From: Bolinopsis microptera | Taxonomy: Eukaryota; Ctenophora; Tentaculata; Lobata; Bolinopsidae | Assembly: GCF_026151205.1 (NCBI RefSeq) | Contig: NC_087074.1 | Span: 19,636,740-19,700,739, forward strand | Reading direction: 5' to 3' | DNA: 64,000 nucleotides | In this document: positions 1-64,000 of the stretch, piece after piece | Numbering within the stretch: position 1 is the stretch's first letter | Layout of the letters: each line of letters begins with the position of its first letter | Made by a program: the position numbers and the translations under genes | The notes under the pieces: model-generated | Database searches by the model: none | The model's input: only the letters and a program-made list of their open reading frames with translations | Told to the model about the DNA's origin: nothing

Positions 1-2
1 AC

Positions 3-503
3 ATAAGCATTAACAACAAAGTGCGAATCTACATCGCAGCTGTTCTTACCATTCTGACCTATGGAAGTGAGATATGGAACACGACTCAAGTGCAGACAAG
101 AAGATTAGAGTCTTTCCATCAGTACTGCTTACGCAGAATCCTGAGAGTGAGGTGGTTCCATCGAGTAAGAAATGAAGATGTTTTAAGAAGGGCTTCAATA
201 ACTGCTCTTACTGACATAATAGCAACAAAACGGCTACGTTGGTTTGGACATGTCAGTAGAATGCCTGAAGATCGGTTACCTAACTATCTACTTGAATGGA
301 AACCCAAGCATGGGAAACGATCAAGAGGCAGGCCTAGGAAGAGCTTAAATGATGTATTTATTGAAGATGCTGAGCAGAGATTGGATCGTAATGGACTCAC
401 GATTGATTGTATGAGAAGATTGGCTGCAGATCGAAAAGGATGGAGAAATATTACCCGCCGAAGTTGTATAATACAAAGTAATGACGCAGATGACGCAGAC
501 TAA
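3..503 (+). pseudogene. LINE reverse transcriptase, C-terminal fragment
   Basis: Open reading frame that is already open at the left edge of the window, so the element continues outside it. It carries the C-terminal part typical of non-LTR retrotransposon ORF2 proteins: a YGSE motif after a hydrophobic stretch, then RLESFHQYCLRRILRV, an RRLRWFGHV-like block (here KRLRWFGHVSRMPEDRL), and a basic GKRSRGRPRKS segment. The catalytic reverse transcriptase motifs lie to the left, outside the window. About 20 bases after the stop the sequence runs into ATGTATGTATGTAAC, a short microsatellite of the kind that ends many LINEs, so the element probably stops near 550. The clade (RTE-, jockey- or CR1-like) cannot be fixed from this part alone. 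Confidence 0.8.
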
Positions 504-698
504 TCCTTTTGGATGGAGATCTCGCCATGTAACATGTATGTATGTAACATATATTATGTATAACGTTTCTCCATTTTAATTTGATACACTCATTTTAATC
601 AACTTAAACATATATAATGCCTGGTGTTCACTAACAACACACTGGCTCCTTGGTGCGCTGTCAGAAGACATGTTCCACCTCAAATTAGTAACGTGTAG

Positions 699-734
699 TT
701 ACTAGGCGTTACTAGGCGTTACTAGGCGTTACGT
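699..734. repeat. Short tandem repeat, 10-bp unit
   Basis: Three head-to-tail copies of TTACTAGGCG followed by a diverged fourth. Otherwise 504-900 is AT-rich and holds no gene that I can see. Confidence 0.8.
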
Positions 735-869
735 AGCACTTAGCTTTATTTGTGCCAAAAATAACTTATTTCAAGTTCTCAGGCTCATAATATTACAAAA
801 GTGATATAACATACTAATAGTAATATCATATACACATTACACATAACAAGTTTTTACTAAGACTGCTTG

Positions 870-1020
870 TTTATGAGATCCTGGAGAGGTTTGCTGTTTA
901 TCAGTCTCATGATCAGATAATGTACTTAGTAGAAACTAGGTAGGACAAGTGAAACTTGCGTTTCCTCCTAAACAGTAGTTTCACTTGTCCTACCTAGTCT
1001 CTACTACCGGATATTATCCC
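870..1020. repeat. Hairpin repeat family, copy 1
   Basis: Contains an inverted repeat with perfect 22-bp arms (935-956 and 977-998; ACTAGGTAGGACAAGTGAAA...) and a 20-base loop. The pairing extends outward by about six more bases with one mismatch. The flanking words, TTTGCTGTTTATCAGTCTC to the left and GGATATTATCC to the right, recur near 40185-40250, so this is a dispersed repeat, possibly a small foldback MITE. Confidence 0.6.
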
Positions 1021-1504
1021 TGGAATCAATGCTTGTTTACATGAGAAGTAGTCTACATACTCCTCAGTTCATCACGTATATTAGATTTACAAAGCATACT
1101 GGAGAGTTGATGTCTTTTACCAACACCTCAAACTATACTTTTTTAGTGGGTTCTAAGGTTTTGTCGCTGCCTTCTCAGTACTTACAGCTCAGGTTATTGA
1201 ACTCAGGGAAACATAAGTATCTAAATTTGTATGGTTTCTCTTCAGACGGCTGACCATACTTTCTATTCTGGGTTCGACAAAGCACTCCTTTTCTAAATAA
1301 CTCTTCAGTGTACGTGTTGTAATTCTAGATCACGTACTTTAAAATCTGACGTACTTTCTTCACCATGAATGATGAAGTGTACCAGAATTTCTACAGTTTA
1401 AGTTGACATTCTCCAGATTTTCCCGAGCAGAGGCACTAGGCTGACTAGGGAGAGGAATTTATATCTATAATTATGTCGGGGGATCATACACTTAGAACCG
1501 TACG

Positions 1505-1506
<2 letters not shown>

Positions 1507-1540
<34 letters not shown>
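1507..1540 (+). repeat. Poly-G tract (34 G)
   Basis: Uninterrupted run of 34 G followed by TGGGGGTGGG, a strong G-quadruplex-forming string on the plus strand. The Gly-rich open frame across it is an artefact of the homopolymer. Length may be affected by sequencing or assembly error. Confidence 0.9.
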
Positions 1541-1541
<1 letters not shown>

Positions 1542-1938
1542 GGGGGTGGGTCATATTTTCTTCCAAAACACAGTTGGTACATGGTCCATTTCCCAGAAAA
1601 ACAGTTAGTACATGGGGGGTGTCCAAGCCCAAAAAAAACCCATTTTACCTCAAATTTTAATTTTGGGAATGGTTTTTTGGGTTTTAATGGTTTTTAGTTT
1701 CTTTTTGGGTTTTTTGAATTTTTTCCTGTTTTTGTAACTTTTTATCTAATTCGACTACATTGAAAACAAAACCATTACTAAATAGTGGTTAAAATTTGTC
1801 CATTTCCCAATGTTTAATGAGCTGTGTCTTAATTATTATCCGAAAAAACAGTTAGTACCGCGAAGGGGGTGGGTGGGTCTTTTGACAAAATTCCAAAATT
1901 ACACTTAGTCGTCGTCACGTACAGAACTAAGTACCTGA

Positions 1939-1939
<1 letters not shown>

Positions 1940-1975
<36 letters not shown>
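1940..1975 (+). repeat. Poly-C tract (36 C)
   Basis: Uninterrupted run of 36 C, in opposite orientation to the poly-G tract 400 bases upstream. Directly after it, 1976-2045 contains two copies of GATTATGTTACTATTTATCG in tandem. No coding sequence is evident between 1020 and 2250. Confidence 0.9.
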
Positions 1976-1976
<1 letters not shown>

Positions 1977-2249
1977 ATTATGTTACTATTTATCGATCTT
2001 GGTTACTATTTTACCGATTATGTTACTATTTATCGATCTTGGTACTCGAGAGTTGATGCATTGAATAGTCTACACTCTAGTTCTACAGCATTTAAATTCA
2101 GAAAATAACTTAAATATAGTTTTTAATAAACACAATAAGGAGATATAGAAACGCTTCGTTAGTGCTAAGTAGATGACAGGTCGCCACATTGCCGACTATT
2201 AGCACCTGTCATGTACTGCGCATGCTAAAGCTAAAGGGCGTAGCCAGGA

Positions 2250-2563
2250 GTGTTGTAAGAGGTTGGGCACTCTGCCAACTAAGTGGGCCAGGTCCGACCA
2301 GGGGTGATGTAAGAGGTTGGGCACTCTGCCAACTAAGTGGGCCAGGTCCGACCAGGGGTGTTGTAAGAGGTTGGGCACTCTGCCAACTAAGTGGGCCAGG
2401 TCCGACCAGGGGTGTTGTAAGAGGTTGGGCACTCTGCCAACTAAGTGGGCCAGGTCCAACCAGGGGTGTTGTAAGAGGTTGGGCACTCTGCCAACTAAGT
2501 GGGCCAGGTCCGACCAGGGGTGTTGTAAGAGGTTGGGCACTCTGCCAACTAAGTGGGCCATGT
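2250..2563. repeat. Minisatellite, 54-bp unit, block A (about 6 copies)
   Basis: GGTTGGGCACTCTGCCAACT recurs at 2261, 2315, 2369, 2423, 2477 and 2531, an exact 54-bp period. Copies are almost identical, with single changes such as GATGT for GTTGT in the second unit and CCAACC for CCGACC in the fourth. Because 54 is a multiple of three, open frames run through the array on both strands; these are by-products and not genes. Confidence 0.95.
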
Positions 2564-2599
2564 TAAATTGTATATTCTGATCAATCACGGGAGACAAAG

Positions 2600-3360
2600 T
2601 AAAACACTTGTATTTTTGGGTTAGTAACTAAATTGGTAACAATTGGTTAAATGGGTTAGTAATTGAATTGGTAACAAATTGGTAATGGGTTAGCACACTA
2701 ACGCTGCACTCACTATCGCTGCACGTCACTCTACACAGACCTCAAACACAACTCTCACTCACTTAACCTCGTGAGTGGTGTGGTAATGTGATTACAAACA
2801 AATCTTCCCAAAACTGTAAATCCTTCTTAATAACAGTTCAAACTTCTTAGAAACTACTTCTTCTAACTTCTTCTAACTTCTTAGAAACTAAATCTTCTAT
2901 CACTTCCCCAGAAGTGATGTGAACGTGTTATGATATTCCCTTACTCACAAACACTAGATCTTCTCTTTAGGTTCTTCTGTGTGGTCCCCGTGACACACAC
3001 ACACTGGAACTTGACTTGTCTGGCTCTTCACTCTTACAGCAGCAGACTACTCACTAGAACTAAAAACAACCTTGTAAATATAAGAAAGTATGTTAGAAAG
3101 TAGTAACCCAAAACTACAAACCTAGGACTAAAGAAACTACTACAAAGAAACTGAAAAGGAACAAAGACCAAAATAAGCTAAACATTACACTACCTGCCCT
3201 TCAGGGTTAGCTCTCGTTCCGTTCACCTGAATCCTCTATACTAGACTGGTATTTACATCCTTGTTGTATTTACATGCTAAGGGAATGAATGTGTGTGAAA
3301 CAACAAAACATAACCACTCAGACATGTCTATGAATATAATAACTTAAAGGTAAAATATGA
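2600..3360. other. Unassigned intergenic sequence
   Basis: AT-rich spacer between the two blocks of the 54-bp minisatellite. Short local duplications (TTGGTAAC, AACTTCTTCTAACTTCTT) are visible, but no gene, RNA or mobile element is recognised. Confidence 0.5.
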
Positions 3361-3362
3361 TA

Positions 3363-3449
3363 GGCCAGGTCCGACCAGGGGTGTTGTAAGAGGTTGGGCA
3401 CTCTGCCAACTAAGTGGGCCAGGTCCGACCAGGGGTGTTGTAAGAGGCT
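3363..3449. repeat. Minisatellite, 54-bp unit, block B (about 1.6 copies)
   Basis: The same 54-bp unit as block A, in the same orientation, 800 bp downstream and ending in GTAAGAGGCTC where the match stops. Either an older longer array was split by an insertion, or the unit has spread. Confidence 0.9.
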
Positions 3450-5580
3450 CTTTCCCCCACACAATGGGAGGTGCTAATGGAAGGTTCTGTAGGAGAGAGG
3501 AGGGGACTATATCCCCAATGCTATGGAGGACAAATCGCCTACGAAAACATATTTATAATTCACGAATTACGATGCTCCTAGACAACGAGAAAGCTTACAA
3601 ACGTGACAAGACAGAGATCACCACCAGAGAGAAAGTTTAGTGCTAAGGTCATATTATCTAATAAACACTAATTATTTTGCGCTCTTCTCCCCCTTGAAGT
3701 TATCCACTCTTGCTGTTGCGCATCTCCCCTTGTCCCCCCCTCCCCCCCCCCCCCCCCCCCCCCCTCCCCTGCTTCCTTAATGGCCACGCCTTGCTCATTT
3801 CGAACATGTCACATATTGCAGGGATTTACCTTTTTTTGTTGCTACATACATGCCTCAAGCGTTTTGAACAGTCTTCAAGAAAGTAACAAATAATTGAAAT
3901 TCAACTGTATTTGTTGTTACGAGCAGGGAGACAATGCCCGCGAAACATTTTTTGCAAATTTCTCCGCTCCAAGATAACAACAACGCTAACAGGAAGTCTT
4001 AAAAAAGTAACGAAACAAAGGTAACTGCCACGGGAAATTTTGTTTAGTACTAAATACTACTTAGTACTAATTCTTTTTTGCTCCTATTTATATTATTTTA
4101 AAAGTTCTCCCGATGACCATGCTCTTAGTTTTACATGTGCTTATTTCGTACACCTCTTTCTTATTGCTCTAATTGCTACATGCCTTAAGTTCCTAAAGTA
4201 AACCGATTTGAATTTCTTGAATGTTACAAATAATTGAAATTCCCCTGTCTTTTCTGAATTAAATTCTTTGCAATATTACTTGAAGCAAGTTCTTTATTCC
4301 ATATATTCCAGGATGTTATAAGCTAGGAAACTGTCACTCTTGACAATGATATCCTACACATATAACATTTTTTTACATGCCGTAACTTTAGAACAGGGCG
4401 CCACTTTCTATTATTATAATATGTGAACACTGCAAATCCTAACATATAACTGTAACCCTATATAATATAACTCGGACAGATATCTGTCAAAACGAGGAAC
4501 ACTCCCATGGAATTGTCAAAATTTTAAAACTTTTGAATGACAGTCATCATAACTGAAAATATGTAGTTTGCTGCAAAATACAGGCATTGAGCGGTTCTTG
4601 ACGTACTATTTATGTTATAATTTCATTTCTACCTGTCTAACTTATTAGCTTTGATTCTCTGGGGCTACCGTATATATAAGGAAACCTTCTGAAATCCTGG
4701 AATATTGTTACCTCGGCCGAAACATATTACTAACTGAGTACTGAGTAAACGAGTATGACCCTACCTGGGTGCATCTAGTATCGCCCACTCGAGAATATTT
4801 ATATTATTATATTTAATGTTTAACGAAATTCTGGGAGGATATTACATCTAATAAGATTTGACCAATATTATTCTAAAAGTACTAAAATCTTCCCTCGCTA
4901 ATTTACCTGGATACGAACTTAGCAGCTCACTATAGAAATGTTAGCAACGAAAAGGGGAGGGGTATTTAGGCTGGGGGGGGGGGGGGCGTCCCTGAAACTT
5001 TTATACAGATTCAAAACCAAACTTATTCAAGTGTTCATTCTTAGCTCAGTGCAGATAAAACGTGATCCGATGCTAAATCTGATAGTTGAAACGTAGTTTC
5101 GAAACTTGGAAACCTTATTTAAGCGATTTGGGAGCTCTTTTGAAACATCAAAAAGCGGAGCCGGCCGGTGTGGACACTTCATCCTGGTAACGTTACGTCG
5201 TTACGCCAAAAATGTACTCTTTTCCATCCGTAGATTTACTGTGTCTCATTGAACTGTAATTACTATAACTGTAAGTCATTTACTGTTATCGATATATAGT
5301 TGTAAACGTTAGCTGTACTAAATGTCCAGTTTTATATCTCTAGTCACTGATGATCGTTCGTGCAGATAGGTCTACAACACGTGTTTACAGGCACGCGCGG
5401 CAATGAAATGTGTCAGTTAACAGCGGAACTAAACCGCGCGCACGTGCGGTGCGCGCAAAATAATTAGCAAGTAATTAATTTGCTAATTTGAACAAACCAA
5501 TGGAAATACAAAGAATCGAATGAAGTAAAAACATAATCTTTACTGATCACTACTTTATCTAAAATAAGCATTCCAACAAA
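3450..5580. other. Unassigned intergenic sequence with poly-C and poly-G runs
   Basis: Holds a C-rich run near 3735-3770 and a 15-base poly-G run near 4972-4986. I recognise no coding exon, RNA or transposon ends here. Confidence 0.5.
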
Positions 5581-5796
5581 AAATCACTTATTTACGGGAA
5601 AATTGCTAAAATATTGATTACGTAATATGTGAACGACCCCTTTTGACTCTAGTACTGGCTTTGAGCTGTTCGAGATTAGAGACATTAGAGAATATAGTTT
5701 ATCATGATTTATTTGGGATGATTTAACTGTTATGAGATTAGATGGATCAAGACTGTTCTGTTGACTGTTCCTATGATGATCTAGCCTTGGTCTTCC

Positions 5797-5801
5797 AAAA
5801 A
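5797..5801 (-). terminator. RNA polymerase III terminator of tRNA-Gly
   Basis: Five A on the plus strand (TTTTT on the minus strand) starting five bases past the tRNA 3' end, the usual pol III stop. Confidence 0.75.
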
Positions 5802-5806
5802 GGAAG

Positions 5807-5877
5807 TGCGTCGGCCGGGAATCGAACCCGGGCCTCCCGCGTGGCAGGCGAGAATTGTACCACTCAACCACCGACGC
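5807..5877 (-). tRNA. tRNA-Gly (anticodon GCC)
   Basis: Reading the minus strand gives a complete 71-nt cloverleaf. The acceptor arms GCGTCGG and CCGACGC pair perfectly, the discriminator base is A, the D-arm holds the A box TGGTTGAGTGG, the anticodon loop is CTGCCAC with GCC, and the T-arm B box GGTTCGATTCC pairs without mismatch. A run of T follows the 3' end. No intron. It is the only intact tRNA in the window and looks functional. Open frames overlapping it on both strands (to 6080) are accidental. Confidence 0.97.
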
Positions 5878-5879
5878 AT

Positions 5880-8360
5880 ACAAATAATGCGATGATCAAC
5901 CGAGTAATTCTTACAGGACGAAACGTATTTACAAGAATATGTGGCACAACAACTACACAGCGTTAAAGCGAGACTCCAGATTCTTCGAACATATAGTCTC
6001 AGTACAAGTGACAGTGATGAAATAGACGGGACCGTGCTCAACGTGAAATGTGTCCAATCATCACAGGTATTCCTTAACACAAATGAATAAATAATAATAT
6101 AAATTTATGTTTTCACCTTTATCAATTTGTCTTCTTCAAAATAGGTTTCTGATATCTGGCCCAAAAAAGTAAAACTCTCCATAATTCCAGAGCGAAGTCA
6201 GCAGTGATCCGTACGTATCAGCTTACAACGCAAGACTGGTCAACCTGGGAGTGAACCAATCCCTTGTCAGACCACGCCTTTCTTTGGAATGTGCAGAAAC
6301 TTCAGACATTTGCTGAAAACCATCTGCCAATTTGACGTCCTGTCAGCTGTACGTCAGCTATTTTCTTATTCCTCCTTCTGTTTGTTAGTTGTTATCCTGC
6401 ACCGTTAATAGTATAAGTTAAAATTGTTGAAGCTGTATTTCACACAAGGTATAAAATATAAAGTATCCATGATGATAGACAGAAATCATATGGATTTCCT
6501 TTTAAGAGAACAAACTGGATAGGAATATTATTCATTTCCCGTTCTATTTATTTAACGAGTACTCAAATTATGTTTATACACGTTAGCTTAGGATTATAGC
6601 ACTAGCAGCTGGAAGATTCTTATCTTCATGATATCATAGTGGACATATTCAGAGTTCTCTCTTGATATGGAAGAACATTTTAAATGAAGTCTAATTGAAA
6701 CTTAGATCAAAAATTAAGAGAAGGACCTAAATTATAGTGACCTAAATTATAGTGATATCCAATTTCAAATGTGTCCACTAAGATAGAAGATTTTTCCGAC
6801 ACACCGTTAAGTTTCGATAATAGGTAAATATATTGTCTCAAATCTCAAATTATTTGTCAAGTTGTAAACCTATTTGTCAGTAAATACGAGATTCAGTGAT
6901 CGTGTTTTACATACGAGTGATAGGGCACGTTTTAAGTGTTGTATTAAACAATCGGTACTGTAAAACCATTTTTTTTTGTGGGTACTGATTTTACGGATTT
7001 CTTGAATTGGATCATTTTCGCGGCATCAATTTTCGTGAATTCAAATGATTGAATTCACAGTATGTCACTTGGACAACAGAAGAGCCTTTTATTATCAAAT
7101 TGGGTTTTTGTTTCACTGAACTTATATTGTTGAAATAGTAATGCAATATGCAATAATGGGGGGGGGGGGGGGCAATAATGGTACACTTTAACACATTTTA
7201 TACTAATAGTTACAATTTTTAGGGGATATTGACTTTTATTTCCGAATCGATTAACATTTTGTTTAGTCACTCTTCAATGACGCCCTCGTTTTAGCTGCAG
7301 ACTATATAATATAAAGGACAATTAGAGAAACTATAAGATTATTATTCTAATCTGCAGTTTAAAGTGCGTTAATTGCAGGATTGATTGATGCATATAATTT
7401 TGGTTCTTTGGACACAAATCAGAATATTAAACATACGGAACCGCTAGATCTAGACAATGAAAGTGTTTTTCTTTTATTTCTTTTTAATCATTTCTCGTTT
7501 GAATGTACATGCTGGGTAAAGTTTATCGGAGGTGACATACTTCATCAGATTTCTTAAACCAATTTTCACTAATTGTAGTGTCTTAGACGTATGCTCATCA
7601 GTGACAACCAACCATGTGTGTGATAGAAACACGAAACTTCCAAATATTAGGAAAATATATACCTGCTTAAAATTAATGAGGGTTTGAGCGAATTTGTTTT
7701 TTATAATAATCTCTTTTTCTTGCCCTTCTAATCTGGTACCACTGATGAACACACGTTAAAAAGAATTGAATTTTACTGACTTTGCCCAATATCGTATGCT
7801 GATTGGCTACTGCTGATATTAACTGTAATTACTGAGGAGGATTTCGGTGTTTTTCGCTATTACAAATATAAATATCCTCCCCATAAATGAAGTGCTAACC
7901 GAATATTATATAACAGATCACAGTAACTGTAATCTTTATTTGCATTTATTATTATTATTCCATGCTTGTTATTAATATAGAATATATTTTTGTTACTAAT
8001 TAATCATTATAACCTCATTATATAACCGTTTAATGTTTGTATGGCCTGTGTAAAGTATTGCTGTATTTCTTAACCTAAAATGTGACACGCAGTTCGATAA
8101 ACTATTCGTTTTATTTCGGGGTTAAACGCAAGACAAAATCAGAATCGTTTAAGTTTCACAGAAAATGAATTCCACAGGAAAATTGTTCTATAGGAAATAG
8201 ATAAATTACAAATAAACACGACTATTTATTGGTAAATTATACCGTTCATTGATTCCATTTACACACTTATACAAATAAAAAACAAAACGCTAAAACATAC
8301 ACTATTTGTTCTCCAATTCACCGCGATCCTCGTAGTCCTATAACTAACATGGATCACATC
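5880..8360. other. Unassigned intergenic sequence
   Basis: AT-rich with a 15-base poly-G near 7159. A short word GTAATATGTGAACGACCCC just left of the tRNA (about 5621) resembles one near 12400, suggesting an old repeat family. The short open frames here have no recognisable domain. Confidence 0.5.
8225..8230 (-). promoter_or_regulatory. Poly(A) signal AATAAA for the GPCR gene
   Basis: TTTATT on the plus strand, 136 bases past the GPCR stop codon in the direction of transcription. It is the nearest canonical signal I saw. Confidence 0.4.
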
Positions 8361-8365
8361 TCCAA

Positions 8366-10100
8366 CTACCCTTTAAAACTACACCTGCAACTGTCACACA
8401 TTCCCGCCACATTCCGGCCTCCCCGCACTATCAACTCCCAGGTGGACCTCCTCATGTTCTTGTTGTGTTTAAGGAGCATGATGGTGTTCACAAATCCGGT
8501 TACTGGCATCGCCATGTAGTACCACAAGGTTGCGTACAGTTTTCCTGCGGGGGTTGCTGCTATCAGGTCGAATACAGACGTATCCGGCTCAAACACGTAC
8601 ACTAGCACTTGCATGATGAAGATGAAATGGATAACCAGGTAGTTGAATGATAGGGATAAAGTGCACTTGATGACGGCGGCTTCCATCCTCGTCAGACCAC
8701 TGATACTATGCCGGATTGCCTTATGCTTGGCAATGATGGCAACAACAGCACTCCCGCTAGTTAGGGAACTGCTCCGATCTTCTCTGGAGGGGATGGATAC
8801 TCGCCTAGTGTTTGGATTTGATAGACGTCTCGTGTTGGGATAAGATATAGGTCTATTGTTTTTTTGGAAAGTGGGTTCTTGGTGGTGAATGATGCAGTTC
8901 TCGGGTAAGACTGGGCAGGAGTTACCTGTACCAGTGTCGTCTTGTTGTTTCGCTCGTTTGATTGGAGACTTGAACAGTTTCAACGCAACTATAAAGTTCC
9001 CAGCTACGATGATAAACCATGCAATTATGAGAGGCACGGCAAGAAGAAAGAGGACGAGGAAGTAGCCGGCGTTGTGGTGGTTTGGAATAATCTCGGTCAT
9101 CTTGAAATCACATGTTGCCCAATCTGGTTGGTATCTCATCTTGTGTCCTGCAATGAAGGGGGCCGACGCCACGCCGAGACCTGTCGTAGGGATTGCTATT
9201 TTAGGAAATTTCAAATTATTTCTCGTTTAGTGATGAGAGGTTTTTTTCTACTTATAAATTTTAGCTCAGTGTTTTTAGCTTAAGATAGAATTGAAAACTA
9301 TAAACTTACCCCATATCCAGCTTATAGAGAACCCGATCCAATAAAACGGATGATTGAAGCTGAGCTGGGAAAACCTGAATAAATCATTAATATTAAATCC
9401 TGTATCACTGACTCAGTTAACATTCAATTTGGATAAGACATTCTAAGATATTTCTGATCGGTGATTTACAAGCTTACTTGACGGGGAAGGCTATAGCAAT
9501 GATTCTCTCGATAGTAGTGATGGAGAGGAGTAGGGGTGTTGATATCTGGTTCAGATTAACCAGAATGCCAGGAATTTGACAAAACAGAATGTCTGTGGGT
9601 AGTTTTTCTCTCTGGTTAACCAGACCCAGTCCTAACACTACAGCTTGTGTTCCTGAGGTGAAGAGAGGGGTCAGTTGTGGGAACCTAGTGTTAATGTTAT
9701 ACTTATATCGTGATATCAACGAATAATGACTATTCCTGTAAAAGCATGGTGCGGTGCCTGATTTAAATTCCTGTGGTACCATAAAACCAAACTGAAAGTC
9801 CTAGTTTCTTTGTCCACCTGCGATCAGGTTACTGATAGTGATGTGGATCAAACAGTTGGAACTTCTGGTACGGGTTCTCTTCCAACCGTAAAATATCATG
9901 ATGTTCAGGGACATCCCCAGAAATCCTGAAATTTCACTTTTTATCACAGAGTATTCACTTCTCCAGAACAGCTTAATAATGTTTTTAATTTCTTGAAAGA
10001 CAACAGAGCATGATCACAAGTAATGAAACACGTTTCACTCACCAAGGAATAGATTGATGGAGCCAAATATCAGATTGGCAAACTTCACAATAAGTGCCAT
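8366..10100 (-). CDS. Rhodopsin-like (class A) G-protein-coupled receptor, five exons
   Basis: Seven-helix plasma-membrane receptor. Exons on the minus strand: 10100-10043, 9925-9818, 9652-9478, 9374-9310 and 9195-8366. All introns are GT-AG and phases agree across every junction, giving 411 aa. The ATG at 10100 leaves almost no extracellular N-terminus before TM1. Visible class A landmarks are N27 in TM1 (SLNIMIFYG), Cys80 at the start of TM3 and Cys164 in loop 2 (likely disulfide), an ERI triplet at 104-106 ending TM3, W in TM4 (SISWIWG), and a long Ser/Arg-rich third inner loop before TM6. It departs from the family: Asn52 where TM2 usually has Asp, FNYL in place of CWxP in TM6, and NTIML in place of NPxxY in TM7. 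Ligand unknown; I cannot place it in a named subfamily. The last acceptor (AAAATAG) is weak and is the least certain junction. Confidence 0.88.
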
Positions 10101-10109
10101 AGATGTACT

Positions 10110-10920
10110 AACCTAACTAAATGAAACTGATTAAGATTTGGCAACTTAATTCAGAACATGTAAGACATAAAATTAGTAGAATAATTTTTGCCAATGAAAT
10201 AAGTTATCAAAATCACAATATTTGCTATAGCAACGTCCACATCAGCTAGTATCATAACTACTAAGATGATAGCGAAAAAAGATACCGCGAACCCATGATT
10301 TTTACAGAGATCCTGATTAATATACAGTCTGTATTACAGGGGCATAAACCTTGTAACTCTCCTGCCGACTTTCAGGAACCATGGGATAACACCAGTCTCG
10401 AGTGATTAAAAACAAATTAGAACTTGGATTGTTGTTTACAGGAACTTTATAGGTCAGGTTTACTACAGCATCTGGTCGATCAGGGCACAATCACGATCAG
10501 CCAAACATTTATTTCAGGCGTCATTTCGCTGCATTGAGATCTAGTATACTTAAGACGTTTGTGAGATAGAGACGTGCTTAAACAAAATTTTAGTTAAACA
10601 AATATAAATAGCATCAAGTCGGCCAATTTACGAGCACCACTTCAAACTTTGACAAACGCCTTGCAAATGCAACAGCTGTTGTGCCACACATCGCAAAATG
10701 TCGACCGTTAATGTACAAAATATGTTTAGCTGCCCTTTCAAATCTAACGGTATCAAATGAAAGATGCTGCAGTCCTACTCCTAGAGTTAGATCAAAGGAC
10801 TCACGGTGGCTTCTGATGTCTTAAATTTGAGCCCTATAATTCCATGTGGTATTATTTGCAAACGTTGATTGACTTTGAAATCTTGGAAATAGTTCAGATG
10901 CTCTGAAATAGAGCATTCCT
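10110..10920. other. Upstream region of the GPCR gene, nothing else recognised
   Basis: Should contain the promoter and any 5' UTR exon of the receptor. No clear TATA box or other element could be chosen with confidence. Confidence 0.4.
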
Positions 10921-10925
10921 AGTCT

Positions 10926-11455
10926 TAATGGCTCTTATTAAATCGCTCGCCCAAAAATTTCACGTGACTTTGGTTTTTTTGGTTTTGCAGCCGTACAAAA
11001 CGGTTTTACATAAACCCTAATCCCAACCCTAACCCTAACCCCGAAGCTATCCATAATCTTAACCACAACCCTAAGGCTCTTACTAAATCGCTCGCCCAAA
11101 AATTTCACGTGACTTTGGTTTTTTTGGTTTTGCAGCCGTACAAAACGGTTTTACATAAACCCTAATCCCAACCCTAACCCTAACCATAACCCCGAAGCTA
11201 TCCATAATCTTAACCACAACCCTAACCCTAACCCGAGCCCTAAATAATAGAATTCACGTTTTACTAGCCTGTCACGTGACCAAAACGGTTTTTTTGCCCA
11301 TAACTCTACAGGGAAGCATTTAACCTAAACCCTACTCCAGGGGGGGATTCGGAATGCAGCGTCCAAAAATACACCGATCCGGATCACTTTCATGCCTAAA
11401 GGGCCTTTCACAAGATTTTCTTAAATTTGGGCGACGATTTAGTAGGAGCGAGTCT
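10926..11455. repeat. Repeat with 145-bp internal duplication, telomere-like tracts and imperfect TIRs
   Basis: A block starting GCTCTTATTAAATCGCTCGC (about 10931) is repeated 145 bp further on. Each copy ends in degenerate CCCTAA-type repeats (ACCCTAACCCTAACC). The right edge near 11415-11455 holds an inverted, diverged version of the left edge (AAATCGCTCGCCC versus AAATCGTCGCCC), so the whole may be a small non-autonomous DNA element. I could not define target duplications. Confidence 0.5.
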
Positions 11456-11459
11456 CAAT

Positions 11460-14400
11460 AACCAGTATTAAAGGTAAAACCGACCTTTTTTTAGTCATAT
11501 CAGACAAATCGTTTCGACTTAACAACAAATAAAATAGTAATACTAAACGAATGGATCAACCAAACATTCAAGCATTGTATTAAACGCAAAATTTGGTTGT
11601 ATTTTATTGACTGTTTTTTAGATAAGAATGCTATTGAATAATGATAGGGATATTGATAAAGCGATTTAACAAATTCACTTTAACTATAGCCAAACAATTC
11701 CTGTGGCACAGGTGCACAACTTTAATATGCTCTTTCATAATACCTTAATTTGTCACCAGTTTTGGCGTTAACTCCCATCGTCCCTGGACATTGCTATTGG
11801 CTATCAGATGGAAATAACGGTCAACAAGAGTTTTTCCTTCGTGACTGTATACTGTTATAAATGATTCCTTAATCTAGCTAAGTTTGGATGTAAAGGTGCC
11901 GAAATGGAATATCGGGGGGATTCAGAATGAAGTTTCAAGGCCGCAGAAAACAAGTTATAAGCAGGTGTTTGAAGTTTTTTAAATTGACCGTCACCATTCC
12001 AAAGCCTTTATAACAAACACACTCCTCCATAATTGAAGACTTTTTCGTTTAAGATTGACGCACCAATCCCACTTCTAGTTCTAACCACTGAAGTTTTAAA
12101 GTAACCCCTCAGTGACCTTAAGATTAGATTTGATACACGTTGCATACCGATACCGGACAGCGAAAAGAGGTAATGCAATATGCAACGTGCCATCTAGTCA
12201 GAACCTAATTTGCATTGCCAAACGAATTCAAAAAACGCTCTACTTGTGGTAATGGTCGTTTATGTATTTTACGTAATCGCTGAGGGGGAAGGGAGGGGAT
12301 TTCTAAATAATTACGTTAGGTAATTGTAAAAACACAATAGCTAGTGTAAAACTGATTACGGAGGTGGAAGGGGGGTTAAAATGAGCCATAAAGTGACTAC
12401 GTAATATATGTACGACTACGACCCCTAACCGATCATGAGGCACACAGGCAAGCTCCGTAAATAATAACCAAACTGAATGCTAATACTAAAACCAGTGCTC
12501 ACCTCAAACCCTGACTTTGATCCGGACCGCACCGATGGGTTGAACTGGCTAAAGGTTGATTTTACCTAATCAGGTAATTATAATTTAATATTGATGGAAT
12601 ATGGTACTTTCATCAATTTTTACATAAGATACCGGTGCAGGCATTCTGATTTAGCTGTCCAGCCTGGCGTATTACTTAGCTAATTATGATAAATTGCAGG
12701 GCCCGTAAACTCTTTCACAGGCCCGAAGACGTCACTGAGCAATCTTTGGGTGGGTCTTGTGAATTATTAGCGTGCTCGATTTTTTGATCGATTTCACCGA
12801 TATGACGAAGTGACATGATCATAGTATCTTGCGACATTATTCCAAGTGCGGTATCCAGTATAACTATCTGAAATCGTAACCTCTATACTTTATAATTTAT
12901 AATTGCAAAGAGAGAGAGAGAGAGAGATCTTGCAATTGAAGCGTTTCTGTAACTACATAAACATTTTTAAACATCGTTTTGTGTGGCAGTCAACAAGAAA
13001 ACTAAAAATCAGATTATTAACACATAACAGCGGGAGCAGCGGCGGCACAGACCGAAACTGTGCTGTAATATTTGTCAAGCGGTACCTAAAAATAGGAATA
13101 CCGCGAAAATCTCACTAACCATCCAACGTCAAAAATCTAAACTGGGACTCATGTCAACTTGTAATATATACAAAGTTCAAACGATACGTCCAGAAGAATG
13201 ACATGGGGTGAATGGCATCTTGCGATCAACCCTTCCGTAATTGGCTAAACGTGTCCCTGCAGTGTCCCGCATGAAATCTTAATACCTCTAGAAGTTGCTA
13301 CCTCCGATTATTATAGACAACTTCGTTAACTTTATAGTGAACTCTGACACTTGGTGATCATTAACGGGTAGGTAATTTAGAATTGGATTCGTGGAAGGTT
13401 TCCACGTGCGGATACTGACACCGCTCCACGAGTGGCACTATTGTTGCATGTGGAGTGTCCACGTCAGTGTCGAAACGGGCACTTCAAAGGAGATGTTTCG
13501 AGAGTGGCCAGTGGTATAAAGATAAAAACGGCACGCTAGCTTACGGCTGATGAAGTGGCTGGTACGGTCTAATGCTCTAATGATTTCTTCATCGTGGAGT
13601 GGATTTCATTAAACATATCTACATTTTAACAGGGCTGCAGGCTGGATAAAGCTCTATTGGGGATCGATTTAAGGCTCTGCAATATTTTCTGTATTACTGT
13701 TAAGGGTAGCAGCAGCAACCTGCAGACACCACGGTTAAAGGCGTCCGATTTGGAAATTTGAAATTACCCAATTCAGAAAATCAACACTATAAAGTGAGTA
13801 GTCAGATAATCGACTAATTGAGTCGTTTTTTTCTTTTTTAAATCGCCTGTGAATTTCATTTCCAAGTTTTCCATTTCTTTGATCCCATCCTTGAAGTACG
13901 CTATATAAGACGTGCCGTGCGCGGGCCTGACCGCCCGCAATAAGATCGGATGCGTGCAGGCTGGAGTACGCTTGTAGTAAATTATGAAATGTTGCATTGT
14001 AAATATTTAGAATTGACGAATAAATTTGTGATCTGAAAGTATATTTTACAAAAGCTGGGCTTTGGGAATTTAGGTAAGAATTATAAGTTCTTTTTAAAAA
14101 AAAAATAACCACAGATAATTTTAAATTTATTTCTATTTGTCGTATAATCAATAAACAATTTAATCAAATTTTTTTACAGAATGCGCGGCATTGGCGGCCC
14201 AGTTATTGTCTTACACATTAAATTGCAATTTAAATAGAAATGTGATATATGAAAATTTAAAACTTTCAAAACGGAGCTTATAATATCATTATATTATGAT
14301 TGTAAAATAACGGATAAAATTTTAAATTTGTTTTTCACTAAAAATTTGTTTCACTATATAATAGTCCCTATAGTAGACACAATACACATCAAAACTCATC

Positions 14401-16490
14401 GGATCAATGCATGACACTGAATGCCGATTATATCCTAGTTTAAAGACTATACGTAAGACTATGGAGTGAGAAGTATGATGAGTAGAAATTAGAAAGTAAA
14501 ACAACAAATTAAGGAAATAAGTAAGTAATCGTTCAAAATAAGGTATATAGTATGTTTACCTGAGGACCCCAGGCTATTATGTTCATTAACATAATAGAAT
14601 AAAGATTTGGCGGAATGACAGGCTGAGCGCGGCCCAGTAAATAGTATGTATTATAGTGGTACTAGCACTATTGAACACGCGGCTAGTAGAGGCCGAATCG
14701 GCCCGAATCACTAATTTAGACATTTTCATGTTCATAATCGATTGGAGGCATATTTCCCCTAATACTAAGCTAGTAGAGCCTCGATTGCTGGAAGCCATGT
14801 AAGACAGATATCCGTGGGAGAGCTTAGCCCAATAGTTTTTTAAAATTTATTAAATCCCGCCACAACACCCTCGAGGTTTGGTAAAATCAACCTCGAAATT
14901 GGACTTGAACACGAAAATCGAATTCAGTCCGATCTCTGCGTACAACCTGTCCCAACTGGCCTTTTGAATTTTGATACATTAACATACGTTTTTGGTAAAA
15001 TTGCAAATATGACTGAACGTTCTCCAGGGGGTTAGTAACCACCATCTTTTGGTAACAAGCGTAAGGGTTTGGCAAAAATGTTATTACAAATTTACGTTAG
15101 GGCATCAAGCTAGAAGAGGACAAGCGGGCCAACGTGTCCTTGGTGACGATTCGGAAAAAGCGTCGCGGCGCGCCAGTATGCTCGTCGCCACTAAAGCTAT
15201 ACACGAAAAACTTAATCTATAGCAATGTGAACAATGTTCTAGTACCACCAGTTAATGTCAGGCATTTACCACAACAAAATATTAGGGCCAAAGGTGATCC
15301 AAGTTTGGTGAAGTTGTCCTCCAACTTCGGAGGAACAGAAAAATTAGAAAAGCCAAAGACAAAAATATGTTTAATATTATCTACAGGTTTCTACAAAAAA
15401 GCGTAATCGCAACATCACAAAGAATATAAGATAAATACTATAAGAAAATCATCAGGAATCCAAAGGTAACTTATTTTAGGTCTATCCGAAAATAGTTGAA
15501 CGCAAGATTTTAATAACAGTTTTTGATACCATTTTATTGATATAAGTAATATGCAAGCTCAGGAAAAAATCCGCAGCAGTGATCAACGGCTCACTTTTGC
15601 CTTACAGTAAGCCGCCATTTCTCGTATTGCTTTTATATACCGTCATATCATTGAAAATTGGAAGCCTTCCTCGACGTCCTCCAGGTTTCCCAAAAAAAAG
15701 AACGATCCGAATCCAGGCAAAAACGAACATGGTCCTGCAAACGCTGACAGTTTTCGGATCGCGGTCGCTTTAAGAGACGCGATTTTCCCAATTACTCAAG
15801 TCGCTGCGCGGATTAATCTGGCTGCAGCTTAGACGTATTTGGGAGCAGAATTCATTACTCATCTAAAGGAAAACGCAAAATCCTTGTGATCTTCAGTTGT
15901 ACCAAAATTCCACTCTTGGACGGAAACACTCATAAACCCAAAGTAGTTGTGCCACTGTCACATTTAGCAAACGATAAAGTGAAAGTACTGGTTGATGATC
16001 CCTCCCCTACTGTCAGGTGATATACCTAAAATTAAGAGGTGTTAAAAGTACAGATAATGTGATCATGCACGGTTTAGAAAATTAAGCTTCTTCCGCTAAC
16101 AGCAGCGATATAAAATTATTGGCCTATCTTCAACATGATGCATTCTCATTTCCCAACAAGTTTGTTAAACATTGACCTAAAGCGTACGTGTCACGGGATG
16201 CCGACAATCTAGTACTTCTTGAAAATAACCAGATACAAAGAAGTTCAATAAACGATTAAAAGGTTGGACATCACCACTGGCACAGACCTGATATCCCCGA
16301 ACCGAACACATACAACATAAATATTTCCTCAGCATACCTCGTCATAGTTTTCGAAGATAGTAGAGATGATATCCGTTGACATTTGTAAACATTCATACGT
16401 CCCACCTTGGTAGCGGATTTATGGGCAGTTTTGTTTCAGCATACCTGAAAAATAGAATCAATTAGGAAACTCATCATAAATTTTCAAAAG
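11460..16490. other. Unassigned intergenic sequence
   Basis: Five kb with no gene I can support. Small landmarks are an AG microsatellite at about 12907-12927, a GC-rich hairpin-rich patch near 13400-13500, and the repeat at 14554-14640. A short open stretch at about 15090-15406 (basic, KKRRGAP) follows an AG but has no recognisable domain. Confidence 0.4.
14554..14640. repeat. Dispersed repeat family, copy 1
   Basis: About 85 bp (CAGGCTATTATGTTCAT ... GGCGGAATGACAGGCTGAG) that recurs at 43628-43733 in the same orientation. Copy 2 has an extra segment forming a hairpin. Class unknown; the size suggests a MITE or SINE fragment. Confidence 0.6.
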
Positions 16491-16494
16491 ATTG

Positions 16495-16572
16495 ACTGAA
16501 GTGGGATTCGACCCACGCCCTTCGGACCTGGTGCCTAAAACCACGCCTTAAACCGCCTCGCCATCCACCATG
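16495..16572 (-). pseudogene. Degenerate tRNA-Leu(TAG)-like sequence
   Basis: On the minus strand a class II tRNA shape is visible: a Leu-type D-arm GGCGAGGCGGTTTAAGGCG, an anticodon region TTTTAGGC with TAG, a long variable arm GGTCCGAAGGGC, and a T-arm GTGGG/CCCAC. The T-loop has lost one T (TCGAAT) and the acceptor strands do not pair well (TGGTGGA against TTCAGTC, with two mismatches and two wobbles). It is therefore a tRNA pseudogene or the head of a tRNA-derived repeat, not a working tRNA. Confidence 0.65.
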
Positions 16573-17604
16573 TAAATTCAATTGAAATGTTTAGTTATAT
16601 ATGAGAACAAAAAAATGCGTATTTTTGTATTGCGTAATCCATTTCTTTTTCGAAAACGGACACACAATACTCCATCGTGATCGAATAGAAAGCTACCCGA
16701 ATAATGTGACGATATCATTTAACAGACGTCTGAAAAGAATGATAATGAGTGAAAGCCTTTGAAAGAACTGAATCCAGTCCCCAAACTCTGGCCAGAAAGC
16801 TATCCGGTGAACTCCGCCGACACATGGGAAAGAACAAACGGTACACAAGTTGTAGTCGATGTCACTCTGCCAGAAGAGACCCTTTAAAGCGATGCTGAGT
16901 TGTTTCCCAGAGCTCCACGATCCGTTTTCACTCAGGGGTAATAGTGTGCCAATGCACCCTGTAAATATATGAGTACAGCCTAAATGTAAACAAGTTCAGG
17001 TAAAAAGGGAGGAAAATCTCAACTGAAAGCCAGAAAAATTAGTTGGGTATTAAAAATGTTGGTACCCTCAACAGTAAACATTTTGACTGTAGACGAGTTT
17101 TTCCTTTATCCTCCAGTAAATCCTGGTTCCTGGAGTCTTGTACAACATAAGCTTAGTGTTGATGTCGTGAAGGAATTGCGGGAATCTCAGGTATGCCTCA
17201 TGGTTTGAAGGAGCGGAGGAATGCCGGCTGAGACAGTTGCGGGAAAGGAGGGCGAGAATGGTGCGCTTGCAGCAGGCTCCTGTTCCGCAGGAGTAGTCGA
17301 GTGTGTACTGATCATTCTAAGAAGTTTTGTACAGTTTCAAATTTAGAAACAACTGAGTGGTTCAATTTCGAAGAAATTTCTTTTTTCAAAAAAAAACAGA
17401 ACAAACCCATCGGTTTTCAGTTAAATGAACAGAGGCACAAGCTGCCAAGGTTTACTTTGCATGTCCAAACCAAGTCATCCTCATAAATAAACGGTTCTTT
17501 GTACAATTAGGCCCAACATTGAGACCAATGACGTATTGTACTTCTCATGTATGAGTTGTGTATAATAGGCTAACTTCAAAGACAATAAAAATGAGATCAT
17601 TATA
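16573..17604. other. Unassigned intergenic sequence
   Basis: No gene, RNA or repeat boundary recognised in this kilobase. Confidence 0.4.
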
Positions 17605-18536
17605 TATGCTGATAATTGTGAGACAACTAGGAAAAGCAATGCAGGACGGGAATAGATTATTATGTTTTCGAGAAATATTGTCGTGTGCCGTATGTGATAT
17701 TAAAGAAGCGAGAATGAACAAGCAATAAGCATAAAGAACTAGTATAAGAGTAGCTCACTGAGATTTAAACTGCCCGCAACGTGACAAAACAACTGTGTTA
17801 GCACTTAACAGCTGCGAATAGCTATCAGCGTGGAATGGAAGTAGTACTACCGCTCCAAAGATCATGCGAGGGAACAAACACTACCTTCTAGAAAATGTAA
17901 TATCTGCCAAGTGCCAACCTACGAAAAGCAACCCGTATGTGACTGTTTATAAAGCGACAGTAAGTATAGGTACATTAACTACGAACCCTAGTTCTCGTCG
18001 GAAAATATGTACATTCTGATAAAATAACGTGACGAAACTCTAATGCGTTTTCAAGTAATATAACCGTGTGGCTTCAATTTATAGTCCCCCAAAGAAGATT
18101 TAACTTCAAATATAATCACACTGAGTTCAGTATGATGATTATTGTGACAAAACTATGAAAAGCAGTGTAGGATGGAGATCGATTATTATGTTTTCTAGAA
18201 ATATGGTCGTGTGCGGGGTGTACCGTACGCGTACGGTGTACGTATCTTCTACGAAGCGAATTGTGAACAGTAGCCCGCAACGAGAGGGAACAAAACAACT
18301 GTGTTAACAGCTGCCAATAGCTATCAGCGTGGAATGGAAGTACTACTACCGATCCAAAGATCATGCGATAAAGAGGGAAAAAACACTACCTTCAAGAAAA
18401 TGCAATATCTGCCAAGCCACGAAAAGCAACCCGTATGTGACTGTTCATAAAGCGACAGTAAGTATAAGTACATTAACTACGAACAGTAGCTCTCACTGAG
18501 AAATACATTCTGAGAAAAGAACGTGACGAAACTCTA
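17605..18536. repeat. Two-copy tandem segmental duplication (526-bp offset)
   Basis: 17605-18042 and 18131-18536 match over their length, for example GCGTGGAATGGAAGTA and GAAAAGCAACCCGTATGTGA. Small indels include an insertion around CGTACGCGTACGGTGTACG in copy 2. A third, poorer partial match starts near 18540 (TGTGGAGTGGTACTAGTACT). No transposon ends or coding capacity. Confidence 0.85.
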
Positions 18537-18996
18537 TACTCTCCTAACAACTGCGAATTTGTTGACGGTGTGGAGTGGTACTAGTACTTCCTGTCCACAT
18601 ACAATTATCTAAATATGGTTTAATGGGATGGCCGGTATGCTAGATCGTACGAGCACAGCACGAGAAAAAGCGGCAAACTTTAAACTTTTGAAATGATGCT
18701 TGTTATCTTGATATTTCTCACCGATAAACTTGGATACTGTTGAGATGAGTCATATTTGCTTTTATAGTTTAAATAGTTCATCAGGCGCAGGTCTATTTGT
18801 GTTTATGATTGTTGAATAAAACAAATTGTATACTAATTCTTGCAAATCCTAAGAAAATGTTAACTAATATTATCTTATTATCCAGTAAATTACATAATAC
18901 ATATTGCAACATAATCATTCATTTACAAATTAATTGCAAGGGGTTTTATGCAATTGCGAGGGTTCAATTGATATTCCCCCAAAGAAGAATAATCAC

Positions 18997-19237
18997 TTAA
19001 CCCATTAGGGACGATAGGGTCGTTTTTATGACCCACCTTTTCTAGACGAAAAACCAAATTACTAAACGCTATAACGAATCTATAGCATATATGCTCAAAA
19101 TTTATTGGGCTACGTATAATGAAGCCCAATAAATTTTGAGTATATATGCTATAGATTCGTTATAGCGTTTAGTAATTTGGTTTTTCGTCTAGAAAAGGTG
19201 GGTCATAAAAACGACCCTATCGTCCCTAATGGGTTAA
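18997..19237. mobile_element. TTAA-flanked foldback MITE (piggyBac-like ends)
   Basis: TTAA at 18997-19000 and 19234-19237 flank a 233-bp element beginning CCCATTAGGGACGATAGGG. Its two 111-bp arms (19001-19111, 19123-19233) are inverted copies with one mismatch, separated by an 11-base loop. TTAA duplications and a CCC start are typical of piggyBac-type elements. It has no transposase and would need one supplied in trans. The near-identity of the arms points to a recent insertion or to arm correction. Confidence 0.85.
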
Positions 19238-19932
19238 TCAATAAAAAGCAAAGATACTATTTATATCAGAAGACTCAACAACTTTCCGAAACATTTGTGT
19301 ACACCTTCGCCCTTCACAAATAAATGTATAATGAAAATTCTGACAAAGCCTGAACACACAGCTGGGGGTAGGCAGTGAAATCTCTAGTTTTACTATAAGA
19401 CAATTTCCACCCCTACTGAGTCTACAATTACTTACAGTTGTTGACAACAACTTAATTTAACGTCACGATTCTGATAAAACATCATACTTTACTAAACTTA
19501 AAACTAGTAAGTAAAATTTAATTCACTAACGCTAAAAACGAAGGTCCCCAATGTTTTGCTGTAAACAAATCAATCGTGAAGTGTATTGAATAATCTAGAA
19601 TTGCGTCAATCATCAGAAATGTTGACCAGCAACCACTTATGATTATATTATATCAAACATTTCACCTTAACGTCATGTTTAAAAACCTTTTTTCCCCGAA
19701 AATCATGCCAGTAGATGAATTAATGGAGCTAAAGCTTGGAACATCATCATTACAATTCATTTTCAAATAAAAATCAATTCTTTACTTTTTTCCACAAAGG
19801 TATCACCATCATGAACGGGTTATCTTCAGAAGGTCAAGCAAAAAACGTACCCCAACATTCCCTAACAATACTGGAATCCCCAAGCAGCACAACAAGGCCC
19901 ATATTACAGTAGGAAATAATGAGAAGAGTCCC
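19238..19932. other. Downstream flank of the Derlin gene
   Basis: Expected to hold the 3' UTR of the minus-strand Derlin gene. No canonical AATAAA was found close to the stop, and nothing else is recognised. Confidence 0.4.
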
Positions 19933-22129
19933 CTAATCCTGATGAGGATGGTCCTCCTGAGGAGCAGCCTCCTGTTCTGGTTGTTCCCTGACATCCTCCC
20001 CCCAGTTATAGCCCCCTGGCCGGGTATCATCAGGTACCTCCCCGTACTCATCTTCTCCTTCGTCAAACAGGAGCTTCAGGAGCCGGGGTGTCTTCAGGAT
20101 CTTACATCCTCCCTGAGCAAGGCGAGATGTTATGATTTGGGCAGTATCGAGATAGCCCGACCACTGTCCGCGGACCACTGTCCGCGGACCACTGTCTGCG
20201 GACCACTGTCTGCGGACCACTGTCTGGAGGTTTTTCTGGAATAGGAAGTCTCGAGCATTCTCTAGGGAGGCGGTGGGTCCATTAATTTCGTCCATTAGAC
20301 AGAAGAGTACCATGTCAGGAATTGGAATAGTTGTTGTTGTTGATGATGGCAACTGATAATACTTCACCAAAAACGAACGACTTATATACCACATTTTAAT
20401 CGTAATCATTTATTTCATTGAGCAATCACTATTATTCGTAACTAATTATATCCAAGAGACCACATTTGAATCGTAATCAATAGTTTGATCCAGTAATTTA
20501 CTACGCTACAATTAATTATGCAAGTCGTAACTAATTGCATCCAAGATACCATACATACCATTCATATGATCTGGTAACCAATGAACTATTCACAAACACC
20601 TGTTGCTTGATTCAGGGGATACTGTTATTATACAGTAATATGATCTGGTAGACAGGTGTCTGCGGACAACTGTCCGCGAACAGTGGTCCGCAGACAGTGG
20701 TCCGCAGACAGTGGTCCGCAGACAGTGGTCCGCAGACAGTGGTCCGCAGACAGTGGTCCGCAGACAGTGGTCGGGCTATCTCGATACTGCCATGATTTGA
20801 TGCAAATTTATAAATTATAATGTCAGGTTAATATCGCATTATATAATAGTTTATTAGTCTGTTCTGATAGGATTGAATTGGAATCCAAATGCACTACACA
20901 GTCTTATCTGTAAGATTATCTGTAAGATGACTTCTAGTTTTAAAAGTTTTTGAATCTAAAACCTTACTTTCCCGACTTTAATTTAATTTTTAGAAAGAAT
21001 TCAATCAATAACTAATTCCGTCGATTATAAAAACATAATACATACCTCAATGTTAGGAAGCACATCCTCTAAGTAGAAATAAACGTGTCCTACAGCGATA
21101 CCCATGAGATCAACTATAACTGAGTTATCAAGAAGTAATGAGAATCCAAACAGAACCTGAGATTACAATGATATGACTTTTCAATGCAAATGATTAAGTG
21201 TTGAGGATGTAAAACTGCACCAAACCTTAAAGCATTTTCGATCACACAAAATTCGGTTTAAGTAAATGATTGTAATAAAAAGGATAAATTTGAATCAGTT
21301 ATCAAACAAAAAAACAAAGTGCTTACCCATGGTAAATAAGGAGCATTAAAGTTGAGCATTCCAAAGAAATTCATCCTAATGTAAGGATTTCTCTTGGCCC
21401 AGATGTACACGAGCATGATGGTAAAGGCTTGCCCCAAAAACACCAAGTTCACGAAACATGCGCATATCGTCATCAGAAAACCACCAAAAACAAACATCAT
21501 TATAAAGTCGGCTGAAATGAGAAAATGTAGATGCGGATAGAATTGTCAATTGAGCCAGTAAATGAAGATCATCAGAGAAGATTGTTGCTATAAAAAGATT
21601 GATATAAGGCTACTTTCAAGTAATGAATATGACGATTATCCTACTATCACTATCTTACTAGATGTAAAGAACTTTAGAATATGTTGAATATCTTACCAGT
21701 TCTCCCTCTGAAAGAGCCTTCTTCCAACATTCGACAGTACCGATATGTAAATATCATGTTAAATACAAAGTTAAAACCGATGGTTCCGAAGAATGTGAAG
21801 TTGGTGAAGAGTCTCCAGATCTGATATTTCCTCCAAATCAGGGACTGATTAAAATATAACTGCGAAAAGAGGATTATTAATGTTTTCGTTGATATTGATG
21901 ATGTAATTTTTCTGAGTTACAAATTCTATTGATAATAATGACGGACCGACTATAAACCTATTATTAATGATAAAATTCGAAATTAAACATCACAATTTAA
22001 ATGTAAGCTCACCTGAAAGGGTGAAAGGATGTCAAGCTGAACAGCGATAGTGGTCAGTACACACGCTGTGGCGTAAGTTCGTGTAACCGGCGGAACAGCC
22101 ATGTACTCCTGGTGGAATGTCTGAGCCAT
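19933..22129 (-). CDS. Derlin-2/3-type ER-associated degradation protein, five exons
   Basis: Derlins are rhomboid-fold pseudoproteases of the ER membrane that help move misfolded proteins to the cytosol for proteasomal degradation. Exons on the minus strand: 22129-22013, 21859-21697, 21511-21327, 21156-21046 and 20112-19933. All junctions are GT-AG with matching phases, giving 251 aa. Family landmarks in order: ATACVLTT and [12 protein letters not shown] (exons 1-2), [12 protein letters not shown] and [29 protein letters not shown] across the exon 2/3 junction, [14 protein letters not shown] and [17 protein letters not shown] (exon 3), [14 protein letters not shown] (exon 4), and ILKTP with RPGGYNWGE (exon 5). 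The C-terminal p97-binding SHP box (usually FxGxGxxL) is altered to YNWGEDVRE and followed by an acidic Gln/Glu-rich tail. Intron 4 contains a MITE 27 bases from the acceptor. Confidence 0.96.
20132..20799. mobile_element. Non-autonomous DNA element (8-bp TSD) in Derlin intron 4
   Basis: ATGATTTG at 20132-20139 and 20792-20799 is an 8-bp target duplication around a 652-bp element (20140-20791). The TIR GGCAGTATCGAGATAGCCCG runs straight into a 14-bp tandem array, GACCACTGTCCGCG: about five copies on the left (20159-20225) and about six or seven inverted copies on the right (20681-20775). An 8-bp duplication fits hAT, P or Merlin-type transposition; hAT is my first guess but the GGC start is not diagnostic. 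The interior encodes no transposase. A short open stretch on the minus strand around 20225-20400 could be captured coding sequence but matches nothing I know. Confidence 0.88.
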
Positions 22130-22549
22130 CGTCCCAGCTGATTTGAGATTTTGACTTTTAAACTCTTCAATGTTTATAGTAATTTGTAAATGTAGAATGT
22201 AGATGGAGCTTATTTAGCGTATACAATAGTCATTTATTTTTTATTTAAGAATATCAGAATACTTGTTGATTTCTAATTCAAGCCTTGAAAATATTAAAAG
22301 TTAGTAGCATGTGATATATTATTTTGTCATGAGACAATGACACAACTTATGTGTCACGAGTGAAACACAATGTTACGTACAAAATACTGACTTTTAGTTA
22401 TATTATTAAATATTATAATACAATATTTAATTTGTTATAAATACATAGTTGTTACTTTATAATACACATGTAGTAAATAAAACTATTTTACACAAAAAAT
22501 TATATGGCATTCTTATCAGAATGTATTCTAATATAATTAACTGAGTTAC
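22130..22549. promoter_or_regulatory. Presumed promoter region of the Derlin gene
   Basis: This 420-bp AT-rich stretch lies between the Derlin start codon and the next mobile element, so the core promoter is probably here. No specific motif could be assigned. Confidence 0.4.
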
Positions 22550-23819
22550 TACGGGTATATGCCTCACAGAATGGCCAAAAAAAAAGAAAGGTCTCTCAAA
22601 ATCACAAAACACACTTTATTCCAGTTTTTATCTCATAAGAAGCTAAGTTGACACTCAAATTTTTCTTCCCGGGGGTTGATTTAATCTCATAACCATTTTT
22701 TCTTTGAGAAAAATTGGCCGGAAAATCTTCCTCCAAAAAAACATGCCTCACAGAATGGCCAAATCTGAACTTCTATAATTTTTTGATGGAGATACTTTTT
22801 AAATTTCTATCACCACACGTTGTTAGAAAACCTATTAAGGAATGGGCTAATAACCTAAAACTCACGAAAAAACTGAGCTGTGAAAAATTATTTCACAAAC
22901 AAACAAAAAAATGCCTCACAAAATGGCCAAAAAAAAAATGAAAACGAGAAAATTTTATTTTTCTAAAACCTTTGGCTCTTGTTTCAGGCATGCTGCTGGT
23001 ATAAATATGCCTTGTTAACACCCCCATATAGGTGAAATTTCCTAGAACTGAATAAAAAGGGCATAATTTCCTACACCAAAAATGGCCATTTTGTTCATAT
23101 TCCCTGATTTCATGATTTATAACCTTCATTCGGCTGTAAAAAACACTCCATCTGGGGTGTTATTGTATGATAAATAGCTTGTGAATACTTTAGACCATCA
23201 AAACTAACATGTCTACATCAATAAAAGGAGTTTTAAATTTTGGCCATTTTTTGAAGCATATTTTGGCCATTTTGTGAGGTGTGTAGCCATTTTAGCGATT
23301 TTTTCTTCCTATATTGAACAATGTTCGTTTTTTTTTATGAATACTATTCTTTAAACATCTTCTGTCATACTGGTGCCAGAAGTTCTCACCAAAATGCAAA
23401 CTTAGTTCAAAAATTTGAAAACAAATTTTGTGAGGCATATTTTGGCCATTTTGTGAGGCGTGTATCCATTTTAGCATTTTTTTCTTCCTACATTGAACAA
23501 TGTTCGTTTTGTTTGATGAATACTATTCTTTGAACATTATCTGTCATACTGGTAACAGAAGTTCTCACCAAAATGCAAACTTAGTTCAAAAATTTGAAAA
23601 CAAATTTTCAGTGCTCAAAATTTCTACATAAACAGTAATATTTATGCCAGAAAATGTGGTCCTAGTTAATGATTTCACCACAGGAAGTGTTGCCAGAAGA
23701 CTTTTGTTTCATATGGTATCCACAAAACCTACCAGTCTTATACAAAAAATTAGTTACAAAAACATTTACAAATTTGGCCATTCTGTGAGGCTAGCCATTC
23801 TGTGAGGCATATACCCGTA
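22550..23819. mobile_element. TA-flanked inverted-repeat element with GCCTCACARAATGGCCA motifs
   Basis: TA at 22550-22551 and 23818-23819 flank a 1,266-bp non-coding element whose 24-bp TIR begins CGGGTATATGCCTCAC. The inner TIR is one copy of a 17-bp motif that recurs inside: forward at 22561, 22745 and 22913; reverse near 23241 (diverged), 23264, 23443, 23775 and 23793. Orientation flips near the middle. A 179-bp direct duplication lies in the right half (about 23283-23620). There is no transposase. TA duplication suggests Tc1/mariner-like mobilisation, but that is inference. It sits between the DNAAF9 stop and the Derlin promoter. Confidence 0.85.
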
Positions 23820-23881
23820 TGCTGACTTTCTGTAAGTTTTGAAAAAAAGATAATAAGTAATTTACTAAAGTTAAACATAAC

Positions 23882-23887
23882 TTTATT
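23882..23887 (-). promoter_or_regulatory. Candidate poly(A) signal for DNAAF9
   Basis: AATAAA on the minus strand, about 265 bases beyond the DNAAF9 stop codon. Confidence 0.35.
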
Positions 23888-24148
23888 TGTAAAAAAAAGT
23901 GAAGCCAGCTTCCAATGATAATAAGTGTATGATTTAATATAGTATACATTATTTGATATCATAAAGTAATTTATCTTACACTGTAAAAAATACTTGATAA
24001 TGAAAACTCTGACAACTGAAAACTTTGACAAAACTTGGAAAACAAACTAAACTTTGATAACTTAATTTTGTAAAAAGCGAGCACACAAAACAAATCACAA
24101 ACATCACTAATATCAGTTATAATAATCCCAACCGGGACCTCGACACAA

Positions 24149-27100
24149 TTAACTTCCATTGAACAGCGACGACACTTTAGTGTTATCAATTTTGTGGTTG
24201 AAAAGTTCGATCTCCTCATTTCTCTTGTTTAGGAACCTTTCAACAATATCATCAAACAGTGGGTGTTCCATCTTCTTTCCTTCCATCATGGAAACGTAAT
24301 GAGAGCCATTATAAAACCACCCTTCTGGAAGTTTCTCTCTCGCTGCTTCCAACTTTAGCATTTCCTTTTCTTTTGAACTCAAAGAAAATTTAGTGTATTT
24401 ATCTTTTTTTACGGGAGGTTTCGGAGCGCAGCCTTGTAACCACTGCTTCACCTGCTGTTCAGTTATTTTGTAGCCAGTGAAAATGAAACAATTCTTGCTG
24501 CCAGGAGGCAGGGGCTTGTTGAAAGTATTGAGAGAAATAGTTTCACTTCTTGGAGTACACTCCAGGGTGTAAAGGTTGTTATCCTCCGTAAACTTAGCTC
24601 TGCCTCCAACATAGAATATAGAGCCGGACATCATCAACCTATCAACATACACTCGTCCCTCCTTCTGGTGGAGACTCTTCAGATGGGACATGAAGCGAGC
24701 TTTACAGAGATCAGCTCCGAACGAGACTGTAAGATATGTAATGGGAATGAAGGGAGGATTTGGTTTGTATTGTAAGGAATACCATCCTGGAGCAGTAAAA
24801 TGTCTTGAAATTGGCAGGGTAGATTTAGCAAATGCATCAACTGTACACATTTCTACAAGGCTATCTTTGTCTATGTAGTTGTTTCCCACAACCTCAATAA
24901 TGCTGCACGAAGGGTTCAGGGTCTTCAAGAAACTAATTCTCTCATCTTTACCTTTCTGTTTGGAAGGAATACAACCGGTAACAATGATGTTGTTAACCCA
25001 TCCCTCGCTACACTGCTCAATTATTTTTGGGAAACATGTTCGGTTGCTTATAAACAGATTTCGTAAGTCAATGCAAGTGCTCACGGAGGCAACATGACAC
25101 GATTGCCTGGTAAACTTATCAGGATGATGGACAATAGCTGCAACCACCTCAGGTACTTCAACATAAGCAGAAACAATGACAATAACTCGAATCGGATCAT
25201 TTCCCCTCTTGCTCAGCATCTGTAGAGCTTTTTGCATGTTGTGAGCACTGAACAGCTCTTCAGAACCAAGTGGCTGTCTCAGTACAATGAAATGGTGGTC
25301 TTCTTTAGTTCCTTCTGTTACTATGGAGCAGATTTTCTCTTGGTTGCTACCAGGTATTCCAACGAGCAATGTGATGAAGATGAATGGTTCTGCTGTTTCA
25401 GATTTCATTGCTGGATTGACATCAAGTTGGTTGTAGGTGAAATTCCCCAGAGAACTTAGCATCATGTGAGGTGCAAATGACGGGTAAGTGGGATAAGAAG
25501 ACTCGATCATCCTGCCCTCATCTGAAGTTCCCAAGTTGCCAACATCACTGGTTTTAACAGTCACAATATTTTCGTATCTCAGCAGGAAATCTGGAGGTAA
25601 ATTTTCTGCAGACTCTGGTATATTGTACTCCCTAAACAAAGGCAGCAAAGTGTCATTTGTGAACCTCACACCTTTCCCTCGTTGCCAGAACACCAAGCAG
25701 AACCTCTTCAGGAATGGAGGTAAGCAATTAGAGGCATGTTCAAGGTAAAGTGCGACAGCGATTGATCCAGTTTTCTTTACTCTTATCTCCTTCAAGTCGT
25801 TTATTCTGATTTGAAGAAGCGTAGAATAAGGTGATGTTATGTTGATGGTGTTGTCCTCCAATCTGAACATAGCTTCATAAGTGTTAACATCGTTGCACAG
25901 CAGAGAGCACGGTACAGAGTCTGCATTTTGTGCTCCAAAATGGTTCCATTGCACATAGGTAGGAATAACGTCTGTAACGATCAGCAGCTCAGAGTCATCA
26001 GCAGAGACGTCATCATTTTTCACGATAATGTGAGACTCAAAGAATGTGTCTTGAAATACCAATGGTTTGTAGACAACTTTAGTATTTTGCAAACTAGCAA
26101 TATTTGAAACAGCTGCTCCAAACACTTTCATGCTTGACTTTGAGTTTGAACTCACTTTATTTCCTTTAACATCAAAAGCTTCTAGACTCACTTCAATCTT
26201 TACAGAGCTTGCTTTGAAATTTACAAGCTGAGGATATTTGTAAGTACTGAGCTTTTCAGTGAACTTCTTAGTGAAGTATTGAAGTAGCTTTGAGGAGTTT
26301 TGTGTGGTTAAAAAGCGTTGAATAGTTCTTTGTGTAGTGGCAGCCATGGCATCATATATTGATGAAAGGAGGACCAAATCACTGGAGTCAACATTGTCGT
26401 GTATAAAGTAAGTTCTTCCACAGCTCAGCGAACTTGGAGATTCTATAACAGAGCAAGTAATGAAGAATGGTTTTCTAGTAACCGCATGTTTTTCCAATCC
26501 AAAAACTGTGGCACCATGAGCATGACTATCACTTGTTTGGTTGCCATGCTCTAGATAGCTCACAACAGGATCAATAGCCTTATCCAAACTGTTATCTAGA
26601 GTTTCACTTTTTATCATATTGGACACATTCATTATCATAGTATTCCACTGGAAATTTAACAAGATGCTTGTATCTTTCAGCAGATGTTTTAGAGATCCTA
26701 GATCAAAGTCACTGAACACGGAGAGCTTTTCAAAGTTGAGTGGTATTAGCGAGTGAGTAAGTCCGAAAAATCCTTGTGAGCCATAGTCTTCCAGAGCGTA
26801 TGCTTGAAGTAGTGGCCATTTTTCAATAACCATTGGGTCGAACTCATTAGAGTCATTGGAGTACGGAATGGCAATTTTATTGACACCTTGAGTCATGGAG
26901 ATAAAGGAGTAAATTTTATGGTCCTCAACTATGTTCTCATCGCTAGAGATGTTGGCATCAAGGCAGTGAATTTGAAGATCATGAACTTTGGCTAGGTAGG
27001 GAAGGATGCTTTTCATGTCTTTGTGAGTGACATAAAGCTCGACTTTAGACGGCTTAATGAGCATCACAATTTCATCTGTATCAATTTCAAAGTATTTGCT

Positions 27101-27334
27101 GAAGCTCCCTGATTTATACATGGAGCAGCCAAATAAGATGAAATTAATGAAATGCCTACAGTCAGGATTGTAACGACTGTCAATTCCATTGATAGCAACA
27201 AAACCATCAATATTGTTATCAACCAGATATCTTTGAATTTTGTTGATTCTCAACAAGCACAATGTCGACGCATCTTTCACACATGTCTTTTTCTCAGTTT
27301 GAAATGGTTGAGATATGCTTCCAATGACAACCAT
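24149..27334 (-). CDS. DNAAF9: DNAAF9 / Shulin homologue (C20orf194 family), single coding exon
   Basis: Ciliary factor. In the family, Tetrahymena Shulin packages outer dynein arms in the cytoplasm for delivery to cilia, and human C20orf194 (DNAAF9) is its orthologue. The reading frame is 1,061 aa from ATG 27334, close to the family length. Family-typical blocks: GIDSRYNPDCRHFINFILFG (about 50-70), IPYSNDSNEFDPMVIEKWPL (about 157-176), CGRTYFI (about 306), a middle pita-bread-like region, a degenerate P-loop LLVGIPGSNQEKIC (about 657-670) lacking a canonical GK[ST], GWYS (851), a CobW-C-like stretch RVYVDRLMMSGSIFYVGGRA, and a C-terminal LPEGWFYNGSHYV. The ATG sits just after TTTCTTTTTAG, a good splice acceptor, so a 5' UTR exon probably lies upstream. 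The whole coding region lacks introns, unlike the vertebrate gene. No stop or frameshift interrupts it. Confidence 0.94.
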   Translation of the reverse strand: MVVIGSISQPFQTEKKTCVKDASTLCLLRINKIQRYLVDNNIDGFVAINGIDSRYNPDCRHFINFILFGCSMYKSGSFSKYFEIDTDEIVMLIKPSKVELYVTHKDMKSILPYLAKVHDLQIHCLDANISSDENIVEDHKIYSFISMTQGVNKIAIPYSNDSNEFDPMVIEKWPLLQAYALEDYGSQGFFGLTHSLIPLNFEKLSVFSDFDLGSLKHLLKDTSILLNFQWNTMIMNVSNMIKSETLDNSLDKAIDPVVSYLEHGNQTSDSHAHGATVFGLEKHAVTRKPFFITCSVIESPSSLSCGRTYFIHDNVDSSDLVLLSSIYDAMAATTQRTIQRFLTTQNSSKLLQYFTKKFTEKLSTYKYPQLVNFKASSVKIEVSLEAFDVKGNKVSSNSKSSMKVFGAAVSNIASLQNTKVVYKPLVFQDTFFESHIIVKNDDVSADDSELLIVTDVIPTYVQWNHFGAQNADSVPCSLLCNDVNTYEAMFRLEDNTINITSPYSTLLQIRINDLKEIRVKKTGSIAVALYLEHASNCLPPFLKRFCLVFWQRGKGVRFTNDTLLPLFREYNIPESAENLPPDFLLRYENIVTVKTSDVGNLGTSDEGRMIESSYPTYPSFAPHMMLSSLGNFTYNQLDVNPAMKSETAEPFIFITLLVGIPGSNQEKICSIVTEGTKEDHHFIVLRQPLGSEELFSAHNMQKALQMLSKRGNDPIRVIVIVSAYVEVPEVVAAIVHHPDKFTRQSCHVASVSTCIDLRNLFISNRTCFPKIIEQCSEGWVNNIIVTGCIPSKQKGKDERISFLKTLNPSCSIIEVVGNNYIDKDSLVEMCTVDAFAKSTLPISRHFTAPGWYSLQYKPNPPFIPITYLTVSFGADLCKARFMSHLKSLHQKEGRVYVDRLMMSGSIFYVGGRAKFTEDNNLYTLECTPRSETISLNTFNKPLPPGSKNCFIFTGYKITEQQVKQWLQGCAPKPPVKKDKYTKFSLSSKEKEMLKLEAAREKLPEGWFYNGSHYVSMMEGKKMEHPLFDDIVERFLNKRNEEIELFNHKIDNTKVSSLFNGS

Positions 27335-27339
27335 CACCT

Positions 27340-28980
27340 AAAAAGAAATAATGTAAAATAAATGAAATAGTTCAACTCCATTATAAAATTTCGCAATACA
27401 TTAGAGTTAAATAGTCAATGAAACAATAAGTTCCCCAAGACACTCTAACATCCAAGCCTTCTATAAAACGTGGCAACTCCAAATCTTAACAGTGAGTGAT
27501 AAGACAGTTCAGTTAATATTGCTTTAAGGCCTAAAGTACAATGCACCCAATAATACAATTCAAAACCTTCCATCTCAAATTCATATAGTCACAGTTTATG
27601 TTTATACTAGTCGTGAGCATTGAATTCCGATTTATTAAATCCTGCACAGAGAAGGTAGTACTTCTTCTTCTACAGTCCCTAGTTTTTGGATGCTGGAGCG
27701 AATTAGCATACATCCACAAAATAACAAAAATGACCACTTTTGCAACACTTTCTAGTATCGAATCCGTAACATTGCACTATGCCAATTTGTTTAGTTACAG
27801 TATGCCAACAATTTCCGTAACAAAGAAACAGTAAACAATTAAAAGAACTTAGTTAGATCTTGAGCCAATCGAAACAGGTGATATTATGTCTCATTTCTTA
27901 TTTCAGCTGAACACAATCAATTTATGATTTTTGAAGGTTTCTGTTAGTACATCGTATTATATTTTTGAAGAACGACCCTCCGCCTCCAGTATGTAGTTTC
28001 GTATCAAGTGAGCTTATCAAGTTAAGAAAAATTTTGTTTTTCTTAACTTGTAAGGCTCGTTAGTCCGTGTGCCACGTGGCACATATTCACCCTATCTATA
28101 CCTTTCGGTCATAATTCCGGTTGAGAACCAATACTGTGTCTAAACTTAACGTTCATAAGCTGTTAACCTAATCTTAGATGGCACTGTGGAAGGGATACAA
28201 CAAAATAAGAGATTACAAAATTGATTTTGTCCAGCCATAAGGTCAGAAACCCTCAACAATAGTCATATAAAAACCAATTCAGTAGAGTACTATATTAATT
28301 GCAGCACACTACAATGTAAATATACTGAAGGGGTACCCTTTTTGATCTTTTGGCAGGGTCTCTCAATCACGTATCAGATCATTCAGCTGAGTCGGTCGTT
28401 GAGACATTAAACAAATGTTCAATTTCGCATAGATCCAATGGATCCTTATTAGCTACTCCCTAAAACATACATATAAACTAGACGACACTGGGATTCAAAT
28501 CCTTGATGCAAGTTTGCCTGAATTGGAAATATCGTCAAAAAGGCATTTCACTATTTGTTCCGTATTGGCATGTACGCTAGCATGGCGGCAAAGTGCAGCT
28601 GAATCGGCGGGTATGATGGGGATCTGGGGAGCCAGATGGGTGTCTTGAGTTGTTCACTGCCAGTTTCTCCTTCTCTTCCACCCAGCATAAAGCTGGGTGG
28701 CTCCTAACTTCACTACCAGGTTGTATATTGACTAAATAAAAATTTAGTTATACCTATTTTTACCACTTTCTTCTCAATCAGTTTCGATTATTCAACCTCC
28801 ATAATACTCTCTTCTTTTATGAGTCCAGGATAACAGTTGCTGCATCCTCAGCAAGTTTCTTGTTGAGAGGATGGTTTTTTGATGATCTTGCTAGCATAAT
28901 GACCACTGGTCGCTGCTAACACTGTTCTCATTAATTCTTGTCTTCAATTTTGTTATTTCACCATTCAACTCACTTTCTTT
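27340..28980. other. Unassigned sequence upstream of DNAAF9
   Basis: Should hold the DNAAF9 promoter and 5' exon. From about 28620 to 28745 there is a less AT-rich patch with a hairpin CCACCCAGC...GCTGGGTGG and then CTAAATAAAAATTTA, perhaps the end of a SINE or the 5' UTR of the LINE that follows. No coding exon seen. Confidence 0.4.
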
Positions 28981-29083
28981 CCTCAGCTACACTTAATCGC
29001 TGACAACTGGTGGTGACTGCTCTTGATACCTTGACGGCAATCCAGTGAACCTGAATCCAGCTCCCTCATCTTGGTACAATACA

Positions 29084-30439
29084 ATGTTTAACCTCAAAGA
29101 TACTATTGAATCGCTTTCATCCGCTTCAACACAGGACCTAGCAGCCCTCATTAAAACTGCTCAGAAGATTATGGATTTTAGGCACCTGGTTGGACACTTG
29201 GAATTTATTCCAGATATAATTGACAGTGCAGTTTGTTCCGACTTGTTGGCTGAGTGTGATTCCCTCAACTTGTCGGCTTCATCCAGAAGACCTGAGTCAC
29301 AATGGCTCAGTGTAACCGACAGGCCTTACATATATGTCGATAGTAAGCCAGTACATCATGCTAAGGACATTACCACACTTCCTACTTTCAGTAAAGTTAT
29401 GGAGACATTTAATGAGAGGTTTAATTGCAAAATGGACTCTTGTTTAGTACTCAAGTACACTTCAACAAGTGCAGGTACGAGTCTGCATGCAGACGACGAA
29501 ACAACCATGGACACAAATCAGCCCATTTGTAATCTATCAATTGGTGAACCCCGGACGATTGACTTTCTCTCCAATGCTGACAAAAAGGTTGTCCGATCCT
29601 TCAGAATGGAGAACAGAAGCCTGGTGCTTATGAAACCTGGTACCCAGGAGGTTATGAAGCATCGCGTTCCTGGTGAATCAGGCGCACCTGGGACACCTTC
29701 GCTGAGATATTCATTATCCTTCCGGGCTATGGCAAAGCGTCCTCAGCCACCTCTACCGGATGTAGCACAAACGAAGGGAGCTGAACAACCGTCAGGTCAC
29801 GTCAAGAGTGATATTGATAACGGTAGCCTCACAGCTCCAGCATTCAGACATGTGTGCCTAATCGCTGGTGATAGCTATGCTGCCAGGCTGGACACTGTAA
29901 AACTTGGTAGAAAATGTGTTGATGTTGTGTCTGTTGCCAGTGGAGGAGCAAGAATACATCAAGTGATGGAGCAGATTAGAGATTTTAAGTCTAAGAATGA
30001 GTCTGTCATTGTAGATAAGATATGTATTAGTGTCGGAACGAACGACATTAGATATGCGGACTCTTTAGATAAGATTAAGCTTAAATTTAAGAGTCTATGT
30101 GCTTTAATCAAAGAACTTTATACTTCTTCAAAAGTTTATTTTCAGTCCCTTTTACCTCTGCCTTGCAAAAGCAGGCATGACTGGAGAACTAACTCTTTTG
30201 TTATGAAAATGAATAGTGTCATCAAGAATGAATGTATATATCGAAGATTCCATATGTTAGACGCTTTTCGTCCATTTTCTCTACGATACTTTGATCCTCG
30301 AGTACCTCATATCAGAGATGATAGATTTTTCAAGGCTGGAGACATCCATCCCAGTGAGGCTAGGGGCATGGGTGTCCCAGCTAAACTTTATCTGAGAGCG
30401 GTTCATAGTAACTTTTTTGACCCATTCACTTTTCAGTAA
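29084..30439 (+). CDS. LINE ORF1: AlkB-like 2OG-Fe(II) dioxygenase fused to SGNH hydrolase
   Basis: First in-frame ATG is 29084, but the frame is open from GTG 29045 and residue numbers below count from there (464 aa). N-terminal half: an AlkB-type fold signature, with Fe ligands H148-x-D150 in SLHADDE and distal H206 in VMKHRVPG, and the 2-oxoglutarate-binding R221-x5-R227 in RYSLSFR, preceded by the SIGEPRTIDF strand. C-terminal half: an SGNH/GDSL hydrolase with block I GDSYA (S277), block III GTND (N333) and block V DIHPS (D433, H435). SGNH esterase domains are known in ORF1 of CR1-type LINEs; I do not know of the AlkB fusion as a described architecture. All catalytic residues of both domains are present, so both may be active. 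Possible roles are demethylating the element's RNA or cDNA, and lipid or membrane contact for the esterase; both are inference. Confidence 0.88.
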   Translation: MFNLKDTIESLSSASTQDLAALIKTAQKIMDFRHLVGHLEFIPDIIDSAVCSDLLAECDSLNLSASSRRPESQWLSVTDRPYIYVDSKPVHHAKDITTLPTFSKVMETFNERFNCKMDSCLVLKYTSTSAGTSLHADDETTMDTNQPICNLSIGEPRTIDFLSNADKKVVRSFRMENRSLVLMKPGTQEVMKHRVPGESGAPGTPSLRYSLSFRAMAKRPQPPLPDVAQTKGAEQPSGHVKSDIDNGSLTAPAFRHVCLIAGDSYAARLDTVKLGRKCVDVVSVASGGARIHQVMEQIRDFKSKNESVIVDKICISVGTNDIRYADSLDKIKLKFKSLCALIKELYTSSKVYFQSLLPLPCKSRHDWRTNSFVMKMNSVIKNECIYRRFHMLDAFRPFSLRYFDPRVPHIRDDRFFKAGDIHPSEARGMGVPAKLYLRAVHSNFFDPFTFQ

Positions 30440-30562
30440 TTACTATTAGGGCTTTAGGGGTCAAGCTAGTTTTCATAATCCGAATTTTAAGATATATTAG
30501 ACTGTGTTTTAAAAGTTTTTGGAGCTGGATGTCGGTTAACAGGGTTCCCTTAATGCTACTAG

Positions 30563-30901
30563 ATGATAGATCTAAGTCAATATAGATTAAGAGTTGGTAT
30601 TTATAACAACAGTAAGAACCGCAGATCTAAGCAGGTTAGTATAACAGGTAACTTTGTGCCCGACATCGGGGTTCTTGATGCTTTAAGACTTTTTGTTTTG
30701 ATTTATTTGTATCTCTATTTTGCATTATGTGTGATGAGTGTGACGATTGGGATGGCTTTGGAGTGTCATTTTAGACCTTTTACTGTCACAGCCTTCCACA
30801 GCATCTCAGACAATGAATTTATTCATCTCTTCCACAGTCATAGCAAAAGCTATGCTGCGGTATTAATGTTTTTTCTCTTCAAAAGACTGGTGGCTTTATA
30901 A
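30563..30901 (+). CDS. Small hydrophobic ORF between LINE ORF1 and ORF2
   Basis: 112-aa open frame starting at ATG 30563, with a hydrophobic stretch (LFVLIYLYLYFALCVMSV) in its middle. It lies in the ORF1-ORF2 spacer of an element whose other frames are well kept, but it has no recognised domain. It could be a remnant of an extended ORF1 or chance. Confidence 0.25.
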   Translation: MIDLSQYRLRVGIYNNSKNRRSKQVSITGNFVPDIGVLDALRLFVLIYLYLYFALCVMSVTIGMALECHFRPFTVTAFHSISDNEFIHLFHSHSKSYAAVLMFFLFKRLVAL

Positions 30902-30992
30902 AATTTTAGGGGCTTCTCCTGGCTTACTTGGCAAGCTGAACTTCACTGGTCTTGAAAACAAGCCAGACAGTTACGGATACATTCAGCTAATT

Positions 30993-33900
30993 ATGCACTA
31001 CCTCAATATTATTACTGTTAGCTGCATGCTTTGGATACATACCTTGAACGCTGTCCTTTTAATTATTGTCAACCCAAGCTTACTTAACCCTGGGCCTACT
31101 ACATACCTCAAGGTTGTTTCTTTTAATACGCATGGCCTGATTCCCTTCTCACAGCTACAGTCCGACAATCCTTCTTTTGACAACACTAAAATATTTGAAC
31201 TCCATCACTATATTCACTGCCATGAACCAGACATCCTCCTGATCAATGAATCTTGGCTTAAAAAGTCTATCATTGACTCTGAAGTCATACCTGAATCGTA
31301 CAAAGTTTTTAGACTTGATCGTTCCTTACAAACCCATCCACCAGATCCACAGAATCCAAGAAGATTTAGGAAGCATGGGGGTGGCGTTTTAGTTGCTATA
31401 CGTAGGGACATTGATATTGTATCTACTAAGTTAGAGTACAAGTGCCCGGCAGAGCTTCTTGGTATAACACTCAAATTTAGGGACGGTAGTAAACTAATTC
31501 TTTGCAGCTTCTATAGGGTAGGTACTTTAGGGGCCAACAATCATAACGCCTTCCAAGATTATGTTAGGAAGGCAAGGCAACGTAGAGGTGTTAGAGGTAT
31601 TGTAATTGCAGGGGATCTTAATCTACCTGGTATTGATTGGCAGAATTACTGTAGCAGCAATCCGGTTGAACAGCTCTTTCTAGATACTTTTAGTAACTTT
31701 GGTTTAGAACAACTTATTACCAGTCCAACACATACTGGAGGAAACATTCTTGATCTAGTCTTAACCGATAAACCCCATCTTATCTCCGATATAAAAATTT
31801 CAGAACATAATATTCCATGTAAGTCCGACCATTTTGCAGTCTCCTTTACTTTGAAATCAAAGGTGAAGCGCATCAAATCGCAAAAGAGGGAATCTTTAAA
31901 TTTTAAAAGAGCAAATTGGGATGCACTTAATGCAGACCTTGCAGATATTGACTGGCAGGCAGAGTTCACTGGTAATATGGAAACATCATGGAACAAGTTT
32001 AAGGAAGTTTTAGAGCAAAGAACCAATGAACATATTCCAAAGATTAAAATTGGAGGCAGGGCTCAACCTCCTTGGTTTGACGCTGAGTCTCATCAGGCCT
32101 GCCTAGAAAAAGAAAGGCTACACAAAAGTTATAAAGAAACCACGGACCCTTCCTGCAAGGCTGAGAAGTACTTTAAGTTCTCTAAAAGCAGAAGCGATTT
32201 TAAGAAAATTGCCTCCAACAAGATGGCATCTAGCTTTGAGGACGAGGATGATTCGAATCTAATTACAAAGAAATTCTGGTCCTATGTAAAAGCAACATCT
32301 AAGAATACTCGCATACCTGAACAAATTCACCTAGAAGATGTACACAAAAGTGATCATTCTGACCAAGCAAACCTATTTAATACCTTTTTTCATCAACAGT
32401 TCTCATCGCCTAGTGATTATGATGTACATGTTGATAACACACTCACACAGGATGATATTGATTATGTATCTACCCTTTTCAGTTCGTCTAGGATAGTAGA
32501 TATTCTCAAGAATTTGAATACTAGAAAAGCTATGGGACCGGATAAAATCCATGGTGAAGTTCTTAAAAATTGTGCCTTTACGTTAGCCCCAGCACTGGAG
32601 ATTCTTTTCACAAAGTGCTATGTATCCGGCTTCCTACCTTCAAATTGGAAATATGCAATTGTTGTTCCAGTACACAAGAAAGGCTCCAAGAATGACATTA
32701 AGAATTATAGGCCAATATCTTTGACTAGCTTAGTTATGAAAGTCATGGAAAGAATTATTCGAGATGAACTTTTGAGTAGATGTTATGATAAAATTGATCC
32801 TTGTCAACATGGTTTCCTGCCTCACAAATCTTGTGCAACTCAGATGGTTGAATTCTGCGATAGCCTATCCCTCTCTCTTAACAAGAACATTAGATCTGAT
32901 ATTGTTTACTTCGATTTTGCCAAAGCATTCGATTCCGTTAACCACGACTTAATACTATATTAGCTAAAATTTTATTATAACATCGATGGAATGCTTCTCC
33001 AATTTATGAAAAGTTACCTCTCCGGACGTCAGCAATGTGTAGTTGTTAATGGGGCTATCTCTGCAACCCTACCGGTGTTGTCAGGTGTTCCTCAAGGGTC
33101 AATAATCGGACCAACACTTTTTGTTCTTTTCATAAATGATATATATTCTGGACTTTCTCAGGGCACTAATATCCTTTTATACGCTGATGATACTAAAATG
33201 TGGAGAGAGATATCCCAAGAGGAAGACCACCATATACTTCAAAGCGATATTAATTATCTCATGACATGGGCAAGAACTAATAAGATGAAGTTTCATCCTG
33301 ATAAATGTAAGGTCTTAGCTATACTTAAGAGGTGGTCTCCCTTAGATGGCATTTTACCATTTACACGTTACACTTACTCTATGGGCCAAACTCTTCTTGA
33401 TTATACAGATTCTGAAAAAGATTTAGGCATATTCATGACGTCTAATCTAAATTTTAATAGCCAGGCCGATGCTCTATATGGTAAAGCTAACCAAAAATTT
33501 GGCATGCTTAAGAGAAATTGTCATTTTATTAATGATCTGAACAAGAGAAGAGTCTTGTATCTTACTCTTGTACGCTCAATATTCGAACACTGTCCCATCA
33601 TTTGGCGACCAGCGTCCAGTAGCACTATCAATAGGCTTGAAGGATTGCAGAAAAGGGCCCTCAAATGGATTCGTAATGATTACGGTGTAAGCTATAGTGT
33701 AGAGGAAATCTATAATGCCCATTGTAAACAGTTAAATATTCTGCCCCTAAAGTACAGGTTTGATTACCATGATCTCAAGTTCTTTCATTCCCTAGTGCAT
33801 CAATACCACCCATGCACCACTCTGCCTCAGTACCTTACTTTCTTCTCCGGGTCAAGCCGACTGAGAAGCTCACATCTTGATCACTTATCAGTAATATCTT

Positions 33901-34115
33901 CAATTCCACCTGGCTCAGCTATATCTAAATCTTACTTTTATCGAGCTCATCTCACTTGGAACCGACTTCCTCTTTCCCTTCGAGAGATTATCAGACCAGG
34001 TGTGTTTAAAACAGAACTTATTAAACACATCTGGAAGGAACATGTTTGTACTGCATCTGTAGATATTGACCCTAGTTCAGATCCTGACAATTCTTTTTCT
34101 CCAGACTACGGGTAG
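30993..34115 (+). pseudogene. LINE ORF2: endonuclease-reverse transcriptase, one in-frame stop
   Basis: One continuous frame of 1,040 codons broken only by TAG at 32961-32963. Starts with a hydrophobic leader and an NPGP motif (31086-31097). Endonuclease motifs: SFNTHGL (Asn), INESWL (Glu), GDLNLPGIDW, and KSDHF at the end. Reverse transcriptase motifs: PVHKKG and NYRPISLTS, FDFAKAFDSV (catalytic Asp), SGVPQGSIIGP, YADD at about 33183 (catalytic Asp pair), then a C-terminal region with IWRPASSSTINRLEGLQKRA. The order and lack of RNase H fit CR1/L2-type LINEs. The stop falls between the two RT catalytic motifs, so the protein as read here would be inactive unless the stop is read through or is a sequencing error. 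Confidence 0.9.
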
Positions 34116-34589
34116 TGTATTCCTCTATTATTTTTGTTTTAATTTTTTTTTTGAGGTACTCATCACGCATTTTTGCTTTATTCGGATACAATTTTGATTT
34201 AGTCTTTTATATTCAATTATTTAAATTTTATCGTTAAAACTTCATTCCATTGGAAATATTACAAATCAGCCAATTGTAATTGAGAATTTTTGGGTTGTGG
34301 CAATTATTCTTAAAAACCTAGAAATGCCTCCTAAGTTCACAGCTCATATTATTTGCCCATTTTTCTCCTTCTGCACTTGGGGCCCAATGTAATTGCTCGA
34401 CTTTTCATCAGGTCTCTCGAGGCCTTTTGTTTGGTTATTTGGGTGTATTGGTGTCCCCTGATTGTTATCATCGCTGTACACTTGTCAAGGCATTTCTTGG
34501 TCGCTCTAGTCCATTTTTAGAAATTCTATACAACATTGATATTGTAATAAATTCTGATGATAATAATTGAAAGATTTCAATAAAAAAAA

Positions 34590-35340
34590 TGTTCATATAC
34601 CAAAGTTTAAAACAGCGCTCGATTTTCACAGTTGATAAAATACGTTATGCGCGGCGCTTTCAAAATTTTATCAACAAATTTATTTCGAATAGTTATTATT
34701 TATTGTATCACGTTGCGACCCCCACGGTCGTTTCACTATGTCTTCGACGCTACAGGGGGAGCCGCGCACTTCGTGCGCGGCGGGTCATACAACGTATGAC
34801 AAATTATTTATAGATTAAATTTATTTTATGCGAAATTTATTTTTATTTTTAGCTTGTTGGACAATTTATCATTCCGCCATATTCAAAGCTAAAGAGTTTT
34901 TAATATTTAAGTTTTAGTTACCGAAGCCCGCTGAGAGCTGCGCGTAGAAATAAGATTGTTGAGCGATAATTGCGCTGGTGCTACATTTTATACCATTGGA
35001 TAGCAAAAATGCTCAATCGAATGTCGCCCTTCTCAAAAAACTCAGCACAGGTTCTCATAAAAAGTTATGAACATTTATATGGTCAAAATAAATTCATACG
35101 CCGCGCGCCGAACAAAATGAATTCATAATAGAATAACTTGTGCGTCGCTACACGTATCTATGGATACGCGTCGCTTCACGTATCTATGGACACGATGACT
35201 ATATATAGGCATGAGCGGACGGCTCATTTTTCATATCATTACAGTCGCGCGTGTGCTAAATACAGCAGTCCTGCGAGTCATGTTGTTAAAATCTCGCCTC
35301 GTCAAATTGAAAGAACTTTACTTGCTTTAGAAGCTAAACA
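34590..35340. other. Unassigned sequence right of the LINE
   Basis: Contains a GC-rich hairpin near 34755-34785 (CCGCGCACTTCGTGCGCGG) and a short duplication of CACGTATCTATGGA (35150-35190). No gene recognised. Confidence 0.4.
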
Positions 35341-35359
35341 TGGCCCAACCATGAACCAG

Positions 35360-35755
35360 CGAATGCAATGTGCCACGATGCAAATGTTGTGAACTTAAAG
35401 CTTCCCTTGGAAAGTGGAAACTTCTACTGCTTATAGAGTTACAACATCATTTATTTGTTATTTCCCAATGTAGTTAGTGTCTGTGGAAAGGCTTACGTCG
35501 GTCGCACTACTCGCTCTTTACGGGTTATATTATACGGGCCGGTTATATTATATATTAGGACTGGAGAACATAGGGTCAAATATTATAAACTTTTAAATGG
35601 CGATAAATAAGTGATGAATATAGTTTTTGCTTACATTTATTGGATCGTGGTTATACTTATAGACAAAGGGAACATTTCTGTGTCGATCATTGATAATTCT
35701 AGTCCCAAAACTTTGGAAGTCCGTGAACATGAATATATTTAACTTCTCTAGACTT
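35360..35755 (+). pseudogene. GIY-YIG endonuclease relic, Penelope-like retroelement
   Basis: Pieces in shifted frames read ECNVPRCKCCELK (Cys motif), then CGKAYVGRTTRSLR ... GEHRVKYYKLL, then SSPKTLEVREHEYI. The order Cys motif, YVGxTTRxLxxR, EHR, and a late Glu before YI is that of the GIY-YIG nuclease carried at the end of Penelope-like elements. Several stops and frameshifts make it a relic. The matching reverse transcriptase was not found upstream, so assignment to Penelope rests on the nuclease alone. Confidence 0.5.
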
Positions 35756-35760
35756 TAATT

Positions 35761-36307
35761 TTAAAACCTTTGGGAATTTATATGTCTTGATTTAGACTTT
35801 CTGGGTTTGAGGGGGTTATGTGTAGCTTTACAGTCCTTACACATCCACACGTGCCCAGATAGGGGACTGATTATAAATGCTTCTGACTGCTGACATACAT
35901 TTGTGGAAAGTTTTGACATTCTCGCAGTTGTGAGAACCCCGGAAGCATGTGTAGCAAACGAATAAGGGTGGCTCTTCAGCATCCAATTCGACAACATATG
36001 ATTCGTTGCAGTCACCGCAGGAAGTTGGAAGAAGTGAAGAGATACCAAATATGATGCGGTATACCAATGACTCCTTGGTGTACAGTTTATTGTCATCTTC
36101 GTCTGCAAGGTTAATACGGAGAAACTCTGCACATGGCTCCAGAATATCGAGATTGAACTGATTCAGTTGTTTGTAGTTGACGGTACGCTTAGCAAATGGA
36201 TCAAATGCAGCGAGGACACGTTTAACTAGTACATTAGACTCTGCCCGGCCGGAGAAGCAGGCCCCCAATCGCAGTTTTAATCTGATTCTCTGTTTCCATA
36301 TTGACAA
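35761..36307 (-). pseudogene. Cys-rich retroelement ORF1-like fragment, frameshifted
   Basis: Minus-strand frame of about 155 codons, continued after a one-base shift near 35840 into a second frame. Together they show a zinc-binding pattern: CGDC, about 17 residues, CYTCFRGSHNC, about 30 residues, then CKDC and a basic tail (KPRKSKSRH). Cys/His modules of this kind occur in ORF1 proteins of several invertebrate LINEs, which is my best guess, but no neighbour confirms it. An ATG (36299) lies in a different frame at the start. Function not assigned. Confidence 0.4.
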
Positions 36308-36309
36308 AA

Positions 36310-37107
36310 AATGACAGTTGACACGTCTTATTCTTCAAATGTACACGTCTTATTCTTCAAATGTACTCGATAATATGTACTATTTCCAATATGTACACAA
36401 ACCGCCACAGTATGCAGCAGTATCGAGCTGATAAGCTTTTAAAGATAAGGGAGACAAAAAATAGCAACGTATTAAACAAGTATACTGTATACTATACGGA
36501 CTATAAGTATACGTTGTACGTGATAATGATATGACCGTATTTTAGGATGAAGTTGGTATAATTTCTCGTAAGCAGTAATAGGGTAATGGGTATGAGGGAA
36601 GGGTTTTTGCATATACTTTTGTTAGTAGGGATTGGGATCAGATCAGATGGTTTCAATTGTATTCATTAAAGGCCAGCTAGAGAAAGATTTGAAAAAGTCA
36701 ACTATTGGAACCTTTATGTTATTGATTACGTTAGATGGGAGAGCTCTTGGCTGCATTTTACACCCTCCTGTCTATACTAGTACAATTGTTAGTTTTAACC
36801 AGCCTAAAGCCAAATTTTTAGGGATCCTCGAGAGCGTATCTTTCTCCGATCTGAGTTTTGATATAACTGGCTAGAAAACAATTGATACAATTAATATCTG
36901 TTTGTTGATTGTACTTAAGAATATTATGAGAGAGGTACACAAATACTTAGGTGTACCCTGAAACATTACTGTGATTTCAAAAGTTTTAAAGAATATTATA
37001 ATTTCCAAACTCAAATCTTGAGAAAACTAATATATACAGTTAAAGTAACGGTATACCAGTTTCTATTATCTAAGTCGAATTCTCCCCCAATTTTTATCAA
37101 TGTTTAT
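36310..37107. other. Unassigned intergenic sequence
   Basis: AT-rich; one 80-codon open frame at 36632-36874 has no recognisable domain. Nothing else seen. Confidence 0.4.
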
Positions 37108-38744
37108 TACGGGTAAACCGCCCCTAAAATGTCACCCACCCCTAAAACGCCACTCTTGATCGATTGGATCCCATTTTCTTAGAAAGTATCTTACCTAATC
37201 ATTTGAAACTCCTAAACATAAAAAAATATCATTCAGACCCTGCCACATCCTGAAATTGAATCTAAATGATGCCATAAGGGCATTTTTTTCACTTTGTACG
37301 AATTTTTTACTTTTGAAAACAAGCGCACAATTTTATAACTCTGGAATTCATTAATATTAACTCGGTTTTGGTCTAGGATAGTGATATTTACATATTTTAG
37401 CAACTTTGTACATATGACTGGAGATTGGAAAGTTATACATTACTCAATATTACTACCCTCCCCTAAAATGTCACCTGGCCGCCCCCTAAAATGTCATTTT
37501 ATCAGATTCTGGCTTTGAGACTACAAGCACCATAAAATGGAGGTACCAGCCTATTAAACATCATATTTAGCATCTGATGGTAATATTGGAAAGCTTTGGC
37601 AGCTCAAGGAATTAGTTTTATTTTATCAATCGCAATAAACATCCCCTAAAATGTCTAATTATCCCCCCTAAAATGTCATTTTAACCTGATCAAATTACTC
37701 ATGCTTCTCCTAAGATGCAATGCATACTCACATTTCGTTAACAGTTGATGTTAATAATTAACAAGTGCCAAAACAAGAGCTATTATCGCACACCATGCGA
37801 ACAAAATACAATGTTGACATTTTAGGGGAGAAAAAAAATGACATTCTAGGGGGCATATCATAGGTTTACCATAAACTAGTAAGTACCAAAAACCGTAGTT
37901 TTTAACATTCAATTTTGCTAAAAGCAGTCAAATCTAGTCTATAGAGAAGGTCAGATCGATTACTGGGTTGGCTTAGTTAACTACAGGTCACTAAAATTGC
38001 CAAAGATGCAGGATGATGTTAAAAATCCCAAAAAATGCAATTAAAACATGCAATTTGCACAAGGTTAAAATCACATTGAATCCATTTCTTTTGTGCCAAT
38101 TGTTAGTTTATAACTAGATAATCTAACTACAGTTGTAAATTTTGTTGACTGAGTTACTGTTTTGCCGTAAGTTCTGGGTATTCAAAAAAAGTCCCCAAAA
38201 TGTCACAAAAAGTAAATTGACTAAATTCCACCATTTTTTTTCAACAGAGAGAAATTCTGGTCGACACCTTTCAGAAATAGGTTATATTTGTCCCAGAAGT
38301 GGTTAAAATTAATAATTGAGCAACATTCTGAGTGCTACACAACCTGTTTTAGCTGACGTTTTAGGGGTAGTGCACGTGACATTTTAGGGGTTGATTACGG
38401 TTTTGAGGTACTTCCTTTAGTGAGTGAATGTTTTCAAGTAGCTTAATGTTTTAATAAGACAACACAAATAGTACTAGTGACAAAAGATAAATCAGGCCTC
38501 CTGTACATTTTGTATTTATCACACATATAGAGTTGACATTTTAGGGGTGGTGTTTTAAAAGTGACTCCATTTCAACGTCAAAAAAATTGTACCTGATTTT
38601 ATTTTCAAATTTCCAAATCTTCCTGGCAGGCTAGAAAAAGGTTTAAATATTATTCCTAGACACTTCAGAACCCTGTAAATTTAGCCCTAACTCGGCAATC
38701 TGGGCCCAAAAAACAGGTGACGTTTTAGGGGCGGTTTACCCGTA
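37108..38744. mobile_element. TA-flanked inverted-repeat element with paired CCCCTAAAATGTCA motifs
   Basis: TA at 37108-37109 and 38743-38744 flank a 1,633-bp element with a 26-bp TIR, CGGGTAAACCGCCCCTAAAA and on to GTCAC, one mismatch between ends. The inner TIR is a copy of a 14-bp motif found twelve times: forward at 37121, 37139, 37460, 37483, 37643 and 37665; reverse at 37815, 37839, 38354, 38377, 38534 and 38718. One extra forward-type copy (CCCCAAAATGTCA) is at 38193. Most lie in pairs 18-24 bp apart, and orientation flips between 37680 and 37815. No open frame of note. The terminal CGGGTA is shared with the element at 22550. Confidence 0.88.
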
Positions 38745-38829
38745 ACACGTTAATCAATTTTAGAGTCATATTAATAAATTTAAATCATAAAATCCAATAG
38801 AAACCCCCCAATAACTATTAGAAAATCAA

Positions 38830-39500
38830 GCACCTCATACTCGTCGTATGAGGTGACAACGTCAACAACAGTCTGCAGTCTTTCTTCATACTTTATCCAC
38901 TTTCAGACAGTCCAGAAACTTCCAGAAAGTAGGATTTGAACAGGATAACATGGAGTGGAATCTGTGGAGCCATCCTTCTGCTATCTTGTACTCCGAGGAA
39001 GCAGCATCTTGGTGGAATCGTGCAGGTTCCATTTGTAGTGAGCGAAGGTAGGATTGGTTGAAGAGGTCCCGATCCATGTAGACTCTTAGAAACTGCAGAA
39101 CTCCACCATGTCTGTAGGAAGAACCGCCAAGCCATGGAGATGTATTGTTGAATTTCCGGTCCATCGCTTGCTTGTGGTTGCAGGAGTCCATAGGATAGGG
39201 GGATGTGCCAGTTATCGTCAAACAGGCCGTGCACGGCAAAGAGCTGAGTGAATAGGTTGTACGAGGGCAGAGGTTCCATCCAGGATCAGGTGTTCAGCGT
39301 CAAGAGAGCAGAGGTATCTCGAGGGGTTCCAAAGAGGAAGGAGCGTCTGATTTGGGCGGAATAGTCGGAGTCCCAGAGCAGGACAGGTTTTCCAGAGTTA
39401 GTATTGATGTAGTGTGAAGATAGCTGTAGTTGCTTCTCGTCACGGGGATTAAAAGGATGTCCACGTCGGTTAGCATCCGGACTGCTTCGTTGAACCATCC
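38830..39500 (-). pseudogene. MULE-type transposase relic
   Basis: Reading the minus strand through several frames gives, in order, RRSFLFGTPRDTS, ILDGT, YNLFTQLFAVHGLFDDNWHI with IPLSYGLL, then EYKIAEGWLHRFHSM and SNPTFWKFLDCLK. These match the MULE (Mutator-like) transposase core and its C-terminal region as seen in animal elements: (D)GTF, then LFTIHG...IPLVYALL, then EGWH...HPxxWKFIxxLK. At least two frame changes and a stop show it is dead. No TIRs were found around it. Confidence 0.65.
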
Positions 39501-40184
39501 TGTTATCTGGCAGCCAAGCTTAGCTCTCGACTCAAAAGACATGCCAGATACTGCCTCTGAGCACACGTATATAGTAAGAGGGTCAGCGGTAGCAGCGATT
39601 TTTTTTCAGAGCCTGTTAAGCTACGTGGACACTGGGCAGTCGTCTATAAAGGTCTTGTGGAGGAGTACTTCTAATACAGTTGATGTTGTCAGAGTCCGGT
39701 TCGTCAATTCTTATAGACTTCGTCCTTCGAACGTTCGTTCTGACGATAGGAAGTAATAGTCAATCGTGAATTATTGAACATAAAAAGAGCCAAACTACAA
39801 TTTAATAACATTAATTTAATATAAAGATTTGGAGACAAGAATTGAACAAAAACTAAGTTGAAAATAATAACTCACCGGTTAATACTCCGAGATAAAACAT
39901 TCCTTTAGCTTCCCCTGGAAAAGATAAGGTTTTAATTAATAAAGTAGCGGACAAACTAGATCATTTCAAATCGACGCGCGCGCCAATTATTTTCATTGCA
40001 AGTGCTTACAATGAACATTTCTTGAAGGGATCTAACCGAAAATTACTAGTAATTGAAGATACCATATTTTCTCAATTTCAGATTTCGCCCAAAACAGCCT
40101 AAAACTGATCTATCTTATAAGTTATCAGTTCTAATATGACATGAAAGTGTTTTGAACCGGTGAAAAAGGATATCAAATAACGGA

Positions 40185-40265
40185 GTAGTTCGCTGTTTAT
40201 TAGTCTCATGATTAAAATACTGATATCTGGATATTATCCGGTTTGAAGAGACAAGGACAAATGAA
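40185..40265. repeat. Hairpin repeat family, copy 2
   Basis: Shares CGCTGTTTATTAGTCTCATGAT and GGATATTATCC with 870-1020, but lacks the long perfect hairpin arms. Confidence 0.5.
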
Positions 40266-40309
40266 ACAAGGAAGTTAGGAGTAAAGGCAAATTCAGGGTC
40301 AGTTAATTG

Positions 40310-40874
40310 AGAAGCAAGAGCAGGTTATCAGTGTTCAGGCCGAGCTATCAGCTTGCAAGACTGAGCAACTTGAAGCGATGAAGAAAACTGTGTCAAGTTC
40401 AGTTGCTGATTCAGTGAAAGCGGAGTTCCAATCTTACAGCTCTGTCGTTCAAAGTTTGCCAGCACAGTCTCCAGTAATCAGCCCGGAAGCATTGACGTCT
40501 GTAGTCAAAACTATTGTTGCAGAGGAGGACCGCAGCAGGAACCTTCTTATCTTCGGTCTGCCTGAGGAAAAAGAAGAGAAGCTCGAATCTCAAGTCAGTG
40601 AAGTTCTGGAAACTATTGGCATAAAGCCAAAAGTAGAGGCTCAGAGAACTCAAACTCGCTCATCGTTTATCAGATTCTGAGGAATGCCAGGAACCTGCGG
40701 CAGAGTGAGAAGTTTAAGACAGTTTTCTTGAGCCCTGATCGGTCTGTCGAACAGAGGAAGCTCCGGAAAGATCTGGTACAGGACATGAAGAAGCGGGCAC
40801 TCGCAGAACCGACCAAAAAGTTTTACATAAAGGACGGGCAAATTTATTGTGCCGATGAGAGCAACGGTTGACAA
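40310..40874 (+). pseudogene. LINE ORF1 (gag-like) fragment
   Basis: Coiled-coil-like start (EKQEQVISVQAEL...), then EEDRSRNLLIFGLPEEKEEK, which opens the RRM-like region of many LINE ORF1 proteins. After a frame change near 40655 it continues as RNLRQSEKFKTVFLSPDRS, RKLRKDLVQDMKKRA and KKFYIKDGQIYC, the conserved second half. RNA-binding nucleoprotein of a non-LTR element, now frameshifted. A related copy is at 58860-59350. Confidence 0.7.
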
Positions 40875-40879
40875 CTTCT

Positions 40880-41750
40880 TTTTTTTGAGTGTTTCGTGTG
40901 CTGTTTTGATATGTTTTGGACCATGTTTGTGAGGGACATATTGGTAGCTGTAGTTATTTTCTATACAAGACTGAATAGTCTTCAGGCTTTAGCTGAGCTT
41001 TAATTTCCGACGCAGTTTCATTGAGCCACGAGTCCATGATGTGGAATATAAACAATATATTTAACTCTTAATGGTCATAGCTACTTTTGATTTCATGAAT
41101 CGTACAGATTTTAAAGTACGCTGGTACGATTTTTATCTTATTAAATTGCTGTTCAATATCTATTTTAGTAAACATAAACTGGGGTAGTAAAACCCAGTTC
41201 CCAATCAAAATCAATCAGACACAGAATAATCTTACAGAGGGGTCCCTCGGACTAACTTTAGCGGCAGATACGAATACATTATTTCCACATTCTAGCCTAA
41301 GAACTACAGAGGAACATACTGTGAGGTCATCAGAATAATCATATGCGAGAGGAGGTAATTCATCCTTAATGTCATGGAAATAAATGCCAAATAAAGAACC
41401 TAAGCTATGTGAATCACGAATAAGATCAATGTATGATGTAATGAACTGTCGATCCATCGATCCGACAAGTGATGGAGGACAGGAGGTAGCAGAGAGATAC
41501 GTTACCGAACTAAGGAGGAGGGTATGTAGGGTGTGTTGTCAAACAGAAAGTAGCAGAAAGCTACGGTCCTGACCAAGGAATAAGGGGTAGGTGCTGAGAT
41601 GTTGTAGCGAAAGCAGTTGGATGGTGGGTAATATGAATGATCCTCGTTGTGATATCTTATATACCCCTTCTTCCGGTGACAGAGATAACAAGCTGATGCT
41701 GATCAAGCAAGCATCGTACACGTGATTATTCTCTGATAGGAGCTTGTTAT
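40880..41750. other. Unassigned sequence
   Basis: The segment 41402-41510 (AGATCAATGTATGATGTAATG ... GGACAGGAGGTAGCAG) recurs at 43735-43820. No gene recognised. Confidence 0.4.
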
Positions 41751-41754
41751 TGTA

Positions 41755-42063
41755 CAGTTCACGTCATTCGAACAGATCGTGTGGTATTAACTAGGGCCGC
41801 TGTTCGTGTTCTTATATGGCATGTGGTTTTAATTGAACAGCTCATGAGCTCACGTCATGAACAGATCATGTGGTATTAATTAGGGCTGTTGTTCGTGTTC
41901 TAATGGCATATGGTTTTAATCGAACAGTTCACGTCATGAACAGGTCATGTGGTATTAATTAGGGCCGTTGTTCGTGTTCTTATGGCATGTGGTATTAACG
42001 AGGGCCGAAGTTCGTGTTGTTATGGTATGTGGTATTAACGAGAGCCGAAGTTCGTGTTGTTAT
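41755..42063. repeat. Degenerate tandem repeat array (insertion target)
   Basis: Variations on GTTCGTGTTCTTATGGCATG, GTGGTATTAAC(G/T)AGGGCCG and CACGTCATGAACAG, repeated with 40 to 90-bp spacing. The array is interrupted by a LINE insertion and resumes at 43501. Confidence 0.75.
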
Positions 42064-43500
42064 TTTTATTTTTTTTTTAAAGAGAGGCTGGGCCAAGATA
42101 GCCCACGAGAGGATAGCATTGAGATGCTCTGCCTACCTCTGGGGTGTGGCAACCTTGGGGATGGTTGCCGGTGAAATCAGAGTGATTGGTGGAGGATGGT
42201 GTAAGATGATATATGAGTCAAAATGATACGCTTAAATGCCAGCTGGGTTTAGAAAAGTAAAACGAGACGAGACAGCATATGAGATAATACTTTAAGTCAC
42301 CCCGGTCTGATCCAGCTCTTCCGGCACAATTAAGCGTTTGGTGCGGTTTGCGAAATTGACAATTGTGGTGATGTGTTGGTTGTCGAATATGTCATTGACA
42401 GAGAGGTAGTAGTCCTGGAAATATTGACCTCTAATTTGGGCAATAGCTGGACACTGTCCAAGGAAGTGTGAGACAGTTTCCTCTCCGTCGCCGCACATAG
42501 GACAAGCACTGGTGTTTGATTTGCAAATGGTGTGAAGGTGTTTGTTTAAGCCGCAGTGACCCGTGATGAGGTGAACTGCAGTTCTATAATCTTGTCTGTT
42601 TTTGCTGAGTGTAGTGTTGAGGTTTTTGATGATTTTGGCATGCTTGTGGCCGAGTGTCAGTTTGGTGTGTCTGGGACCGTCAGTTAACCAAGTTTCCTGA
42701 TTCAGTCTGTTGACTTTGTTGTCGATTTGACGCTTGATGTAGGATTGTGGAATTGGACACTTCAAAGTGGATTCACTGGTTGTACCAAGCTTGGCCAGCT
42801 CATCTGCTTTTTCGTTCCCCCACAATCCGATGTGTGCTGCAATCCATCGTATCTCTAGCGTGTTGTTGGATCCGAGTGCATTAAGAGAGTCGTAACAGTC
42901 TCTTGTAGTTCTACTCCGCGTTGAAAGCGCAGAGATAGCTTGTATAGATGAGAGACTGTCAGACCATATGATGATATGTGTGTTGGTATAGGTAGAGAGA
43001 TATTTGCAAGCTTCAATGATGGCGGTGAGCTCTGTTTGGTAAACAGTGCAATAATCAGGGAGCTCGAATGATCTTTCTTCAAGGGTGGTGTTATTGTTGT
43101 CAGTCGTGATGATATAGCCAGCCCCGCATCCTGAGTCTGTGAGTGACCCGTCAGTGTAGCAGGTGATCGTTTCACTGGTAATGTTGTCAATGGTGTTTTG
43201 AAGTGAATTTCTATATTCAGTGGTATCGGCTCCAGGAGTTGTGACGGTGAAGTGCCGTCCCAGCATCATGGTTGGTGTTGCATTGTTAGGTCTCTCGTTG
43301 CTCTAGGTGGGATAATGAGGTCTGCCATGAATTGTTTGTTGATAGTGGTATGATTTTTGATAGTTCCCTTCCTGAAGGCGATAGTTTCAAGAGTGAGGCT
43401 GCCATAAGCTTGTAGCCTGGCCGCACCCTTTGCTGCTTCGCCTTGCAGGAACAGTATGATGTCAGAAGTGTCGGTGAGGTGATTCAATGCGATAAAAGGT
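42064..43500 (-). mobile_element. 5'-truncated LINE with RNase H domain, 14-bp TSDs
   Basis: 1,437-bp insertion flanked by GTTCGTGTTGTTAT at 42050-42063 and 43501-43514. Its A-tail (T-run on the plus strand, 42064-42080) adjoins the left copy, as expected for target-primed reverse transcription of a minus-strand LINE. Only the part after the reverse transcriptase is present. The clear target duplications mark it as a fairly recent, dead-on-arrival copy. Confidence 0.88.
42292..43490 (-). pseudogene. LINE ORF2 C-terminus: linker, RNase H and zinc knuckle
   Basis: Two frames joined by a one-base shift near 43268. The first carries the post-RT linker FLQGEAAKGAARLQAYGSL. The second carries RNase H with D in CYTDGSLTDSG, E in VYQTELTAIIEA, D in IWSDSLSSIQAI, the HIGLWGNEKADELAK end block, and then a CPMCGDGEETVSHFLGQCP knuckle. 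This order is typical of I/R1/LOA-type LINEs with RNase H. The upstream endonuclease and RT are absent because of 5' truncation. Confidence 0.88.
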
Positions 43501-43627
43501 GTTCGTGTTGTTATGGAATGTGGTATAAAATGAATGCTCATATATAATAATTATGTCGGGACATATCCTTAAATAATTGTAAAAAAGATACGGTAATAAT
43601 TAAGATGTCGGGTCATATCCTGAATTA

Positions 43628-43733
43628 GTTTACCTTGGTGCTTGGGACCTCAGGCTATTATGTTCATAAACATAACATCTATTCCGCCGAATAGAGATTC
43701 GGCGGAATGACAGGCTGAGTGCGCCCAGTAAGA
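43628..43733. repeat. Dispersed repeat family, copy 2
   Basis: Matches 14554-14640; here it includes the hairpin TCCGCCGAAT...ATTCGGCGGA. Confidence 0.6.
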
Positions 43734-43739
43734 ATAAGG

Positions 43740-44620
43740 TCAATGTATGATGTCATGAGCTGTCGATTCATCAGAAGTGGACACGACAGGCAATAGAGAA
43801 CAGGAGGTAGCAGAAAGATATGTTTTGCCTTTTTTGGGTGCTCAAAATGAGGTTGAAACCCTACGGTTCAAACAGAGCCAGAGCACTATCGACTCACCCT
43901 GCTCATTAATCGTTAATCACCAACACAGGTAGCTTATAATTACAAGAATGTTACTACACATGTCCCTCTATACTTTTATTGGCAAGGATTGTTGATAAAT
44001 AAATGGCCGCTGCGCTTGTAACTGATTTTAAACAGACCTGGTACATTGGTGAAATCAATATTTTCGACGGGTCATAACATTACTTCTGAATATCGAAATT
44101 ACAAAATTCAAAAACTGGTCTGTAGACAACCGTCTGAACTTTTTCTTAACTCTCAGAATTTTGTGTTGATGTACCTCAAAACCCATAATCTAGGCTGTTA
44201 CCTTAAGGGTCGATTCCATACTTAGGAGTAAGGGATTTTAGGTGTGAATTTTTTCTGAAATTATTCTTTAGGCTAAAGTGCACAGCTCTTCAGGTGATAG
44301 CGAAACATATAGAAAACTATAGATTTTATAAGAGCTCTCTTTCTCCTCTAACTGACGCAAGAAAATAGTCGGGCGGAATCATCCCGGAATTCAGGGTCCA
44401 AATTTTTCTCTTTCGTCGTGTTTATCGACGAAATTTAACTTCTTTCGGACTTAGTTTTTAGACTGAATTGTAGTATGAAGGATTATCTCTCGAATGATCA
44501 AGATTCCATAGGAAACTGACCCTCAGAAGTCATGTAATGATCGTTTCTAAAAGCTTGGGTATGCTAAAATTTTACGCTAAATTGTCTACGCACCAATAAT
44601 TATGAAACTCTGCTGTACAA
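43740..44620. other. Unassigned sequence
   Basis: Starts with the repeat shared with 41402-41510; the rest is AT-rich without recognisable genes. Confidence 0.4.
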
Positions 44621-44622
44621 AG

Positions 44623-45522
44623 TCACGTGTTAATAATATCAAATAACCTGTTTGACAGAGGATCAGGAGTGTAACTAAGTCCGTGTTTTCCCATCACGAC
44701 AATTCCTGTTAGTGTCATGTCCAGTGTACACACCACTATGCCCCGTTCCTGGAGACATAATTTATTAGCAAATTTGTAATTTAACATTTACCTGTTGATG
44801 TAATTATAAATCGTCTAATGTGGTTATCTAATATATTCTGTATTAAACAGAGTTAGTTAGAAATTGTTGTTAATTTAAGAAGCTGCTAATACATAACTAC
44901 AGAAACTAAATATTGAGCATCCACCTCTGAAGTTGTTTTGTAACCAAAAAGTAAACATCACTCTTTGTGAGAACAGCAGCCCTCATTGCTTTAACTCAGG
45001 CTGGGGCACCGGAAACTATGGACAGGTAACCATGGAGACATATAATGAATCTCATTAGACTACTGGCAAGAATTCGCTATGCCCCCGCTGTATATCTGAA
45101 AAGTTCACTTTGTTATATCCCTCTTTCAGGAGTTATGCCGAGAATATTATAAATTGCAGAGCTTATTTAAACTGAAAGTGGCCCAATAAACATCAACTGA
45201 ATGTAATGACGGTTGTACGCTGTAAATTAAAGACTATATTCGGAAGTTATTGTCGGATATGATCGATTATAATGTTCATCAGCATTATTATTCCGATAAA
45301 ATATGGAAACTAAAGCATTCTTAATAAAAAATTTTTACTTACAAACGATGCGTTGGTTAATGCTACTCCTGTCTCGAAGTGTATTTCAGTGTGATCGATA
45401 TCTTCATTACAATTCATGATCGCGGAATTCATTTCTAAACAATTAGAAGTACAATTAAAAGCAATCTTGACTCTAAAATCTGAAGATTCACAAAACAATA
45501 ATGCAATAATAATCAATTTCAT
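44623..45522 (-). CDS. Hypothetical small secreted protein, two exons
   Basis: Predicted from sequence signals, not from a known family. Exon 1 (45522-45343) starts MKLIIIALLFCESS, which looks like a signal peptide, and ends at a consensus donor GTAAGT after LTNASF. Exon 2 (44748-44623) begins after TGTCTCCAG in the same phase, reads ERGIVVCTLDMTLTGIVVMG and ends at TGA, for 101 aa in total. The mature part has four Cys, three of them in exon 1 (CTSNC, MNC). No domain recognised. It stands alone between repeats, so it could be a real taxon-specific gene, one fragment of a larger gene, or chance. Confidence 0.35.
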
Positions 45523-45599
45523 ATAAAGGTTCAAATGAGACAGGTAATAAGCATACAACAGATATGCCGATAACAAATTAGAAAAGAACTGTTATGTAA

Positions 45600-47850
45600 T
45601 ATGAATTACCATTCAATACGGATAATTTGCTCCTAAATTCTAAGTAATAGTAAAGCATTTGCAAATAAAATACGTCGTACACTGATCACGCTATGAAATT
45701 GAAATGCTAGATTAATCCGGCGGGCAACTTTGAGTGGCTTGTGGAAGAGGTATATACAAATTAAGCCTGGCTTGATGTAAAGAGGTGGAAGAGGTGGAAT
45801 GTTTGCGGAGTACATCACCTCTGTTTTACCAAAAGTTTTGAGACTGTGCGCGCGATTTTGACACGTGAGCGAGCGCGCAATTTTATTAATGTTTTTTTAT
45901 CATTTATACAAAATTCTTTATTTAATATATCTTGGGTTTGAACAGGATACTACCCGCTTAAAATATTTCCACTGCGTTACATAATACTCAATAAGTCAAT
46001 AAATTTATTAGATTTGTAGATATGTTGCAATTAGTTTAAATGTGTATGTTCATAACCAACCAAGACGCGCGCTGAGTTGAAACAAAAACAAAATATTTTA
46101 CGAGTACCACCCGTTCATATCAGTTTAAATTATTTACATATAATTTTTACAAATGGCAAAATCATGCGTTGTCAATGATAAATCGATTTATTATTGAGTG
46201 TACTTAACTGGTAACAAATTTATTATGTGTTTTAATTAAAAACCGTTTTGTTCCGCTGCACTGCAAAACCGTAAACCAAACAAACCGTAAACCAATTAAA
46301 AACCTCGATTTACCGTGTACCCCAATTTACTGCGGATCACGGATGTTTCCTTCCCCAAACTCCTCGGTAAATAAGGGTTTACTGCAGCATATCACATATC
46401 GATTTAACATATTATCGTACATCTGCATCGTAGTTATACTAAATATATATTAAACGGGTCTTTTAAAATGTCTAATTTGTGATATCGAGCAGTAAGACCT
46501 TGTACAAGCAGCTTCAACTTCTGAAACGATTTACGTTCTATGATTATAACACGAAATAGAATTAGAATAATCTGGTAATTCTGAATTCGATGCGCGCGGT
46601 TGTACGTGCTTGTTGTTTCATAGCGCGGCCCAAATTGTGACAAAACAGAGCAAATAGCTTGTTGGACATATGTATCGCGCGAGAACGTTTTTGTAGACGC
46701 GCATGTGACATCACGAGTGAAGAGCTCGCATTGGGAGTAATTTGTAATTTTTGATGTTTTAAGATAAAGTTGCAAAAAATGTATAAATATTCCAACAATC
46801 TGGTTAAAATCAAATTTTCAATTTGATTAAATGATTTAAAATACTTATGTTAGAAAAAAAGAAAATGTTTATATAAAGAAAAGACAATTCTTTCGACTAA
46901 ACTGTCCAATTGGAAATTTATAACCTACCAAGACGCGCGCCGAGTTATATAGATTATTAAATTCGTCGATCAGTACTGTTTTAAAATTAGGAACAGTCTT
47001 AATATTCGGAACAAATATTTTACGAGTATCACCCGTTACCTAACATATTTAGTACAACAACATGTTTAGGTATGTCCATGTATGATGTAATAGTTTCTAA
47101 TTCAATTACTGTTGATAGAGTCAATGAAACAATAAATTTTCAATGAAACAACAAGTTTTATTTTACATTTCTTTAATCATAGATAAAATACAAGCACAAA
47201 TTAGCAATTGACTTGAAATGAATTTGAAGAATTATTTGTTTGGTGATTGTTTATAATTATTTAGTAAATTTTATTTGATTGCTTATTGTATTTTTATTAT
47301 GGCAATTGGTTGAATTTAGTGAGGCAGGGTTAGTTTCTTTATTGTATTAGAAACATGTTTACTTTACAGTAGGCTTAATGCTGAGTAGCAGGCTTAATGG
47401 CGAGTAGCAGGAATGAGGGACCAAAACGCTTGGGGCTAACAATGGCCCATTTACAAACCACTTCAGACATGGTATGGACAATGATCTCAAAAAACATATT
47501 AAAAACATATTGTATAATATGAGGGAAAAATTAACAAAAGAGGCGCCAGTACCAAGAGATAAACCCTTTCCCCAATCCAGGTCCTGGGCAAACCAAGTAA
47601 AGAGAAATAAAGGATAAAGGATAAAGGAAAAGAAGAAGAAGAAAAATGTCTAAGTGGACATCATCAGCAAATGACTTGGCTATTTTCTTTGATGTCATTT
47701 ATGCTTAATTTGTCTGAAACTGACCCTAGTGCAGTCAGCAGTGCAGGGTGAGAATCCTTGTCAGGTTTTACTGGTTCTTCCAGGGCTCATGTCTGTCCGC
47801 ATTGCACTTTGTGGCGAGGCAGCATTAGTGTCTATAAAAGAATCTTGTGC
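45600..47850. other. Unassigned intergenic sequence with dispersed repeats
   Basis: A repeat with ACCAAGACGCGCGC(T/C)GAGTT followed by ATATTTTACGAGTA(C/T)CACCCGTT occurs at 46055-46115 and 46926-47035. 46280-46385 resembles the pogo-like mini-MITE at 61672. A short open stretch near 47440-47610 (SWANQVKRNK) is not recognised. No gene supported. Confidence 0.45.
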
Positions 47851-47859
47851 CTAGCGAGG

Positions 47860-47960
47860 GGACTCGCAATGCCATGGTGGGCTATGAATACACCAGTTTA
47901 ACTCACGAGGCAACTCGCAAAAGCCATGGTGGGCCTTGAATACGCCAGCTCCTCGGGTTA
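47860..47960. repeat. Two-copy tandem repeat of about 57 bp
   Basis: ACTCGCAATGCCATGGTGGG ... GAATACACCAG is followed by a second copy, ACTCGCAAAAGCCATGGTGG ... GAATACGCCAG. Confidence 0.75.
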
Positions 47961-48284
47961 CTATAGAGCTGACAGCGCTAGTGGGCCCCCTTATGTACCA
48001 GGACTCTACCGGCAACGATCGACTAACGCCCCAGATATAAGCAAAGATTGGCGCGCAGTCATAAACAGCGGGTGCGCGCACAGAACTGCTTCCCGCTAGT
48101 ACCAATAACACTCACCTGACTCCCACGTGACACTAACCTCACGCCGCGGTGCGGTATTTCGATCATGACAAGCCAAACCGGATTAAACCACTTGTTAATA
48201 TAGCCGTTCTGCTTGCCAGTCTCTACATTAATTAGCCCGCTGGGTTTTGCTGCCCCCTGTTTGCAATTTTGCCGCCCCCTCGGA

Positions 48285-48780
48285 GAGTGTAATGGGAGTA
48301 TCGCTACAATATGGGAGTGTAATGGGAGTATCGCTACAATATGGGAGTGTAATGGGAGTATCGCTACAATGTGGGAGTGTAATGGGAGTATCGCTACAAT
48401 ATGGGAGTGTAATGGGAGTATCGCTACAATGTGGGAGTGTAATGGGAGTATCGCTACAATATGGGAGTGTAATGGGAGTATCGCTACAATATGGGAGTGT
48501 AATGGGAGTATCGCTACAATGTGGGAGTGTAATGGGAGTATCGCTACAATATGGGAGTGTAATGGGAGTATCGCTACAATGTGGGAGTGTAATGGGAGTA
48601 TCGCTACAATATGGGAGTGTAATGGGAGTATCGCTACAATGTGGGAGTGTAATGGGAGTATCGCTACAATGTGGGAGTATTATGGGAGTATTGCTACATT
48701 GTGGGAGTGTAATGGGAGTATCGCTACAATGTGGGAGTGTAATGGGAGTATCGCTACATTGTGGGAGTGTTATGGGAGTA
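48285..48780. repeat. Minisatellite, 30-bp unit, about 16.5 copies
   Basis: Exact 30-bp period, GAGTGTAATGGGAGTATCGC + TACAAT(A/G)TGG. The unit itself looks like two related parts, each starting GGGAGT. One A/G site (48311, then every 30 bp) varies; reading 5' to 3' it is A A G A G A A G A G A G G G G G, and the last units gather further changes. Because 30 is divisible by three, two frames stay open as peptide repeats (ECNGSIATIW, GVSLQYGSVM); I treat both as non-coding. Confidence 0.95.
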
Positions 48781-49339
48781 ATGTATAGTAGTTACCACAC
48801 CAAACGTGTGTAATGTGTGTAATGGCATAAATGGACCCTGGATCAGAACCTGTTTTTCCTGTGTCGTACAATATGATCCCTGCTCCTGTTATTTCTGGAC
48901 TGAGTGAGAGTCCACCTCACGTGACGTCACAAACCCTCACGTTTTAGCTCAGCCACCAAAAGGCAGATAGTATCAATACAGTTCCCCACCACCTAACACA
49001 CTATCCAAACGTTAGCACACCCGCAACCGCCATTAGCAACCTACGTCTCACCAAGTCTCAAGAGCCAGCATTACTCAGCACGGGCGTCATCCTTTCATGG
49101 TGTTGAGCGGCCAGGGTAACCACCCAGAACTTCCCTAGGGACCAAGTTAGTAAATCTCCGGAGGTGCAACCCCGATTCGGCTTATACCTTAGCAGGTATT
49201 ATCATCCAGTGGCCCTCAGGGAAGGGGCTTAATGCAGATAGATGGACTCCAGTAGGACGCTCCCCAAGTGGAGGGTCGCCACCTCTATATGACGGTGGTC
49301 AGTGGGTGTCGCGACAAAAAAAAAAAAAAAAAAAAAAAA
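48781..49339 (+). repeat. Unclassified segment ending in A24
   Basis: A less AT-rich stretch ends in 24 consecutive A (49316-49339), the look of a retrotransposed SINE or LINE tail on the plus strand. No tRNA-like boxes or LINE protein motifs were found in it, and the 5' edge is not clear. Confidence 0.4.
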
Positions 49340-52300
49340 TCAATCCTTAAAGTGACCAGTACTGATGGCAAACTTAGTCAAATGATCAATTTACCTAGCT
49401 TGCTAGTCTATTGATCGCTTTTTTTTTGTTGTGTCAAACAGTATATACTATATACAATAAATTAATTCAAGTGTTGCAATTGGCAGAGCACAATACAGAG
49501 GTAACGGAAATTGTCCACTGCTACCAATATTATATAATATGAAATATCAAAAATCAAATATTGAATTGAATTGAAATAAATTTTCGTGCACATACAGAAT
49601 GAATGGTTAATAATTTAATATATATGTAGATCAAGGTCTGTGCACGGGATGCTTCCTGGAAGAATCCAGTTCTTTTAGCGGGGCACCCTACCTAAAGCCA
49701 AATTGAGATATAATAATCATATTCCTAAGAAATAATCAGAAATCGAATACCAATCAAATAATATGATATATATGAGTAGTAACCATATTTACTATGCAAA
49801 ATGCCCCAACCACATAGTGTAAATTTATATAGAATTCAAATTCCATATCATCATTAAACCTCAATACCTAGTCAATATAATAGCCCAAGCAAAATTAAAT
49901 AACTTCTTATATACCTTACTGTCATACTACAAATTAATTAAACATTTGAAATCTGTTGACCAGAGAATAAATTTCTAAGCCTAATGCAAGTGAAATAATT
50001 TAGATGCAATAATGAATGCCTAATGTGAGTATCATTTGTCAATGTCCTTGTAAAAAAGTCTGTACAAGAGATATGAGTAACTAATATAGAAGAAAAAACA
50101 GGAAGTTGTCGTCTGTTGTAAAATAAATAAAATATCTAGAATATAAATTAGAATATAAAATAACATTCAGTCAATGTGTCGTCAATAAACTGTACAATTA
50201 TCAAATGTTAAAACTGGGTGATACAGTCACCAAAAAAAATACTAAGTATGATAAGTTAATAAATTAAATGTGGTCTATAAAACTACCACTAAGTATAATA
50301 GGTCAATAAATTAAAAGTGGTTTATAAAACTACCACTGTGGGAACCCCTTCTCCAGTTAAAACATGTCAGTCATGTGCAAAATCAATCAGAATGGTAAGG
50401 TGGTAAAAAAGGGAATATCTTTTCGATACGTCAATTATATATGCCTCAGATTTAAAAGAATTAGAAGTTACTTAGTTATCGTCGACTATGATTGCAGTGT
50501 AAAATTTGTCATATGAATTGTCGACGGTATAATTAGGGTCTGTTGTTATAGATGATAGTAGCTGTTTCTTATACGAATCACTAAAGCTTTTAACATCGGG
50601 CAGATTTCGTAGATCTGTTGGAACATTATTCCAACATTTTGCCCCCAAGTATTGAAAGTTTTTATGTGATGTTGATCTATTGACATAAAGGTTGCAGCTT
50701 TCGCCGCTCCTACTACCTCCTGATATGTAACTAAATTTGTTCATAAAGTTTGTAGGACAATTGTCATGGATGATTCTAAACATATAATTTGACAGATGGA
50801 GTTGTCGTCTAAGATGGAGTGGTAACCATTTCATGTCTCTATAAACATTAAGGCTGCTCTCTGTTTTTGGAACGTTGAGAGCTATTTTGGCTACCTTTTT
50901 GTACAGAGTGTCAAGTTCAGCAAGTTTTGTCTTGCCAGCTCTACAATAGATCGTGTCTAAATAATCGAATTGTGGCAACATGAGTGCATTGGCAAACATT
51001 TTCCTATATTTAATGGGTAGCAGTGCTTTACTTCTATACATGGCACCAATTCTCTTCATGACCTTCCTAATAATATAATCTACATGGCTTTTGAAGTTTA
51101 ATTTACTATCTAAAATGAGGCCAAGATATTTTGTCTCTTTGCACTCCTTGATTGTGAAAGTTACCTCATTACAATCAATGGTTATTTCATCATGTTGGTC
51201 AACAGAATCAAACAATAGGAATTCAGTCTTCTTTTCATTGAGTGATAATTTATTAACACTGAGCCATTTAAAGATTGTCATAAGTTCTATTTTCATGTTT
51301 ATAAATGTGCTTCTGCAGGTTTGATCAAAGAATAGTGCACCATCATCTGCAAATAGAAAGGGCTTAGATAGGTTACAGGCATAAATGATGTCATTTATGA
51401 AGATACTAAATAATATAGGCCCAATGATGCTTCCTTGTGGTACACCACTCAGAACTTCTAAAAATGAGCTTAGATTGCCATTGATCCTAGTGCATTGATA
51501 TCTACAAGATAAGAAGTTCTTAAACCAGGTTAAAGCAATGCCACCAATTCCATAATATGCCAATTTTTGAAGCAATATTTCATGATTCACTGTGTCAAAG
51601 GCCTTCTTAAGATCAAGAAAGATGATTCCTGGTTTATAAGACTTAGATTTACTCATATATATATTTCGTCCATCAGATCGTACATCAGATAAGTTGTGGA
51701 GTGATTTTTCCGAAAGCCATATTGATGCCGGATGAAAAGTTTGTTCTCTTCCATGTAATCAGTGAGTTGCTTGCCGACAAAGTATTCTATAAGTTTTCCT
51801 ACAAGTGGAAGGATGGATATTGGCCTGTAATTATTAGGATCATCTTTCATTCCTGCCTTATGGATGGGAGTTACTCTAGCTTTTTTACAAAGGGTTGGTA
51901 CAACACCTGTATTAAGGCTCAGATTGACAATGTGGGTCAGTGGCTCAACTATGTGTGGTACAGCTTGCTTAAGTAAAAATAGAGGCACATTGTCATATGA
52001 GGCCTTGTCATTCTTGAGCGTTTCGACAATCGACATACATTAGGATATCAGTTTCATTTATTTCTTGGAATCTATCAAATGAGATATTAGAAGTTCTAGG
52101 AGGTAAAAAATCAGTAAAACTAACTCTTTCAATATTGGGGGCCTGATTTTGTAATCTTGATCCAACATTTGCAAAATGAAAGTTAAATAGCTCAGGATCA
52201 TTCTCATTGATAGTTTGACAATTAGTTGTACCAGGGGTCATATTTGATGCCAGTTTGATAGTTTTCCATATCCCTTTAAGATCATTCTTGGCACTTTTAA

Positions 52301-53333
52301 CTTGTAGATCATCGATTACATCAGCCTTTTTGCAGGTTTTAGCTAATTTATTTCTAATATTTCTCTGAATCTTGTAGCAATCCCAGGCCTCATTACACTT
52401 TATACATTTGCTACATGTACCACATTTATTGCAATTTCCATTGTCTCTCTTATCCTTCTTTTTACGGAATTTCTTTAGAAGAAAATGTGTATGATTAATG
52501 GCATTTAAAAGTTCAGTAGAAGGTTTATGTATGTATGAACTTTTCATGCCTTTCTATGGTCTTGCAAGGGAAGAAGGTTGCATATGCCTGTTCAATATGA
52601 TGACAAAGGCCAGCAGTGATAGCTTCAACATCTGTACTTTCCAATAGTGGACTGTAATCAGAACAGGTATCTAGATAGTCTAAGAATTAAAATTGTTTAA
52701 CATTACGTTTACAATGATTTCTAATTTCAACCTTCTCAAATTTAGGAGCTATAGGTACTTTACAATCTATCTCACACATAATAGCTTGATGATCTCCAAT
52801 ACGTTCATCAAGAACAGAAGATTGGACAAAATCTGCATAACAGTTAGTGAATATTACATCAATAGTAGTCTGGGTAAAATTGTCTCCACGTTTAGCAACT
52901 CTAGTTATCCCTTGAATGGTTTGAACTAGATTGTAACATCTCAAGGTCATATCTAATTTTTTGTACTGGGTGGATGAGATATTATTCTGGTCTATGTTTA
53001 TATCCCCAATCCAGATAACCTTTTTCCCATTCAGTTTTTTCATGCAAAAATGAATGTATTCAATAAAGTTATCAACACTGCAATAATTTCCAGAGCGATA
53101 GAAGCAGCAAACATTGATCTTGCTATTCTTAAGCTTCACCCATAATGCTTCAATGTTATCAAGCTTACTATCCATAACTAATTCTGTGTAAGCTAGTTTT
53201 TTGTTTATCATTAAGCCACAACCACCCCTAGAACTGTTTGGCCTGTCACATCGCATAAGGTTGAAGGAGGAAGGAATATTTATGGTGTCTGTGTCAATAG
53301 TATCATTAAGATTCATCTCATTTAGGGAAAGTA

Positions 53334-55331
53334 TATATGGGCAATTTCATGAAACATGAACAAGGAGGGAAAAAAATAAATTTCAGTTATGGCACTAGCT
53401 TTGATTGGAGTCTGAAAGAGAAGATTATAAACTGTCAGACACAAATAACCGCTTATAAATATCTCACTTCGTTTCTGTGTTATCGCGTTTTCAAAATACC
53501 CATAAATTGTCATGTTTTACAGGCTAAAACTACTCTATAATAAAAGCTGTTTACTAAAAAGAGATTGTTGTAATATTCATTAATTCTTGATCTGTAAAGG
53601 TGCATACCACTTCACTGAAGCTGTATGCAAAATTTGGGACTCAAAATTTAAGCAGATTCGGAGCAATGCTATTCTACTTTCTCCTGTTTTTAGTGTAAAT
53701 TACTATACATAAAAAACAAAAAAGTTTTCTGCTGGCCACATTTCATGTTATTTCTTGCTGAAATCTTGCTAAAACAAGCTAACTCTGATGTCAAGACATA
53801 ATGTACTTGTTTATTTAGATCCATAGATATCAGATCATGTCAATACCATTGTCAAGTAAGTTACATGTCAAGTAATTTACGTGTCAAGTAATTTACACAT
53901 ATGCTTTTTATTCAGTAATAGTAGTAAAACACAACAAGTAACGATTGTCAAACAGAATAAAAGTTATTTAAAAGTGATAATAGATTGGTTCTGGTCAGAA
54001 TTACATTAAAGAAATCTATAAAAATGGTTAAAAATGGTTAAAAATGGTTAAAAATTGACTTTTCGAAAATAATACTTTTCTTTACAGAAAATCCAGTGGC
54101 CTGCTTGAACACAAATTTTTGAGCTGGGAAACATTCGTACATTTACGCCCACCTACCTACTCTGTATAACTGGGCTAACTGTGGACCTAATCAGTGGATC
54201 AATCAACCAATTAAGGGGGCCGGGGGGTCTTCATCAAAATTCCCTCGAAATTGACTTTTTAGTTGTTTCTGATAGAAGGGAGTGATATCTATCAAATGCT
54301 TTTGGTCCCATGGAAAAATATTATTCCTAGCCGAAATTATTGTCGGTCAAAGGTCAGCACTTATGTGTAATTGTATTGCGCGAGCGATTTTCAATCACGT
54401 GTCCTGAAAATCGAGTCTAAAAATCTATTTTCTCCTACATGTTTTGAGCAATCACCCTGAAACTTTCAGGATATGTTCTAGAGATAATTTAAAAGAGATG
54501 AGCCAGACAGAATTTTGAGATAAGCCTTTAAACATATTTTATTCGATTTTGAAAATCTTGGACCTCGTTTTTTGACGATTTTTTGAGGTCCAAGATTTTC
54601 AAAAATTGAAAATCGCTCGCGCAATACAATTACACATAAGCGCTGACATTTGACCGATAATAATTTCGTCTAGGAACAATATTTTTCCATGGGACCAAAA
54701 GCATCTGATAGATATCACTCCCCTCTATTAGAAACAACTATAAAGTCAATTTCGAGAAAATGTTGATGAAGGCCCCCCCGGCCCCCTTAATTGGCTAATG
54801 ATAAACTGATATATCATTATTAATCATATATTACATAGTTCATACACTTAGCAAACGAATTAAAGACAAAGGGGCAGCTTTAAACAGTTAAAATCAAAGG
54901 ATTGTGTAACAGTGTAAACTACTTGACACAAAAGAGTAACTTACTTTACAAGGAACAAAGGCTTCTACAGAACACAGCTATTAACCATTTACCAAAACAA
55001 ACCCTTTCCAGTACAGGCAAGACATTTGCCAGTGTGCATGAAAAATATTTAAATGTTTACTCTCACACCTGGGCACGAAATGAGATTTCAATACACGTTG
55101 GTCAGGAATGTCAATTTGTGCCCTGTAATTTACTTTACATTTTCAAACGTGCCTCACTCAAAATCCATAGCAGTTGGAGTAAAAATCTTAATATAGCTGT
55201 GTGTGGAGTACATAGGAGATGTTTCATGCAATTTATCATGATTCTGTTATGTTTGTGTAATGCTTGAGAGTCAGAATAAGGCCAAATTTTTGTGCAAAGT
55301 GTAATTTACTTTACGTGAAATCGCCCATATA
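53334..55331. mobile_element. TA-flanked inverted-repeat element nested in the LINE
   Basis: TSD TA at 53334-53335 and 55330-55331; element 53336-55329 (1,994 bp). TIR TATGGGC(A/G)ATTTCA(T/C)G. Removing the element plus one TA rejoins the LINE endonuclease in frame (DICI|LSLNEM), which fixes its ends. Internal motif close to AAGTAATTTAC: forward copies at about 53853, 53870 and 53886; reverse copies near 54912, 54932, 55126 and at the right TIR (55300). One open frame of about 120 codons (54902-55267) overlaps the motifs and looks accidental. No transposase. Confidence 0.85.
54211..54790. mobile_element. TTAA-flanked MITE with long inverted arms, nested
   Basis: TTAA at 54211-54214 and 54787-54790 around 572 bp. 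Arms of about 190 bp (GGGGGCCGGGGGG..., 54215-54405 and 54600-54786) are inverted copies with several mismatches. The centre holds a second hairpin, GAAAATCTTGGACCTC / GAGGTCCAAGATTTTC (54550-54600). TTAA and G/C-rich ends fit piggyBac- or Kolobok-type mobilisation. It lies inside the element at 53334-55331. Confidence 0.8.
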
Positions 55332-55561
55332 CATATATCACTTTTTACATCTCGTATATGTTTGTCTTTTATCTCTCTCACTAATTGATGAGATAAGCCG
55401 TTTTTACGACGCACTGGCTACAGCATACAGCTTGTAACTACTGACGAACAGACGAACTCACGGGCTCAGTGGTACCGACACAGAGCGGTCCTTTTCCTAA
55501 AAGCCACAAAAACCTCCCTACTAAAGTAAGTCACTACATTTCGATTTGCAATTTGACTGAA

Positions 55562-55975
55562 ATGGAGACCCAGACTGAGCTAAGCGGTCGCACATATTGT
55601 TTCACCACGGCAACTTGCATGGACCTGATTGGTAAACTAGTAGGATACCAGCTCGATCGGGAGCTGAAATCTTTCGGAATGGACGACGAAACTCTTTGTA
55701 ATCTAACCGTCCTTAAAAAGAAGGAACTACTCAAATTGAACCTTCAAGATAATGTGTGTTGCCAAACACCGAGCGAGACGACTAACAAACTCACTAAACT
55801 AACACAACTGTTTTCGAGGTCCGCGAACGATACGATGACAGATCTAAAGAAGAGCTTAGAAAACGCCAAGGATCTCGTCTCCTCCCTACAGAAGCTTGAT
55901 CCCGCCACCCACCCCCCACCCACCCTCCCTGAAACGGCAGTGACGGAAACTTCTCACGTTCAAGAGATTCGATAA
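55562..55975 (+). CDS. Unrecognised ORF, possibly frameshifted
   Basis: 138 aa from ATG 55562 (METQTELSGR...). Composition looks coding: a Leu/Lys-rich segment (FGMDDETLCNLTVLKKKELL) that loosely resembles a SAM-type helical bundle, then a predicted coiled-coil KKSLENAKDLVSSLQKL and a Pro/Thr-rich end. One frame over, directly past its stop, the sequence continues as INLFKSSAKKMLLNLQ ... WQPFLLHNVPGLRQ to 56098, so the original protein was probably longer. It abuts the 5' side of the minus-strand LINE but reads the opposite way. Host gene exon or ORF1 of another element; I cannot decide. Confidence 0.35.
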   Translation: METQTELSGRTYCFTTATCMDLIGKLVGYQLDRELKSFGMDDETLCNLTVLKKKELLKLNLQDNVCCQTPSETTNKLTKLTQLFSRSANDTMTDLKKSLENAKDLVSSLQKLDPATHPPPTLPETAVTETSHVQEIR

Positions 55976-56104
55976 ATCTGTTCAAGAGTAGTGCCAAGAA
56001 AATGCTACTTAATCTTCAAAGTGATGGTGATGTTAACGAGTGGCAACCATTCCTACTGCACAATGTTCCTGGCCTAAGACAGTCTAGACGTGAAATTTAA
56101 ACTT

Positions 56105-58490
56105 TTAACATTTAACCTGAATCGAATTTCAACTGAAACGAATATAATCTAAGTTTAAATTAAGTCTATTGTCTAATTAATGGCTTGCAACAGGGAGCAG
56201 TATGAAAATCACACAACCCAGCACATAGAAACTACACTAAATGACACAAATTTAAATGACAACTCGCAATTACTGACTACCAATATAATAACCGCTCGCA
56301 TAACTACCCCCACTTAGCGTAGATAAGCAAGCATTTCACTGCCGCTAAATTCTTTTTCCATACATTAATCTCAATCGCGCACTCATAATTACTGTAAGCG
56401 CTGAGTTACCGGCCAAAATCATTAATCACTGATGGTAAAATTTTGCACAAAATTTTAAAAACAATAGTCCAAGCTGTTCAGTGCAATTCTAAACTTCTTA
56501 ACCTATAGGTTATGGATGTGTAATATCATGTGTAGCGTGAAGCGTTGTGTTTTTTAAATCTGTAGTTCATAGTACTTCATGATCACAGTGTACTTTTTGA
56601 TAAACCGTGTGCAGTGCCCTTTCCAGAGGGTTTTTTTAAAAGAATTCTTTAACGTTACTATTTTCTATCATACTGTTGTTTGTATAATAATTTGAGTAAA
56701 CATTAATCGATAAACCCGCTCGATTCCCAATAAAAAAAATCACATCTACTCCATCATAGGGGCAGGGATGAGGTTATAAGAGACTTCTGATAGTGGTTTC
56801 TCATATTTGCGGTCCATTTTTTTTCCTCTGTACCCTCGAGAGCAATGAGTGTGGTTCTTAACATTGGCGAAATCTATTCTGTCCTCACAAAAGTCTTACC
56901 AACACATCGCATACCACTCTCTTTTTCCTTTTTCCTGGAGATGAGTCTGCTACTCTATTTACCAAATCGCTTACATTCATTGGACATGCCTCCAGTTGTG
57001 AGAAATTACAGCCGGGGTGGAAAGTGGCCTTCCTCTACGATCACAACACTCTCTCCAAGTACTCATCCTTCTTCCCTTCCTCGTTCTCTTCGTATACTCT
57101 TGAAGAGTTTTGGTCCTGTTTGATAAGCTAATGGGGTTGAAACCCCATATGTCAAGAAAGGTCTTATCAATGAGTCCAAACTCCTCGAGCAGATACGTCA
57201 AGCCGAGCTTGGGTCACCTGTTATAGTCTTGGGGTGAGAGGCAGTCACCCACATTTACCTTCTGTAGCTGGGTTCGACTTCACATCATGACATACCTCAC
57301 GAAGGAGAATTTGCCAATGTGTCTCTTGATGTTGTGTGGGACATTATCACGTAGCCCCTAGCTTACAGGTGAGACGGTGGTCAAGATCACGTGTTTTCCA
57401 CATCCACAAGTGATGGGAGGTTTTTGGTATCCACCACTGTAGCGTAAGCAGACACTGTCCACGAAACATCCTCTTTGTTCAGAGTGTACCATACTGCTCA
57501 AGTGGCAATGTGTAAGAAGTCCCAACTGATGCTCTTTTCTCTTGCTGCAATAGGAGTGCTCTCTTAGGAGTGCCCACATCTTACCAGCTAAGCTTAAGAC
57601 TTGGGGGGCTGTGGAGCTCGGATTCTCAAATTTTTTGATCATGTCTTTCCCTGATTTGCTTGAGTTCTGGATGCAGTGTATCTTCCTGTTGGTACTACTA
57701 TGGAATCGCTTCTCTTATAGATGTGCAGAAAGCCCAGGAGTCCATACACCAAGTTCTCGAATCATACAAAGTTGTGTTTTAAGTCTTCATGGCAAAGAAG
57801 TAAACCGCTTTGCGCTCTCATACTCTAGAGGGTAAGAGATATGTTTTTATTCTTCTCCTTGAAAAGCTAATACAATCATTTTAATGGGAGAGTATTTGAT
57901 CACCTTCTGCAAACCAAGAGCCACTTTGGTCTACTTCTGTGAGGTGTCTCAGCTACTGTGGTTCGGGTTATTACCCCTCCCCTTTAAAAATCAAAACGAG
58001 ACCCCTGACTATTAATCCTGGGTTAGTGGCTCCAGACGTGGTGAATCGGGTGCTATTGAAACTCTTACAGGCTTTTGCTACTTTTGCCAACTGCTTCTGT
58101 TAAAGTATTGCCCTATATCTGGAACCGAAACGCAATAGTTATAATTTCCCCTCAAGTCAGCCTGCTAATTTATCGTTCCTCTTATCCAATGGAAAATAAT
58201 TGAACTTTCATCAGTCACTAATAAGTGTTCACTAAATCATTTGGTAATTTTATGCACTGTTCCGCAAGTTTCACTATGCGCACCGTGGCTTAAGTTGCAA
58301 TCACTAGTTATAAAGAATAAATAATGCCCCTTTTCCTGCGACAGCTGTTGCAAGGATTATCACTCTCAGTGGCTAACAAAAGAATCTTACAAACTTGTAT
58401 ATTTATGAATGCTATGATTAACTTATTACATTGTGTGAATGTGCCACCTTTGTCTTCCAAATGCAGGATTGTGACTTCTTTTTATAATCT
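56105..58490. other. Unassigned region with worn open frames
   Basis: On the minus strand, 57642-57358 (Cys/His-rich; GGYQKPPITCGCGKHVIL) and 57201-56977 (LEEFGLIDKTFLDIWGFNP) look like pieces of one decayed protein in shifted frames. I do not recognise it. A 74-codon frame at 58497-58721 begins with a hydrophobic segment but is otherwise unsupported. Confidence 0.35.
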
Positions 58491-58859
58491 AGCTCAATGA
58501 CACAGTTCGCAGTAAACCACTTAGCATTTGTATCGTTATTAGCTCTTTCAGCAATCATTATCCTGCTAAGTGTTTTACACGGGGTTAACAACGCCACGCT
58601 ACTAAACTTGATGGATTTTTTTTTGTCTCCTGTAGAACCTTACTACACGCAGTGGAAAAGTATATACTGCAATGGAGGTTTGAAAGCTCATGAAAGCTGT
58701 GAAACTCTCGTCTTCCTCTGATATCAACCAGGGGATTCTAAAAAACTGCGTAAGGGTCCGCTTGTAATTTCCTCAGCAACATAGTGATTTTAAAATGGAC
58801 AGTACAATATAAACCTAAGCAAGTCTGCTTCCAGCAACAAGATCAGATGAAAACAGCTA

Positions 58860-59350
58860 ACAGATAAGACAAGCAAAAGCAGCTGATTAACAACTGCAGG
58901 ATCAGATCGACCTCGGTGCAGAAAACTGTAAAAAGTTGGGCAGATGTCGTCAAGAAGAACAGCGCCCTATCAGCTTACAGCAAACAAATGTGAAAGAAGA
59001 AGCCGTGAGATCATGAATGAGGAAGAAGAAAGATCAAGAAACTTGATTATCTACAACGTTAGGAGAGGAAAGAAGGGGAGCGCGCAGTGGGAAGGACGTA
59101 AAACACAAAGATATTCTTCCAGCCTTTATTTAGTTAAATTAGTTTTTCAGATGTGACAATAGACTAAGGAAACGCACACAACCTAAAACAAATGTAGAGT
59201 TTAAGACAGTTTATCTTGCACCGGATAGGACAAAGGAGCAGAGAAGGCTACACAGTGGACTAGTCAAACAGATGAAAGAACTAATTTAAAGCAGGACAAT
59301 AGCAAGCGTTATTTTATCAGAGACAATAAAGTTAATTGTGTTAGCCTTAT
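58860..59350 (+). pseudogene. LINE ORF1 (gag-like) fragment, second copy
   Basis: Decayed relative of 40310-40874. Recognisable pieces are VQKTVKSWADVVKKNSA, EEERSRNLIIYNV, FKTVYLAPDRTKEQRRLHSG with LVKQMKE, and KRYFIRDNKVNCV, scattered over shifted frames with stops. Confidence 0.65.
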
Positions 59351-60087
59351 CTACAAGTACACTGACTTGTTATCAGAATTTATGAAATGTTATATGTTAT
59401 GTTCATATTCTTTATCTACGTGCTGATATTATATAGTTTGTTTTACATAGTATGTATTTAGTGTAAGTTGTGGCTGTTGATTTCTATAAACCGTTTTCAA
59501 CAAGTTTTTACAAATGCAGGATTTTGTGTGGAGATTTAGGTAGAATAAAGAACTGTGGCTCAAATTTTATTATATTTAGGTCAAGGCATAATACTATATT
59601 TAGGTATTTAGGTCAGCCATGATCCATTGAGCTCGCAGGACTGAAAGTCCTTGTAAAGCAGGTCTGGCTTAAATTGTAAGTAGGTGCAGGTTGTTTCATT
59701 TCCAAGGATAGCAACTTTATTTTGTTTTAAATAAATTGTGTATACTGCTCAAAAGCCCCTATGGGTGGCCTTCGGGTCTTTCAATCAATCACACACAACT
59801 CTAACGTTATACTGCAACATCATTATTCTAAAGATTTCATGTACAGTGCTTGAACTTCACCTTGTTTTGTCATTTCAGTAAGGTCCTAGCTCTTATAGGG
59901 TTCACAACAGGCGTTGTTGTTAACTAATCAGCAGACTATCTGAATGATGTAACGCTAATTTGATTCTAATTCTAATTCAAGTTACTATCCAATTACTCAA
60001 GGAAGGAATAATGGGTAAATAATTTACTCAAAAGTAAGCCTGGTTGGCCATGCTGCTGCCCTTCTATTCTTTTTGTTTTACTTATTT

Positions 60088-60747
60088 ATGGCTGATAACT
60101 ATCTGTTACTCCAATCCTTAACTTCAATTTCGTCTAGTAGTATGGTTACAACTGAAAGGAAAAGAAACAACCCTCTTAAGCTCCTTGCTGAAACTGGAAG
60201 ACGTGAACAGCCAAGAACCCGAAAACGAAACAAAGGAGAGGATTCGGTTGACAACAAAAATGGCAACCAAATTATCTTGTTCTTTAGTCCCGGCCTAAAA
60301 GAAAAACTTATTAAGGATAGGGATCTGATCGTGGCAAAAAAGTATTTGGTGAAAATACCCTCGAAAGTGACCTGTGAAATGATATTCAAAGAGTTTCTCT
60401 ATCATGAAAATCAAGAAAATTCGATCTACTTCAGTAATGGTGTATCTCAAGATATGATTAGTGGAATCAGGACTTACTTTAATCATAGATTCATCGTTGA
60501 ACTACTTTACAAGCCAGAACTACCTCAGATCAAGAACTTGGCTGGAAAAACAGTATTCACTGAGATTTATGGTTGCGAACATTTGTTGCGGTTGATGACT
60601 TGTATTGGAAAACTCATTTCACCTAATGAGTTTGATGAATGTGGGTTTAATATTCTTCAGATGCATTACCAGAGATTTTTGGAATTCATTGATGTTAACA
60701 GAGATACCTACATGCCTGGAGATAATTATTTTCAGGTCGTTCAATGA
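60088..60747 (+). CDS. MRG-domain protein (MRG15/MORF4L family), intronless
   Basis: 219 aa from the first ATG (60088); a second in-frame ATG at 60142 (MVTTERKRNN) is also possible. After a basic N-terminus (RKRNNPLKLL, RTRKRNKGE) comes an MRG domain: LKEKLIKDRDLIVAKKYL with VKIPSK, ISGIRTYFNHRFIVELLYKPELPQ (family: GI.EYFN...LLYKFERPQ), TEIYGCEHLLRLMTCIGK (family: YGAPHLLRLFVRIG), then the end helix YQRFLEFIDVNRDTYMPGDN. MRG proteins are nuclear scaffolds of Tip60/NuA4 acetyltransferase and Sin3 deacetylase complexes. No chromodomain is present, and the whole MRG domain is one exon, as in vertebrate MORF4L2, a retrocopy. AATAAA follows at 60838. Divergence is high but the frame is intact. 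Confidence 0.85.
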   Translation: MADNYLLLQSLTSISSSSMVTTERKRNNPLKLLAETGRREQPRTRKRNKGEDSVDNKNGNQIILFFSPGLKEKLIKDRDLIVAKKYLVKIPSKVTCEMIFKEFLYHENQENSIYFSNGVSQDMISGIRTYFNHRFIVELLYKPELPQIKNLAGKTVFTEIYGCEHLLRLMTCIGKLISPNEFDECGFNILQMHYQRFLEFIDVNRDTYMPGDNYFQVVQ

Positions 60748-60837
60748 TTAAACCATGGAAACTACAATTAACTGAACCTTTTCTGTTTAAATTATGATAC
60801 TTATAATTGAGTTGATCGACAAATGCAAATGTACCAT

Positions 60838-60843
60838 AATAAA
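60838..60843 (+). promoter_or_regulatory. Poly(A) signal AATAAA of the MRG gene
   Basis: Canonical hexamer 91 bases past the MRG stop codon. Confidence 0.55.
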
Positions 60844-60849
60844 TTATTA

Positions 60850-61665
60850 CCTGAGAACGAATAATTTGGTTAACGGCTAGACATCAAATTGTCGCCTGTA
60901 TTTAAATATTTCATGTATTCTGAATTTCCGAAAATAAAGGAGTTTGCAGCACAATACAACTGGTAATTATTCGCTTTAAATGTCAGAAGTAGGACTATGA
61001 AACTAATTATTCGGTAAAAATGATCATAACCCAAATTAATGAAATAAATATTAATCAGCACGTTTTAGATTTTTCTAAGCAAGCTTTGACAAGCTATCCA
61101 GCTCTGCTGAAATGCTCCATTGGTTTTCTAACCCCATATATTCAGCAGCAGTGATGTGGTTGCAAGTTATTAAAACTACAGAAGAGCAGTTGAAGATGAG
61201 GTGAAATTACACCTCATCTACTCTGTATGAGTGCTGCTAATCATGTAAAGAACGGTGTAAAGGGGGATCCAGATTGCGAACATGGTGAAACCTTCAATGT
61301 CACCAGTATAAAGCAGAGTCTGGTCAGTATAATTACTTTTCTGTATTGGTAGTTATGTGATCCATCATTAGAATAGATATAAGGTACCTTCACATAATTC
61401 TATGTGAATAGTGTACATTTGAAGACTGCCAAGATTATTAGATTAGTGATATTTAAATTAGGTAATTGATGAAACCGCGAATCTGATCCGTGAGGCTTGA
61501 TGCCGACTTGATATGGAATGTGCAATGTGAGCTCAAATTACATATTCCAACTGAAAACAGTTTATTCATATATTGCATCCATGAATTTGAGTAGATCTCA
61601 TAAATGTAATAAAATTATTGTTAAAATATTACAATGATATAAAATTATTGATTTTATAACAGAAC
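60850..61665. other. Unassigned intergenic sequence
   Basis: Nothing recognised. Confidence 0.4.
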
Positions 61666-61669
61666 TCAA

Positions 61670-61759
61670 TACAGTAAAACCCCGATTTACCATAAACCCC
61701 GATTTACTGCAGCTTTTTCCTTTCTCCCAAACTCTGCGGTAAATCGGGGTATAACTGTA
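61670..61759. mobile_element. 86-bp pogo/Tigger-like mini-MITE
   Basis: TA at 61670-61671 and 61758-61759 flank a tiny element with ends CAGTAAAACCCCGATTTACC and (inverted) GGTAAATCGGGGTATAACTG. CAGT...CCCCGAT termini with TA duplication resemble pogo/Tigger elements. A related, worn copy is at about 46280-46385. Confidence 0.7.
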
Positions 61760-62209
61760 TTCAGTTCCGAAAGTAACATATTGACACATTTATTTCAGTT
61801 ATCTCCCGCCTATCTGCACACCAACAGCACAAGTCATACTTGGGCATTTTCCGCAGTTGCTGAACTTATAGGTATGTCAGATCATTGTTGTATTCGCAAA
61901 ACGTTGCAACAAATCTTAGTCATAGATATTTTAAAGATCAATAATCTAATTAAACTCGGGGCTTTTTGATACGCAGCAATGTTAGCGACGTATTTCTTGC
62001 CAATTTTTCGCGTATTTCGACTAATATATAAGATTCTCATGAATTTATTTTTTATTTCCAAATTCAAATAAATTTTACATCAATCTGTTACAATTACATT
62101 GACAAAATACAAAAACGTATCGAGAATATATCTATTTATATTTAAAACTTGACGAAAAAATCCATAATTTCTTCAGTATAACAGAGGTAGATGATGTATA
62201 GAAATTAAA

Positions 62210-62860
62210 ACATAACTGATCTTTTAAATTTCCTCGAACAAAACTTTCGACTAGCGGGTTTCTAGTATCTCTACTATAATTCAGAGAATTATTTTTGTCT
62301 GTACGACCGCCCACGTGCAAATTAGATGAAAAATAGGAATTTAGGTAACAACCAAAACGTTCCATAGCAACGGTGTTTTAATTCACACATGCACGTTCAA
62401 AGATTGTTTTAACGTCATTTTGATCGGTTTTGTGGTAATTACGTTGTGTTTAAAGTGTTTTATATTTAAATCGGCTGTATCTTCGGTTGGGATGGATATT
62501 TTTTGATGCGATTAAAACTTTCTTTCAAAGAATACTACTAGCTTCGTCCCTGTGACCACGGGCTTTCTAGTCAATATTATAATTCAAAAGATTCTTTTTG
62601 TCTGTCTGTCTGTACGACCGCCCACGTGCAAATCATATGAGAAATAGGAAGTTGTATAGTAACCATAGTAACGAGTATTGTTACACGCACGTGCACGTGC
62701 AATGATTGTTTTAACGTCATTTTGATCGGTTTTGTGATAATTACGTTGTGTTTAAATACTATTAGTTTACACATAAATCGGCTGTATGTTCGGTTTGGAT
62801 AAATATTTCTGTATGTGATTTATTTCAAAGAATACTACTAGCTTCCTCCCTGTTACCATG
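62210..62860. repeat. Two tandem copies of a Helitron-like repeat (about 307 bp)
   Basis: TTTTTGTCTGT...ACGACCGCCCACGTGCAAAT at about 62289 recurs at about 62597, and GATTGTTTTAACGTCATTTT and AATACTACTAGCTTC recur in both. Each copy ends with a CTAG-containing boundary (GGGCTTTCTAGT). Head-to-tail arrays and CTAG ends are seen for Helitron relatives; no helicase or Rep gene is here. Confidence 0.5.
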
Positions 62861-63324
62861 GCTCACGTTTTTCTCTCTCTTCGCTCTCTCTCTTCCATTA
62901 CTGCATATTATGTAGCGTTGGTACATGAATCATAATTAGGTAAGCCGCAAGTAATACTATAAGTATAAGCTTATTAGGGGTGGAGGGCACTTGATTGCGG
63001 TCTGTTTGGACTTTGGACTGTAGAGAGAGTTCATCGTATGTGCGGAGTTAATAAGGGTTAATTTCTAAAACGATTTAAATACAAATGGAAAGCGGTTCAA
63101 GACGGGAGTGATGAGGTGTAATAGTCGTGGTACAGGGTGTACGGACCTTATGATCATGGAATGTGGTGCCTAATAATGACTTAATTATCCACGAGAAAGA
63201 ACTGATTATGCAATAATATGTTAAGTACTATTGGATACATGAGGGAACTCCGAATAGAATTGCTCACCTAATGGGGGTTTTGACTCATCGGGTAAATACT
63301 CCTACCCTTTTTAACTGCGGCAGT

Positions 63325-63356
63325 GAAATTCCGGCCGAAGGCCGGGTTACGCTAGT
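63325..63356. mobile_element. Helitron-like 3' terminus
   Basis: A perfect GC hairpin CCGGCC-GAA-GGCCGG is followed six bases later by CTAG and then T, which is the classic Helitron 3' end (hairpin, short gap, CTRR|T). The 5' TC end was not pinned down, so the element's length is unknown. Confidence 0.45.
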
Positions 63357-63359
63357 ATT

Positions 63360-64000
63360 AATAATAATTTAATATTGTATTTATGTTAGATACAGCCATA
63401 CTCTGTTGAATACATCCCATCTCGTTCGATCTTGGAAATTATGCAACTGAAGACCGGGTTAGCAATTCTTATTAATTTAATGTAATATAACGCTAAATTA
63501 TTTTTTTCCGGTTTTTTATTCGAATAAATAAGTTCTGCATGAACCAGTAACGGACCAATTTAAACTGTGACATAATTATTTGTTTAACAAAATTAGATAT
63601 GCTTCCTCCCTGAAAATCAGCACTGGACATAATATTATCTCAAAATAGGCAATATCAATATAATTAGTTTGATCATTTAATTTAAATTAAATCAAATATC
63701 ATTTAATTTGGCATATTATTCACTTTATGAATCCAAATCTAATCTTAAACAATAATCTCAGAATGTGTGTCTGTGTGTGCACGTTTAATTTCGGAGCGGA
63801 TTAATCAAGAAAATGGTTAGAGTTATGGGACTGGTTTTTTCGGTATAGTGCCGAGAAAAAATGATAAAGGTTTTTTAAATCGGTCGGTGGTAAGTGGTTT
63901 AATTGATGGTTTTGTACCACAAATGTGACATAAAATGGCTCACGTTTTTCCCTCCTCGCTCTCTCTCCCATTACTACATATTATGTAGCGTTGGTAGTTG
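63360..64000. other. Unassigned right end of window
   Basis: AT-rich. 63932-64000 repeats GGCTCACGTTTTT ... ATTATGTAGCGTTGGTA from 62860-62925, so the Helitron-like repeat family continues past the window. Confidence 0.5.

Follow-up and report, generated by a model that had tools for sequence, protein, structure and literature searches.

The closest described relatives of the element reported here are LINEs with an esterase-type (type IV) ORF1, such as zebrafish ZfL2-1 (PMC3905857; PMC4120745). In these elements the ORF1 carries an SGNH domain, usually after a coiled coil, and stands before an ORF2 that encodes an endonuclease and a reverse transcriptase (RT). As far as its available text goes, a 2014 survey of 448 elements of the Jockey superfamily divides ORF1s into RRM, CCHC, PHD, transposase-22 and esterase types, and reports esterase ORF1s only from vertebrate CR1/L2 subgroups (PMC4120745). 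The available part of a 2013 paper places them in several clades, spread over many animal phyla, describes lipid binding by esterase ORF1s and notes that the esterase-containing ORF1ps of Repbase are without structural RNA-binding domains (PMC3905857). The words 'AlkB' and 'oxygenase' were not found in the main text of either paper. SGNH modules are common to very different mobile elements, as illustrated, in the available portions of the respective papers, by bdelloid LTR elements with GDSL and DEDDy ORFs (PMC5408684) and by a fish Helitron with an SGNH gene (PMC4021074); neither 'AlkB' nor 'dioxygenase' was found in the available main text of the rotifer paper (PMC5408684).

Retrotransposons with an AlkB-like enzyme of their own are also known. 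According to the available sections of the paper that describes them, Ty3/Gypsy elements of the orchid Phalaenopsis carry, as an additional ORF in an LTR element, an AlkB-like 2-oxoglutarate (2OG) dioxygenase that keeps its cofactor residues and lies near RNA demethylases of the ALKBH5/ALKBH9B kind (PMC9289625). The same sections mention plant RNA viruses (Alphaflexi-, Betaflexi- and Closteroviridae) whose AlkB is thought to repair the genome; these are likewise replicating RNA elements, likened to ours by description alone, and are without RT, unlike the LINE family described below. For the enzymes themselves, the available part of PMC7968990 states that E. coli AlkB prefers m1A and m3C, that its D135 is located next to N6 of the base, that the change D135I brings a gain of m6A activity and that m1A disrupts reverse transcriptase. 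The substrates of ALKBH3 are m1A, m3C and m1G, for the most part in single-stranded DNA or RNA, and AlkB resembles it in taking m1A and m3C, chiefly in single-stranded DNA or RNA (PMC10816986, available part). Pocket residue numbers were not found in PMC9370705.

Here we describe a LINE ORF1 in a stretch of 64,000 nucleotides from the ctenophore Bolinopsis microptera, the whole of which is called the window below. An ionotropic glutamate receptor from the same genome agrees with a ctenophore host: its ligand-binding part is nearest to Mnemiopsis ML032222a (E 3.4e-30) and then to 4zdm, from Pleurobrachia (E 9.5e-24), other matches having E-values of 8.3e-15 or larger; with the whole frame, vertebrate kainate receptors ranked first. 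This LINE ORF1 resembles the type IV form in its C-terminal SGNH domain, with the catalytic Ser, Asn and His kept, and in its position before an endonuclease-RT ORF2, and differs from it in having a complete AlkB domain ahead of the esterase. The orchid enzyme differs in its turn, since the AlkB described here is fused to SGNH and is ALKBH2/3-like. The first-pass annotation of this locus had suspected that the fusion was undescribed, and the literature bears this out so far: no AlkB in a LINE ORF1 or a Helitron was found among the best-matching publications, mostly those outside subscription, and the nearest case is the orchid Ty3/Gypsy element. We regard the AlkB-SGNH LINE ORF1 as provisionally new, because the comparison was with literature only, without most subscription papers, Repbase or Dfam.

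Two enzyme domains in one ORF1

The frame of ORF1 (29084..30439, forward strand) is open from a GTG at 29045 or an ATG at 29084 to the stop at 30439, and from the ATG encodes 451 amino acids: a short helical N-terminus, an AlkB-type 2OG-Fe(II) dioxygenase domain, a linker and an SGNH hydrolase domain. The AlkB domain covers 29174..29737 (residues 31-218 by structure), and the Pfam model 2OG-FeII_Oxy_2 (AlkB, PF13532) matches residues 70-214 with an E-value of 4.6e-15 and 56.8 bits against a cut-off of 31.2; bit thresholds throughout are the curated Pfam cut-offs. Beyond the linker (29738..29842, with pLDDT below 50 at residues 220-252), the esterase-type SGNH domain covers 29843..30412 (residues 254-443), where Lipase_GDSL_2 matches residues 263-426 (E 1.2e-10, 42.6 bits against a cut-off of 32.9).

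The HADDE motif (29486..29500) holds H135 and D137, which are iron ligands by homology. H193 (29660..29662) is the third ligand by homology, and RYSLSFR (29705..29725) contains R208 and R214 of RxxxxxR, both of these features having been placed by alignment and motif check. E139 of HADDE is invariant in an alignment of eight ORF1s; it is the fourth residue past the first His and so occupies the place of D135 of E. coli AlkB by count, if the first His ligand of that enzyme is H131, as we take it to be. In the other half of the protein the catalytic Ser, Asn and His lie in GDS, GTND and D-I-H motifs. A PDB sequence search with ORF1 put ALKBH3 on top (E 0.0073), with sialate O-acetylesterase among the matches that followed (E 0.032).

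An AlphaFold model of ORF1, made from the eight-row alignment (mean pLDDT 75.9, pTM 0.45), shows two helices at the N-terminus and supports a double-stranded beta-helix in the AlkB part. Structures of ALKBH2 and ALKBH3 rank first in Foldseek (E ~1e-9; TM-score by target ~0.7). With VIA-align, residues 31-218 fit on ALKBH2 at Z 19.8 (2.8 A, 176 residues) and residues 27-218 on ALKBH3 at Z 19.2 (3.0 A, 179 residues), and residues 254-443 fit on sialate O-acetylesterase (Z 18.4) and PAF acetylhydrolase (PAF-AH, Z 17.1). The m6A enzyme FTO also fits the AlkB part (Z 17.0), so that the substrate cannot be read from the fold alone. By profile, by the iron triad with RxxxxxR and by the double-stranded beta-helix fold the first domain belongs to the AlkB family, and by its motifs and fold the second belongs to the SGNH hydrolase superfamily. 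The first-pass annotation had read this ORF1 as a fusion of the two enzymes with complete catalytic sets (HxD...H...RxxxxxR and GDS/GTND/DxH), and had asked for a profile search and a structure prediction: both halves score over their Pfam cut-offs, both folds are matched and every motif is present. The residues that it listed as H148, D150, H206, R221 and R227 are correct when counted from the GTG, and correspond to H135, D137, H193, R208 and R214 from the ATG.

The element and its close copies

The LINE copy that hosts this ORF1 extends over 28567..34589 on the forward strand, and we have coined the family label LINEa for it in this analysis. Its 5' boundary is shared near GGCATGTACGC and its 3' end is a short A run. 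Two close copies have flanks that differ from those of the window copy: C8 is 99.5% identical over 6025 bases (window 28567-34589), and C13 is 99.4% identical over 5415 bases, a comparison that stops within ORF2. A clear target-site duplication was not found around the window LINE, where the only matches were of 6 bases and chance-like.

Downstream of ORF1, on the same strand, ORF2 is present in two pieces. The N-terminal part (30563..30898) matches the open ORF2 of C8 at 99% identity over 108 residues, and the remainder (30867..34112), in a different frame, contains the EEP endonuclease and RT (Pfam Exo_endo_phos_2 and RVT_1). A frame change at ~30.8-30.9 kb and one stop codon near 32961 interrupt this ORF2, so that this copy, taken in its entirety, is unlikely to be autonomous. 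In C8, both ORF1 (a 470-residue frame) and ORF2 (a 1184-residue frame, with EEP endonuclease and RT domains by Pfam) are open. The label of LINE ORF1 was thus well chosen in the first-pass annotation, because an endonuclease-RT ORF2 follows; dispersed copies with different flanks likewise mark the element as a LINE. It appears to be a recently active non-LTR retrotransposon, its movement being read from near-identical copies in different surroundings. That ORF1 might be a pseudogene was considered and rejected, as it is open in the window and in both close copies.

Conservation and selection within LINEa

A protein search of the genome with the window ORF1 returned at least 95 matches, copy counts being lower bounds with 94 of 779 first-look candidates scored. 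Both domains are spanned (query start at or before residue 54, end at or after 403) by 82 of the 95, of which 78 are without a stop, and the other 13 are partial. Among 30 LINEa loci, 10 from this search and 20 from a further set, the AlkB domain is open in 28 and there contains HxDxE, the second His and R[YF]SLSFR. The two exceptions are both partial copies, L004 being incomplete and L005 lacking the AlkB domain. The 30 loci hold 18 distinct AlkB domain sequences, with the L004 fragment counted. The first reading of this locus had raised the question whether the domain and its metal ligands persist in further long copies, and they do.

The alignment of eight sets seven other LINEa representatives against the window ORF1, with which they share 28-39% identity. 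Its AlkB region has 147 columns, 25 of them invariant, and H135, D137, H193, R208 and R214 all belong to these 25; the probability that all five would be invariant by chance is ~1e-4, and is the same after thinning close pairs to six rows. Chance motif matches as the source of both domains were rejected on the Pfam scores and these odds. The Pfam AlkB model matches three of the eight ORF1s over its cut-off (window, L013 and L014) and misses the other five (L015-L019), where the alignment runs from end to end and each of the five AlkB catalytic residues is retained; L017 and L019 have a weak match to 2OG-FeII_Oxy, below its cut-off. SGNH scores over the Pfam cut-off in all eight.

Values of dN/dS were obtained per region by the Nei-Gojobori method. 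For the pair L013/L014 they are 0.17 in the AlkB region, 0.45 in the linker and 0.09 in SGNH, and for L027/L030, from outside LINEa, the AlkB region gives 0.14 and SGNH is saturated. The AlkB region of L017/L019, two close copies, has 7 replacement differences and 0 silent ones, which is not a pattern of purifying selection, the counts being small. In other diverged pairs the silent sites of the AlkB region are saturated. Between the window copy and C8 the AlkB region shows no difference, and between the window copy and C13 it shows 2 silent changes. A separate observation on L017 and L019 is that GTS replaces GDS in their SGNH motif.

AlkB and SGNH in other elements of the genome

The Pfam AlkB model has at least 151 matches in the genome, a lower bound that comes from scoring 150 of 587 candidates; the matches listed are all over the cut-off and all but one are without stops. 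Further very long AlkB frames are also seen among the matches listed. Seventeen of these loci (10 + 7) were examined with their flanks. Three look host-like, L024 being nearest to ALKBH2 (E 3.9e-60) and L025 and L026 nearest to ALKBH3. These host frames and human ALKBH2 and ALKBH3 have the same fold, HxDxE, H and RxxxxxR as the ORF1 AlkB, yet identity to the latter is 16-20% among the structural matches listed, and LINEa forms a clade apart.

In the other 14 loci AlkB is over the Pfam cut-off. SGNH is over its own in L033 only and below it (E 7.5e-7 to 0.0042) in L027, L029, L030, L031, L032, L074 and L078; L076 and L079 have only a weak Lipase_GDSL match, and no Pfam SGNH or Lipase_GDSL match was found in L028, L075, L077 and L080. 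When all 14 are aligned with six LINEa rows, the SGNH Ser, Gly-x-Asn and His are kept in 20 of 20 regions (18 LINE, 2 Helitron). Neighbouring frames carry an endonuclease and RT by Pfam, some below cut-off, at L027, L028, L030, L031, L075, L076, L078 and L080. An endonuclease alone, again partly below cut-off, was seen in the scanned parts near L032, L077 and L079. Some ORF1s and ORF2s have a weak PHD finger match, below cut-off.

Two of the 14 loci are of Helitron type. In L029 a single very long frame contains SGNH, AlkB, Helitron_like_N and PIF1, and in L033 SGNH and AlkB share one frame, with Helitron_like_N in the next. The order of the two enzymes in the Helitrons, SGNH then AlkB, is the reverse of that in the LINEs. 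A wider sample of 40 short AlkB stretches, hand-picked for variety from the Pfam matches and mostly without regard to surroundings, proved open in 40 of 40 cases, with HxDxE in 39; the exception, L062, looks ALKBH8-like. A Glu four residues past the first His is a feature of 28 LINEa loci and of 39 of the 40 sampled stretches.

The genome also holds SGNH ORF1s without detected AlkB. In L101 (2260-3537, reverse strand), where an endonuclease frame adjoins, neither Pfam nor custom profiles detected AlkB in the SGNH ORF1; it is one of at least six rows of that shape, with frames of 426-434 residues. AlkB is thus not needed by every such element. L103, too, gave no AlkB with Pfam and custom profiles, and its SGNH frame scores below the Pfam cut-off. 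L102 carries AlkB. In L102 (1-1527, forward strand) a single open frame has an RT-like stretch, recognized by eye, followed by AlkB and SGNH, and this is perhaps a nested or fused element. Within the window, a second LINE remnant (50625..53334, reverse strand) has ORF2 pieces 98-100% identical to the AlkB-bearing family L031, and an ORF1 for it was not found within the window. A scan of viral contigs with the eight-row ORF1 alignment gave 10 pattern matches, none of which was confirmed.

Phylogeny and origin

In an AlkB tree of 29 rows, LINEa forms one clade (100/99). The four Helitron rows form another (100/100), L035 and L072 being called Helitron solely from their long frames and their placement in this tree. 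Host and human ALKBH2/3 group together (96/84) with LINEd beside them (94/89), the only mobile-element group that joins ALKBH2/3 in this tree; the deeper forks, and with them the position of LINEa relative to ALKBH2/3, may be read in more than one way. Another model gave the same placements of LINEa, the Helitrons and LINEd. The data are compatible with all mobile-element AlkBs forming a single clade (p-AU 0.271), and a single clade of all LINE AlkBs is borderline (p-AU 0.053). The LINE groups recur in an ORF2 tree of 14 elements of this genome, where the branch of LINEd is very long.

Taken together, the AlkB and ORF2 trees fit an old acquisition of AlkB with descent within the element groups, and AlkB may have been captured more than once. 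It is also conceivable that AlkB and SGNH make up a portable two-enzyme cassette, shared or traded by unrelated ctenophore mobile elements (several LINE groups and Helitrons), which would have spread through transposons of both RNA and DNA type within a single animal lineage and would serve as a kit against silencing or for genome repair. We offer this as a tentative suggestion, and one that we are somewhat inclined to doubt.

Possible roles of the AlkB domain

We propose that an ALKBH2/3-like demethylase in ORF1p clears RT-blocking m1A and m3C from the element RNA or from single-stranded cDNA. ORF1p would coat its own element RNA, and the SGNH part would attach the particle to membranes, a role that has been suggested for ZfL2-1. 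Using iron, oxygen and 2-oxoglutarate, the AlkB part would remove base methylations of the m1A/m3C type from RNA or single-stranded cDNA, which would result in full-length copies. Such a role in providing a methylation-free template is favoured by the m1A/m3C activity of ALKBH3 and AlkB, the effect of m1A on RT, the kept acidic Glu and the traits of esterase ORF1s, together with the structural match to ALKBH2 and ALKBH3, the conserved catalytic residues, the low dN/dS of two pairs and the signs of recent movement. Repair of RNA or cDNA, or erasure of host methyl marks, had been suggested in the first-pass annotation and is plausible. We put the chance that the explanation proposed here holds at about even. 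The replacement-only differences of L017/L019, the L101 ORF1 without detected AlkB, the five LINEa ORF1s that the Pfam AlkB model misses and the match to FTO count against it. Helitrons, which are not known to pass through an RNA stage, carry SGNH and AlkB too, hence a role confined to RT cannot account for everything. The pair in Helitrons speaks for a broader role, such as single-stranded DNA repair or the erasure of host marks.

Erasure could concern regulatory marks such as m6A on RNA, or 6mA and other marks on DNA, and would let the element or the region around it evade silencing by the host. The presence of AlkB in LINEs and Helitrons alike fits a function shared by elements of RNA and DNA type, and the orchid Ty3/Gypsy AlkB is an m6A RNA demethylase in vitro, as the available text of that paper reports (PMC9289625). 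However, the top structural matches of the ORF1 domain are ALKBH2 and ALKBH3, with FTO close behind (Z 17.0), and the Glu at the D135 place is acidic, whereas the change by which E. coli AlkB gains m6A activity is D135I. We therefore rate mark erasure as unlikely, if worth keeping in mind. Helitrons would also be accommodated by an AlkB that acts as a nucleic-acid-binding module, or that protects single-stranded DNA at integration, with catalysis secondary. Esterase ORF1s are without an RRM as far as the available text of PMC3905857 goes, and an AlkB fold with a hold on single-stranded nucleic acid would make up for this. Yet binding alone needs neither the iron ligands nor the two arginines, and these are kept in 8 of 8 ORF1s and 28 of 30 LINEa loci, which makes such a module distinctly improbable in our estimation.

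The domain could also be a functionless host ALKBH gene that one LINE copy captured by chance, since possible sources, ALKBH2- and ALKBH3-like frames, exist in the genome. For the family as a whole this is contradicted by the 82 of 95 matches that span both domains, on which ground capture in a single copy was rejected. The divergence of the families to ~30% identity, the low dN/dS in two comparisons and the clade that LINEa AlkBs form of their own (100/99) also stand against it, and we hold a functionless capture to be extremely improbable. The family lends itself to experiment: there are many open copies, some near-identical, and the two ordinary enzyme activities are assayable with purified protein. 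The esterase LINE without detected AlkB in the same genome offers a natural comparison.

Mobile elements with a nucleic-acid dealkylase of their own would be direct evidence that transposition is limited by base methylation, whether this is damage or a mark set by the host. With the AlkB-SGNH form the known LINE ORF1s would gain a further type, and the occurrence of both domains in Helitrons suggests that accessory enzymes are exchanged between element classes.

Other features of the window

Several further features of the window were recorded. A dynein axonemal assembly factor 9 gene, with DAAF9 domains, lies at 24149-27337 on the reverse strand as one uninterrupted frame of 1062 codons, and an MRG-domain protein is encoded in a single open frame at 60073-60747 on the forward strand. 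The RNase H frame of another retroelement is found at 42292-43269 (reverse strand), and a repetitive stretch at 48213-48813 (forward strand) is open in two frames.
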